A stretch of 46,057 nt of DNA from a virus: the IMG/VR virus record IMGVR_UViG_3300045110_000283, positions 1 to 46,057 of that record; one strand, 5' to 3'. Positions within the stretch are counted from its first letter, which is position 1; every line of letters begins with the position of its first letter. The notes beneath the pieces were generated by a model, which saw only the letters and a list, made by a program, of their open reading frames with translations, made no database searches and was not told the origin of the DNA. Below are positions 1 through 46,057 of this stretch, one piece after another. The position numbers were made by a program, and so were the translations under genes.

Positions 1-428
1 CGCTGACGCGCGCGTTGGCGGTCACCAAATAACCGAAGATCAACCACCGGGCTCGCCCGGGCAACAGCGAGAGCGTCTGAATGCTCAGTACAAAGAGTCG
101 CTGCCGGAGGATCAACCACCGGGCTCGCCCGGGCAACAGCGAGAGTTGCCGAGATTATTTCCGTAGTCATTGGTTAAAAGGATCAACCACCGGGCTCGCC
201 CGGGCAACAGCGAGGAGTAGAGGCGGCGCGCCGCCTCGGGCGCCCGGTTGGCGGGATCAACCCACCGGGCTCGCCCGGGCAACAGCGAGAGTGGGCGCCG
301 AACCAGGCGTTGGCTTTGATCGCCGTGCTGATCAACCACCGGGCTCGCCCGGGCAACAGCGAGAGACCCGAGGGTGGCAAGGGCTGTGGCTTGATCAACC
401 ACCGGGCTCGCCCGGGCAACAGCGAGAG
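1..428 (+). CRISPR. CRISPR array, distal part (six repeats)
   Basis: Six direct repeats lie at 38-73, 110-145, 181-217, 255-291, 330-365 and 393-428. Most are 36 nt; the third has one extra G near its 3' end and the fourth an extra C near its 5' end. Spacers here are 36, 35, 37, 38 and 27 nt, all different. The repeat begins GATCAACCACC and ends GCAACAGCGAGAG, with a palindromic CCGGGCTCGCCCGG core. Two mutually exclusive stems are possible: CCGGG/CCCGG around a CTCG loop, or CTCGC/GCGAG ending two bases before the spacer. It continues the array that begins at 45674, across the contig junction. There is no long AT-rich leader. Orientation is inferred from the co-directional effector and the 3' stem. 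Confidence 0.9.
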
Positions 429-460
429 AAGCCCGCCAATCTTGCCGGAAAGGTCCAGAA

Positions 461-478
461 AATAGGCCCCGTCCTATC
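461..478. promoter_or_regulatory. Operator-like inverted repeat AATAGG-N6-CCTATC
   Basis: AATAGG (461-466) and CCTATC (473-478) are separated by six bases. Another CCTATTTTT half-site lies at 500-508, next to the AAGGAG ribosome site of the first gene. The same motif with the same spacing occurs between the divergent regulators at 40093-40110. A phage repressor acting here could control the excisionase-integrase genes immediately downstream of the CRISPR array. Confidence 0.5.
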
Positions 479-524
479 TCGACTTGGGGGCCGGAAAATC
501 CTATTTTTGTAAGGAGTTGCAGTG

Positions 525-812
525 ATGAGCGCACGTGAACGGGCTACCGAGTCTTTGGCGTTCCCGCCGCGGGCAATGCGAGCTGAGACTGCGGCAGCTT
601 ACTTGTCGATGAGCCGGTCGGCGTTTCTGCGACTGGTCGACGAGGGCAAGATGCCGCCCGCCATAAAGATCCACAAGATGTCGACCTGGGATCGCCTCGA
701 CCTCGATGCGGCCTTTGAAGACTTGAAGGCCGGCGACGGGGGGCCGAGCGAGAACACGGTTCACCGAGACCTGAGAGAGCAAGCCAATGAGAGACGACGA
801 AAAAAAGCTTAG
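525..812 (+). CDS. AlpA/excisionase-like DNA-binding protein
   Basis: A 95-aa protein with a MerR/AlpA-type helix-turn-helix: AETAAAYLSMSRSAFLRLVD followed by the basic wing EGKMPPAIKIHK. This fold is typical of small phage excisionases that bend DNA and steer the integrase. AAGGAG (511-516) lies 8 bp before the ATG at 525; a GTG at 522 is an alternative. The gene overlaps the integrase start by 26 bp, so the two are co-expressed. The operator-like site at 461-478 lies just upstream. Confidence 0.75.
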   Translation: MSARERATESLAFPPRAMRAETAAAYLSMSRSAFLRLVDEGKMPPAIKIHKMSTWDRLDLDAAFEDLKAGDGGPSENTVHRDLREQANERRRKKA

Positions 813-1968
813 ATATCTTTACCGGCGCGGCCCCTATCTCTATTTCCGCGCGCCCGGCGGTCATCTCACCCGACTGCCACCGGATCAAACGACGGCCGAA
901 TTCCGTCGCTGCTACGCCGCTTGCATCAAATCGTTGACCGCAAAGCCTGGCGCCGCCCAGCGTGAAACCGCTCCGCTGTTTGCGATCACGCCCGCCACCG
1001 TCGAACTGCCACGCGATCGCGTGGTCGAGCTGGGGTCGATCAATGCGGCGATCGACTGCTATCTGAGCTCGTTGAACTTCACCACCAAGAAGCCGCGCAC
1101 CCAGTACAACTATCGCAAGGCGCTTGACGTGATGCGCGGGCGGATCGGGCATTTTTTGCTGGCCGATTTCGACACTGATGCGGTTGATATTTATTCGGAG
1201 GATGTGACCCAAGACTTGAGCGCGTCGACGGCTGAGAATCACATCTACCTGCTGTCGAGCATCTGGAAGGCGTGCAAGAAGCACCCGCGATTCAATATCA
1301 AAGGCAAGCCGAATCCGACACTCGAGGCCGAGAAGCGTTACACGGTGAAGGCGCCCCATCAGCCCTGGGATGACGCCGCCGAAATGCGCTTCATGGAGAG
1401 CGCGCCGGCGAATCTACGGCTCGCCAAGTTGCTGCTGCACTTCGGCGCGCAACGTGGCGGCGATTGCGTGGCGATGAAGTGGAGCGACTTCGACGGCCGG
1501 GGCTTCACGGTGACACCGGAGAAGACCGACGGCCGGGCCGAGGCCCTGCCGAATTATCATCTGTGCCCACGCCCGCTGCGCGAGGCGCTGCTGGTGGCGC
1601 CGCGCGAGGCTGACACCATCCTGGTCACCTCACGCGGCGAACCCTGGGCCAACGCCACGACCTTGAGCCACGCCATTCGTCGGCACCTGATCAAGATCGG
1701 GCTGGCGAAGCGGGGGACCAAGACACTCACCATGCACGGCCTGCGCAAGAACGCGGCGGCCGACGTGGCGAGCCTCGGACTGGGGGCGTCTGGCGTCAAA
1801 TCGGTCACCGGACAGAAGACCGACGCCATGGCGAACTACTATTCCGAGATGGCTAACAAGCGGCGCATCAATGCTGACGTGGTCGCGGCCTGGGATGCCG
1901 AGCTTGATCGCCAGGACACTGCCAACAGCCCGACGGCTCGCCGGCGCAAGCTGCGGGCGGTGAAGTGA
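787..1968 (+). CDS. int: Tyrosine recombinase (phage integrase)
   Basis: A 393-aa site-specific recombinase. It has an N-terminal arm-binding region, a SAM-like core-binding domain (about 85-165: INAAIDCYLSSLNF...) and a C-terminal catalytic domain. Visible catalytic residues are R223 (HFGAQRGGD), H317 and R320 in HGLRKN, and the tyrosine pair 351/352 (ANYYSEM). It would integrate and excise the phage genome at an att site, which marks the phage as temperate. It overlaps the excisionase-like gene upstream. Downstream lies a structured non-coding region that may hold attP. Confidence 0.93.
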   Translation: MRDDEKKLRYLYRRGPYLYFRAPGGHLTRLPPDQTTAEFRRCYAACIKSLTAKPGAAQRETAPLFAITPATVELPRDRVVELGSINAAIDCYLSSLNFTTKKPRTQYNYRKALDVMRGRIGHFLLADFDTDAVDIYSEDVTQDLSASTAENHIYLLSSIWKACKKHPRFNIKGKPNPTLEAEKRYTVKAPHQPWDDAAEMRFMESAPANLRLAKLLLHFGAQRGGDCVAMKWSDFDGRGFTVTPEKTDGRAEALPNYHLCPRPLREALLVAPREADTILVTSRGEPWANATTLSHAIRRHLIKIGLAKRGTKTLTMHGLRKNAAADVASLGLGASGVKSVTGQKTDAMANYYSEMANKRRINADVVAAWDAELDRQDTANSPTARRRKLRAVK

Positions 1969-2049
1969 AGGTAACGCAGGCCTGACGGGCCTAAGTCGAT
2001 TTTTCCCAAAACGGATTGGGAAAACGGGAACGAAGGGTGAAAATCGCAC

Positions 2050-2130
2050 TGTGGAAGCCATTGACCGATCAAGGATAGTCGCTTTCCTGCAACAACAGCG
2101 ATCATCCTTTAGATTTCAAAGGCTTCCACA
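2050..2130. repeat. Long imperfect inverted repeat beside the integrase
   Basis: Two 34-nt arms (2050-2083 and 2097-2130) flank a 13-nt loop and match at about 26 of 34 positions. Perfect blocks are TGTGGAAGCC/GGCTTCCACA (10 bp), TTGA/TCAA, AAGGAT/ATCCTT and TCGCT/AGCGA. It could be the attP arm/core region or a structured RNA. Paired blocks at conserved offsets argue against chance. Confidence 0.55.
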
Positions 2131-2342
2131 AATCGATTTCCCAAAATCGTTCTCTGGTCGTTTCAAGTGGTGTCGCCGAAGCGCGCAAAACGGCGCGGGA
2201 CATTTGGTGACCCGGCCAACATTGCTGTGGAGCCGCCCATGAAGGCCACCGCCGACAGGCCGAAAGTGCCCGGGGGCCAGGCGGGATCAGGAAATCGCCC
2301 GCGCCTATCATCCCGAGGAGCTGCGCGCGTGAGCCGACCGAA

Positions 2343-2360
2343 AATAGGATTGCACATATT
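2343..2360. promoter_or_regulatory. Weaker copy of the operator-like motif
   Basis: AATAGG-ATTGCA-CATATT differs at one base from the AATAGG-N6-CCTATT palindrome seen at 461 and 40093. It lies about 340 bp upstream of the XRE regulator start. A role in its control is inference. Confidence 0.3.
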
Positions 2361-2702
2361 AGGGCATTGCGACGCCCAGCGCCCGGGCGCTAAGGTCACG
2401 GCGGGTTTGGATACCCGGTGTGTTGCTCGGGCGGATCACCGGCTTTGCCACCGGCCCGCCGACGTGCCCGCGCATCGAATGCGGGTGCCACGGTCGCGAC
2501 TTGGCGGTCGCGCCTTCCCAGCCATTTTGGCCGGGGGCGCGGTGCCATGTCCAGGCCATCCGTGGCTAAAAGCACAGCGACGCGTAGCAACGCCTCCGCG
2601 TATCCAACCCCCGGCTGCCGGGGCCGCTCCCCGACCACTTGAGGGGGTTGCAAAGCTATGCTGCGCCGAAAGGGGGACACCACCCAAAAAAGGGCTTGCA
2701 CC

Positions 2703-3128
2703 ATGTCAGTCAGATTTCCCGACGCATACGACGTTGCGATTGGCCATAAACTGCGCGCACTGCGCAACGTGCAAAAAATGTCGCAGGAGACCCTCGGCAA
2801 GCATCTCGGTCTCACCTTCCAGCAGGTGCAAAAATACGAGAAGGGCATCAACCGCCTTAGCGGCAGCCGGCTGATTCAAATTGCCAAGCTGTTCAACATA
2901 GGCGTTGACGAACTGTGCAACGTCCCCGACGGCGTCAGCCCCAAGGGCAACCGTGACGACGTGATCACGCGGCTCGGCTCGACCCCCGTCGGCGTCGATC
3001 TGGCCGAGGCCTGGGACTCCATCAAATCGCCAAAGGTGCGCCGCGCCGCCGCCGACCTGATGGTGACGCTGGCGTCGGTCGCCAACGGCATGCACCAGGA
3101 CGGACAACTCAAAAAACCCGAACCCTGA
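2703..3128 (+). CDS. XRE-family transcriptional regulator
   Basis: A 141-aa protein with an N-terminal Cro/C1-type helix-turn-helix at about residues 10-70 (KLRALRNVQKMSQETLGKHL...FQQVQKYEKG) and a helical C-terminus. The family binds operator DNA and could control lysogeny or early genes. The ATG at 2703 begins the conserved part (MSVRFPDAYDVAIG). An in-frame ATG at 2658 with GAGGGGG 10 bp upstream would add 15 residues. It is the first gene of a short plus-strand cluster. Confidence 0.85.
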   Translation: MSVRFPDAYDVAIGHKLRALRNVQKMSQETLGKHLGLTFQQVQKYEKGINRLSGSRLIQIAKLFNIGVDELCNVPDGVSPKGNRDDVITRLGSTPVGVDLAEAWDSIKSPKVRRAAADLMVTLASVANGMHQDGQLKKPEP

Positions 3129-3149
3129 AAGCGGCCCGGGCGCAATGAC

Positions 3150-3263
3150 ATGCCAGCCGAGATCGGCGAAGTGCTGCGCACTAATCATCGTGCGGTCGAT
3201 GCCGCCGCATACCTGACACAGATTGTGCCACCCATCGAAGCGGAGTGGGGGACGCGGCAATGA
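3150..3263 (+). CDS. Small protein, translationally coupled
   Basis: A 37-aa frame (MPAEIGEVLRTNHRAV...) whose TGA overlaps the ATG of the next gene (ATGA at 3260-3263), a typical coupling arrangement. No strong ribosome site is visible and the family is unknown. Composition (acidic, helical) is protein-like. It supports the start chosen for the following gene. Confidence 0.4.
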   Translation: MPAEIGEVLRTNHRAVDAAAYLTQIVPPIEAEWGTRQ

Positions 3264-3631
3264 GCGCCCCAAACAATGACCGAAAAGAGCATGAGAAGGC
3301 GTTTGCCGACGCAGTTGCTCATATGCGTCAGTGGGATTCTGCGCCGGTAGAGAAGCTCCCTCCACCGCCAAAGTTAGCGCCGGTTAAGCCGCCGCCTAAC
3401 CGTCGCTGGCACCACAAGAAGCCTGTGAACGCCGACCCTCGGATCGACAAGAGAACCGTCGCAAAACTTTATGGAGTTTCGCTGGCCAGGATTGACCGTT
3501 GGGTGGCAGAAGGAAAGTTTCCCAAGCCGCAAGATTGTAGCGATGGGCGGCAATATTGGGAGAAGGCCCAGGTGTTGAGACGAGGGCGGCCTTTGAATGG
3601 CCAGTGGGGCACGCATAAGGTGGGAGGCTGA
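3260..3631 (+). CDS. Excisionase/MerR-type DNA-binding protein
   Basis: A 123-aa protein. Residues 15-65 are Pro/Lys-rich and probably disordered (EKLPPPPKLAPVKPPP). A helix-turn-helix follows: IDKRTVAKLYGVSLARIDRW with the wing VAEGKFPKPQDCSDGRQYW, as in AlpA-like regulators. It probably binds DNA; the target is unknown. The ATG at 3260 is supported by overlap with the upstream stop; a GTG at 3245 is possible. Confidence 0.65.
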   Translation: MSAPNNDRKEHEKAFADAVAHMRQWDSAPVEKLPPPPKLAPVKPPPNRRWHHKKPVNADPRIDKRTVAKLYGVSLARIDRWVAEGKFPKPQDCSDGRQYWEKAQVLRRGRPLNGQWGTHKVGG

Positions 3632-3633
3632 TC

Positions 3634-3861
3634 ATGGGCGTCGTGTGGGCTACCTCGGCGTGCGTCGGTTGCAGCCGCATCTTCAGCTACAATCCGATGC
3701 GTGTTCCCAGCATTACGGTCAGAGGCGGTTCGCGCGAGCCGATCTGCCAAAACTGCGTTGCCCGCGCGAATCCCGTGCGCATCGCCAATGGGCTCTTGCT
3801 CTCACCAATCGTGCCGCTGCCTGACGCTTACGAGCCGTGCGATGAGTCGGAGTTGGGGTGA
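3634..3861 (+). CDS. Small Cys-rich protein, probable zinc binder
   Basis: A 75-aa protein with CVGC near residue 10 and CQNC near 38, the ligand pattern of a small zinc ribbon (TSACVGCSRIFSYNP ... GSREPICQNCVARANPVR). The pattern is familiar from small proteins of rhizobial prophages with no known function. GGGAGG lies just before the ATG. It overlaps the following short frame by one base (TGATG). Confidence 0.65.
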   Translation: MGVVWATSACVGCSRIFSYNPMRVPSITVRGGSREPICQNCVARANPVRIANGLLLSPIVPLPDAYEPCDESELG

Positions 3862-3932
3862 TGCCTGCTGGCCGCGCCGGCCGCCGCGACGATCCGCGCT
3901 CGATCAAACTGGCTTGCAGAAAAGGAACATAG
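3861..3932 (+). CDS. Possible 23-aa coupled peptide
   Basis: The frame starts in the TGATG overlap with the preceding stop and ends 1 bp before the ATG of the next gene (MPAGRAGRRDDPRSIKLACR...). It is basic and has no recognised family. It may only keep ribosomes moving between the flanking genes; low confidence. Confidence 0.25.
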   Translation: MPAGRAGRRDDPRSIKLACRKGT

Positions 3933-3933
3933 G

Positions 3934-4551
3934 ATGGCCGACGCCGCTTTTTTGCAGCAAGCCATGAAGCGGCTTGCCGACGAGGGGAAATTAGTCGAGG
4001 CCGGATGGCTTGGGCTGCGGATTGCAGCCGCCCTGGAGAATGCGCCGGCCGATCAGCTGCGGGAGATGCGCTTGGCCTTTCTCGGCGGCGCGCAGCATGT
4101 GTTTTCCAGCGTTATGAACGTGCTCGATCCCGGCAGCGAGCCGACCGAAGCGGACCTCAAGCGGATGGATTTGATTGCCGACGAGCTTGCGGCGGCGGAG
4201 AAGGAATTGCTGGCGAGCTACGAGAAATCCGAGCGCGCCAAGGCGCGGCCCACCGCTTTCCAGCAGACGCTCGGTGACGCCCCAATCGAGACAGATTACC
4301 GCGAGCAGATGAACAGCATGGCGCAATATCTCGACCGCTTTTTCAACGGGCCGGCGCCGGACGCGCCGGGCGGGCGCAAGACCGGCTTCGTGCTGTTGGT
4401 GTTTCCGCTCGACGACCATGCCGGGCGCTGCAACTACATCAGCAACGGCCGGCGCGAGGACGTCGTGGTGCTGCTGCGTGACGTCGTGGTGCTGCTGCGT
4501 GAGCAGCTCGCGCGTTTCGAGGGCAGCCCCGATGTCAGCGGACATGCGTGA
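3934..4551 (+). CDS. Phage protein of unknown function with a 21-bp internal duplication
   Basis: A 205-aa, mostly helical acidic protein. The C-terminus (KTGFVLLVFPLDDHAGRCNY) is strand-rich. AAAGGA lies 7 bp before the ATG. A perfect 21-bp tandem duplication at 4459-4500 encodes DVVVLLR twice in a row, lengthening one helix in frame. I do not recognise a named domain. It is the last gene of the plus-strand cluster and meets the minus-strand block tail to tail. Confidence 0.65.
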   Translation: MADAAFLQQAMKRLADEGKLVEAGWLGLRIAAALENAPADQLREMRLAFLGGAQHVFSSVMNVLDPGSEPTEADLKRMDLIADELAAAEKELLASYEKSERAKARPTAFQQTLGDAPIETDYREQMNSMAQYLDRFFNGPAPDAPGGRKTGFVLLVFPLDDHAGRCNYISNGRREDVVVLLRDVVVLLREQLARFEGSPDVSGHA

Positions 4552-4563
4552 AGCGCAGCGAGA

Positions 4564-5136
4564 TTATATGCGCCGCCGCCGCCGCGAGAATAGCCAGCCG
4601 CCAATAGCCATCATGAGCCCAGGCAGGCCAGCCCCACCGATTGGTCCCGGCACCGCAGCAGCGGTCGAGAGGTTGCCGCCGTAGCCAGCAAGCGCGCCCG
4701 CGTCGCCCTGGATTTGCAGGTAGTAGTGACCGGCATTGAGCAACCCGCTGCCGTTGAGTTCCTGGCTCAAGCCATCTGCACTGATGGTCGCGAACTGCGG
4801 ACCAAACCGCAGTACGTCGTCACCGTTGCCGATGATGGCATCCGTGGTTTGGAAGATCGCCGCCGCGAAGTTCTGGATACCGAACGGACCAGTAACGCCG
4901 CCGATGGCGAAGGTGTTGGTCGCGCTTGCCACGGTGACGAACGTCGGGCCGCCGACAAGATCGAAGGTCCATTGATCGGTAAACAATCCGCCCACGAGCG
5001 GGCCATTTGGGTCATTCGAGAACGCGCCAGCGGACGAAGTCGGATTAACACCGAATGTACCAATGACGGTGGCCTTGCCTTGCGATGGCATCACGAGGCA
5101 CACCGCCACAATCGCTACTCCCAGAAACTTCCTCAT
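4564..5136 (-). CDS. Secreted protein with a PEP-CTERM-like C-terminal sorting signal
   Basis: A 190-aa protein with an N-terminal signal peptide (MRKFLGVAIVAVCLVMPSQG, cleavage after about residue 22), a beta-rich Gly/Asn/Thr middle, and a C-terminal tripartite signal: VPGPIGGAGLPG, a hydrophobic stretch, then RRRRR. That tail resembles PEP-CTERM/VPxxP sorting signals used by exosortase-type systems and is common in Bradyrhizobium. CAAGGAG precedes the ATG. It lies outside the lysis genes at the end of the late region, as a lysogenic-conversion moron would. Export and sorting by host machinery are inferred. Confidence 0.7.
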   Translation of the reverse strand: MRKFLGVAIVAVCLVMPSQGKATVIGTFGVNPTSSAGAFSNDPNGPLVGGLFTDQWTFDLVGGPTFVTVASATNTFAIGGVTGPFGIQNFAAAIFQTTDAIIGNGDDVLRFGPQFATISADGLSQELNGSGLLNAGHYYLQIQGDAGALAGYGGNLSTAAAVPGPIGGAGLPGLMMAIGGWLFSRRRRRI

Positions 5137-5259
5137 CGTCGTCTCCTTGCTGTCGAGAATTTTTGAAAAAGGTGCTCGCCGCCACGAGCGTGGTTTGCGG
5201 ATCGCAGCGGCGAGCTCAGTGACGGGAGCGCATTGGGCGGGGACTTAGCCCCCGATCAC

Positions 5260-5763
5260 TTATTTGGGTGTGGCCGCGTCAGGGCCTGGAAAATATCCCC
5301 AGCCAACCGATGGGGCGTATGCCCAGCCGCCCGTCTCGGGTGGGGGTTTGATTGCCTCGCCGTCAGGCGGCGGCGGCGGCAGCGGCGGCAGCACGATCGG
5401 ATGCGCCGGATGCCCAGGTGACGGCCAGATGGTGACCGGCGGGCCGCCCGGCTGATACGGCGGCAACACGATCGGGTTGGTCGGGAAGCCCGGGCCCTGC
5501 GACGGATACGGTGGCCGCCCAGGAAGCCCCTGATCAGGATACAGCGGCGGGCCGCCCCAAATGCCCGGAGGTTGGCCGGCAATCGGATGCGACGGATGCC
5601 CCGGCGACGGCCAGATGCCGGGGGGCTGCCCAGGCAGACCTTGGTCCGGGTACGACGGCGCGCCACCCCAAATTCCAGGGGGCTGACCACCGGGCGCAAT
5701 CGGATGTGCCGGATGCCCTGGGCTCGAGTCCAGCATGGTGATTACGGCCAGAAAACTTTGCAT
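5260..5763 (-). CDS. Pro/Gly-rich repetitive protein
   Basis: A 167-aa protein made of irregular repeats of GQPPGIW, SPGHPAHPI and YPDQGLPG, ending in a Pro-rich run and WAYAPSVGWGYFPG. The N-terminus (MQSFLAVITMLDSS) is short and mildly hydrophobic. Its low complexity suggests a flexible envelope or virion-associated protein. The position beside the lysis cassette suggests late expression; function unknown. Confidence 0.6.
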   Translation of the reverse strand: MQSFLAVITMLDSSPGHPAHPIAPGGQPPGIWGGAPSYPDQGLPGQPPGIWPSPGHPSHPIAGQPPGIWGGPPLYPDQGLPGRPPYPSQGPGFPTNPIVLPPYQPGGPPVTIWPSPGHPAHPIVLPPLPPPPPDGEAIKPPPETGGWAYAPSVGWGYFPGPDAATPK

Positions 5764-5775
5764 TCGATGACTCCT

Positions 5776-6057
5776 TTATTTTGCAGGGTTCACGCTCAGA
5801 TTTTTTGTCATCACATCAACGATGCGGTCGATGGATTGCTTGTTCGCTTCGGTCTGCTTCTCCAGCACCGTCAGCCTATTGTTGATCTCGTTCAAGTGCG
5901 GCGAGCCGCGCACCTCCAGCGTGACCACGCGTGTTTCGAGCCGAACCATGTAAGCCGTCATCGAGAGCACCGCCGCGCCGACCGCAACGGCTTGTGCCAC
6001 CAGAAAATAAACTAGCGTCTGGTTCTCGCTGAACCACGACCTGACCTTGTCGATCAT
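5776..6057 (-). CDS. Membrane protein with coiled coil, lysis cassette
   Basis: A 93-aa protein with one transmembrane segment (about 14-36: TLVYFLVAQAVAVGAAVLSM) and a following coiled coil (LNEINNRLTVLEKQTEANKQ). The ATG at 6057 overlaps the stop of the amidase gene (TGATG); a TTG one codon earlier is less likely. Location directly after the endolysin suggests a holin-associated or spanin-like lysis role, which is inference. Confidence 0.7.
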   Translation of the reverse strand: MIDKVRSWFSENQTLVYFLVAQAVAVGAAVLSMTAYMVRLETRVVTLEVRGSPHLNEINNRLTVLEKQTEANKQSIDRIVDVMTKNLSVNPAK

Positions 6058-6998
6058 CAAGGCCGCCGGTACGGAAAGATGACCTCGACCTCGTCGTCGG
6101 TCTTGAGACCGAGGTCGGCCAAAAGGCCAGGGCTGAGGTCGGCCACCCGTCCGGTATTCTCGTTGGGACCCCAGTCGGCCGGGAATGCCGTCAGCTCGAT
6201 GCCGCCCGCGCGCACCAGCGCCACCTCGTCGAGCATCATCGCCTTCGGCGTCTCGTCATAGTGCCACCGGCAGGCGACATAGTGAATGTGCGGGTTGAGC
6301 CGCCGCGCCAGGCCGGTCGTCCCCTCCGGTTGATACGGCAAGAACAGATGCGGCGCATCGGTCCACGCCGAGATAAAGGCCAGTCCTTCGCTCGGCGAGA
6401 CGCCGGTGTCGTCCGGGCCGCCGAAGCTCGAGCACTTGCCGCGTGCCGTGAACGCCGGCGCCGGCGCCTCGGCAATGCCTTCCAGCGGCTCGCCGCCGAG
6501 CTCGTCGGCGATGGCCCTGCAGATCTCATAGACCTTCGCCTCGTAAATCTTCGCGTCGGCCTCGCTGTCGACGAAACAGACCTCGAGCAGGATTGCCGGC
6601 TTGTTCGTGTTGTTGAGAAAGAACAGCTCGGTGGTCCGCTTTGCGCCGCGATTGATGAAGCCGCAGGACGCAATGGCGGCGGACATCTCGGCAGCGAGCG
6701 CCTCTTGCGTGACGTACCAGACCTCGGTGCCGACCGGCCCCTCGCGCTGCTCGAACGCGTTGAAATGCACGCTGACGTCGAGATCGCGTTCCTGCGCGTT
6801 GTGGAAATTCACGATCGCGGTGAGGTTCTCGTTCTGGCTGCGGCTGCTGTTGTCGTGAAACACCATCACCTCGGTGCCCCGGCTCTGCAGCTCCTCCGCG
6901 ACGCGGTTGGCGACCCTGCGGGCCTCGTCGACCTCGTCGAGGATGCCGCAGGCGCCGCGGACGTAGAGGCCGTGGCCGCTCGAGATAACGACGCGCAT
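6057..6998 (-). CDS. Endolysin: N-acetylmuramoyl-L-alanine amidase (Amidase_3)
   Basis: A 313-aa enzyme cutting the amide bond between MurNAc and the peptide stem of peptidoglycan. The N-terminal domain (1-160) shows the zinc ligands H9 (SSGHG), E25 (DEVDEAR) and H78 (VSVHFNA), and catalytic E139 (LLEVCFVDS). The C-terminal 150 residues form a separate domain ending in VADLSPGLLADLGLKTDDEV, perhaps wall-binding. There is no signal peptide, so release probably depends on a holin. GAGAGG precedes the ATG. Confidence 0.9.
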   Translation of the reverse strand: MRVVISSGHGLYVRGACGILDEVDEARRVANRVAEELQSRGTEVMVFHDNSSRSQNENLTAIVNFHNAQERDLDVSVHFNAFEQREGPVGTEVWYVTQEALAAEMSAAIASCGFINRGAKRTTELFFLNNTNKPAILLEVCFVDSEADAKIYEAKVYEICRAIADELGGEPLEGIAEAPAPAFTARGKCSSFGGPDDTGVSPSEGLAFISAWTDAPHLFLPYQPEGTTGLARRLNPHIHYVACRWHYDETPKAMMLDEVALVRAGGIELTAFPADWGPNENTGRVADLSPGLLADLGLKTDDEVEVIFPYRRP

Positions 6999-7008
6999 TT
7001 TTTGCCTC

Positions 7009-7113
7009 TCAGCGCATGAACATCAGAAGCAGCACCACGACCAGGATCGGCAACGTGCTGGCGGAAACGATCTGCGCCACCAGCAAACGGTCAATCGGTC
7101 GGCGATAGGTCAT
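7009..7113 (-). CDS. Small membrane protein, possible holin
   Basis: A 34-aa peptide with a basic N-terminus (MTYRRPIDR) and a single hydrophobic helix (ASTLPILVVVLLLMFM). GAGGG precedes the ATG. It lies 10 bp upstream of the endolysin gene, as small holins often do. The holin role is inferred from size, topology and position only. Confidence 0.6.
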   Translation of the reverse strand: MTYRRPIDRLLVAQIVSASTLPILVVVLLLMFMR

Positions 7114-7125
7114 TTTTTGCGACCC

Positions 7126-7710
7126 TCACAAGCTCGTTGAATAATTAACATTGAGCGTGTCAGAGTTCACGACGGCCTTGTCCCCCGTGCTGAAAGTACC
7201 AGCGCTCCAGAGCACGCCGTTGGTATCGTCCTTGGTATTCACCGCCCCGGTGCCGAAGCACAGAAACGCACCCTTGACGGTCCCGGTGCTTGTGATCGCG
7301 AACGAGAGCGCCGCCGACAGCGCCTTGCCGCCCGCTGTGGCGGCCGACCACACCGCGGTCTTGCGGTTGCCGGAATAGGTCGGGGTGTTGGCGCCGCCGG
7401 CTTCGAGCCATCCGGAATGCGACGCCATGGTGTCGGTTGCGGCAACCGCCGAATAGGACGTCGACGAGATCAGGCCCATGTACGGCCCGACCACGGTGTA
7501 AGCCGCGCCGGCGAGGGATGCGTCGAGCATCAAATTCTTGCCGACCGTGGCGACGACGTTGTCGATCACCTCGCGCCATTTGAGTTTGCCGTCCGCCCCG
7601 ATGCATTCGATCTCGTAGCGGCCGTGCGCTTCGGCATGCTCGCCGATGCCGCTGCCGCGAATTACGGATGCGTCGTTGCATTCGCGCGCCTGCGCGCGTT
7701 CCTCAGTCAT
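7126..7710 (-). CDS. Virion-associated protein (tail fibre/appendage type)
   Basis: A 194-aa, Ala/Gly/Thr/Ser-rich, strand-rich protein (LKWREVIDNVVATVGKNLML ... GTVKGAFLCFGTGAVN). The pattern is common in late regions of rhizobial prophages, encoded next to the fibre gene. The ATG at 7710 follows AAAGGAG; the frame is open further upstream, but that part is antisense to the neighbouring gene. The exact role in the virion is unknown. Confidence 0.65.
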   Translation of the reverse strand: MTEERAQARECNDASVIRGSGIGEHAEAHGRYEIECIGADGKLKWREVIDNVVATVGKNLMLDASLAGAAYTVVGPYMGLISSTSYSAVAATDTMASHSGWLEAGGANTPTYSGNRKTAVWSAATAGGKALSAALSFAITSTGTVKGAFLCFGTGAVNTKDDTNGVLWSAGTFSTGDKAVVNSDTLNVNYSTSL

Positions 7711-7733
7711 TGGCTTTCTCCTTTGGAAAGTCG

Positions 7734-9557
7734 TCAGGTCAGAACGACCTTGGGATCGAGGTAGTATGTCGTACTCGGCTTCGCGGCCCGCACCCGCGCG
7801 TGGATGTAGCCAGCGAGACCAGGCTGCGGCGACGAAAGGGTCGTGGTGAGCTTGAAGGGCGTCCAGCCGGCGCCCGAGCCGCCGCCGTTCCACGATGAGC
7901 TATCTGACGCCACCGTCGCATTCGCCGCCAGCAGGTTGGATTTGGTGGTGGTGACGATGGTACCGAGCGGGCTCGCCGACGAGCCGAGATATTCGACCTC
8001 GATCCAAATGTCATCGTTCTTCGGCAGCGCGCCGGCGTTGATGGTGCCGTACACCGTCACCGTGACATTGGCGCCTATGACCGCATTCCAGATCGCATAA
8101 GGCTCTGCCTTGAACGGCCTCAGCCACTGGCTGTTGGCGGTGGTGACGATCTTGCGCGACTGCGCCTGCCCGGACGGATCGACCGAACCGCCGACGCGGG
8201 TGATCGATGTCTCCGTCGTCTCGGTGCCCTCGTACTGGTAGCGAGTCGACTTGTAGGCGGTGGCGCCTGAATCGCAGCGGACCAACTGAACGGTTATTGC
8301 AGAATTGGTCGGTGTTGTTACCGTTGCGGAGGCATTTAGTTTGCAATCTTTGATCAGCACGTTCCCAAATGCATAAGCCGATGATGGAATATTGAAAAGA
8401 GACGACGTAACCGCGCTCAGATCAAGGGCTTCAAGCACCACATTGAGCGTAAACGAATTACCGGACAATAGAGCAGTGCTCGGCGCCGCTGAACCCGAAA
8501 CCAGTGCTGGTGCGGTGTTCTGCCAGACAAACACCGCACTGTAGACAGTGATACCCTGTCCCACAGCAGCGAACTTCACCGAAGTGTTGTTGAAAACGAC
8601 GACGCCGGAAATGGCGGCGCCGCCCATAATGTTTATGACACCTGTTCCCGTGGTCGATGCAAGCCAGAAAGAGCAATTGTCGAAATATAACCAGTTATTC
8701 CCCGGATTGGTGTTCCCGATGTTGATAGAAGCGTTGCCGCTAGCCCCCACCACGGCCTTGAACGTCAAACCGTAAAAATAAACCGGCCCTACGTTCGTGG
8801 TGAACAGGTTGATCCCGACGTTGGCGGTAGTCGAAACCGTCGCCGTGGTCATCAGATCGGAAGACGCGGGAGGATAGCTGCCCGAGTGATTGTGACAGAT
8901 TATCCTGCTGATACCAGCGTCGATTACCGGCGGGTTGATAGTGATCGCCGTCGCCTGCGACTCAGTGTGGTTGTCGCCAACGTAAAGCGTGTTGCCCACC
9001 GCGAACCAGTTGGTGGCGCAGGCGTTGGCCAGGCGGGCGTGCGGGGCCTGGCCGCCGATGAAATTGGAGACGACACCCAAGCAAGTCCATGTGGTCGTTC
9101 CATCGGCCTGTGTCGTCCCCGCGATGTCGTTCGGCCACGATGGCTCGCTTGCTCCCATCGAACCTGCGGTGCTGCAAATCCAATAGCTCGCACCGGAATT
9201 TCGTTTGATGATCGCGCCGAGCGTCGGCGTGCCGGCAGCCTTGGCGGCGGTCCAGTTGACGGTGTTGGTGGCATCGCCGTTGACAGCTGACGCGCCGGTG
9301 CACTCCTGCCAAGTCGCCGTGCCATCGGTTGTCTTGGCACCGCGCGTCAGCACCCAGGTCGCATCGGTGACGTTCGCGGTAGTGCCAGCGACGATACAAA
9401 TGAAGACGCGCTCTGAGCCGACAGCCGGCGCCGTGAACTGACGCACCAATTGTCCTGCGACCACCGCGGTGTTTTGCGGGCGCTTGGCAACGGCGTAGTG
9501 GCCAGTCGTAGACTGGTCGCCGGCGTTGCAATACCAAGTGGTGTCGTAGAAGGCCAA
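7734..9557 (-). CDS. Tailspike/receptor-binding protein with beta-helix region
   Basis: A 607-aa protein starting at a TTG (9557) placed 7 bp after GAGGGA, directly after the upstream stop. The N-terminal third has Trp-containing repeats (DATWVLTRGAKTTDGTATWQ, then a second ASYWICSTAGSMGASEPSWP copy) like those of carbohydrate-binding phage appendages. The middle (about 225-400) is strand-rich with many Asn and aliphatic residues (SINIGNTNPGNNWLYFDNCS), as in right-handed parallel beta-helices. It probably recognises a surface glycan on the host. Confidence 0.7.
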   Translation of the reverse strand: MAFYDTTWYCNAGDQSTTGHYAVAKRPQNTAVVAGQLVRQFTAPAVGSERVFICIVAGTTANVTDATWVLTRGAKTTDGTATWQECTGASAVNGDATNTVNWTAAKAAGTPTLGAIIKRNSGASYWICSTAGSMGASEPSWPNDIAGTTQADGTTTWTCLGVVSNFIGGQAPHARLANACATNWFAVGNTLYVGDNHTESQATAITINPPVIDAGISRIICHNHSGSYPPASSDLMTTATVSTTANVGINLFTTNVGPVYFYGLTFKAVVGASGNASINIGNTNPGNNWLYFDNCSFWLASTTGTGVINIMGGAAISGVVVFNNTSVKFAAVGQGITVYSAVFVWQNTAPALVSGSAAPSTALLSGNSFTLNVVLEALDLSAVTSSLFNIPSSAYAFGNVLIKDCKLNASATVTTPTNSAITVQLVRCDSGATAYKSTRYQYEGTETTETSITRVGGSVDPSGQAQSRKIVTTANSQWLRPFKAEPYAIWNAVIGANVTVTVYGTINAGALPKNDDIWIEVEYLGSSASPLGTIVTTTKSNLLAANATVASDSSSWNGGGSGAGWTPFKLTTTLSSPQPGLAGYIHARVRAAKPSTTYYLDPKVVLT

Positions 9558-9561
9558 AGGG

Positions 9562-9996
9562 TTATCCCTCGATGTAGATAACGGTCGGCGCCACCGCGCC
9601 CGGAATGATCGGCCCGTCGAGCGCGAGCACGCCGTCGAACCCAGCCGCCGTGACCACCGCGGCATCTTGTGTGGAATCGGCGGTCGCCGTCTCTGATATT
9701 GCCGCGCTTAGCGGAACAGGCACGAAAGCCGAAGCCACGTCGGCAGCTGCAGCCGCCTCGACGACAGCTATCGCGTAAACGAGCCCGGCATTGACGGTCG
9801 AACTGGCACTCGCCGCCTCGCGCATGATCTGCCCGAGGAACGCATCGATGTGATCGCCGACCGAGGCCGGGTCGTCGACCAGCGTGGCGAAGACGACGTT
9901 GCCGGTCCCAGGCGAGTCCAGCGCCGCCGCAGCCTCGGCAACATCGGCCGCGATCGCCGCCCGCCGTCGCGATTGGATGACGTTACAGACGAGCAT
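9562..9996 (-). CDS. Phage protein of unknown function, tail tip region
   Basis: A 144-aa Ala-rich protein (MLVCNVIQSRRRAAIAADVA ... GNVVFATLVDDPASVGDHID). It lies in an uninterrupted minus-strand series of virion genes and ends 4 bp before the tailspike-like start. No domain recognised; a small structural or assembly protein is likely from context. Confidence 0.6.
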   Translation of the reverse strand: MLVCNVIQSRRRAAIAADVAEAAAALDSPGTGNVVFATLVDDPASVGDHIDAFLGQIMREAASASSTVNAGLVYAIAVVEAAAAADVASAFVPVPLSAAISETATADSTQDAAVVTAAGFDGVLALDGPIIPGAVAPTVIYIEG

Positions 9997-10623
9997 TCAA
10001 GATTGGCCAGCAGTAAACTTAGCGCTTGGTGGGTTCACGATCACATCCAGGGTAAATGTCAGGGCTTGTCCAGTCTCGGCCCTTCCAGATTCCGACATTG
10101 GTTTCTCGGCCGGTGCTATTCCTGGTATGATTGCGACGGCGAATGCATGCCAGTCATAATGATTGTCTAGTGAAATCAGGGAAAGGAAGTCCAGTGGCCT
10201 CAAGACCATGACGACCTCTATCCTTATTTTGTTCTCCCCGCGGAAATTGGCTGTAGAACTGACGTAGTTGACCTCGCCGAACGCAGTCCCATCCGCTCGC
10301 TTTTGCTCAAGCGACCAATTCGCTGTCAGCGTGCCTGACTCTCCATCAGGCACGGTCAGTTCAGTTCTGCCGCCATAATAAGCCGCGTCGAAAAAAGGCG
10401 GCGGGGTGGCGCCTTCCGGCAAGTTTACCTTGAACGTACTTGGACTCAGCAGGGGAAGACCCTTTACCGACAATGTCACGACGGTCGGCGTGCCGTCTTT
10501 ATAAAAGCCTGTCGGTGTGGCAGAAAAACCCAATGATAATGTTGCAGGGCCCTTTTCAGCCCAATGCACATTATAGATGCCCGTCAGCACATCCTGAGAG
10601 AACGGCCCGATCGGATCTGCCAT
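9997..10623 (-). CDS. Phage structural protein of unknown function
   Basis: A 208-aa, strand-rich protein (GIYNVHWAEKGPATLSLGFS ... FRGENKIRIEVVMVLRPLDF). It shares base 10623 with the next gene upstream and abuts the one downstream, so it belongs to the late operon. Probable tail tip or fibre component by position; no motif recognised. Confidence 0.55.
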   Translation of the reverse strand: MADPIGPFSQDVLTGIYNVHWAEKGPATLSLGFSATPTGFYKDGTPTVVTLSVKGLPLLSPSTFKVNLPEGATPPPFFDAAYYGGRTELTVPDGESGTLTANWSLEQKRADGTAFGEVNYVSSTANFRGENKIRIEVVMVLRPLDFLSLISLDNHYDWHAFAVAIIPGIAPAEKPMSESGRAETGQALTFTLDVIVNPPSAKFTAGQS

Positions 10624-11417
10624 CAGATATCCGTGCGCAGGAACGGCAGCGTCACCGACAAGCCGGACGGCGCCGCGTTGTCGGATTGCGTGACCCGGAT
10701 CGCGTAGGCATCGCCCTCGGCAAACTCCGCGAAGGTCGGGATATTGAACGTCCCCGGCTGTCCGCCATCGGCATCGATACCGATGCCAACCGCAAACGTG
10801 ATCGTGCCGATCTCGACCCGGTTCTTCTCGATCGACAGAATGATAGAGGTGCCCGCGGTCACGCCGACATCGAGGTAAGCGTGGGCGTGGGCATTGCCGC
10901 TCGCCAAGTTCATCGTCCGGTTGGCGATCGCCTGGAACAGCAGCTCGTCCGCCGCGCGCTGGACGGTCCCTGGCACAAAGATCTGCGCGTCATAGTTGAC
11001 GTCATACAAAGGCATCCAGAACGAATAGAGCGGGTTCCCGGAACCATCCGTCGCATTCGGGTCGAAGACCGCCGGCATGACCGGCGTGGTGTGATCCACC
11101 AGCACCTGGTACATGCCGACGGCACGCTCCGAGATCATCTGGCCGCGGGTATAGGGCGTGCCGTTTGTCCACTGCCCGACATAGCTGATGACGGCAATCG
11201 GCAGCGGGATGGTCTGCGACGTCCCATCGGTAAAATGGACCGTCATGCTGTTGGAAGTATAAGTAATGCTGTCGATGCGCTTGCCTTCGGCCATATCGGC
11301 ATTTAGCGCAACGATCCGCTGATCGACGTCGTAGAAATTGCCGTCGACCTGGGCCGCGCTGTTGGGCGTGCCGCTGCCAGCACCCCAGGCGCCAGTCGTG
11401 ACAAAGACGATGGTCAT
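10623..11417 (-). CDS. Tail tip/fibre-like structural protein
   Basis: A 264-aa protein. The N-terminus (GAGSGTPNSAAQVDGNFYDV) resembles the trimer-entry region of phage fibre proteins; residues 75-115 (AVISYVGQWTNGTPYTRGQM) resemble a chitin-binding-like beta module; the C-terminal part is a strand-rich domain (HAHAYLDVGVTAGTSIILSI). Position between hub-like and spike-like genes fits a distal tail role. Confidence 0.6.
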   Translation of the reverse strand: MTIVFVTTGAWGAGSGTPNSAAQVDGNFYDVDQRIVALNADMAEGKRIDSITYTSNSMTVHFTDGTSQTIPLPIAVISYVGQWTNGTPYTRGQMISERAVGMYQVLVDHTTPVMPAVFDPNATDGSGNPLYSFWMPLYDVNYDAQIFVPGTVQRAADELLFQAIANRTMNLASGNAHAHAYLDVGVTAGTSIILSIEKNRVEIGTITFAVGIGIDADGGQPGTFNIPTFAEFAEGDAYAIRVTQSDNAAPSGLSVTLPFLRTDI

Positions 11418-11429
11418 TGTTCGCCGGAC

Positions 11430-11834
11430 CTATGAAGATCGCGTCACGTCGGCCTGGATGATGGTGACATTGTCGACCTTCGGCGGATCGGAATAGAGCA
11501 CTTTTATCGGCCCCTGTGTGGTGTCCAGCCTGACTCGCTTCAATCGCTCGACCTCAACGTAATTGTCTTGATGCATGATGCTGGCGCCGCCAGGCTTTTG
11601 TTCTACCTGATAGACCCTTTCCTTGTTGAATTGCCGAACCGCTTCCTTGTGCGGCTTCTGCCGTGAAAGGTTGACGCTCCAACTGCGCGAGCCGCTGAGC
11701 CCGCCGCCGCCCGCGGCCGCGCTGATGACTGCCATGCCCTGCGTGGGGTCGTCCTCGGGCGCCAGCACTTGCGCCGGCGCGGGCCGGATGTTGGGAAAGA
11801 CGACCGGCCGGACGATGGTCTCGAAAACCGCCAT
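11430..11834 (-). CDS. Phage protein of unknown function, tail tip region
   Basis: A 134-aa protein with a Gly-rich linker (SAAAGGGGLSG) and a strand-rich C-terminal half (DTTQGPIKVLYSDPPKVDNV). The start overlaps the stop of the hub-like gene by one base. The name is not recognised; co-translation with the hub suggests a baseplate or tail tip part. Confidence 0.6.
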   Translation of the reverse strand: MAVFETIVRPVVFPNIRPAPAQVLAPEDDPTQGMAVISAAAGGGGLSGSRSWSVNLSRQKPHKEAVRQFNKERVYQVEQKPGGASIMHQDNYVEVERLKRVRLDTTQGPIKVLYSDPPKVDNVTIIQADVTRSS

Positions 11835-13717
11835 TATACAACCTCCAGATCGTAGCCGGTTGGCACCTTGAGATCGCTAACCTGCACATCGTAATCGGTC
11901 GAAAAGGCGCGGGTCATGCTCTTGAGCTTGAATGTCATTTTTTCCCCGTTGGAATAATCGATCGCGAGCGGGATTTGGATGACATCCGCTACCGAGAGCG
12001 GATAGAGGAAGTTCAAGCCATCGTCGTTTGGGTTGGCAACCGGCGGCTGGTAGCCGACCGACGTATCGAACAGGACCGTGCGTCCCGTGAATTGCTGATA
12101 GTCGGCGCCGGTATAGGCGATGTCGCAATAGGTCGGCTCACCGCCAGCAGCCACCGCCGAACCTCCGCGGCCGATGGGGCAGCCGATGCGGATCTCGCAT
12201 TTGATCCGGCCATCCGAGCCATCCAACGCAACCGAATATCCGATGACTTTGCCCAGCGCCTCACCGATGCGCGGCTCCACCAGGAAGGCATTTTTGCGCA
12301 ACGTCACCTCCGGCATGCGCGCGAGCCTGGGCGCAACGGTGATCTCCACCACCCGTGCTCGCTTCAGCAGATGGGCTCGCGCCAACGCGATCAAGTGCTC
12401 AAGGCTGCGATTGCCGCGATCGGTCGCAATGTAGGATCGACGCCGCGGATCGACGATCGGCACATAGGCATCCGATCCCTCCCCGATCGATTCGCTCAGG
12501 TTGACCGATTTGACGTCATCGACCCGCAACGCCTCGCCGTCCTCTGGGTCAGTCAGGACAGGCTGGACATCAGCAAACAGCGAAAAAGACACCACCTCGG
12601 TGCATTGCCGTTTGGCCGAATAGCCGGCCACCAGCATGACAATGAGATAATTCAGCGGCAACACGGACCAGGTTTCCGAATAGTTGCGGCTGTAAGACGA
12701 CGTATAGGTGGATGTCCCGTAATCGCTGACGACATCGGGTGCCGTCGTTACTTTGATGTCGTCCGTCACCGTCAGACCATAGGTCGACGAGCCGGGCCCG
12801 ACCAGGGGCTCGCTTGTGGTGTCAGTAAAGGTTGTCGTCGTGGACGAGGGGCCAAACCACGACGTGTCCGGGAAGACGGCCGTCGCGGTGCTACTAAAGC
12901 TCGTGGTGATGGTTTGATTGCTGTAGACCGAATAGGCGGATGCATCGGCAGCAACCCAGCCGTCGCCGAGCGTAGCGCCGGGTTTTGGCCAACTGTCGGC
13001 CGTTAGATAATACGACATGATCAAACCGTGACCGGCGGTCCCACCGGTCAGGTAGCGGGTCAGATCGACAGTCCCTTGCGCCAATTGAGTCCAGGTGTAT
13101 TCGGCTTTCACATCGACGCGTGTGAGCGGCCCGCTGGTGAGGTTGAGGCCAAGACCGTCATAGAGCACCTTGCCATCTTCGCTGGCGCCGTTGAACTCAA
13201 CGAGCCCGTCCTCGCCGTCGATCTCATCCGAGACGGTCAGGACGTGGGTCTCGCGATCGTAGTGCCAGATCGCGCTGTAGCCTTCGAGCACGACCTCCGG
13301 GTCGGTACGCCGCGCTGGGTCGATCACCACCTCGTCGTAATACGGCAGTACCCGCAACGTCTCGGCCAGGGCTTCCTTCTGCGCCACCAGGTCGATCGGC
13401 CGCGCCACGAATTCCAGCGTCACCAGTTCCTCGAAGATGCTGGTCGGCACACCCACGAGCCGGCCGCGAAAACGGATCAGATCCGGCCCGCAGTCGAGCG
13501 CGAACCACGCCCAGATCTTGCGGCCGGGACCGAGCAGCCCGATGGCATTGCCGGCCGAATTGCGTGGCCGGCGCACCACCAGGGTCAAGGACGCCGGGTC
13601 GCCCTCGTCCTGCTTGAGCGAGAACGAGAACACATCCTCGTCCCAGCGCATGTGCTCGGGACCGAACGTCGTTTCGCCCGGATCGGTCCAAGCGAAGTAC
13701 GGAAGTCCGGCGGGCAT
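11834..13717 (-). CDS. Tail hub/baseplate-like protein
   Basis: A 627-aa protein downstream of the tape measure gene. The N-terminal 130 residues (WDEDVFSFSLKQDEGDPASL ... GRLVGVPTSIFEELVTLEFV) follow the pattern of hub domain I/III modules in siphophage tail tips. A Thr/Ser-rich insert lies at about 280-350. The C-terminal part (about 400-560: RARVVEITVAPRLARMPEVT) is again hub-like. It would cap the tail tube end; the assignment rests on size, order and local pattern. Confidence 0.6.
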   Translation of the reverse strand: MPAGLPYFAWTDPGETTFGPEHMRWDEDVFSFSLKQDEGDPASLTLVVRRPRNSAGNAIGLLGPGRKIWAWFALDCGPDLIRFRGRLVGVPTSIFEELVTLEFVARPIDLVAQKEALAETLRVLPYYDEVVIDPARRTDPEVVLEGYSAIWHYDRETHVLTVSDEIDGEDGLVEFNGASEDGKVLYDGLGLNLTSGPLTRVDVKAEYTWTQLAQGTVDLTRYLTGGTAGHGLIMSYYLTADSWPKPGATLGDGWVAADASAYSVYSNQTITTSFSSTATAVFPDTSWFGPSSTTTTFTDTTSEPLVGPGSSTYGLTVTDDIKVTTAPDVVSDYGTSTYTSSYSRNYSETWSVLPLNYLIVMLVAGYSAKRQCTEVVSFSLFADVQPVLTDPEDGEALRVDDVKSVNLSESIGEGSDAYVPIVDPRRRSYIATDRGNRSLEHLIALARAHLLKRARVVEITVAPRLARMPEVTLRKNAFLVEPRIGEALGKVIGYSVALDGSDGRIKCEIRIGCPIGRGGSAVAAGGEPTYCDIAYTGADYQQFTGRTVLFDTSVGYQPPVANPNDDGLNFLYPLSVADVIQIPLAIDYSNGEKMTFKLKSMTRAFSTDYDVQVSDLKVPTGYDLEVV

Positions 13718-13935
13718 CAGTTAGCCTCGCGACGCGCGGCCCATTCACCGCACCACATCTCGTCAAAGACAATTGGCCAGCACCATTCGGTGCTCGTATC
13801 ATCGCCCCAGCCGTCAACCTGGCGGACGATTGGCCTAGGCGCATATCTACGACAGTCCAGGACGTCTTCTGCTGTCGGGCCTGCGTCTGGCGTAGCTGAA
13901 CGGCTGAACCGGCAATTCTTGCAGCACTCAGTCAT
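13717..13935 (-). CDS. Small Cys-rich protein, probable zinc binder
   Basis: A 72-aa protein with CCKNC at residues 4-8, further cysteines near 28, 52 and 62, and several Trp (STEWCWPIVFDEMWCGEWAA). The four-cysteine spacing suggests a metal-binding knuckle. It overlaps both neighbours by a few bases, so it is translated with the tail genes. Role unknown. Confidence 0.65.
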   Translation of the reverse strand: MTECCKNCRFSRSATPDAGPTAEDVLDCRRYAPRPIVRQVDGWGDDTSTEWCWPIVFDEMWCGEWAARREAN

Positions 13936-14312
13936 GTTGCCCGCTGCTCAGCTTCCAATGTCCACGCCACTTCGGCCGCCCATTCGTCGCGCGAGGTGTT
14001 CCAGCTCGTCACCTTGGCCAGGATGGTGAGCACGTCGCCGGTCGTGTTGGCAGCGCCGAGGCCGGGGATGCAGGTGATGGTGATGTCCTGCCCCGGCCAC
14101 ACGTCGGTGAGCGTCGGCGCTTCATGGTCCGTGCAACTGATCGTCACTTTGTGTTGCCGAAACTGCGCCAGCGAGATGTCGGCCAGCGCGCCGCGGCAGT
14201 CGCGCGCCAGAGCTGCCGCCTGATCGATCGGCGCCAGCGTCATGGTGATGCCGCGCACGGCATATTGCGAGAAGTCAACGCCGTCGATCGCGAGCAACGT
14301 ATAGGCCGGCAT
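13932..14312 (-). CDS. Small tail protein of unknown function
   Basis: A 126-aa, strand-rich protein (LLAIDGVDFSQYAVRGITMT ... WPGQDITITCIPGLGAANTT). It sits between the tape measure protein and hub-like protein, where distal tail or tail completion proteins are encoded. It shares one base with the tape measure stop. No named domain recognised. Confidence 0.6.
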   Translation of the reverse strand: MPAYTLLAIDGVDFSQYAVRGITMTLAPIDQAAALARDCRGALADISLAQFRQHKVTISCTDHEAPTLTDVWPGQDITITCIPGLGAANTTGDVLTILAKVTSWNTSRDEWAAEVAWTLEAEQRAT

Positions 14313-17167
14313 CAGGAATACCGGCTGGGCTTGCGCCCGCCCGAGCGCACCTGCGCCATGGCGGCGGCCTGGCGTAATTCATCGACCACACCGGACGAGG
14401 CGCGCAGCCCCGTGATTTCCGGCAGGCCCGGAAATGCGATGGTGACGTTGTGCATCCCGCCGCCGGCGAATGCCGGGATCGAGATCGGCGCCCGCACCAT
14501 GCCGCCGAGCGCAAACCGCCCCATGCCGTCGAGCACGTCACGCAGGTTGCCACCTGAACGCCGCAGTGCCTCAAGGAACGCCAGCACGCCCGGCTGGCTC
14601 ACCGCGCGTGCCGGCGTGATGAACTCACCGCGAGACACCCACGCGAGATTGCTGTCGCTTGTGCCAGTGCCGCGGCCACCGAGCAGGCCGCCGCCGGCAA
14701 ATCCAGCACTGCCGCCAACCTGACCCCCCGCCGCACCGGCAGGCGCTGGAGCGCCGCCGCCGATCTGCATGAACTTCGGGACGGTCGCGTTCCACTTCGC
14801 AATGATCCAGTCCAGAGCTTCCTGGAACTTATCCTTGAGCCACTGCCAAGCCTCGCCCGGTGCCGTCGTGACGAACGTAACGACCGATTGATAAGCCTGC
14901 AGTGCAAGCGCCTTGACCTGCTCCCATACACTGACCGCCGTGTCCTTGATCCATTGCCAGGCATTCGCGACCGGCGTCAGAACCCAGTTCTGAATGGCCT
15001 GATCTATGGCGGCGGTCACACTCTCGAAGAAGGCAACGATAGCGAGGAGCGCGGCCTTGATCTGGTCCCGGAAAAGAAAGATCGCAGCAGCAAGGATAGG
15101 GACCACCAAGACTATTGCCGCCGCGGTGGCGCCAAATGCCACTCCGACCGCCCCAACCGCACCGAAAAACACTGTAAAGGCCGCGGCAACGACGGTTGCC
15201 ACTGCTGCTAACGCCTGGAACGCCCCAGTCATCTGTCCGACGATCCCCAGCACAAGGACTCCCGTGCCAGACACCTCCACACCGAATATTTTGCTGAGCA
15301 CAGGTGCGAGAGCAATTCCGGCTTTGCGCAAGGCAACAAAAGCGGCAGCGATGAGCGCGAGCGTGGCCGGCAACTCCACGCCCATTTCCTTGATGGAGTC
15401 GACAAACTCCTTCACCCACGGCCTTTGCACAACACCTTCGCCCGAGATCGCCCTGGCGAAATCCCCGAGCACACCCTCGCTCTGCATGATGGCCTGGTTG
15501 ATGGTGAAGAATGCCTCGACCGCCGCTGCGCTGAACGATTTCCAGGCGCCCGCGAAGTCGCCCTTCAACAATGCTTTGAACGTCTCTTGCAATTGATCTC
15601 CCAAATCCGGCAGCAACCCCGCCAATGTGGATGCGCCAGCCTTGATCTGATCCCAGAACAGCACCACCAGCGCAATGAGCGGGATGAGAATAGGGCCGAA
15701 GGAAGCAAACAATCCTATCAGTGCCGTGAATGGCGACAGCACAAAGCTGATACCCTTGAACGCAATCGCCAGCGCGACAGCAGCAGCCGTCAGCGTGATG
15801 AAACCCGCAATCACCTGTGCCGTCGTTACACCCTCAAAACTGCTGGCAATATTTTCGACCACCTCCATCAGCTTCTTGCCGGCCGGAACCAGCACGTCTC
15901 TCCAGATGCCTGCGAGTTGCTCGCTGATCGCCGCCAGGATCTTGAACGCGGTTGTTACCGGCGTGTCCCCGATGTTTTCGAGGAAGGCCGCGCGACGGGC
16001 CTGGCTCAGGCCAAGCCACATTTTCAGCAGCTCGCGCGAGCCGTCGACGAGTTGCGTCAGCCATTGAACCTTCGTCAACTCGCCAGGAGCGAATAGCGCG
16101 CCGATCTGATCCCTGGTAGCGCGGATCGCTGCGCTCAGGTCCGCCCATGCGTCCTTGACTTTCTTGGCCGTGTCGACCTGATCGGCCGTCAACTCGCGCG
16201 ACTTTTTCCGCATCGCCTCTTCCGAGTCGACCGTCGACGTCTTCGCAGCGAGCAGGGCCTTGATAACGTCCTTCCAGCTATCGTCAAAGAATTGCACCCC
16301 AGCGGCCGATTTCTTCAGCCCATCCGGCATCCTGTCGATCATCGCCGCAGTCTCGGTCAGGATTTTCAGCATATCGCCGCTTTGCAGCGTCTTCATCTGT
16401 ACGCCGAGTTGGCGAAACGCCGTCACTGTTGCAGCGGTTTCCTTCGTCAACTGATTCATGGCTGTGGTGGTGATATCGACGAGTTTACCGTCTGCACCCA
16501 TGATCTTGATTGTCGTCGATGCCTTCGCAATCTCATCCTTCATCTTCTCGATCAAGCCGACGGTCGTGCCGGCCCCTTTGATAAAATCATCAAAGGAACC
16601 GCCAGCACCAGCGATCGCCTGACGAAGCGCCACCCATTGCTCCGTGCTCAGTTTCAGCTTCTGGGCCTGCTCGGCGATCTTGGCGCCGGTTTCGACCGCG
16701 CCCTTGGTCAGAGCTGTTACGACGGCGCCAATCGCAAGGACGATGCCTGCGGCGGCAAGCCGCCATTTGTTGGCAGTCGAGATCAGCGACTCCCCGGCCG
16801 TTTGTCCGGCGCCAGCTACTTGCTGGCCGGCCCGCTGCATTGTTGCGCCGGTCTGCTGCGCCGCTGCATTGGCCGCATTCAACCCGGTCGCGACCGCTGC
16901 GGTGGCCTGCGTGCCCTGGCTCCCGAACGCCGTCACAGCCTGCGCCAACTGCAGGAACTGATTGGCGAGCTGCGAGCCCGTGGTCACCAGCCCGTTGAGT
17001 GCTTGCTGAGTTTGCGCATATTGCTGCGGATCGACCTTGGCCTTCTGGGCGGCATCCGCGATCTGCTTGAACGACTTCTCGCCGGCCGCGCCGAGCTCTT
17101 CGAGTTTCTTCTTGATGTCATCGCCGCCCTCAAGGGCGATGCGCTGGCTTATCGTCTTGCTGGCCAT
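14312..17167 (-). CDS. Tail tape measure protein
   Basis: A 951-aa protein, the longest gene here. The N-terminal 200 residues are Ala/Gln-rich and helical (VATGLNAANAAAQQTGATMQ). Hydrophobic segments lie at about 130-150, 450-505 and 655-705, as in tape measure proteins that set tail length and may enter the host membrane. Long helices continue to about 800, then a Gly-rich C-terminus. Position directly after the tail chaperone/tube genes supports the call. A 951-residue helical ruler predicts a tail of roughly 140 nm by the usual 0.15 nm per residue, a rough inference. Confidence 0.9.
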   Translation of the reverse strand: MASKTISQRIALEGGDDIKKKLEELGAAGEKSFKQIADAAQKAKVDPQQYAQTQQALNGLVTTGSQLANQFLQLAQAVTAFGSQGTQATAAVATGLNAANAAAQQTGATMQRAGQQVAGAGQTAGESLISTANKWRLAAAGIVLAIGAVVTALTKGAVETGAKIAEQAQKLKLSTEQWVALRQAIAGAGGSFDDFIKGAGTTVGLIEKMKDEIAKASTTIKIMGADGKLVDITTTAMNQLTKETAATVTAFRQLGVQMKTLQSGDMLKILTETAAMIDRMPDGLKKSAAGVQFFDDSWKDVIKALLAAKTSTVDSEEAMRKKSRELTADQVDTAKKVKDAWADLSAAIRATRDQIGALFAPGELTKVQWLTQLVDGSRELLKMWLGLSQARRAAFLENIGDTPVTTAFKILAAISEQLAGIWRDVLVPAGKKLMEVVENIASSFEGVTTAQVIAGFITLTAAAVALAIAFKGISFVLSPFTALIGLFASFGPILIPLIALVVLFWDQIKAGASTLAGLLPDLGDQLQETFKALLKGDFAGAWKSFSAAAVEAFFTINQAIMQSEGVLGDFARAISGEGVVQRPWVKEFVDSIKEMGVELPATLALIAAAFVALRKAGIALAPVLSKIFGVEVSGTGVLVLGIVGQMTGAFQALAAVATVVAAAFTVFFGAVGAVGVAFGATAAAIVLVVPILAAAIFLFRDQIKAALLAIVAFFESVTAAIDQAIQNWVLTPVANAWQWIKDTAVSVWEQVKALALQAYQSVVTFVTTAPGEAWQWLKDKFQEALDWIIAKWNATVPKFMQIGGGAPAPAGAAGGQVGGSAGFAGGGLLGGRGTGTSDSNLAWVSRGEFITPARAVSQPGVLAFLEALRRSGGNLRDVLDGMGRFALGGMVRAPISIPAFAGGGMHNVTIAFPGLPEITGLRASSGVVDELRQAAAMAQVRSGGRKPSRYS

Positions 17168-17169
17168 TT

Positions 17170-17706
17170 TTAGCCTTTGATCCGTTGCTCGTAGAATTCG
17201 GTCATGCGTCCTGCAGCCCGCGCGAAGATGGCGTAGAGGTCGAGCCGCTTGCGAATGTTGACAGCCGAGACGCCGACGAACAGCGGCCCGAGCTCGCGCT
17301 TGCCGGCGTCAAACAATAGCGGTGGCTTGCCCGCGACGTTCACCGACACCAGCTTGCCGCCATATTGGCGCGGCGAATGGATGCCCGCCGGCAAGTTCCG
17401 CTCGAGCGGCAGCCACAGCAACGGCCGCCCTTTGATCGTGATCCCGCGCTCGAACACCCCAGCGAACGGGATGGTGTCAAAGACCAGGGCCGCCGGATCG
17501 TCACCCTTGTTCGGGTAGAATTTCGACTTCAGCGACGCCCGCCAGCGCGCCGGAAAGCCGGCCGTCGCGATGTTTGCCCGCCCCTCACGCACCGCGAGGT
17601 CGGCAGCGTCCTGAACGGCCCCGGCCCTGGCCTCGTCAATGTGAAGCCCGATCTCCTTGACCAACCGCTCGAAGATCGCCTCCTGGGCCGAGAAAACGAG
17701 CTTCAT
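17170..17706 (-). CDS. Minor tail/neck protein (DUF6441-like)
   Basis: A 178-aa protein (EAIFERLVKEIGLHIDEARA ... FERGITIKGRPLLWLPLERN) ending with a helical MTEFYEQRIKG tail. It resembles small proteins found next to tape measure genes in rhizobial prophages, which I recall as DUF6441; this match is from memory. It lies 2 bp from the tape measure start. Confidence 0.6.
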   Translation of the reverse strand: MKLVFSAQEAIFERLVKEIGLHIDEARAGAVQDAADLAVREGRANIATAGFPARWRASLKSKFYPNKGDDPAALVFDTIPFAGVFERGITIKGRPLLWLPLERNLPAGIHSPRQYGGKLVSVNVAGKPPLLFDAGKRELGPLFVGVSAVNIRKRLDLYAIFARAAGRMTEFYEQRIKG

Positions 17707-17792
17707 TCAGCCGCCCTGGCACGAAAAATCAAATGTTTGGCGCAAAGCAACAACCCCTCTCGCTTGCGATGCTGGGCGATCTCTGCGCCAAC

Positions 17793-17815
17793 TTCATCCG
17801 GTTTAACCGGATGAA
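17793..17815. promoter_or_regulatory. Perfect 23-nt palindrome upstream of the moron gene
   Basis: Arms TTCATCCGGTT (17793-17803) and AACCGGATGAA (17805-17815) are exact reverse complements around one T. It ends directly before the AAAGGGAAGG ribosome site of the plus-strand gene at 17831, so a bound repressor or an RNA hairpin could block that gene. This is the typical form of a dimeric regulator site. Confidence 0.55.
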
Positions 17816-17830
17816 AGGGAAGGTGCGCCT

Positions 17831-18238
17831 GTGTTCAAGTTCATGTGCTGGGTCTGGGGCATCGCGTTGGGGCTGTGGGCGATCGCTGTATTTGCGCCAT
17901 CTTCTCCATCGAAGTCGCAACAGGAGCCGGCCATCAGCAATAGAATGCCGAGCGGTGGAGTTCATATAACGAATTTTGCCTGGAATAAGGCCAGCTACGA
18001 CATCGTCATGTTGGCCGATTTTACGATCAAAAACGACCGCGACCATGCGGTCAAAGATATTACTATTCACTGCGTACATTCCGGCCCATCCGGCACAAGG
18101 ATCGACAGCAATACCCGGACACTCTACGCGCACATCCCCGCTCATGGCAGCCTATCGCAGCACAAGTTCAACATGGGCTTTTTCCATAACCAGACTGCCG
18201 AGACATCTTGCAAGGTCACCAATTATCAAGCGGCATGA
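17831..18238 (+). CDS. Membrane-anchored or secreted moron protein
   Basis: A 135-aa protein read against the surrounding late operon. It has an N-terminal hydrophobic segment (MCWVWGIALGLWAIAVFA) and an extracytoplasmic beta-sandwich-like domain (DIVMLADFTIKNDRDHAVKD ... CVHSGPSGTRIDSNTRTLYA) resembling FxLYD-type folds. The GTG at 17831 follows AAAGGGAAGG by 7 bp; an ATG at 17843 is the alternative. Strand, own control site and insertion between tail genes mark it as a lysogenic-conversion candidate. Confidence 0.7.
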   Translation: MFKFMCWVWGIALGLWAIAVFAPSSPSKSQQEPAISNRMPSGGVHITNFAWNKASYDIVMLADFTIKNDRDHAVKDITIHCVHSGPSGTRIDSNTRTLYAHIPAHGSLSQHKFNMGFFHNQTAETSCKVTNYQAA

Positions 18239-18241
18239 AGT

Positions 18242-18406
18242 TCACCCGCGCAATTCCTTGATCGTCTTCTCAACCGCCTGCTTGTGCTTATCGCTCTGCA
18301 TGCCGATGGCGAGAGAGGTGAGTGCCAGCTCTTCCGCCCGCTCCAGCCGATTGATCTTCGCCACAATCTCATCATAGGCGAAGAGCTGCCGCAGCGTCAG
18401 GCTCAT
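18242..18406 (-). CDS. Tail assembly chaperone T domain (short frame, probably read by -1 frameshift)
   Basis: From its own ATG this frame gives 54 aa (MSLTLRQLFAYDEIVAKINR ...), overlapping the upstream stop as ATGA. The same frame stays open and protein-like upstream (EVAVAITGLIRRGFPPDFAM), well inside the preceding gene. That is the lambda G/GT layout, in which a -1 slip fuses the two into a longer chaperone wrapped around the tape measure protein. A candidate slip region is GGGCAAAG (reverse strand of 18484-18491), giving ...GGRAKAHQDALEEV. It is not a perfect textbook heptamer. Confidence 0.65.
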   Translation of the reverse strand: MSLTLRQLFAYDEIVAKINRLERAEELALTSLAIGMQSDKHKQAVEKTIKELRG

Positions 18407-18873
18407 TGCAAAGTCGGGGGGGAATCCGCGCCGGATGAGTCCGGTAATGGCGACGGCGACCTCTTCGAGCGCATCTTGATGGGCTTTGCCCTTCCGCCCG
18501 TTCCGCCGATGAGGCCCGTCAGATCCTCGGCGAACGAGCCAATCCCGTTTGGGAATGTCAGACCGATAATGGCCTTGAGAAGTTTGACCTGATACTCAAG
18601 GACGTACTGCGCCGCGCGCTGCTCGTAGGCCTCCTCACCGAAATGCCCGCATCCTGCGGCAATGATCGGCCCGACTGCCCGGCCGCAGAACTGAATGACC
18701 CGCGGCACAATATCTTCGTCCCAGCCGCCATTGACCAGCGCCCGCAGCTCCGGAAACTTGGCAATCAGCGATGCGACAGTGTCGATGGAGACGCCGCGCA
18801 CGCTAATCCGGTGCCCACCGATCCAGACGGCCTCGCTGGCCGTCGACGGTGCGATGTCTAATAAGTCAGCCAT
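18403..18873 (-). CDS. Tail assembly chaperone (G-like)
   Basis: A 156-aa protein between the tail tube and tape measure genes. Residues 1-115 are well folded and helical (TVASLIAKFPELRALVNGGW ... VLEYQVKLLKAIIGLTFPNG). The last about 30 residues (RSKRSPSPLPDSSGADSPPT) look like out-of-frame coding sequence, consistent with a short G product and a frameshifted GT product. Functions with the tape measure protein during tail assembly and is usually absent from the virion. Confidence 0.7.
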   Translation of the reverse strand: MADLLDIAPSTASEAVWIGGHRISVRGVSIDTVASLIAKFPELRALVNGGWDEDIVPRVIQFCGRAVGPIIAAGCGHFGEEAYEQRAAQYVLEYQVKLLKAIIGLTFPNGIGSFAEDLTGLIGGTGGRAKPIKMRSKRSPSPLPDSSGADSPPTLQ

Positions 18874-18887
18874 GCTTCTTTTCCCCT

Positions 18888-19415
18888 TTACGCCGACGGC
18901 GCTTCGTCGCGGACGGTGAAGATGCCGAAGTCGCCGGCGTCGCCCTTCTGCACCTCGGCCTCGATTTCCAGAGTGGAGAAGTCATCGGAGTCGGTGATGA
19001 AGCTGAAATCGCCGGACGGGTTGACCGAGGCACGGCCGACGTAATCCACCTGCTGACCGATGTCGTTGGTGCCGACAACCTTGAACACGCCGGCGACCTC
19101 GGTCTTCTTGAAGGCCGATATGGTGACGTTGCCGTCAGTGTCGGTGCCCTTCTCGCCGAGCGTGAAGATGGCGAGGTTTTCACCGTTGATCTCGTCCAGC
19201 GTGATCTTGATGGTCGCGCCGGTCTGAGTGATCGCGGTGAAGTCCTTCACCTTGACACCCTCACGGGACGAGAAGTGCTCCTTCTTCTCGATCGTCGGCG
19301 TCCACACGAACGACGGCGCGTTGCCGAGATCGACGAAGTCGGGAGCACCATCCTCCCGGAAACTGACGATACCTTTACCAATGTGATAGTTTTGGATCGA
19401 GGGGCTTGCGGGCAT
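18888..19415 (-). CDS. Major tail tube protein
   Basis: A 175-aa, beta-rich acidic protein (YHIGKGIVSFREDGAPDFVD ... VKVKDFTAITQTGATIKITL). Size, composition and position between the tail terminator and the tail chaperones match siphophage major tail subunits, which stack as hexamers to form the tube. The name comes from context plus pattern rather than a signature motif. Confidence 0.75.
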   Translation of the reverse strand: MPASPSIQNYHIGKGIVSFREDGAPDFVDLGNAPSFVWTPTIEKKEHFSSREGVKVKDFTAITQTGATIKITLDEINGENLAIFTLGEKGTDTDGNVTISAFKKTEVAGVFKVVGTNDIGQQVDYVGRASVNPSGDFSFITDSDDFSTLEIEAEVQKGDAGDFGIFTVRDEAPSA

Positions 19416-19418
19416 GGC

Positions 19419-19874
19419 TTATAGGTCCTCTATTTTGAGTGAGTATCTGAACATGAACTGCGCACGCAGCGCGCCTTGCAGCGAGCGCCCCCAGCCGAGG
19501 TCGGTCTGACAGCCGAGGTATCGGATCGCCCCGTTGCCGTTCCGCCAGGTCTTGACGATCTCTTCATTAAGTACGGTGTCAGTCAGTACCCGCCGGACCA
19601 ACTCGCGCCGCAAGGTCGTTAGTTCTGATCCGACCTCGTCGGCCTGCTGCACGATGACGATCTCGGGCTGCATGTGCATGACGACCGGCGAAGAAGATTG
19701 CCGTTCCAGGTGATCGAGTGCGCCTTGCGTTTCCTCGTCGCCGTCGAACACGACCACCGCCGGCAATGCATCTTCCGTGATGTCGACGTTGTTGCGTTGC
19801 GCCGTTTTGATATTCGGAACGCTGGCGACCACCACGAGCAGCCGCGCCAGGATGGCCTCGCGGACGTCGGTCAC
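19419..19874 (-). CDS. Tail terminator/completion protein
   Basis: A 151-aa alpha/beta protein (VREAILARLLVVVASVPNIK ... QTDLGWGRSLQGALRAQFMF). The order connector, head completion, terminator, tail tube is the usual siphophage order and supports the call. It overlaps the collagen-like gene by 4 bp (ATGA). Confidence 0.65.
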   Translation of the reverse strand: MTDVREAILARLLVVVASVPNIKTAQRNNVDITEDALPAVVVFDGDEETQGALDHLERQSSSPVVMHMQPEIVIVQQADEVGSELTTLRRELVRRVLTDTVLNEEIVKTWRNGNGAIRYLGCQTDLGWGRSLQGALRAQFMFRYSLKIEDL

Positions 19875-21121
19875 CGCACGCGCCTGGCCGATATATAGCC
19901 CGTCACAGTCACGATCCCGCCGCCGAACACCGCCAAGGCCACCAGATACACCGTCTTCGATGTGCTGGTATTAACGCGCATCAGACTTGTCGGCGTGGTC
20001 TGGGTTTTGTTCGAAGGCATCGAGCTCGCCCAGATCTGCTGCATGATCCCCCTGCCCGTGGCCACGTCGTTATCTGACGGCAACGTCGCTGCGGTCTGGC
20101 TGAGAGCTGCAATTACAGAGTTGGGGCCGGTGTTGGCTGGGGAGAATATAATCACGCCCCCCACATTCCAGTCGCCGGGGGACAGGGTTATTTGCGTGAC
20201 ATTCATGGCCGCGTTCGTTGTCAACGCTACCCCGCCGATATTGCTGGACGAAAGCACCTCGCCCACCATGCCGGCTGCGGCATCGCTCCCATCGGTGACG
20301 CCTTTGATCGGGCCGGTATTCGGAACGAATATTAGATTGTCGGTGCCGAGCTTGGCTAAATTTCCAGCGTTGGCGCTGACGGCGGTCGGCCCCGCCGGGC
20401 CAGTCGCACCAGCCGATCCTGGAGCGCCCGGAACGCCCTGCAAACCCTGACTACCTGTCGCGCCCGTATCGCCCTTGTCGCCTTTCGGCCCCTGTGAACC
20501 AGCCGGCCCTGGGACGCCTTGCGGACCGATGGTGCCGGCATCGCCCTTGGGGCCTTGCGGGCCGGCTGCACCTGGCTGACCCTGAGCGCCTTGCGGTCCC
20601 GGCGACCCTTGCGGGCCGGTGGGGCCCTGTGAGCCCGGGTCTCCGGTCTCGCCCTGCGGCCCCTGCGGTCCATCCTCGCCCTGCGGGCCAGGCGGCCCGG
20701 CCGGAAGGTTCGGCCCCGTAAGCGTGCCACTAACCGCGAGATCGCCGTTGAGGATGATGTTGCCGTTGATCGTGCCCCCGAGGTGGACGTTGAGGTCGGA
20801 GGCACCCGCGACAACGGACGCACGCGCCGCGCCCTTCAAGCTCAGTTTGGCTTGACCGACCACGCCGCCGATCGAGGAATACCGCACCACGTCGCGCGTA
20901 AACTCACAACTCTGCGCCGTGCAATTGCGTGCCGTCGCCTCGACCAGCTCAAAGTTATCGCCTTCCTCGAGCAGCAACGTAACCGGATTGCCGTCACGGA
21001 CACCGGCGTCGTAAGGGCGCATGTAAGATGCGATGGGATCGGTAACCACGACGTTGCCGGTGCCCAATGTTGCCGTCGGACACGCAACACGGTCGAATGG
21101 GGTGCCCATCACGGCGGTCAT
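19871..21121 (-). CDS. Collagen-like virion protein
   Basis: A 416-aa protein in three parts: an N-terminal beta domain (about 1-130, [20 protein letters not shown]), about 40 Gly-X-Y triplets (roughly 135-255, e.g. [19 protein letters not shown]), and a C-terminal beta-rich trimerisation/head domain ([20 protein letters not shown]). Such proteins form triple-helical fibres on phage particles. The ATG at 21121 overlaps the HNH gene's stop (TGATG). Its place inside the neck/tail gene order is unusual for a fibre. Confidence 0.8.
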
Positions 21122-21645
21122 CAGATCGCCCCTCTCTTTCCGGTGGGAAAGCAATCGCGGACGCAATGCCACGACCGGTATTTGCTCGACCGGATCTGTG
21201 AGATGGAACTTTGAGAAACACCGTAACTCCGAGCTAGCCGAGTCACGAAGCCGTAGGGGCCTTTGGCTTTTCGAATAGCTTCAACGTCCTGGTATGTCAG
21301 CTTCGCATTAGGGTGGCGCACACCATGAAGCGCACGACCATGGGCGACCATGTCCCGATAATTTTCCGCTTGCGTGCCCCACGCCAGATTCTCCAATCTA
21401 TTATCCCTTGGGTTGCCGTTGAGATGGCGGGTTACGAAACCAATTGGGCGGGGACCGGCAAACGCCGTCAAGACTAACACGTGCATAAGGTAAGCACGAC
21501 GGTCACCCAGAGTGACTCGGAGATAACCATCGCGGTCGCAGCGTAGTTTCAGAATGCGTCGGAACCGGGCATGGCGAATGCGGCCATGATCTGAAACTTC
21601 GTAATTCAACCCCGCAATCGGGTGCCAACGCTCAGCCTCAGTCAT
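21121..21645 (-). CDS. HNH homing endonuclease (NUMOD4 type)
   Basis: A 174-aa protein with an N-terminal NUMOD4-like DNA-binding motif (WHPIAGLNYEVSDHGRIRHA), an HNH core (RHLNGNPRDNRLENLAWGTQ) and a C-terminal helix-turn-helix (GFVTRLARSYGVSQSSISQI). It would make a site-specific break in phage DNA lacking the gene. It is free-standing, overlaps both neighbours by a few bases and interrupts the structural operon, as homing genes often do. Confidence 0.85.
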   Translation of the reverse strand: MTEAERWHPIAGLNYEVSDHGRIRHARFRRILKLRCDRDGYLRVTLGDRRAYLMHVLVLTAFAGPRPIGFVTRHLNGNPRDNRLENLAWGTQAENYRDMVAHGRALHGVRHPNAKLTYQDVEAIRKAKGPYGFVTRLARSYGVSQSSISQIRSSKYRSWHCVRDCFPTGKRGAI

Positions 21646-22070
21646 ATCGCCCCACCCGAAATCGAGCGGCTGGAAACGGAGCTCGACGCGAAGCCGTCGT
21701 CGTCGCCGCCGCCGCCGTTGCCGGTGTGCTCCTTCAGCAAAAACCGCACCTCGCCGAGGTCCTCGCCCATTGGACTGCCGCGCAACTCGTAGGAACGCAC
21801 GATCCAGGTTCGGCCATTGAAGCTGAGAGCGGCGTCGATCCAGACGTCGCGCGTGATGCCCTTGCTGGTGAGCTCGTAGATGCGGGCAAAGGCGCCCGGC
21901 CCGACGGTGCGCACATCGGCAGAGGTGGCCGCTTGTATCGCATTCGATATCGGCAAGGCCTTCGGCCGGGTGTCGTCGATGACGGTAATCTCTCCGGTGC
22001 CGATGACTGCCGGCACGCCGAGCTCGGCATAGACCGGGTCAAACAGCAATGCGCTGTAGTCGATGGGCAT
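21642..22070 (-). CDS. Head-tail joining/head completion protein
   Basis: A 142-aa protein (MPIDYSALLFDPVYAELGVP ... TRDVWIDAALSFNGRTWIVR) with a Gly/Asp/Ser-rich tail. The pattern matches small head-completion or stopper proteins near the connector. The ATG at 22070 overlaps the methyltransferase stop (TGATG); a start at 22106 would add 12 residues antisense to nothing known. Confidence 0.65.
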   Translation of the reverse strand: MPIDYSALLFDPVYAELGVPAVIGTGEITVIDDTRPKALPISNAIQAATSADVRTVGPGAFARIYELTSKGITRDVWIDAALSFNGRTWIVRSYELRGSPMGEDLGEVRFLLKEHTGNGGGGDDDGFASSSVSSRSISGGAI

Positions 22071-22789
22071 CAGCTCGCCAGTGTCAGCCGCTCGAATGCG
22101 AGCCATGTGCCTTCGACATGCACGATGTCGCGACCATCGCGGTGCAGGGCATCGAGCACTGGCTTCACATCGACCGTACCGAGGTCGTGATAATCGTGCC
22201 AGATGATGATCCCACCGGGCCTGACGATCGCCCCCGCCAGCGCGCTGTCATGCTCGACGGCAACGCGCCCGTGGTCGCCGTCGATGAAGACCGCGTCGGC
22301 GAGTGGCAAGTCCTGCGGCGTGAGATCGAGCGATCCACGCGGGCGCACCACCAGATGAAACCTCGGATCGTCCTTGACCAACTCGCCAGGATTGGCTGGC
22401 ACCTCGTAGCGCTGCACCGCCTTCTCCGGGACATAGCCGAGCGGCACGTCAATCCCGGTGTAGCACTCGATACCCGGCACGTTAGCGAGGATCGCCTTGG
22501 CGGTGCGGCCGGCGTTGACGCCAATCTCGATGACGTGGCGCGGCGACACGCTGCGCACCAGCGTGATCAGCACCTCGAGCTCGCCGGGGTTCATGTAGCG
22601 CCGCGGCAAGCCGGCCCAATCGATTGGCCGCACGTCAAGGCGCGACTGCGGACCGGTCGGCAGCGACATCGGTGTCATCGGCTTTTGGCGGTCAAAGCAT
22701 GCCTGCAGCTCTCGGTTAAGTTTGATGTTCAGCGGGTGGCGCGCAATGGCGCGCAGTTCCACTTCATCCGGCTTGTCGTCGATGTTCAT
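22070..22789 (-). CDS. SAM-dependent methyltransferase (class I)
   Basis: A 239-aa protein with a Rossmann motif I (VIEIGVNAGRTAKAIL, about 85-100), a CYTGIDVPLG motif II, and DAVFIDGDHGRVAVEHD (motif with the acidic/His pair typical of Methyltransf_24 enzymes). The substrate is probably a sugar or small molecule because it lies with glycosyltransferase-like and cupin genes. The ATG at 22789 begins the conserved part; it overlaps the upstream gene by 26 bp. Confidence 0.8.
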   Translation of the reverse strand: MNIDDKPDEVELRAIARHPLNIKLNRELQACFDRQKPMTPMSLPTGPQSRLDVRPIDWAGLPRRYMNPGELEVLITLVRSVSPRHVIEIGVNAGRTAKAILANVPGIECYTGIDVPLGYVPEKAVQRYEVPANPGELVKDDPRFHLVVRPRGSLDLTPQDLPLADAVFIDGDHGRVAVEHDSALAGAIVRPGGIIIWHDYHDLGTVDVKPVLDALHRDGRDIVHVEGTWLAFERLTLAS

Positions 22790-23714
22790 GTTGCTCGATC
22801 GTGTCCAGGAAACGCGCGATGCGTGCGTGAGCGTGGTCGAGATCGATACGCTTGTCGCACTGGTGTTTAGGCAGAAAGCAGTCGCACGGCCGCACCGGAT
22901 CGATGCCGAGCGTGGGCGCAAAGCGCGCGCCGTATTCATAGAAGCGTGACGACTCGCGCCCGCCGTACACACTGATCACCGGGGTGCCAACAGCTTGCGA
23001 GGCGATCAGCGCAAAGCCGGGCGAGCAGAACGTGAGCGCGGCAGAAGCGATCAATCCGACCATGGCCTCGGTGTCGAGTTCTCCCGCATGCAGGGTAACG
23101 TCGGCATCCAGATGGTCGCCACAAATCCATTCGACGCCGTCGACCAGGTCGGCGATCGACACCACGAAAAACCGCGAGCGGATGGCATTGTAGAGCGCCG
23201 CGTAGGACTCCAGGTCAGGATTGCGAGTGGCGCAGCCGCCCCATTCGGTGCGGTCGACCAGCGGCCGCAGCACCATGATAGGACGGCCGGACCGTGGTCG
23301 CACGATGTGCAGCGCCTCCGCGCGCCATGCCTCGGGCACCGGCAACGAGAAGTCCGCGCCGTCGAGCGGCTGCCGCAGTGTATAGCGCAGCATGCCGCCC
23401 AGAATGGAGTTCGAGGCGCGAATGCTCGGTGTGTCGTACCAGATTTTCTTTTTCTTTGGCAGGAGTGGTGGCCGCTGGCGCGTGTAGCGCTCGCGCTCGC
23501 GCACAAGGTTCTTGTGCTGGGTGCGCAGCGTCGTTCGAGCCGGCGGCAACACCGCAAACCGCCCGCCGACGAGGTCGTAATAGAGACACGGCCACGGGGT
23601 TGTCAGCCATATGTCAGAATTCGACGTCGCGAGCACCCGGCGCACGAGCGCGCGCTGGTGCAGACAATCGCCCAACCCTTGCATTCCATCGAACACGATC
23701 GGCCCGGGCTTCAT
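22764..23714 (-). CDS. Glycosyltransferase-like protein (GT9/heptosyltransferase fold)
   Basis: A 316-aa protein. The N-terminus (IVFDGMQGLGDCLHQRALVR) has the Gly-rich GLGD loop of GT-B heptosyltransferases. The C-terminal half has the nucleotide-sugar side (MVLRPLVDRTEWGG ... SPGFALIASQAVGTPVISVY), with the SPG and GTP(V) motifs that contact the donor. It may add sugars to virion proteins or host envelope glycans. It is coupled to the cupin gene by ATGA. Confidence 0.72.
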   Translation of the reverse strand: MKPGPIVFDGMQGLGDCLHQRALVRRVLATSNSDIWLTTPWPCLYYDLVGGRFAVLPPARTTLRTQHKNLVRERERYTRQRPPLLPKKKKIWYDTPSIRASNSILGGMLRYTLRQPLDGADFSLPVPEAWRAEALHIVRPRSGRPIMVLRPLVDRTEWGGCATRNPDLESYAALYNAIRSRFFVVSIADLVDGVEWICGDHLDADVTLHAGELDTEAMVGLIASAALTFCSPGFALIASQAVGTPVISVYGGRESSRFYEYGARFAPTLGIDPVRPCDCFLPKHQCDKRIDLDHAHARIARFLDTIEQHEHRRQAG

Positions 23715-24034
23715 CTGGACGGCTCAATCCGATAGACATCGGATTCCGAGTGGTGGGTGGAAAACTCGAAGATTTCGCTGTCCTCGATACCCGCAAACCT
23801 ATGCAAGCTCCGAGGCGGGACGTGAATTGAATTGCCGGGACCCAGCATTGAAACATCCCCGTCCTTCTCAAACCTCACCAATCCACTTTGCACATAAAAC
23901 GTTTCATCCTTGAGCTCGTGATAGTGCAGGCTGCATTGCATGCCTCTGCGAAGTATTAACTTCTTGCCGCAATACGCATCGGTATTGACGATCCATAATT
24001 CGCTGCCCCAGACTTTTTGATGCGTTGTGGACAT
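23711..24034 (-). CDS. Cupin-fold sugar-metabolism-like protein
   Basis: A 107-aa single cupin. The two motifs are visible: SLHYHELKDETFYVQSGLVR (metal ligands H, H, E) and PGNSIHVPPRSLHRFAGIED (H). It resembles the C-terminal half of mannose-6-phosphate isomerase/GDP-mannose pyrophosphorylase and sugar epimerase-type cupins. It sits in the glycan cassette. Start at ATG 24034. Confidence 0.75.
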   Translation of the reverse strand: MSTTHQKVWGSELWIVNTDAYCGKKLILRRGMQCSLHYHELKDETFYVQSGLVRFEKDGDVSMLGPGNSIHVPPRSLHRFAGIEDSEIFEFSTHHSESDVYRIEPSR

Positions 24035-24054
24035 TCTGTTTGTAAGTCGTTGGC

Positions 24055-24684
24055 TCAAGCCGCGCGCCGCTCCCGCAAGACGTCCTGCAAGCTGACCATC
24101 GGCCACAGGTCAGCATAAGCACTGGGGCCGGCGATGAGCAGCGTGACGCCCATCATCCGCAGTGGCTCGGCCATGGTGGCAATGTCCGCCCGATGGCGGT
24201 CGTAGCGTTCCGGCTTCGGCCCCCATCGGTGCGGCTTGTGATGCCAGACCCGGCCATCCGCCGCCGCCTTGCCGTCGGCGCCGAGCCAGACGATCGTCCC
24301 GCCGCGGCCGACCAGGTGCGCGGCGAGATTGGTCGCCGCGGTCAGCGACGTCCATTTCTGCATCAGGCAATCGGGCGCCTGCGCCAGTCCCGGCGGCTTG
24401 GCCTTGCGACAGACGAGAACCTTCTCGTTCCGCACCATGTTAGAGACCGTGACGACGCGCCCTCCAAAGTTTGCGATCGCCGCCTGGTTTTCCGGCTCGT
24501 TCCACCAGCGCCAGTCCCCGAAATACAGAAAGTCGGCCCACGGCATCGTGTGGATGCTCGAGTTGATGACGATCACGCGCTGCCCGCGCAACTGCTCAAG
24601 GTCGTGCGCGAGCACCGACGGCCCGCCGGCAACGATGAAGCAGCATTCGCCAGGCCACTCGCGCGGCACCGACCAGAACTGCAT
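24055..24684 (-). CDS. DUF115/MAF-like putative glycosyltransferase
   Basis: A 209-aa alpha/beta protein: CCFIVAGGPSVLAHDLEQLR is a P-loop-like GGPS motif seen in DUF115 and motility-accessory-factor proteins, followed by VIVINSSIHTMPWADFLYFG and NLAAHLVGRGGTIVWLGADG. Those families transfer nonulosonic or other sugars. Placement next to GT9-like, cupin and methyltransferase genes supports a glycan role. The ATG at 24684 follows TAAGG. Confidence 0.65.
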   Translation of the reverse strand: MQFWSVPREWPGECCFIVAGGPSVLAHDLEQLRGQRVIVINSSIHTMPWADFLYFGDWRWWNEPENQAAIANFGGRVVTVSNMVRNEKVLVCRKAKPPGLAQAPDCLMQKWTSLTAATNLAAHLVGRGGTIVWLGADGKAAADGRVWHHKPHRWGPKPERYDRHRADIATMAEPLRMMGVTLLIAGPSAYADLWPMVSLQDVLRERRAA

Positions 24685-24688
24685 AGCC

Positions 24689-24841
24689 TTACGCCGCAAG
24701 CCCGATGATGCGCAGCGACGGCAAGCCGAGCAGCAGCGCCACGATCAATGACCCGTGCCGGATTTCATAACCCTTGCCCATGATGGCAACCAAGATTAAT
24801 GCGAGTTCCGAAACAATGATCCAGCCCTGCAATTCGGTCAC
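24689..24841 (-). CDS. Small membrane protein
   Basis: A 50-aa peptide with two hydrophobic segments (WIIVSELALILVAIMG and LIVALLLGLPSLRIIGLAA) around a short charged loop. The GTG at 24841 follows AGGAG by 9 bp; an internal ATG at 24778 would give only 30 aa. Unknown role. It is one of two tiny membrane genes between the connector and the glycan cassette. Confidence 0.55.
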   Translation of the reverse strand: MTELQGWIIVSELALILVAIMGKGYEIRHGSLIVALLLGLPSLRIIGLAA

Positions 24842-24862
24842 TTCCGTAACTCCTGATCCGCC

Positions 24863-25036
24863 TTACCCATGGACCGGCGGTCCATAGACCTGCCATCCCA
24901 ACAGCAGGAACAAGATGAAGTGCAGCAAGGCTCCACCACCAACGGCATACACGCCGCCGACGAAGCCGCCGAACACCGCCAGCGAGAACACGAACCAGAT
25001 CAGCATCAAAACCCAGAAGATCAGACCCCTTGTCAT
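24863..25036 (-). CDS. Small membrane protein
   Basis: A 57-aa peptide with two membrane helices (LIFWVLMLIWFVFSLAVFGG and LLHFILFLLLGWQVYG) ending PPVHG. GAGGAG precedes the ATG at 25036. Similar two-helix peptides near portal/connector genes are familiar in rhizobial prophages but have no known function. Confidence 0.65.
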   Translation of the reverse strand: MTRGLIFWVLMLIWFVFSLAVFGGFVGGVYAVGGGALLHFILFLLLGWQVYGPPVHG

Positions 25037-25051
25037 GTCACCGACTCCTCT

Positions 25052-25669
25052 CTAGGCGGCGTGCAGCCGCCGGAACGGCCGGATGAGATCGACCACCGGC
25101 GCCGACAGAAAGCCCGGTGACCCGGACGCCAGCGGCGACGTGAAGTACGACACCCGCGTGTCGCCGTGCGCCACCTCGCGGATATTGGGATCGCGCGCGC
25201 CGGATGTCCTCGCCTCGTTGACCGCCTCGATCACGGCCTTTTGCAACCTGGCCGGCGCCTCTTCCGGCAGGTCGTACCCGCCGGAATAGGTGACGCTCAC
25301 AACATCTGCCCATCTGCCATCGGTCCAGAGCCGGCCGGTCGGCGGATCGAGCTCATAGTCGGCGGACGTGGCCCCCACTGTCGAGATCTCGAGCACTTCG
25401 GCCACCGGATAGAGCGACAGCGTCAGCGCCTGGCGCGTCAGCATGATTTCGTTGCGATCGAACGTAAACGTTTCCAAGCACTCCGCCCGCCCGAAGCGCC
25501 GGTCGCAATATTCTGCAATGAGCCGTGATTGAAACGTGATCGCCGCCTGCAGGCCTGCGTCGTCCGCACTGCCGGTGATGCCGAGCGCGAATTTGAGGTC
25601 GTCGAGGCTGACCAGATCCGGCCCGGCGCTGTCGGTCGACTCGTCGAGGATCTCAAAGACCGAGTGCAT
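25052..25669 (-). CDS. Head-tail connector protein (gp6-like)
   Basis: A 205-aa protein beginning with the connector helix set (VSLDDLKFALGITGSADDAG) and containing VSVTYSGGYDLPEEAPARLQ followed by the AVIEAVNEAR helix, the usual pattern of phage gp6-like/HK97 gp6 connectors that dock under the portal. It shares one base with the collagen-like gene. Confidence 0.8.
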   Translation of the reverse strand: MHSVFEILDESTDSAGPDLVSLDDLKFALGITGSADDAGLQAAITFQSRLIAEYCDRRFGRAECLETFTFDRNEIMLTRQALTLSLYPVAEVLEISTVGATSADYELDPPTGRLWTDGRWADVVSVTYSGGYDLPEEAPARLQKAVIEAVNEARTSGARDPNIREVAHGDTRVSYFTSPLASGSPGFLSAPVVDLIRPFRRLHAA

Positions 25670-26430
25670 TATTTGAACCGTACCGGCTCGAGCGCGCGCT
25701 TGTCCTGCTCCGGCCGCCAGTCCCGCCCGTCGGCGCCGCGCTTGACGGCGAGCCGCCAGTCATCCGACTTGCCCGGCTTCTCGATGGTGTTGGCCTGCGC
25801 GATGAACATCGAGCCGCCATGACTGACGGTGTCGCCGGCCACATAGGCGCGCTCGGTCCATACGCCGGCATCAAGCGGGAGGCGGGTCTTGATCTCGTGG
25901 CTGATGCCGCCGAACGCCGCGGTCAGGGTTCGCCCGCCGTCCGGAGATGTGAACGATGCGGCCTTGAAGATGCCGGCGATTTCCGAGGTGACCTGCTCGA
26001 CGATGTAGCTTCGCAGCAGGGCCAGGTCGGCGGCATCGCGCCCGTCACGGCCCGGTTCGCCCTTCTCGCCCTTGTCGCCGGTCACCCCTGGCGACCCCTG
26101 CGCGCCAGGTGGCCCGCGCTCGCCATCCGGGCCGCACTGGCCACGTTCGCCGGCCAGTCCTGGCAAACCCTGCGGCCCCGGCTCACCGGCCGCCCCTGGG
26201 CTTCCTGGCGGCCCTGGCGGCCCTTCCGGCCCGAGCTCCCCCTGCGGCCCTGGCAGCCCCCGCAGGCCTTGCAGGCCTGGTGGTCCGGGGGGCCCGGCAT
26301 CGCCCTTCTCGACCGGCCGCGCCTCGAGCTCGGCCAGACGGGCGGCAAGCGGCGCCAGCGCGTCGCCGACGACCTCGCGGACGAATGGCACCAGACCCTT
26401 GGCGAGGGCCGCGATCGCGGTGTGATCCAT
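25669..26430 (-). CDS. Collagen-like protein with C-terminal carbohydrate-binding-like domain
   Basis: A 253-aa protein: an N-terminal helix (1-38), about 30 Gly-X-Y triplets (roughly 42-132, [20 protein letters not shown]), a short helical spacer, and a C-terminal module ([20 protein letters not shown]) like a chitin-binding/CBM5-12 repeat. It lies between portal and connector genes. A capsid-bound fibre that adheres to surfaces is a reasonable inference. Confidence 0.78.
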
Positions 26431-27821
26431 TATGCGGCCTCGCGGTAGGCGGCCTTTAATTCCCAGGCAAACAATTGCGCGAGAACTGCATCATCCGTTT
26501 CTTTCACGGGCGGCGGCGCCGACGGATTGTCCTGTGGCGGCTGCGGTGGCGCGGCCGGCGTCTTCGACGCGAACGGATCGTCCTGCGCGTCGCGCTTGGC
26601 CAGAGCTGCGAGCGAATAATTCTGCTGCTGCAGATACGGCGACTCGCCACCATCGACCGGCTTGAGGTCGAGCTTGCCGCGGCCTTCGTTCGGCGACATC
26701 ACACCGGCGCCGACCGCGTCGCGAAGCATCGTCACTTGTGTGACGCTGTCCATGCGCAGCAGGGTCTCGGTGTCGAATTCGGTCCCGAGCCCGTCGCCCC
26801 AGCCGATCCCGAGCCCGTAGTCGAGCAGTTCTTCGATCTCCTCGATGTGAGACTGCAGCGCCTGGGAATAGTACTCGACGTTGAGCGCCTGCACGTTGTT
26901 GTAGCTCGGCAGCGCACCGACGCCGACCTTGTACGGCGGCACATGATAGACCGAGCACACGACCTCGGCCGACCATTTCAGATTTTCGATCAACTGACCC
27001 TCGACATGGGTCATCGAAACCTTTTCATATTTCAGCCCGCCGCCGAGCACGGCAACGCGGCCATAGTTGGCGCCACCAAAGCGGGTTTCCCACTGCTCCT
27101 TGAATCGCGTCTGCTGCACGTCGCTGATCTCGCCCGGCGCGGTGATAATGCCGCCGGGCGTCGACGAGTTTTCGAACAACAGCGCCGAGGCGCGCTGCGC
27201 ATTGAGCCCGAGCATCGAGGACAGGCCACTGGCGAACACCGGCGGCGTGCCGACCAGCGGGTGGAAGAGGCAATTAAATCGATCGTGAATGATCTCGCGC
27301 GCCGGGACAATCACGTCGCCGATGCCCGCGAGATTGTCGCTGCTCAGGCGGTAGAACACCGCGCCATCGTCGGACACCAGCGGCTGCACTCGCGTCGGGT
27401 CGAGCACATGAAGGCCGGTGACGACTTGGCGGTTGTCGCGTTCTTTGAGGACATAGGTATTGCCACGCGACAGCTTGGAGAGCGCCCAGCATTCCACGAA
27501 TTGATTGCGGGTCTGATAGTTATTCGGCCGGCGCAGCACCGGCGAGAACGCCGGGTTGGTCGTTTCCGACCAGATATCGTCAGCATCCTTCTCGACGAGC
27601 TTGATGCGCAGTTTGGCGATGTCGCGCGCGATCAACGTCTTGCAGGCGAAGTCGGCGTGAAAGCTCGCCGCGGTGTCGGTGTTGATCGAGACGTTGCGTT
27701 GCCATGCGCCAGCGAACGGCTCGCGGACGATCGGGAACCAGCCGCCGCGGCCTTCCGACACAGAGCTCAAGGCTTTCTGCTTCTCACCGGTAAAGGGGAT
27801 CGGCAGACCGAAAATGCGCAC
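26430..27821 (-). CDS. Portal protein (HK97 family)
   Basis: A 463-aa protein of typical portal length. Recognisable stretches are [20 protein letters not shown] near residue 60, the [20 protein letters not shown] strand region, and [20 protein letters not shown] with [20 protein letters not shown] near 300-320, typical of Phage_portal. It forms the dodecameric ring at the capsid vertex through which DNA passes. GTG start at 27821 in a TAGTG overlap. Confidence 0.9.
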
Positions 27822-28165
27822 TAATTTGTTTCCCGTGAAACCTTCGAGATCTCGAGCTGCAGCCGGACGGCGCCCCAGCGCCTGTCGACCTCGATGCCGA
27901 GCCGATGCGCCTGGCCGCGCAACTCGTCGAGCGGATCGGTCTCCATCCGCGCCGCCACCGCCGGCTCTGGCAGCGGAGCCGGCGGCAACGACTGCGGCGG
28001 AAGCTTGCCGGGAGGACGAGGCGAGGCCTCCGCCGCATAGCGCGCCTTCTTGCTCGCGAGGAGCGCCAGCGCATGCCGCGCCGGCGCCTCGTACTCCTCG
28101 CCGGCAGTCAAATGCCGCGTTCCGTACTTGTGCGGCTTGACCGCCATCATGCGACGCATTTTCAT
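27821..28165 (-). CDS. Small phage protein between portal and capsid genes
   Basis: A 114-aa basic protein (MMAVKPHKYGTRHLTAGEEY, then a Pro-rich middle and a helical end). AAGGAC lies 8 bp before the ATG at 28165. A similar KxHxYGTRxLxAGxEYE opening occurs in small head-region proteins of rhizobial phages. Function unknown; a decoration or scaffold-type role is only positional inference. Confidence 0.55.
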   Translation of the reverse strand: MKMRRMMAVKPHKYGTRHLTAGEEYEAPARHALALLASKKARYAAEASPRPPGKLPPQSLPPAPLPEPAVAARMETDPLDELRGQAHRLGIEVDRRWGAVRLQLEISKVSRETN

Positions 28166-28175
28166 CGGCAAGTCC

Positions 28176-30143
28176 TTACGCGGTATGCACCGGGCCGCCC
28201 CAATCGGCACTGGTTAGATATGCAACCGACTGGGTCCGTCCACGCATCCAGTTGATGATGCGCTCCGCACGAATTGCGACGGTGTTGGTCTGGAACATTG
28301 AGACCAATGATGTTGCGCCAGTCGGTGTCCCCGAATTGTGTGCCGGCGCATCCGACATTTCGAGCGAGGCTTCGCGGCTGGCATCAATCGCGATGTCACC
28401 GTCATCCGCCACGAAGATGTCCGAGGCGTTGACCAGCACGACGATGTTCATCGCCTTGGTGATGTAATCGCTGGCAATCACCGGCATGCCGTTAAGCGTG
28501 CCGCCGGTCATGGTCATGCCACTAAACTCCGGTTGTCCCAGCGGATTGGTCATCATCGCCAAGGCAACCGCGTTGTTCGAAGACATGATCCAGACGCCGG
28601 TCGAAACCGGATTATTGGCCGCGGCGAACTTGGCGTACAGCGACCGGATATCGAGCCGGATGTCGTCGGCATCATCGCCGGACGATACAACCGTGGCGGC
28701 ACCGTTGGTGATCGAGGCTGGCGACACACCCACGACCGCTGTCTTCGCCGGATCGATGAAGTCGATATCCAATCGTTCTCGCAAGGCCGCCGCCAAACTA
28801 TCGCGAACGATCATATCCGACTTCGGATTACTGAAGCGAATCGACTCGTCTGTCAGGGCACAGATATTCGCGACCTTCGTCGGAGAGAGCGTCGTGCGCG
28901 CGAAGTTCAGCGAGGTTAGCGGCTTGGCCTTACCCTCACCGACCCAGTAGCCGGCCCCGCCGCCGGTCTGCGTAATCAACGGCGTATTGAACATCACCGA
29001 TCGCAGGGCGGGCACGCCGCCAACGCCGAAGCGACCGAGGATGGTCATTGGCCGAAGATATTCTAGGAAAGCGGCGACCGCGTTCGTGTCGGTGCCGACC
29101 AGATTGGCGGCCCAGTTTCCGGAGACCGTCGTGCCGGCCGGGACGTTGGCCTTCGTAAATTCACCGACGACGGCACTGTCGGGGCCGTACATTTCCGCAG
29201 CGATATCGGCCGCAGGACGAAACACCTTCTGCGACAGCGCCAGACATTTGACCTTCTGGGCGAAAAGCTGTCCCGGCTCCAGCTTCGGCTGTGGCTTGAC
29301 GATGATGGAGCTGCTGCGCGCCTCGGCGCCTTCATGCGCCGTCTCGGCCTTGACCACCGGCTTGGCGGCAAACGCCTTGGCCTTCTCGACCTGGCGCAGC
29401 CGCACCAAGTCCTTGTCGATCGCCTCGACCTCGCCGGACAATTTGTCGAACTCGTCCTGCTCGGCAGCGTCCGAGGTGCGATCCTCGTCGAGTGTCTTCT
29501 GCATCACGGCTTCCATGCGCGTGGCACTGGCCATCCGTTTCGATTCAAGAGCAGTGATCTGCTCTGCAATGGTCTTCATGGCGCCCTCCTGGGCAGACTG
29601 TTGAGATCGTCCCGAGGCGCCGGGTGGGTTGAGATGCACGACAGCGCGTTGCTTGTGGCCGGGCGCGGCCCGCTGCGCGGTGTCGAGAGATTTGACGGTG
29701 GCGATGGTGGCCGACGCATTTGCCGGCACACTTACTAAGCTCAGCTCTAAAACCTCGGTTTCAATAAAACGAACCCCGCCATCCTTAAGCATTGCGTGTT
29801 CAAGAGGCCGGAAACCGATTGATACGCCGCGCACCAACCCGGCTTTCACTTCTGCCCAGGCCGTGTCTACACGATCTTTAAGTGAGGGAGGTTCCGCGAC
29901 ATGAGGGATTTTAGCTTTGAAGGTAATTCCGTCCGCAGTAGGTTTATCAAACGTAACCGTGCCGATGGGCTTATCGGATTTATGATGATGTAAAAGCGGG
30001 AGCGGGTTTTTGTAACTTACGCCGAGCGGTTCTATAATGTCCCCGATCCGGTCAGGTTCAGGCGTTGTGGCCGTGCCCGTAAAGATGCGCTGATCTTCCT
30101 CCACCGCTTTCACGGTGAGAAGCGAATAAGCCCGGCTCAGCAT
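28176..30143 (-). CDS. HK97-type prohead protease and major capsid protein in one frame
   Basis: A 655-aa fusion. Residues 1-150 are a U35/HK97 prohead protease: histidines 52-54 (LLHHHKSDKPIG) and S135 in ELSLVSVPAN. From about 188 (MKTIAEQITALESKRMASAT) a coiled-coil delta/scaffold domain runs to about 290. The rest is the HK97 capsid fold (FNTPLITQTGGGAGYWVGEG ... VWIMSSNNAVALAMMTNPLG). The protease would cut itself and the scaffold away during maturation. An internal ATG at the delta domain may also give a separate capsid precursor. Separate genes are the usual arrangement. Confidence 0.9.
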   Translation of the reverse strand: MLSRAYSLLTVKAVEEDQRIFTGTATTPEPDRIGDIIEPLGVSYKNPLPLLHHHKSDKPIGTVTFDKPTADGITFKAKIPHVAEPPSLKDRVDTAWAEVKAGLVRGVSIGFRPLEHAMLKDGGVRFIETEVLELSLVSVPANASATIATVKSLDTAQRAAPGHKQRAVVHLNPPGASGRSQQSAQEGAMKTIAEQITALESKRMASATRMEAVMQKTLDEDRTSDAAEQDEFDKLSGEVEAIDKDLVRLRQVEKAKAFAAKPVVKAETAHEGAEARSSSIIVKPQPKLEPGQLFAQKVKCLALSQKVFRPAADIAAEMYGPDSAVVGEFTKANVPAGTTVSGNWAANLVGTDTNAVAAFLEYLRPMTILGRFGVGGVPALRSVMFNTPLITQTGGGAGYWVGEGKAKPLTSLNFARTTLSPTKVANICALTDESIRFSNPKSDMIVRDSLAAALRERLDIDFIDPAKTAVVGVSPASITNGAATVVSSGDDADDIRLDIRSLYAKFAAANNPVSTGVWIMSSNNAVALAMMTNPLGQPEFSGMTMTGGTLNGMPVIASDYITKAMNIVVLVNASDIFVADDGDIAIDASREASLEMSDAPAHNSGTPTGATSLVSMFQTNTVAIRAERIINWMRGRTQSVAYLTSADWGGPVHTA

Positions 30144-30274
30144 GACGGTTGACCTTTGCTTTACTTTCCTAGTCTGTGTTTTACTGTATTGTCCAAATAA
30201 TAGCGCGCGAATACTATTGACTGCTTAGGTAAATATTATATTTTACTTTCATCAGAACAAAGGAAGACAGACAA
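30144..30274. promoter_or_regulatory. AT-rich divergent promoter region
   Basis: This 131-bp gap separates the late minus-strand genes from a small plus-strand gene and is far more AT-rich than its surroundings. On the plus strand TTGACT (30217-30222) is followed after 16 bp by TATTTT (30239-30244), a plausible sigma-70-like promoter. A capsid-side promoter is likely but no clear pair was fixed. Confidence 0.45.
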
Positions 30275-30445
30275 ATGACCAAGACATTCGCCACCACCTG
30301 CAGCCACCGAGACTTGATCGACCTCGCCGTCGAATATGCGATGATCCGCTCGACGGTTCATTTCAATAGCCTCAATGAGAAGCAGAGGGCCGCAGTGATC
30401 CGCCAGATCAGCAAGATCGCCGAGCAACTCCCTCCCCTCGCCTGA
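30275..30445 (+). CDS. Small helical protein, plus strand
   Basis: A 56-aa peptide (MTKTFATTCSHRDLIDLAVE ... RQISKIAEQLPPLA). AAAGGAAG lies about 9 bp upstream of the ATG, with a promoter-like TTGACT/TATTTT before that. It is read against the late operon between the capsid and terminase genes, so it may be expressed in the lysogen. Family unknown. Confidence 0.55.
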   Translation: MTKTFATTCSHRDLIDLAVEYAMIRSTVHFNSLNEKQRAAVIRQISKIAEQLPPLA

Positions 30446-30462
30446 GGGAAGCCGAATTCAAG

Positions 30463-32154
30463 CTACGCAAAGAACAACTGCAGTTCCGGTGTCCGCTGCG
30501 GCTTCGGATCGCGCACCATCACGGTGACCGCGTCCATCAGCGCCATCCACGGGTCTATTTTCGCATCGCCAGCGTTTTGCTTGCTCGCGCGAATTGCCGT
30601 GGCCGTAGCCTCGATCCTCACGTTTCCCACGCACCAATCCATCAGCGCATTCTTGCAATGCTTCAGAGACCCGTTTTCCGTTTTTCTCTCGCACGTCTTG
30701 ACGGCATTCATAAGCTGGTAGCCCTGCGGCGCGCCGACGACCTGCTCCTTCTCCTGCGTTATATCGATCGCGCGGAGACTTTCGATGAACTCGCCCAGGC
30801 CCGCGGGATCGACGGCCACGCACGCCAGCAGCTTCTTGTCCCTGATGCCGGCAATCAGCTCGACGATGTCGTCGATGTCTTGCGCTGCATGCTCCACAAT
30901 TGTCAGCTCGCCCGCCGCCTGCGCCTGCACCAGCCGCGCCGCGATCGACTTGCGCCGCTCGAGCACGCTGCGGTGACACCACGCATGCGTCCAGACCAGC
31001 CAATCGAGCGTCTCACGACAACGCCCGACCACGGCCACGCCGAACAGGTCATCGAGCCCGCCGCCGTCGATGCCGACCACCACAACCTCGGATCGCAGCA
31101 AGATCTCGTCCAGCGTCAGCGCCGGGTCCTCGGCCGCCTCCCAATATTCCGCGCCGGCCCAACCATCGGTCTTTAGTCCAACCCCTATCTCGATGTTGAG
31201 ATGCTGCGAGACCCAGATCTGCTCGGCCTGGTCATTGACCTTGCCGTTGTTCTCATAGTCTGCCGCCAATCGCTCCGGATCGATCGAGCGCCCAATGTTT
31301 GGGAGGATCATCGGCCAGTGCCGCTGGTCGCGCCAATAGTCCTGGTCCTTTTGCAGATTATGCGGAAACTCATATAGAACCGGGAGCAATATCGGCGACG
31401 CACCACCTTTCCCGTCCCGGATATCGCGCGCCTTCTTGAGTTCAGTCTTCCAAATCCCGGCAGGCTGCTCGTCCGACTGCGTCGTGATCATCAGGACCTG
31501 GCCGCCGTGCATGGTGATACCGCCACCACGGATTTGCTGCATGACCGATGCCGCCCTTGCCTTCTTCCCTAGCTCATGCAGCTCGTCGATGATCGTCAGT
31601 ATCGGTATTTCGCCGGTCATGATCGATGTATCGAAGGTCTTCACATTCAGGCGCGTCATGCTCTTTCGGCGCGTAATGGACTTGAGATCGTCGCGGATCT
31701 TGAAGATGGCATCCAGCTTGGGATCGAGCCGGATCATTCCTTGAGCCTGTGCAAAACAGCGATCGGAGATATTCTGGCTCGGCGCAACAATGAGCATCTG
31801 GCGGTTCGGAGCCGGCTCCATGAACAGCGCCGTCAAACCCAACGCCGCCACGTAGGTCGTCTTCGAGTTCTTCTTCGGCACCATGCACAGCAACTCCCAA
31901 ACGAGTCGCTGCTTGGTCTCGGGGTCCTCGCTCGCGAGGAATGCACAGAGGATGTCGCGAAACCAATCGCCGCACGCATCGGCGAGGAGTGGCGCCCCAA
32001 CGACATCGGGAAGCCTCAGACGATTGAAAAACGCAAGCGCTCTTGCTGCCCTGTCCTCGTTCAGCGGGACACGCGCCATTGGCGTCTCGCCAGCCTGTAT
32101 TTTTTCCCACCAGTCCGGGCAGGCAAAACGCGGCAGCCGTTCAGTGGACAGCAT
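30463..32154 (-). CDS. terL: Terminase large subunit
   Basis: A 563-aa DNA-packaging motor. ATPase Walker A-like VPKKNSKTT (92-100), a TIIDELHE Walker B with D190-E191, a TTQS coupling motif near 225, and an RNase H-like nuclease domain starting at GIDGGGLDDL (D363) with VAVDPAGLGEF later. This matches Terminase_1/HK97-type large subunits. It cuts concatemers and pumps DNA into the prohead. It overlaps the small subunit-like gene by 14 bp. Confidence 0.93.
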   Translation of the reverse strand: MLSTERLPRFACPDWWEKIQAGETPMARVPLNEDRAARALAFFNRLRLPDVVGAPLLADACGDWFRDILCAFLASEDPETKQRLVWELLCMVPKKNSKTTYVAALGLTALFMEPAPNRQMLIVAPSQNISDRCFAQAQGMIRLDPKLDAIFKIRDDLKSITRRKSMTRLNVKTFDTSIMTGEIPILTIIDELHELGKKARAASVMQQIRGGGITMHGGQVLMITTQSDEQPAGIWKTELKKARDIRDGKGGASPILLPVLYEFPHNLQKDQDYWRDQRHWPMILPNIGRSIDPERLAADYENNGKVNDQAEQIWVSQHLNIEIGVGLKTDGWAGAEYWEAAEDPALTLDEILLRSEVVVVGIDGGGLDDLFGVAVVGRCRETLDWLVWTHAWCHRSVLERRKSIAARLVQAQAAGELTIVEHAAQDIDDIVELIAGIRDKKLLACVAVDPAGLGEFIESLRAIDITQEKEQVVGAPQGYQLMNAVKTCERKTENGSLKHCKNALMDWCVGNVRIEATATAIRASKQNAGDAKIDPWMALMDAVTVMVRDPKPQRTPELQLFFA

Positions 32155-32461
32155 TCTGGTTAGCAGCTTCCTGTTCCAATTCGGCTACAAGGGCCGCGTC
32201 CACATCTACAGCCTTTTGCGCGGCCCGTTGCTTCTTGCCTGGTGCAACCTCGGTCACTCGCGGATGACAATAGGGGGCCGCCGCAATCGCCATCCGGTCC
32301 CGCCGGGTTGTCCCAGCGGTTGGGTCACGGATAACGGCGAGCATGAAGTCGAGCGGCATGATGCCTTCCGGGCTACTAGCCGCAATCCCGGTTTGAACCT
32401 TCACCGGACGACCGCCCTTCGGACTGGATTTACGCCGTTTAGGTTTTTGTTCTGTTTCCAT
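32141..32461 (-). CDS. Probable terminase small subunit
   Basis: A 106-aa protein: a basic N-terminus (KPKRRKSSPKGGRPVKVQTG), PLDFMLAVIRDPTAGTTRRD, RMAIAAAPYCHPRVTEVAPG and a helical C-terminus. The RDP...RxxxAxxAAPYxHP pattern is typical of small terminase-associated proteins of alphaproteobacterial phages. It precedes terL and would bind the packaging site. ATG 32461 chosen; a TTG at 32491 is possible. Confidence 0.72.
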   Translation of the reverse strand: METEQKPKRRKSSPKGGRPVKVQTGIAASSPEGIMPLDFMLAVIRDPTAGTTRRDRMAIAAAPYCHPRVTEVAPGKKQRAAQKAVDVDAALVAELEQEAANQNAVH

Positions 32462-32564
32462 GGCTTTTATTGGGTTTTTGTTCCCTTCCAATCAGAAAAA
32501 ACCCCCGAATGGGTGGGGCGCGGGTTATACCTCAAGGGGTTTTCGGAATTCATCGATACCCCCC

Positions 32565-32903
32565 CTAGTCTTTGACCCGTTTCATTTTCTCGCGCGCTGT
32601 CTTGCGCTCGTGGTGGGTGTGGCACAGGGCTTGACCATTGCTAAGGTCAAGCACTGATCCACCATCTTTGATTTCCTTCACGTGATCGGCATACATGCGA
32701 TGCTCGGGCCATGCCTTCGTGCACCGTAGCCCATGCACATCCCTGGCCTCACACTGACCACCTGCCCTACGTACCACCGCGGTACGCCAGGCCCGGTACT
32801 CATCGGTTAGGTAAACCGGGTTGACCTGCTTGGGTGGCAGTGGGGTGGTGCGGGTGTCCAGGGTACGGACGAGTGGGCGCAGGGTGCGTAGTAGCTTGGT
32901 CAT
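32565..32903 (-). CDS. HNH endonuclease, packaging type
   Basis: A 112-aa protein with an HNH core: the MYADHVKEIKDGGSVLDLSN and ALCHTHHERKTARE segments, plus a Cys pair before them (GGQCEARDVHGLRC). In HK97-like phages an HNH protein encoded next to the terminase genes supports cos cleavage and packaging. It lies just upstream of the small terminase subunit. ATG at 32903; a TTG at 32921 is an alternative. Confidence 0.82.
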   Translation of the reverse strand: MTKLLRTLRPLVRTLDTRTTPLPPKQVNPVYLTDEYRAWRTAVVRRAGGQCEARDVHGLRCTKAWPEHRMYADHVKEIKDGGSVLDLSNGQALCHTHHERKTAREKMKRVKD

Positions 32904-32933
32904 CGCTGGATAGGCCCGCAATCGAGCAGGGAA

Positions 32934-33002
32934 GGCCGCTGGTGCGTTATTTTAATTCGAGACGGCCAGCGGCGCTGCCGGGAGGTCTAGGCCCCTCCCG
33001 GC
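32934..33002. other. Nested hairpins upstream of the packaging genes
   Basis: GCCGCTGG/CCAGCGGC (about 32934-32973) forms an 8-bp stem, and GCCGGGAGG/CCTCCCGGC (32977-32985 with 32994-33002) a perfect 9-bp stem around 8 bases. The region lies immediately before HNH and the terminase genes, where a cos or pac site is expected. It could equally be a bidirectional terminator. Confidence 0.4.
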
Positions 33003-33047
33003 GCGAGTAGCGCCCGTGCCGTGTCCGCGGAAGTCGGAGGAATCACG

Positions 33048-33134
33048 ATGGCGATACCCATCGCGATTGCCGTGTCGATCACGAAAACCAAAACCGGCTG
33101 GTTATTCCGGTTCTGGGTGACCTTTCTGATCTAA
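33048..33134 (+). CDS. Possible 28-aa hydrophobic peptide
   Basis: MAIPIAIAVSITKTKTGWLF continues to RFWVTFLI. GGAGG lies 8 bp before the ATG, a strong site. The peptide is amphipathic to hydrophobic and may be membrane-associated. No family recognised. It stands alone on the plus strand. Confidence 0.4.
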   Translation: MAIPIAIAVSITKTKTGWLFRFWVTFLI

Positions 33135-33305
33135 GCGCGGCGGTGGGGGATGGTCATCAGCCATTCCCCACCTACTCCGAAAATACGCCATTCCGAGCGC
33201 CCGTTCAACCGGACAGGCGCTTTTCGCCACGCTACCGTTAGGGGATGGTCCATTTGGTACCACGATTTTCAAGAAAATCAACACCTTGTGGAAAACACCC
33301 CTCGA

Positions 33306-33791
33306 CTACACCACCGGCGTGCCTTGCCGATCGAGTTCCAGGGCCACAACAAGCGCACCCGCGGACACGTAGCGATAGAAGCTCGACCGCGACCATTTGC
33401 GCTGCTGTAGCAACCGCCGCAAGGATCGGTGATAGGCGATGGCGGCAGCCCAATGCGCCAGGCAGAGTCGTTCCTGCGGGTACGGAAACAGGATAATCCG
33501 AAGCCAATCATGGGCCTCTTCCATCCGCGTGATATCGGCCGCCGAGACGCCGGCGTTGCTGAATTCCCAAGATTGCAGAACCGCTTGCCTGACTTCATCG
33601 GCGCGCCCGATGATGTCGCCCCATTCGACGGCCATGGGCGGCCAAGCGGTTCCGATCGCGCGCCGACGGGACTGCGGCAGTCTGCGTTCGACGCTGTAGG
33701 CCTCGATCAATCGCCGTTGCACCCATTCGGCCGACCACTGCGTCGGCGGTGGGCCGCACTCGCTGTCGATGGCGATCGTGGTCAGGCGCAT
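33306..33791 (-). CDS. DUF6362-like putative DNA-binding protein
   Basis: A 161-aa protein. It opens WSAEWVQRRLIEAYSVERRL, continues WPPMAVEWGDIIGRADEVRQ, and ends with a helix-turn-helix-like segment SLRRLLQQRKWSRSSFYRYV. This is the layout of DUF6362 proteins from alphaproteobacterial prophages as I recall them. It probably binds DNA near the packaging end of the genome. ATG at 33791. Confidence 0.65.
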   Translation of the reverse strand: MRLTTIAIDSECGPPPTQWSAEWVQRRLIEAYSVERRLPQSRRRAIGTAWPPMAVEWGDIIGRADEVRQAVLQSWEFSNAGVSAADITRMEEAHDWLRIILFPYPQERLCLAHWAAAIAYHRSLRRLLQQRKWSRSSFYRYVSAGALVVALELDRQGTPVV

Positions 33792-33798
33792 GATGGCG

Positions 33799-33852
33799 TT
33801 ACCGCGCTCCTTGCGGCGCAGCCCTGTGCGCTGGAAGCTGGGTCTCGGTCAT
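33799..33852 (-). CDS. Possible leader peptide
   Basis: A 17-aa frame (MTETQLPAHRAAPQGAR) follows a very strong GGAGGAGGAG site, stronger than that of the DUF6362-like gene, whose ATG begins 7 bp after this stop. It may serve as a coupling leader. Low confidence. Confidence 0.25.
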   Translation of the reverse strand: MTETQLPAHRAAPQGAR

Positions 33853-34208
33853 CTCCTCCTCCTTCGATGGTCGGGGTACGCCGCTCTCCTGACAAGCCGG
33901 CGCACCCCTATCGGGCCGGGCCGGTGGTTGCGGCTCGACCCGAATCTTTTTCTTTTCCCCTTCCCCGTACCCCTTCCCCTATAGGGGTAGGTATGGAACG
34001 GAACGGCTACCTGCAGACCGCTCCCAGCGTGGTCGCTGCAGGTGGGCCCGTCCCCCTCAAAACGAATGAAAGTGTTTCCGATCAAGGTCATCACCTTTGT
34101 CGTTCCACTCGAACCACCATCGTTCCAAGACCGCTGGAACGGCACGCGGTTGTATTTTTTTCAACTACAGTCGTTCCACGTTTGCGGGAACGGCTGGAAC
34201 GGCCTTTT
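33853..34208. other. Intergenic region with CGTTCCA repeats
   Basis: This 356-bp gap has no credible gene. CGTTCCA or its complement TGGAACG occurs repeatedly at about 33994-34006, 34101, 34121, 34135, 34172 and 34195. CGTTCCA/TGGAACG forms a 7-bp hairpin at 34121-34141. The last unit is followed by GGCCTTTTTT (34201-34208), so it could end plus-strand transcripts. It lies just after the RepA-like ATPase gene and could also be an origin-type iteron set. Confidence 0.45.
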
Positions 34209-35855
34209 TTAGTCAAACGGCAGCCGACCACCGGCAAACCAATCGGCGGCGCAGTCGGGATGCAGCGCCACCGCCTTCTCCCCGGGTTCGTTGAGCGCGA
34301 TCTTGCGGACCTCACCGGTGGAACGGTGGCACTGTTGGCAGCTCGTGCCGGCTTCGGTGGCACCGACGTCCTTGAATTTCTCTTTTTGCGAGCTGTTTAG
34401 CGTCGGGGTGTTCTGTTGCGCGACTTGCGCCTGGTTGTTGGCCTGGCGCAGCGCGATGGTGCGGGCGGCCACCTTGCCCTTCTCGGTCAGCTCCCATTTG
34501 TCGCGGTTGGAATCGGTGAACCCGGGCTTCGGTTTCTTGGCGAGCGCCGTCAACATCCGCTGGACCTTCGACTTGTGTGGGTCCCCGCTGCCGAGCAGGA
34601 AGCCGCACGCCCGCGCCAGATCGGCCACCGACTGACCGGGGCCCTTGAGCATCTCGATCAGCAGCCGGTCCTCTTCGGTGCGCTGCCTGTGGGCCTGCTT
34701 TTCCTCTTCGCTCTCAGTGATCGGCACGGCGCGCACCGTCGGCAGCAGGCGACCCTCGGTATCGGCGAGCTTGTCGGTGCGGATCGTTTCCAGTTCAAAC
34801 GACAACGGCTCGAAGCCTGGTCCGCGCATCTTGGTGTGATGCAGCACGATCATGTCGGTGGCTTTCCAGGCAGTGAGGTTGCCGTCCATCTCGGCAAGGA
34901 ACGCACCACCGCCGCGCGGCACCAACTGGCTCGGCTCAGCCGCGTGCTTGATTGGATGGCAGAGCACCAGCACGCACGGACCACCGGGCAAGGTTGTCAG
35001 CCGGCGCAGCACGCGCGCGTGCGCACCCATCTGCGTGTTGCTCAGCTCCTCGTTGCCGAGGAAGTAGGCGGCCGAAGTGTCGACGACGACGAGATCGATG
35101 GGGCTTGGTAGCCGCTCGATCTCGGCCTCGAGGTGCTCGAACATTTTGTCGATGTCGAACACGCCCGGGATAAACGAGATCCAATCCTGCAGCGGATCGC
35201 CTGAGCGCCGTGAGTCCGCGCCAATGACCCGCATGCGCACGTCGTCGGGGTTCTCACCAACGAAGTAGACGACCCGGCCCTTGCGCACACGATGGCCGAG
35301 CAACATCATATTCGGCTCGGGCGACGCAACCAGCTCGCAGATCAGCAACGCGATCGCGGTCTTGGCGTGGCCGGTGGCGCCGGTGATCGAATAGATGAAC
35401 CGCCGCTGCAGCATGCCCTCGATCAGGTAGCTCGGCGCGTGAAACCCTTTCACGAAGTCGGCTTTCGAATAAATGACAAAGATGCTCTCGGGGCCTTTGC
35501 CGTTGCCCGGGCCGCCGTTCGGCTTCGGCGGATCGGGCGCGTCAGGGCCAGGGTGGTGGTCGTCATCGTCGATCGGATTGGGCACGACGTCGCGATCGGA
35601 CTGCTCGAAGGCAAACGCGATCGCGGCTTGTACGCCATCGATCTGGTGCTCGGCCGTGAAGCCATGCGCCTCGGCCTTAGTCATCAGCCAGTCGACGGCG
35701 TCGGCTTTGCTCAAACCTTTGCGGGTATAGCCGGCGATCTCTTTCGCGGCCTGCTGGAAAATCCTCCAGCGCGCTTCGCCTGGCGGCACAGTCGTCAGCA
35801 GACTTGCCCACGAGTTTAGACCTTCCGCAAAGCTTTGGTCGGTGGCGCCGGTCAT
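34209..35855 (-). CDS. RepA-like AAA ATPase (replicative helicase type)
   Basis: A 548-aa protein. The central RecA-like domain has Walker A GATGHAKTA (159-167) and Walker B IDLVVVDTSAAY near 255-266, as in AAA_25/RepA hexameric helicases. The N-terminal 90 residues are helical (TRKGLSKADAVDWLMTKAEA), followed by a Pro/Gly linker. The C-terminal part has a winged-helix-like region and a CQQC...H...C motif, perhaps a zinc finger. It probably drives phage replication. The last gene of the minus-strand early block. Confidence 0.82.
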   Translation of the reverse strand: MTGATDQSFAEGLNSWASLLTTVPPGEARWRIFQQAAKEIAGYTRKGLSKADAVDWLMTKAEAHGFTAEHQIDGVQAAIAFAFEQSDRDVVPNPIDDDDHHPGPDAPDPPKPNGGPGNGKGPESIFVIYSKADFVKGFHAPSYLIEGMLQRRFIYSITGATGHAKTAIALLICELVASPEPNMMLLGHRVRKGRVVYFVGENPDDVRMRVIGADSRRSGDPLQDWISFIPGVFDIDKMFEHLEAEIERLPSPIDLVVVDTSAAYFLGNEELSNTQMGAHARVLRRLTTLPGGPCVLVLCHPIKHAAEPSQLVPRGGGAFLAEMDGNLTAWKATDMIVLHHTKMRGPGFEPLSFELETIRTDKLADTEGRLLPTVRAVPITESEEEKQAHRQRTEEDRLLIEMLKGPGQSVADLARACGFLLGSGDPHKSKVQRMLTALAKKPKPGFTDSNRDKWELTEKGKVAARTIALRQANNQAQVAQQNTPTLNSSQKEKFKDVGATEAGTSCQQCHRSTGEVRKIALNEPGEKAVALHPDCAADWFAGGRLPFD

Positions 35856-36052
35856 TCATTCTCCAGGTCGAAAGGTTTGAGAATGATGGCCTCGACCGCC
35901 GGCGCACCGAGCTGCTCAAGTAGTCCGGCGTCACGTGCATACTGGCGCAACGGCTCGATCGCCTGCACGAGCGTGAGCTCGCCATAGCCGTACAAGAACG
36001 CCCGCGCCTCGGCGCGTGCCTGCAATGCCAGGATGGGCGCGACCTGGGTCAA
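35852..36052 (-). CDS. Small helical phage protein
   Basis: A 66-aa protein (QARAEARAFLYGYGELTLVQ ... EAIILKPFDLENE), coupled to the RepA-like gene by ATGA. The helix-rich opening resembles small early proteins of rhizobial phages. Function unknown. Confidence 0.6.
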   Translation of the reverse strand: MTQVAPILALQARAEARAFLYGYGELTLVQAIEPLRQYARDAGLLEQLGAPAVEAIILKPFDLENE

Positions 36053-36055
36053 GGG

Positions 36056-36259
36056 TTAATCGTCCTTGCTCAGCATGTGATCACAGCCACCGCAATAAGA
36101 ATGGTACTCACGAAGCTCGGGCGGCTGGGAATGACCAGCCTCGATTGCGGCTTCGGCAGCATCGCGTGCCTCCTCTTCGTCGTTGAATAGAAGATCGCCA
36201 CAGGCACGGCATTCCATTTTCATCGCGTAGGCGATCCAGCGTTGAATGGGCGCTTTCAT
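36056..36259 (-). CDS. Small zinc-ribbon-like protein
   Basis: A 67-aa protein with CRAC (17-20) and CGGC (56-59) around an acidic Ala-rich helix (DEEEARDAAEAAIEAG), a two-CxxC metal site. It overlaps the next gene upstream by 4 bp. Unknown role in the early block. Confidence 0.62.
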   Translation of the reverse strand: MKAPIQRWIAYAMKMECRACGDLLFNDEEEARDAAEAAIEAGHSQPPELREYHSYCGGCDHMLSKDD

Positions 36260-36447
36260 GCGGCGGCCTCTTCGAGTAGCGCATCCTCATAGTCTGCGAC
36301 GATCGCTTCCATCGCAGCGATTTCGTGGGCGGCCTTGCCGGCGCTCATCTTGTTTTGCTCGACAAAGCGAGTGTAGGCATTCTTGCGCATCGCCAGCTCG
36401 CGCTTCGCGCAGGCGAGCTTGTCAGCCGTGGTGATGATGTCGGTCAT
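36256..36447 (-). CDS. Small helical phage protein
   Basis: A 63-aa helical, mixed-charge protein (LACAKRELAMRKNAYTRFVE ... HEIAAMEAIVADYEDALLEE). It overlaps both neighbours by 4 bp. Coiled-coil-like; function unknown. Confidence 0.6.
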   Translation of the reverse strand: MTDIITTADKLACAKRELAMRKNAYTRFVEQNKMSAGKAAHEIAAMEAIVADYEDALLEEAAA

Positions 36448-36935
36448 TCTGCTGGAATCCCGCCGTTCGCCTCAAGATAAGTAATCGCGTCGCGCCATAA
36501 CCAATCTGGATTGGCTTTCAGCAGCGGTCCAATAAAGGTCCAGACACGATCGAACTCCTTTAAAGACTCTGCCATCTTCTCCATATGCGACTGCTTGCGC
36601 CGACGAAACAACAGCGCATGCTCATAATCCAAATCGCCTAATTCGCGCTGATAGGTTTCAGTCCCACGCCCAAAGGTTATTTGAAAGTCAAGATCGTGGA
36701 ATAAATCCAACGTCGATCCCTCATCGAGCAATCGCTCGAAACGATTCCCAATAATGTTGATGATGCGCTCAAGGGCCATCTGCTCGTTGAGTTTGTCACT
36801 CAGCATCAATTTGATTTCGTCGCGAACATAGATCGCCATCTCCATCGTGTTGCGAATTTTCTTGACGTGATAGGCGCGGTTGGCGGCGCCGATGACGATG
36901 TCGCGATAGATGTGCAGTGGGTTACGCAGACTCAT
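36444..36935 (-). CDS. Phage protein of unknown function
   Basis: A 163-aa protein, mostly helical (MALERIINIIGNRFERLLDE; KMAESLKEFDRVWTFIGPLL). Less GC-rich than its neighbours in codon use. Coupled by 4-bp overlaps to genes on both sides, so part of the early operon. No domain recognised. Confidence 0.6.
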   Translation of the reverse strand: MSLRNPLHIYRDIVIGAANRAYHVKKIRNTMEMAIYVRDEIKLMLSDKLNEQMALERIINIIGNRFERLLDEGSTLDLFHDLDFQITFGRGTETYQRELGDLDYEHALLFRRRKQSHMEKMAESLKEFDRVWTFIGPLLKANPDWLWRDAITYLEANGGIPAE

Positions 36936-37825
36936 TTGTCCAGCTCCTTGGTTTGCTCAAGCAGCGTCGTCAGCCACAAGCATGCCGTTCGCGCGTTAGT
37001 CAGGCATTCGGTCAATACAGCCTTGAGAGGCTGTTGTGTCGCGTCAGCAACGATCTTCTGATGTTCAATGAATTTAGCGGCGTCGATGGTCAGTTCACCC
37101 ACCAGATAGTGGAGACTGTTGACGATCCCTGCGGCTTGTCGCCCATAGAGATCTTTGCGTTTCGGTGTTGCTTGGTCGCGTTTTTTGCGCTCCTCCTCCA
37201 GCCGTCGGATTTTGTCCTGCAGCGGTGCGAGCGCATTCGTGATGGTGTTTTCCAATTCGGCAGGCGACATCGCGGCCAGGTCTTGTCGCAGCCGCGCTTC
37301 CTGTTCTTGGTAGCGCGTTGTAAGCCGTCCGATGCGCTGTTCATACTCGTCGGCCGTTTCTTGTTTGGCCTGCGCGATCATGTCTTTGACTTTGGCGTGC
37401 GTGAGCTGCTCGCCATTGGCGGCGAGATCGAGCACAGCATCGCGGGCTTCGGCGGGTGTGGATGGAGCGGCCAGAAGATAGAGGCCACTGACGGAGAGGT
37501 TCAAATTATCAAAGTTTGATACTTTACTCAGTGATAGCTCGTAGACGTTCATAAAATTAAAGGCCGTGGGCTGCGTCCACCCAAACTCGCGTTTCAGCCA
37601 CGGCAGCCAATTGCCGTGACCGCAAATACGTTTGCACTCTGTCAGCAGTTTGCCGATCTCGATGACGTCGCCGACCACGCGCTTGCCAAGTGCCTTGATA
37701 ACTGCGGATCGCTCGGCAAGCTCGATCTCAGCGCGCTCGTCGAATAGGTCAAGTTTGGTTTCGCGATGCTCAATGACTATCACGCCGCCGCCCTCCGTGC
37801 TTGCTTTCTTCGCAACAGCAACCAT
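36932..37825 (-). CDS. DUF3102-like protein
   Basis: A 297-aa protein. The N-terminal half matches the DUF3102 pattern (VGDVIEIGKLLTECKRICGH; GNWLPWLKREFGWTQPTAFN; FMNVYE). The middle is a long coiled coil (about 160-225). DUF3102 proteins occur in phages and plasmids and are thought to bind DNA, but their role is not established. It overlaps the downstream gene by 4 bp. Confidence 0.78.
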   Translation of the reverse strand: MVAVAKKASTEGGGVIVIEHRETKLDLFDERAEIELAERSAVIKALGKRVVGDVIEIGKLLTECKRICGHGNWLPWLKREFGWTQPTAFNFMNVYELSLSKVSNFDNLNLSVSGLYLLAAPSTPAEARDAVLDLAANGEQLTHAKVKDMIAQAKQETADEYEQRIGRLTTRYQEQEARLRQDLAAMSPAELENTITNALAPLQDKIRRLEEERKKRDQATPKRKDLYGRQAAGIVNSLHYLVGELTIDAAKFIEHQKIVADATQQPLKAVLTECLTNARTACLWLTTLLEQTKELDK

Positions 37826-38091
37826 CGCGCAAACGGCCCGCGGCCGTCCGACGCGATCACCCAGTTGGTGTCCGCGAGCAGCTCGTTGATCTGAAAGATG
37901 TGCACGCCCACGGTGTTGGGGCGCCGCGCGCGCTCGCCGCGATAGACCTCGTCGTGGATCTCACTCGCCGAGATGCCGATGTCGCCGGCGGCCTTGACCA
38001 TGTCGACAATGCGCGCCTTGAGCGGCGGCAGGCGCACGCCAAGCCTGAACTCAGGCAACGGCTGCCGGCAATGCGGGCACAGGCTCGTCAT
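37780..38091 (-). CDS. Zinc-ribbon/winged-helix regulatory protein
   Basis: A 103-aa protein with CPHC at residues 5-8 followed by a winged-helix domain (KARIVDMVKAAGDIGISASE; TVGVHIFQINELLADTNWVI) like that of OmpR-type effector domains. It probably binds DNA. It overlaps the DUF3102-like gene by 46 bp and the GcrA gene by 4 bp. ATG 38091 chosen because the upstream frame is antisense or out of frame with GcrA. Confidence 0.65.
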   Translation of the reverse strand: MTSLCPHCRQPLPEFRLGVRLPPLKARIVDMVKAAGDIGISASEIHDEVYRGERARRPNTVGVHIFQINELLADTNWVIASDGRGPFARWLLLRRKQARRAAA

Positions 38092-38588
38092 CGGCGCCTC
38101 CTGCGTGGCGGCGTCGGCATATGGCCGAGCAGATGGTGATAGCGGCAATAACTGGACCCCAAGCGAGCCGGCTCGGCGCAAAAGCAAAACCGCCCCCACA
38201 CCTCGGGCTCGCCGAGTGGCCAGCGACAATCGCCGGTGATGAGCTGGACGATCGTCTTGCGATCGCGCCCCGCCGTCGGCGCCAACGTCGCCTCGATCTC
38301 ACGCGGGGGTTCAATCTCGCACGGCACGAAGGCGGTGCTGCTGATCATCATGCTGCTTGTTCGTTTGCTGCTTGTTCGTTTCGTTTCGGTCGCGATCGCG
38401 GTTTGCGGCTTTCGCCTCGCGACGAAGCCGGTGGTGCGCGCCAGCCCTTCCCGGTGCACGCGGCCTATGATGGCGTTGCGCGAGCACCCGACCTTCGCAC
38501 TGATCTGCCTCATGGTCAGACCGCGGGCGAACAGCTCGCGCATCAACGGAGCTGCCTGGGGGTGATCTTTCCAAAAGCTGGTCATCAT
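38088..38588 (-). CDS. gcrA: GcrA-family cell-cycle regulator
   Basis: A 166-aa GcrA homologue. The N-terminal helix-turn-helix is visible (LFARGLTMRQISAKVGCSRN, then AIIGRVHREGL), and the C-terminal sigma-70-contacting domain has CRWPLGEP, FCFC and YCRYHHLLGHMP with putative metal ligands. In Caulobacter GcrA activates promoters carrying methylated GANTC sites. A phage copy could redirect host transcription or time late genes. Two 15-bp tandem units encode KRTSS twice in the linker. Confidence 0.88.
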   Translation of the reverse strand: MMTSFWKDHPQAAPLMRELFARGLTMRQISAKVGCSRNAIIGRVHREGLARTTGFVARRKPQTAIATETKRTSSKRTSSMMISSTAFVPCEIEPPREIEATLAPTAGRDRKTIVQLITGDCRWPLGEPEVWGRFCFCAEPARLGSSYCRYHHLLGHMPTPPRRRRR

Positions 38589-39139
38589 GATGCTGCCCTC
38601 CGTAGAAACAGCGGCGACGCCTCGACGGCGATGCGGGGATCAAGCAGCGAGCACTGGTAGTGCCAGAGCGACAAAGCATCGGCGGCATTGTCGTCTTGTG
38701 GAATCCAGCCGAGCCGTCGGCACTTGCTGATCGTCGCCTCTTTGATGGCCTTGCTCTTGAGCTTGTGGATGCTGCCGAGGAAGTGCCGCCGATGTTCGCT
38801 CGGCGTCGCCTCGGTCAGCGTGATGGCCGGCCGCTGTTCGAGCAGCTCCTCGACGATCGCCGCATAGCCGCACAACGCGCGCACGGTGCCGATCGTGTCA
38901 TGCGGCCGAAGGATCGGCGCCTCGAAGATCACGCGTGTCGTTGATGGCCGCTCGGCCAGCATCTTGACCAGCCAGGTGCGCAGCGCGCGAAAGCGCACGC
39001 CGAGCTGCTCGCCGTCGTCACACAGCTTGTGCGAACCGTGCTCGGGCACCGGCGTGCCGACCGCGCCAAAGGCGAAGCCAGTTTTCAGCGCGAGATCGAG
39101 CGCGAGTATGTAATTTGGATCGCCGTGCACATCACGCAT
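38585..39139 (-). CDS. RuvC-like Holliday junction resolvase
   Basis: A 184-aa RNase H-fold nuclease. D15 (ILALDLALKTGFAFG), E near 73 (VIFEAPIL), and a C-terminal acidic pair in DDNAADALSLW match the RuvC/phage resolvase active site. It would resolve recombination or replication junctions before packaging. Coupled to gcrA by ATGA. Not related by position to the CRISPR-like effector. Confidence 0.83.
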   Translation of the reverse strand: MRDVHGDPNYILALDLALKTGFAFGAVGTPVPEHGSHKLCDDGEQLGVRFRALRTWLVKMLAERPSTTRVIFEAPILRPHDTIGTVRALCGYAAIVEELLEQRPAITLTEATPSEHRRHFLGSIHKLKSKAIKEATISKCRRLGWIPQDDNAADALSLWHYQCSLLDPRIAVEASPLFLRRAAS

Positions 39140-39656
39140 CCGGTTGCGTTGGCAGCGGCTTGATACCGGCCTTGACCATCACGGCCTGGCCGGCGTGGTA
39201 GCCCGTCATGTACCGGCGGTATTGCTCAGTGTCGGGCGCGTAATCGGTTTTGCAGGGATCGCCCGCGAGGCCATCGCGCTTGCCCTCTTCCTCGGCCCGC
39301 TCGACGGCGGGGGTGCGATCGTCGTCCTCCAAAAAATTGGCTTGCGTGCCGAGCGCCTTGGCGTTCCAGCGCAGGATGCGCAGGGCCGTCTCGATGCGTT
39401 CCCTGATCCTGGCCTCGCCCTCGGGCGTGCGCTGTGCGATCTGGGTGCGGAAATCACGGATGACGTGCTTACCCAGCACCGACTTGGCATCTTCCTCGAT
39501 GATCTTGACCGCGGCGCGAGCGGCCTCCCAGTTGGTGCAGTAATTGAAAAACCGGGTGCGCTTATCGTCTTCGCTCAGACCGTTGTGGCCGGCGGTAGCT
39601 GGATGCTCGGTCTGTTTGCCGTTGTTTTTGGTCCCGTCCTTCGCTGATCGTGCCAT
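39132..39656 (-). CDS. Phage early protein, Rmf-like C-terminus
   Basis: A 174-aa protein. Residues 25-105 are helical and basic (FFNYCTNWEAARAAVKIIEE). The C-terminal part (EEEGKRDGLAGDPCKTDYAP, then EQYRRYMTGYHAGQ) has the G..DG..G..C spacing and W/Y-rich end of ribosome-modulation-factor-like modules common in phage proteins. Function unproven. First gene of the early operon. Confidence 0.6.
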   Translation of the reverse strand: MARSAKDGTKNNGKQTEHPATAGHNGLSEDDKRTRFFNYCTNWEAARAAVKIIEEDAKSVLGKHVIRDFRTQIAQRTPEGEARIRERIETALRILRWNAKALGTQANFLEDDDRTPAVERAEEEGKRDGLAGDPCKTDYAPDTEQYRRYMTGYHAGQAVMVKAGIKPLPTQPDA

Positions 39657-39759
39657 CGCTATCCCCTATAAGGTTGAGCCACACAGCGACGCGCATGCGC
39701 CGCCGATCGCGTCGCCAGTCGGAGTTTGCATATGCTTCAAGCGGGTAGTCGGAGCCGGC

Positions 39760-40029
39760 CTATTGAGGGCTGGCTGGGGTATCGTGACCGTTCTTGCGTA
39801 CCTTCGAGCGACGCCGATTGCGTCGCCCTTTTGCGAGCTGATCCTGTTTCTGGATGAAGCGTTGGGCGATCTCAACGAGCCGCAACGACGGCGCACGGCC
39901 CTTCCGCAACTGAAAGACAAACATCGGATCGCCGACCGCGTCGCGGCCGAAATTCGTCGGTGGCATGCCGCTTTTTTTGAGGAAGGCCTCAATCTCGCTC
40001 GCGAACTTGCTGGCGCTCATGATCGGCAT
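39760..40029 (-). CDS. Putative HTH regulator, divergent (left)
   Basis: An 89-aa protein. The helix-turn-helix-like segment is ASEIEAFLKKSGMPPTNFGR, then DAVGDPMFVFQLRKGRAPSL; the C-terminus is basic (AKGRRNRRRSKVRKNG). It is transcribed leftwards from the region holding the AATAGG-N6-CCTATT palindrome, so it may be an early regulator or the repressor itself. Start at ATG 40029 is uncertain; 40020 is possible. Confidence 0.6.
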   Translation of the reverse strand: MPIMSASKFASEIEAFLKKSGMPPTNFGRDAVGDPMFVFQLRKGRAPSLRLVEIAQRFIQKQDQLAKGRRNRRRSKVRKNGHDTPASPQ

Positions 40030-40092
40030 AGACCGATCATATTTCCACAAATACGATTTAGTCAAACCGGCTATTAATCGCCTATCCAAAAA

Positions 40093-40110
40093 AATAGGAA
40101 CAACCCTATT
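40093..40110. promoter_or_regulatory. Operator-like palindrome AATAGG-N6-CCTATT
   Basis: AATAGG (40093-40098), six bases, CCTATT (40105-40110), with A- and T-runs extending both arms to 40088 and 40114. It lies in the divergent gap between two HTH genes, the classical place for a lysogeny switch operator. The same motif and spacing recur at 461-478. Confidence 0.6.
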
Positions 40111-40152
40111 TTTTCCCTTGATTTCGGTTGCGGGCTTCTACAGGTTGTGATC

Positions 40153-40617
40153 ATGGGAAAGCACGACAATAATACCGCCGCAGCAGCGCCGCTCGATCTT
40201 CCGGTCGCCACGGGTGAGGCGACGCGCAAGCTGATCGAGAAACGTCTTGCCGAACTCGGCAAAGACATGAGATGGCTGTCGCTCGCGTGCGGCATTAATC
40301 ACGCGTATTTTCATATGTTTATCAAGAAGCGCATGCCGAAACGGTTGCCGGAGCAGATACGCCACCGCGTCGCTCGTGCGCTGGAAATGGAAGAGGTAAA
40401 ACTCGCCAACGCGACCTTTACCGATGATGCGGAAGCCGAAGCCGGAGCCGAAGCACGCGAGTCGCGGCGGCTGGTTAAGCTCCACGGGGATATCGAGCCC
40501 TACCGTTTGGTTATGACCAAGGGCAAGGTGGAAGGCTGGTTCAAGCTGCACATCGACGGGCCCGAGTTCGAGGAACTGATCCGCTCGTTGAATTCGCTTC
40601 GGAAACCGATCGGATAG
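40153..40617 (+). CDS. Putative phage repressor-like HTH protein (right)
   Basis: A 154-aa protein with an N-terminal helix-turn-helix (IEKRLAELGKDMRWLSLACG, INHAYFHMFIKKRMPKRLPE, which resembles the XRE fold) and a C-terminal region (LVKLHGDIEPYRLVMTKGKV, then WFKLHIDGPEFEELI). It lacks the Ser/Lys LexA-type peptidase. Divergent from the gene at 39760 over a shared palindrome, it is a strong candidate for the lysogeny repressor. ATG 40153 chosen over GTG 40147. Confidence 0.7.
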   Translation: MGKHDNNTAAAAPLDLPVATGEATRKLIEKRLAELGKDMRWLSLACGINHAYFHMFIKKRMPKRLPEQIRHRVARALEMEEVKLANATFTDDAEAEAGAEARESRRLVKLHGDIEPYRLVMTKGKVEGWFKLHIDGPEFEELIRSLNSLRKPIG

Positions 40618-40654
40618 AATCGATCATTTGACGCGATAGGATTTTAGCGATATT

Positions 40655-40680
40655 GGGTGACCCTGCAGGAGGGTTCACCC
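40655..40680 (+). promoter_or_regulatory. Hairpin enclosing a ribosome-binding site
   Basis: GGGTGACCCT (40655-40664) pairs with AGGG-T-TCACCC (40670-40680) with a single bulged T and a 5-base loop. The AGGAGGG ribosome site (40667-40673) lies inside, and the ATG follows at 40682. Folding would hide the site, so translation may be controlled by RNA structure. Confidence 0.5.
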
Positions 40681-40681
40681 G

Positions 40682-41713
40682 ATGCACGATCACATCCCGC
40701 CGACCACTCAAGCTGCCTCAGCAGAGACGATCTCGAACTGGTTCGACGAACTGGCCGAGGTCGCACATGCCATTGTCGAGGACAGTTGCAGTAGGGGCAG
40801 CCCCGATCGCGTCAAGCTCAGCAACAGCTTGGCGATCGCTTCCTGCGCCGTCGCAATGCGGTTGAGGTCGCGAGCGACATGTACACAGAAATGCTCAACA
40901 GCTTCCTGCCATCTATCTCCGGGGCATTTCTACCGGCTAAGCGGACTTGGCTTGAATGGTCGTCAGCTTGCGCTTGGCACTGCACTCGACATTGCCGAGA
41001 GTCTGGTGATCGAGAGGGCTGCGAGTAGCGTCGGCTCAAGCGCTGGCGAAATCACTCGCCGTTTCACCGGCAGCGTCATGTCCTTCATGATACCGGATGA
41101 TAAGTGGCCCGATGGGCGCGTCGGCGTGATGTTGGTCGAGCGCGCCGGCGGATTTGCTGACGTGTTTGGGGTTGGTGCCAGCGCAGCAACCGGTCAATTT
41201 GGAACGGCTCGGGTCGGCCGCATCGCGTTGAGTGACGAGCTGAAAAAGATTGCGGTCACTTTCGATGGGGCCCGCACCTATGAAAATGAGAGTCGCTATA
41301 TCCAATTGGATCACAATCCAGCAGATCCCAAGAACAAGCACTACAGTCTGGCGTGGCAAATCTACGTCTACCTGCTCCTGATCAATACGCCCCACGTTAC
41401 CTCGCGTGCACAGCATGATCCGCATCGCGCATTAGCGCGCGAAGTTCTCGCCAAGCGCAAATTGCTCGGCGTTTTCCCGCTGCAAGCGTGGACCGAGATT
41501 ACGCTTAAGCCGGGCGCGGTCGATAGCGAGGAGCGACCGGACACAATCACCGGAACCACCGGTACGGTGGCGCTGCACTGGACGCGCGCGCACCGGCGCC
41601 GCATCCAGGGCGTATGGACTCTGATCTCCGACTATTGGTCTGGCGATGGCTCGCTCGGCATCAAGCAGAGCCGCTACAAGGTCGTGCCGGGCGCAGAGAG
41701 GCGCGCACCATGA
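40682..41713 (+). CDS. Phage protein of unknown function, possibly frameshifted near the N-terminus
   Basis: A 343-aa frame before the exonuclease gene. The C-terminal part (TRAHRRRIQGVWTLISDYWS, then LGIKQSRYKVVP) has the Arg-rich ...HWRGDxxLGIKQSxYxVxP look of proteins encoded with phage recombinases. Between about 40795 and 40960 another frame (+2) reads more like protein (GDRFLRRRNAVEVASDMYTE, then SISGAFLPAKRTWLEW) than the annotated one (ATCTQKCSTASCHLSPGHFY). So either a natural or sequence-error frameshift exists, or two genes overlap. Its stop overlaps the exonuclease start (ATGA). Confidence 0.55.
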   Translation: MHDHIPPTTQAASAETISNWFDELAEVAHAIVEDSCSRGSPDRVKLSNSLAIASCAVAMRLRSRATCTQKCSTASCHLSPGHFYRLSGLGLNGRQLALGTALDIAESLVIERAASSVGSSAGEITRRFTGSVMSFMIPDDKWPDGRVGVMLVERAGGFADVFGVGASAATGQFGTARVGRIALSDELKKIAVTFDGARTYENESRYIQLDHNPADPKNKHYSLAWQIYVYLLLINTPHVTSRAQHDPHRALAREVLAKRKLLGVFPLQAWTEITLKPGAVDSEERPDTITGTTGTVALHWTRAHRRRIQGVWTLISDYWSGDGSLGIKQSRYKVVPGAERRAP

Positions 41714-42657
41714 TCGAGCGCACCCTTATCACGTCAGACGAACAGTGGCACGGCTTGCGCAAGCCAAATATAGGCGCCTCGCAAGCCCCCGCGCTGTGGG
41801 GGCTGCACCCCTACATCACGCTCGGCCAGCTCTACGCCGAGGCGCGCGGCGTCGAGCTGCCACAGCCGTCCGGCGATCTGCTCGAGCGCGGGCACGATCT
41901 CGAAGCGGTGGTCGCGACCAAGGTGGCGCGCGAAAACCCGACGTGGAAGATCGAGAAGGCGACCCACTACTATCGCGACCCGCTCCTGCGGCTTGGCGCG
42001 ACGCCCGACTATTGCGTGACCTGTCCCGAGCGCGGGCGCGGCATCCTGCAATGCAAGACCGTCGGCGCCTGGCAGTTCAAGAAAAACTATGTCGACGGCG
42101 ACGCGCCCGTGTGGATCAAGCTGCAGGCGGCCGTCGAGATGATGCTCACCGGTGCGAGCTGGGGCATCATCGGCGTGCTGGTTGTCGGGGATTTCCAATA
42201 CGAGCTGCACACGTTCCTCCAGGAACGCCATCCCGCGGCCGAGCTCAAGATCACCAAGGGCGTGGCCGAGTTCTGGCGCCAGGTCGACGCCGGCCTTGAG
42301 CCGGTGTTCGATTTTGATCGCGATGCCGACTTGATCGCGCTGCTCTACCCGACCGCAACGGAAGGCAAGACCATTGATCTGCGCGGCGACAACCGCGTGA
42401 TCGCGGTGCTGGAGGAGCTTGACCTGCTGGCGGCGCGCAACCGCGAAGACGAGAAAGCGATCAAAGCGCTCAAGGCCGAGCTGCGCGAGAAAATGAAGGA
42501 CGCCGAGACTGCGCTCGTGCCCGGCTGGAAGATGACGCTGAAGGAAACCCACCGCCCCGACAAGATCGCAGAGCGCCGGTACGAGATCGGCGATGTTCTG
42601 GAGGAGGGGACTACATTTCGAACGCTGCGATATTCGCGGCAGAAAGTACAGGCGTAA
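41710..42657 (+). CDS. YqaJ/lambda-type exonuclease
   Basis: A 315-aa 5'-3' dsDNA exonuclease. The YqaJ domain occupies about 1-215: WHGLRKPNIGASQAPALWGL near the start, LERGHDLEAVVATKVARE, the metal-site ATPDYCV and ILQCKTVGAWQFKKNY (Q-K pair). A helical C-terminus follows (LAARNREDEKAIKALKAELR). It makes 3' ssDNA tails for the RecT-like partner encoded 2 bp downstream. Confidence 0.9.
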   Translation: MIERTLITSDEQWHGLRKPNIGASQAPALWGLHPYITLGQLYAEARGVELPQPSGDLLERGHDLEAVVATKVARENPTWKIEKATHYYRDPLLRLGATPDYCVTCPERGRGILQCKTVGAWQFKKNYVDGDAPVWIKLQAAVEMMLTGASWGIIGVLVVGDFQYELHTFLQERHPAAELKITKGVAEFWRQVDAGLEPVFDFDRDADLIALLYPTATEGKTIDLRGDNRVIAVLEELDLLAARNREDEKAIKALKAELREKMKDAETALVPGWKMTLKETHRPDKIAERRYEIGDVLEEGTTFRTLRYSRQKVQA

Positions 42658-42659
42658 CC

Positions 42660-43841
42660 ATGGCACAGGCTCAAGCAGTCGCGCTGATCGACGACGTGCG
42701 GCGCGATCTCGTCAAGATGCGCCCGCAGTTTGAAAATGCATTGCCGGCGCACATTCCGGTCGAGCGCTTCGAGCGCGTCGTGATGACGGCGCTGCAGAAC
42801 AATCCGAAACTGCTGACGTGCCGTCGGCAATCGCTGTTCAACGCATGCATGCGGGCCGCACAAGATGGATTGCTGCCGGACGGTCGCGAGGGCGCGATCG
42901 TGCCCTTCGGCGACGATGGCGACGACGGCAAGAAGTCGGCCGACACCGCCTCATGGATGCCGATGATACTTGGCATCCGCAAGAAGGCGCGCAACTCCGG
43001 TGAGATCGCCGACTGGTACGCCGAGGTCGTGCACGAGGGCGATGACTTCGAATATGTGAAGGGCGACGACCCGCACCTGTTTCACAGGCCGTCGCTGGTC
43101 GGCGGGCGCACGCGCAAGATCACCGCGGCCTATTCGATCTGCAAATTCAAGGACGGCACGATCGCGCGCGAGGTGATGACGATCGCCGAGGTCGAAGACG
43201 TCCGGCAGAAGTATAGCCGCGCCAAGAAGGGCCCGTGGTCAGATCCGATCGCCTATCCCGAAATGGTGCGCAAGACCGTGGCGCGGCTGCATTCGAAATC
43301 GCTGCCGATGTCGACTGATCTCGACACGCTGATCCGCCGCGATGACGAGCTTTACGACATGGCCGGCGCCGGCGATCGCGCCGTGCGCCCCAAGCGCGTT
43401 GCCAACAACAGCCGTGCTGCGCTCGATCACTTCGCCGACAACGGCAATGCCGATCGGCCCGCGCGCATTGAGCACGATGGCGACGGCGTCGTCATCGACC
43501 ACGAACAGCAGTCTTCCGCCGGCGCCGAACACGCGGCGGGGGGTGCGCCCGCTCCTACGGAACCAGGTGCCGCGTCAGGGGCGGGCGCCACTTCCGATGC
43601 AAAACCGAACAAGCCCACGGCCGATCCGAAGACGCAGGCGAGTTATGTGGCCTATGCCGGCAACTGGCGCGACACGACCGATGATCCCGACGAACTCGAG
43701 CGCCGGTGGGATGCGGAGAAGAGTTTGCGCAACAGATGCAATGTCGAGACTGAGGTGCGCGACGATCTGCACGGGCTGCTGAAGGTAAAGGTCGGCATGC
43801 TGCGTCACCGGGCTCGCCCGGACATCAGCGAGAGACCTTGA
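42660..43841 (+). CDS. recT: RecT single-strand annealing protein
   Basis: A 393-aa protein. Core RecT pattern at 10-235: PAHIPVERFERVVMTALQNN, CRRQSLFNACMRAAQDGLLP, DGREGAIVPF, and the PYxxMxRKTVxR-like YPEMVRKTVARLHSKSLPMS. The rest is a Gly/Ala-rich, acidic linker and a short helical end. It anneals ssDNA made by the exonuclease. Its last 14 residues (MLRHRARPDISERP) are encoded by the first degenerate CRISPR-like repeat, which suggests the repeats moved into or grew out of this gene end. Confidence 0.9.
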   Translation: MAQAQAVALIDDVRRDLVKMRPQFENALPAHIPVERFERVVMTALQNNPKLLTCRRQSLFNACMRAAQDGLLPDGREGAIVPFGDDGDDGKKSADTASWMPMILGIRKKARNSGEIADWYAEVVHEGDDFEYVKGDDPHLFHRPSLVGGRTRKITAAYSICKFKDGTIAREVMTIAEVEDVRQKYSRAKKGPWSDPIAYPEMVRKTVARLHSKSLPMSTDLDTLIRRDDELYDMAGAGDRAVRPKRVANNSRAALDHFADNGNADRPARIEHDGDGVVIDHEQQSSAGAEHAAGGAPAPTEPGAASGAGATSDAKPNKPTADPKTQASYVAYAGNWRDTTDDPDELERRWDAEKSLRNRCNVETEVRDDLHGLLKVKVGMLRHRARPDISERP

Positions 43842-43962
43842 GCAGCCCATGCAGCCAAGTCCCAAATCCCGGGCTGGCCCGGTCGACAGCCAGAGGCGCG
43901 CAGCATGCTGATCTTCACGGCATGTCGTCCCACTACCGGGCTCGCCCGGACAAAAGCGAGAG
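43799..43962 (+). CRISPR. Three degenerate CRISPR-like repeats upstream of the effector
   Basis: Relatives of the array repeat end at 43834, 43895 and 43962 (36-nt units 43799-43834, 43860-43895, 43927-43962). Their 3' 27 bases are well conserved and their 5' 9 bases have decayed. The intervening stretches are 25 and 31 nt, and 34 nt separate the last unit from the effector ATG. In the middle copy the stem bases CTCGC/GCGAG have become CTGGC/GCCAG, a compensatory pair change. The first unit overlaps the end of the recT-like gene. They could be a relic mini-array, a source of crRNA-like guides, or protein-binding hairpins in the effector mRNA leader. Confidence 0.85.
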
Positions 43963-43996
43963 TAATGCTCGTCCTTGCCGTCCCAGGGAAGCGAAA

Positions 43997-45283
43997 ATGA
44001 CTGAACGCAATATCCGCGTCCATCGCCGTTACACGTGGAAACTCTACCCCACTACAGAGCAGGCAAACGCCTTGCACGAGCAACGCATGATGATTGTCGA
44101 CCTGTGGAATGCGCTGCTGCAGCGGCACGAGGACATCTGGCGCCGCACGCGCGGCCAAAAGGGTGTCGTGCATAGCGAGGCGCGCTCGTCCTATACCTTC
44201 TTCGACATGACGGCTGAGATCACCGATCTACGGCGCGAGTGTTCGGAGTGGGCCACGCTGTCGGTATGGTCCGCCTACGGCGCCGCAGAAGCGCTCGACA
44301 ACGCATTCAAGGCGTTTTTTCGTCGCGCCAAGGCCGGCGCTGGCGCGCAGTCTGGCTATCCGCGTTACCGCCGTCGCCGCGATGGCAAAAGCATCCCGCA
44401 CCGGCATTCCCTGTTTTGGCCGGCGGGGCCGGGCAAGCCGCACGACAGTCGGGCAAAAAGTGGGGCCGGGAGCGGATGTTTATTGCGACATCGGCATGGT
44501 CGCAGTTGGTCGCTCGCGCTCAAGGCCGTGGATGGTCCGATTCATACCCGAGGCGCGCTGCCGGACACGGCGTGGGACAAGATGAGTGCGGCCAACGTCT
44601 TGTGGCAAGACGGCCGCTGGTGGTTCTCAGTGTGCGTCGAGATGGCGCCGCGTCGCGCGCCTGGGCGGCAGCCCGTCACTGTTGATTTTGACCTGATCGA
44701 CGGGCTCGCGCGCGTCGGCGGCGAGCTGGATACCCCCGAGCCGCTGTCGCGTATTGCGACGCTGGCCCGCGATCTCGACCGAATGAAGTCCGAACGCGAC
44801 CGGCGCTGGCCGCGCCCAGCACGAAGCGATCCCGATTGGCAAGAGGCTGAAGTAGAGATCCGGCGCCTGTCAGCGCGCATCGCTCGCGCCCGCCGCGATT
44901 GTCTTCATGTCTGGACGACACGCATCGTGCAGGGCGCCTCCGATCTTACAATACATTCGCCACGCATCAGCGAGCACATCACTTCGCCGCATGGCGACAC
45001 GCGCGAATGGGGTGCGCACACCGGCGCCGTATCAGAGCTCAATCGTTCAGTTCTGTCTTATGCGCCAGCCATGGCGGCGCAAATGCTCAGCTATAAAGCC
45101 GAGGAGGCAGGCATCCGGTGCGACGTCGTGATCGACGAAGCGCCGGCTATCGCGGTCGGTTCTGCGTTGGTGCAGGCCGGTCAATCGTTGCGGCACAGTT
45201 CGCGCAAAATCAGGAGGAGTATCGATGATGGCAACAGCAAAGCAACAACAGGCGGCGATCATTCATCCGACGGTCACGCATGA
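43997..45283 (+). CDS. Compact TnpB/Cas12-like (type V-like) effector, predicted nuclease-inactive
   Basis: A 428-aa protein. The N-terminus (YTWKLYPTTEQANAL, then an NALLQRHEDIW helix) and the FFRRAKAG...GYPRYRRRRDG segment at about residues 100-135 match the wedge and recognition layout of IS605 OrfB/TnpB and small Cas12 proteins. A RuvC-I-like strand carries D230/D232 (VTVDFDLIDG). A long helical pair follows (about 255-305). The RuvC-II strand reads DLTIHSP near residue 320 and has no glutamate. The segment before the end (SYAPAMAAQMLSYKAEEAGI) matches the TnpB helix preceding the zinc ribbon, but no CxxC pair and no RuvC-III aspartate follow. The start at 43997 is chosen for its AGGGAAG site; the frame is open upstream to 43838, but that stretch encodes degenerate repeats. 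Position between repeats and an array supports a CRISPR effector rather than a transposon protein. Guide-directed binding is inferred. Confidence 0.8.
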   Translation: MTERNIRVHRRYTWKLYPTTEQANALHEQRMMIVDLWNALLQRHEDIWRRTRGQKGVVHSEARSSYTFFDMTAEITDLRRECSEWATLSVWSAYGAAEALDNAFKAFFRRAKAGAGAQSGYPRYRRRRDGKSIPHRHSLFWPAGPGKPHDSRAKSGAGSGCLLRHRHGRSWSLALKAVDGPIHTRGALPDTAWDKMSAANVLWQDGRWWFSVCVEMAPRRAPGRQPVTVDFDLIDGLARVGGELDTPEPLSRIATLARDLDRMKSERDRRWPRPARSDPDWQEAEVEIRRLSARIARARRDCLHVWTTRIVQGASDLTIHSPRISEHITSPHGDTREWGAHTGAVSELNRSVLSYAPAMAAQMLSYKAEEAGIRCDVVIDEAPAIAVGSALVQAGQSLRHSSRKIRRSIDDGNSKATTGGDHSSDGHA

Positions 45284-45494
45284 GGTCGGCCTGTTGGATC
45301 GGTCGGTCGAGATGGCGGAGGCTGCCTTTAACGCGATTACGTCCGGCGCGATCGAGGCGAAAAACTGCAATGTCATGCTCGGCGCAGGCCGGGTGTTGCA
45401 AGGCGCAGCGCGGCAGCGGCTCACGCAGAGATTGGCCGCCGGCAAGCTGGCGTTTCAGGAGGCAAAGCTTGTCGAACAATTGCCGGCTGCCTGA
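45225..45494 (+). CDS. Small protein overlapping the effector gene
   Basis: An 89-aa, Ala/Gln-rich, probably helical protein of unrecognised family (TVTHEVGLLDRSVEMAEAAF...). A strong AGGAGGAG site precedes the ATG at 45225 (a second ATG follows directly). The gene overlaps the last 59 bp of the effector gene in another frame and ends 179 bp before the array. The overlap implies co-transcription and probably coupled translation, so an accessory role in the CRISPR-like locus is possible but unproven. It has no similarity that I can see to Cas1, Cas2 or Cas4. Confidence 0.7.
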   Translation: MMATAKQQQAAIIHPTVTHEVGLLDRSVEMAEAAFNAITSGAIEAKNCNVMLGAGRVLQGAARQRLTQRLAAGKLAFQEAKLVEQLPAA

Positions 45495-45499
45495 TCAGT

Positions 45500-45540
45500 G
45501 CGAGCGCTGTCGTGATCGATCAGACCCCGGCAGCGCTCGC
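45500..45540 (+). other. Perfect 10-bp stem-loop before the array
   Basis: GCGAGCGCTG (45500-45509) pairs perfectly with CAGCGCTCGC (45531-45540). The 21-nt loop contains TGATCGATCA (45513-45522), itself a palindrome. No T-run follows, so it is not a typical intrinsic terminator. It may be a processing or leader structure for the array transcript, an mRNA 3' end, or part of a small RNA. Confidence 0.6.
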
Positions 45541-45673
45541 GGCGAATAGCAGAATGCAATCAATCAGATGCCGGAATCAGACAGGCGAGGGGCGGCGACC
45601 ATGCGATGGTGCAACACGAGCGCTCGCAATCGCCGCTGTTTTATCAATCGGTCCAGCGACCTAGCGATAGGCC
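45541..45673. other. Presumed leader region of the array
   Basis: The 133 bp between the stem-loop and the first repeat contain no convincing gene. The reading frames that cross this region run on into the repeats and are not credible. No clear -35/-10 pair was seen. It is where a leader or promoter for the array would be expected. Confidence 0.35.
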
Positions 45674-46057
45674 GATCAACCACCGGGCTCGCCCGGGCAA
45701 CAGCGAGAGCATCCAGCAAGCCGAGCTCGAGCGCAAACGTCTCCGGGGATCAACCACCGGGCTCGCCCGGGCAACAGCGAGAGCCAGACGAGCATGTAGT
45801 AGCTCAACGCTCAGACGGTGGGATCAACCACCGGGCTCGCCCGGGCAACAGCGAGAGGCGGACCGCGTCCACCAGGGCGAGCTCGCCCGCGAGGATCAAC
45901 CACCGGGCTCGCCCGGGCAACAGCGAGAGCCGCTGACGCGCGCGTTGGCGGTCACCAAATAACCGAAGATCAACCACCGGGCTCGCCCGGGCAACAGCGA
46001 GAGCGTCTGAATGCTCAGTACAAAGAGTCGCTGCCGGAGGATCAACCACCGGGCTCG
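45674..46057 (+). CRISPR. CRISPR array, proximal part (four unique repeats plus duplicated end)
   Basis: Identical 36-nt repeats lie at 45674-45709, 45748-45783, 45822-45857 and 45894-45929. The copies at 45968-46003 and 46040-46057 (cut off) duplicate those at 38 and 110 because the contig ends overlap. Spacers are 38, 38, 36 and 38 nt; the last crosses the junction. Counted on the circle, the array has ten repeats and nine spacers. It lies about 180 bp downstream of a small gene that overlaps a TnpB/Cas12-like effector gene, on the same strand. No adaptation genes are nearby. Confidence 0.92.
45931..46057. repeat. 127-bp terminal duplication (contig end overlap)
   Basis: These bases are identical to 1-127. 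An exact end overlap of 127 bp is what a de Bruijn assembler leaves on a circular or circularly permuted molecule when its k-mer is 127. It indicates a complete genome of 45930 bp rather than a biological terminal repeat. The overlap falls inside the CRISPR array. Confidence 0.85.

Follow-up and report, generated by a model that had tools for sequence, protein, structure and literature searches.

The window, meaning the whole stretch of 46,057 nucleotides analysed here (record IMGVR_UViG_3300045110_000283), represents a circular temperate phage of 45,930 bp with a 127-bp terminal repeat. Since the record is circular, its CRISPR array (45671–46057, continuing at 1–428) crosses the record ends and stops about 32 nt 5′ of position 461. 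Further along the plus strand lie genes for an excisionase/AlpA-like HTH protein (xis, 525–812) and a tyrosine integrase (int, 787–1968), a conserved structured stretch that is a candidate RNA (2387–2640), and the gene for an XRE-family HTH protein, P0003 (2703–3128). Elsewhere on the circle, the gene for a CI-like repressor of 154 aa, P0002 (40153–40617, plus strand), diverges from one encoding a Cro-like protein of 86 aa (39760–40020, minus strand).

A palindromic word, AATAGG-N6-CCTAT(T/C), recurs among these features. Exact copies lie at 40093–40110, between the divergent regulators in an OR-like position (AATAGG-AACAAC-CCTATT, AATAGGAACAACCCTATT), and at 461–478, 3′ of the CRISPR array and 47 bp 5′ of the xis ATG (AATAGG-CCCCGT-CCTATC, AATAGGCCCCGTCCTATC). 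A third copy, with one mismatch, is found at 2343–2360, 5′ of the structured stretch and the XRE gene (AATAGG-ATTGCA-CATATT, AATAGGATTGCACATATT). The original prediction had described exactly these three copies, and all of them are present. Scanning the whole genome for AATAGG-N6-CCTAT(T/C) with at most one mismatch returned 461, 2343 and 40093 only, all intergenic; the many equally good matches in coding sequence that would have undermined the prediction were not found. With up to two mismatches there were 10 strand-hits, corresponding to five places, against a mean of 1.7 and a maximum of 6 in dinucleotide shuffles. The spacing is also selective: when half-site spacings of 0–24 were scanned, N6 alone gave more than one match with at most one mismatch, and the sole other such match was a single N19 pair at 15689. 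Moreover, the plus strand contains AAATAGG three times, once at each of the three sites.

The 40093 copy is a perfect 10+10 palindrome when its flanks are included, the longest N6 palindrome of the genome. Besides this one strong operator, the switch region of the phage holds a half-site, CCTATC, at 40081–40086 (24 bp from the right half of the 40093 operator) and a perfect variant palindrome, ATGATCGG-N6-CCGATCAT, at 40019–40040. The latter lies over the cro start and the predicted cro promoter (TTGACT-N18-TATGAT, 40036–40065, minus strand, 10 of 12 consensus bases), and may be a variant operator. A degenerate operator, GATAGG-ATTTTA-GCGATA, follows directly 3′ of the CI-like gene (40635–40652).

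We then considered what the two divergent genes encode. P0002 gave no DNA-binding match in Pfam and, used alone as a query, no match in IMG/VR, genome contigs or INPHARED; the lead came from the plasmid collection only, in which residues 22–84 resemble the N-terminus of an S24 CI repressor from Bradyrhizobium sp. ISRA432 (39.7% over 63 residues). AlphaFold predicted a confident helical HTH at about residues 21–85 and a poor C-terminal part. The best solved neighbours of this model are XRE proteins, including 434 Cro and the P22 c2 operator complex, none of them below E = 0.001. Neither an S24 peptidase domain match nor a homologue of the C-terminal part was found for P0002 and so, judged by its sequence, the protein shares its HTH with S24-family CI repressors yet is not a full member of that family. 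RecA-stimulated cleavage is therefore not expected as the induction route, and dimerisation of P0002 is an assumption, because the C-terminal part has no homologue. The Cro-like protein matched no family in Pfam or NCBIfam. Its model has four helices and matches XRE proteins more weakly than that of P0002, but divergent homologues lie beside CI in relatives; they belong to a small HTH family found opposite S24-type CI genes in many phages (L081, L084, L101 and others). HTH homology, in the case of P0002, and predicted HTH folds for both products are thus what we regard as established.

The Bradyrhizobium CI, a full S24 repressor of 242 aa, is encoded on a 46.6-kb phage-like plasmid (NZ_CP094518), where its gene diverges from that of a small protein, P0005, similar to the Cro-like protein of the window (44% over 59 residues). 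The CI/Cro region of this plasmid contains five clustered AGG-N6-CCT sites, and none was noted beside its integrase. An alignment of the P0002/S24-CI HTH family led to 80 loci in IMG/VR, chosen by protein alone; those relatives that are annotated have alphaproteobacterial hosts. We surveyed the 180 bp 5′ of the CI start, comprising 71 distinct regions. Allowing two mismatches, AATAGG-N6-CCTATT is present in 53 of the 71; allowing one, in 37; and 47 contain an exact TAGG-N6-CCTA. In spacing controls at two mismatches, only 0–9 regions matched for spacings of 1–5 and 7–20 bp, and 35 for a spacing of 0, a count that we attribute to ACTATT, the inner part of many sites, resembling the right half. 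The comparison with related phages thus places the same word before homologous CI genes in dozens of phages, and points to a repressor with the S24-CI type of HTH, together with its Cro-like partner, as the likely type of binder.

The arrangement of the sites in relatives is also informative. Most of their operators are grouped as pairs or triplets, often with 20–23 or 26–27 bp from one to the next, and some carry AATCGG half-sites (L083, G057, G080). Whole records hold from none to five sites, generally as one cluster at CI/Cro. A second cluster is often found directly 3′ of the CI gene, recalling OR and OL of lambda, and the degenerate 40635 site of the window occupies this OL place. The relative with the closest Cro homologue (G044, 57.6%; CI of 149 residues) has a second operator pair 6.3 kb away, surrounding TTGACG...TATACC, which we read as a promoter. 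A divergent Cro homologue is present at 57 of 81 loci, and its presence goes together with that of the operator (39 loci with both, 10 with Cro only, 8 with the operator only, 11 with neither; p = 0.007, to be taken only as a guide because the loci are related). The motif gave just two one-mismatch matches in 39 records of terminase relatives, so the operator tracks the regulator and not the virion genes; no P0002 relatives were found in those records, and these phages mostly carry other regulators. The large terminase itself (30463–32154, minus strand; L014–L057 region) has about 50 relatives in IMG/VR at 37–80% identity, and shows DNA similarity to Rhodobacter phage RcapNL.

To score the window independently of its own sites, we built a matrix from 77 operators of relatives, leaving the window out; it was seeded with the predicted word at no more than two mismatches, and the relatives are not independent of one another. 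The three highest-scoring sites in the window were 40093 (26.8 bits), 2343 (17.8 bits) and 461 (17.7 bits), and every matrix trained on a random half of the operators likewise put these three first. Simulated genomes of the same composition contain 0.03 sites of at least 16 bits each, and the number in the window is therefore beyond chance. The fourth-best site is 40635 (12.7 bits), and the sixth, at 40021 (11.4 bits), is part of the 40019–40040 palindrome. At a threshold of 14 bits, random-half matrices recovered a site in 33–34 of 39 held-out CI regions; with the full matrix, applied to 1748 control stretches taken from the same loci, 3 passed.

Together, the preferred N6 spacing and the data from relatives' CI/Cro loci bear out the idea of one operator serving one dimeric type of regulator, with its home at the pair around 40093. 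AATAGG-N6-CCTATT is very probably the operator of P0002 and its Cro-like partner. We also considered that the XRE protein P0003 might be the binder and the three sites its regulon, given that it is a clear HTH_3 protein, that one copy lies 5′ of its gene and that a close relative of the phage, G001, keeps this gene. However, the word accompanies the CI/Cro pair in dozens of phages and its best copy in the window is found there too, whereas the 2343 copy sits 343 bp from the XRE start, and we regard this assignment as highly improbable.

We propose that dimers of the CI-like P0002 bind AATAGG-N6-CCTATT through their HTH domains and that Cro-like dimers probably bind the same word, also via HTH. 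Binding at 40093–40110 would set the CI/Cro switch and thereby control the minus-strand operon starting with cro. Through the copy at 461–478, the same repressor would also govern xis and int, keeping both silent in the lysogen and allowing their joint expression on induction, and the copy at 2343–2360 would extend this control to the transcript carrying the structured RNA and the XRE gene. Taken as a whole, with the roles of the distal sites included, this scheme appears probable; that both proteins bind, in which direction they regulate and what the distal sites do is inferred here.

For xis and int, the original prediction was borne out as to a good, well-placed site at 461, but not as a feature of the family. 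An integrase could be recognised in 23 of the relatives' records, and in none of these does an operator at up to one mismatch neighbour it; a search for relatives of the window's integrase itself found none, and in open papers we found no account of CI control of int/xis. Single operators 5′ of xis/int and of the structured-RNA/XRE unit thus appear particular to this phage. At 500–505 there is a half-site, CCTATT; its distance from the right half of the 461 operator, 27 bp, also occurs between operators in relatives. The distal sites have their weak points: both are single, both are weaker than 40093, and a consensus promoter scan of the plus strand found none at 461 or 2343. It could therefore be argued that 40093 alone works, the sites at 461 and 2343 being mere relics or chance matches that play no part at xis/int or XRE. 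Their scores, about 9 bits below that of 40093, agree with such a view, as do the relatives without an operator beside int and the lack of the AATAGG form at 2343 in G001. On the other hand, 0.03 such sites are expected per simulated genome and two were found, both intergenic and both 5′ of transcription units, and G001 keeps a symmetric N6 palindrome near the place of 2343. On balance we consider relics or chance matches unlikely; a repressor bound at 461 is likely to hold xis and int off in the lysogen.

Two copies of the word flank xis/int, and core sites of tyrosine recombinases are typically inverted half-sites with a short spacer, which could make the motif a core or arm site of Int. Yet the best copy sits between the two regulator genes, some 6 kb away from int around the circle, the word accompanies CI rather than int in relatives, and a different palindrome beside int is a better att candidate, so that a recombination site seems exceedingly unlikely. 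This other palindrome, TTTTCCCAAAACGGATTGGGAAAA, is perfect and lies at 2001–2024, shortly 3′ of int; a TTTCCCAAAAT copy near 2140 is partly conserved in G001. Window positions 1976–2160 are accordingly marked by us as a candidate attP or Int-binding region.

The copy before the XRE gene had been taken as one more site of the same operator. It does precede that gene, but at a distance of 343 bp and with the structured stretch of about 250 nt directly after it, and is therefore not simply an XRE autoregulation site. For an operator working here, at the head of the structured-RNA/XRE unit, the balance is only slightly favourable. G001, a 34.7-kb contig, matches the window at xis/int and XRE and as far as the end of cro; it ends at both decisive places, 461 and 40093, and those positions have no counterpart in it. 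Near the place of 2343, shortly 5′ of the structured stretch, it has AATCGG-ACGTTG-CCGATT, with the same spacing and symmetry and A changed to C in both halves. This is suggestive of a shifted repressor specificity, but no proof of it, because the alignment does not superimpose the two palindromes exactly.

The structured stretch is shared by the window (2387–2640) and G001 (about 1710–1960, in the reverse of L066+L067). Folded alone, both sequences are predicted to form a similar long multi-branched RNA, and a two-sequence consensus fold contains 9 pairs kept via changes on both sides. Relative to shuffles, the fold of 2387–2640 has a modest z of −1.8 on this strand and of −3.4 on the other. 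An Rfam scan of the window gave no match at the gathering score and only weak sub-threshold matches at 2300–2720. We also considered a tracrRNA here, as about 13 bases (TGTTGCTCGGGCG) could pair with the CRISPR repeat. This reading was set aside, since the TGTTGCT part pairs inside the RNA in both folds and G001 changes both sides together (CGTACTT/AAGTACG).

A further claim of the original prediction was that the operator links the CRISPR array to the other units. That 461 is the trailer end is suggested by the repeat orientation, by a location 3′ of the Cas12-like gene and by mutated repeats around 190–275. The array appears to be transcribed in the direction of 461, and no terminator-like site was found in between, so that transcription could plausibly continue towards xis. 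A bound repressor might end or limit the array transcript, or switch the array with lysogeny. However, the loci around the two Cas12 relatives (L006 and L007) have no operator, their best sites scoring 8.4 and 7.1 bits, and no P0002 relative was detectable in their records. Since the operator is absent from both loci, the link comes down to adjacency. Moreover, the CI/Cro pair and the downstream xis/int already account for the word, and 461 lies at what seems to be the trailer, not at a leader. We give very little credence to 461 as part of the CRISPR cassette, and any role of this operator for the array is quite improbable. Also very unlikely is the wider scheme of a peptidase-less CI-like repressor with a scattered single-operator regulon and an array limited at 461, in which lysogeny would set both integration and immunity. 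The Cas12/TnpB-like protein (43838–45283, 481 aa, 5′ of the array) has weak matches to PF01385 and phrog_506, and only two relatives were found in IMG/VR, at 76% and 38% identity. Around the start of its gene, at 43795–43969, the CRISPR repeat (CACCGGGCTCGCCCGG..AGCGAGAG) recurs as degenerate single copies; L006 has about a dozen degenerate copies, irregularly spaced and forming no regular array (9947–12096).

The analysis thus predicts an operator word for temperate phages of a group in which few repressor sites are known, and the word and matrix can be used to find the switch and the promoters it regulates elsewhere. In this phage, the switch repressor would seem to control the integration genes directly, while a tempting but unsupported tie between operator and CRISPR array falls away.

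How does this operator set compare with known systems? Temperate rhizobial phages offer one point of reference, and the operator word of Rhizobium phage 16-3 appears to differ from AATAGG-N6-CCTATT. The operators of phage 16-3 are oL1, oL2, oR1 and oR2, and for phiLM21-like prophages of Sinorhizobium a survey published in 2025 reported no more than the absence of lambda- and 16-3-like operators (PMC12429752). In the telomere phage PY54, CI and Cro are separated by just one palindromic operator, 18 bp long, to which Cro binds (PMC4488713). The single CI/Cro palindrome is as in the window, while the host and the word are unrelated, and the available part of that account reports no distal operators. 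Plasmid NZ_CP094518 shares with the window a homologous HTH, a divergent Cro homologue and AGG-N6-CCT operators, and differs in its full-length repressor, its clustering of sites and the absence of a noted site by its integrase. In the CI–Cro switches of lambda and P22, too, a palindromic operator separates CI-like and Cro-like HTH genes that diverge from each other, and the relatives recall their OR and OL by having 2–3 operators at CI/Cro and a further cluster 3′ of CI. The window departs from lambda and P22 in its operator word, in having one strong switch operator instead of three, in a degenerate OL, in single distal copies at xis/int and XRE, and in a CI without the S24 peptidase domain. 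In lambda, int and xis are also under CI control, through PL; an operator directly at xis/int is not the habit of the relatives' family. Therefore, the kind of system, with operators of a CI/Cro switch, is already known, and the operator set described here is a real further example of it.
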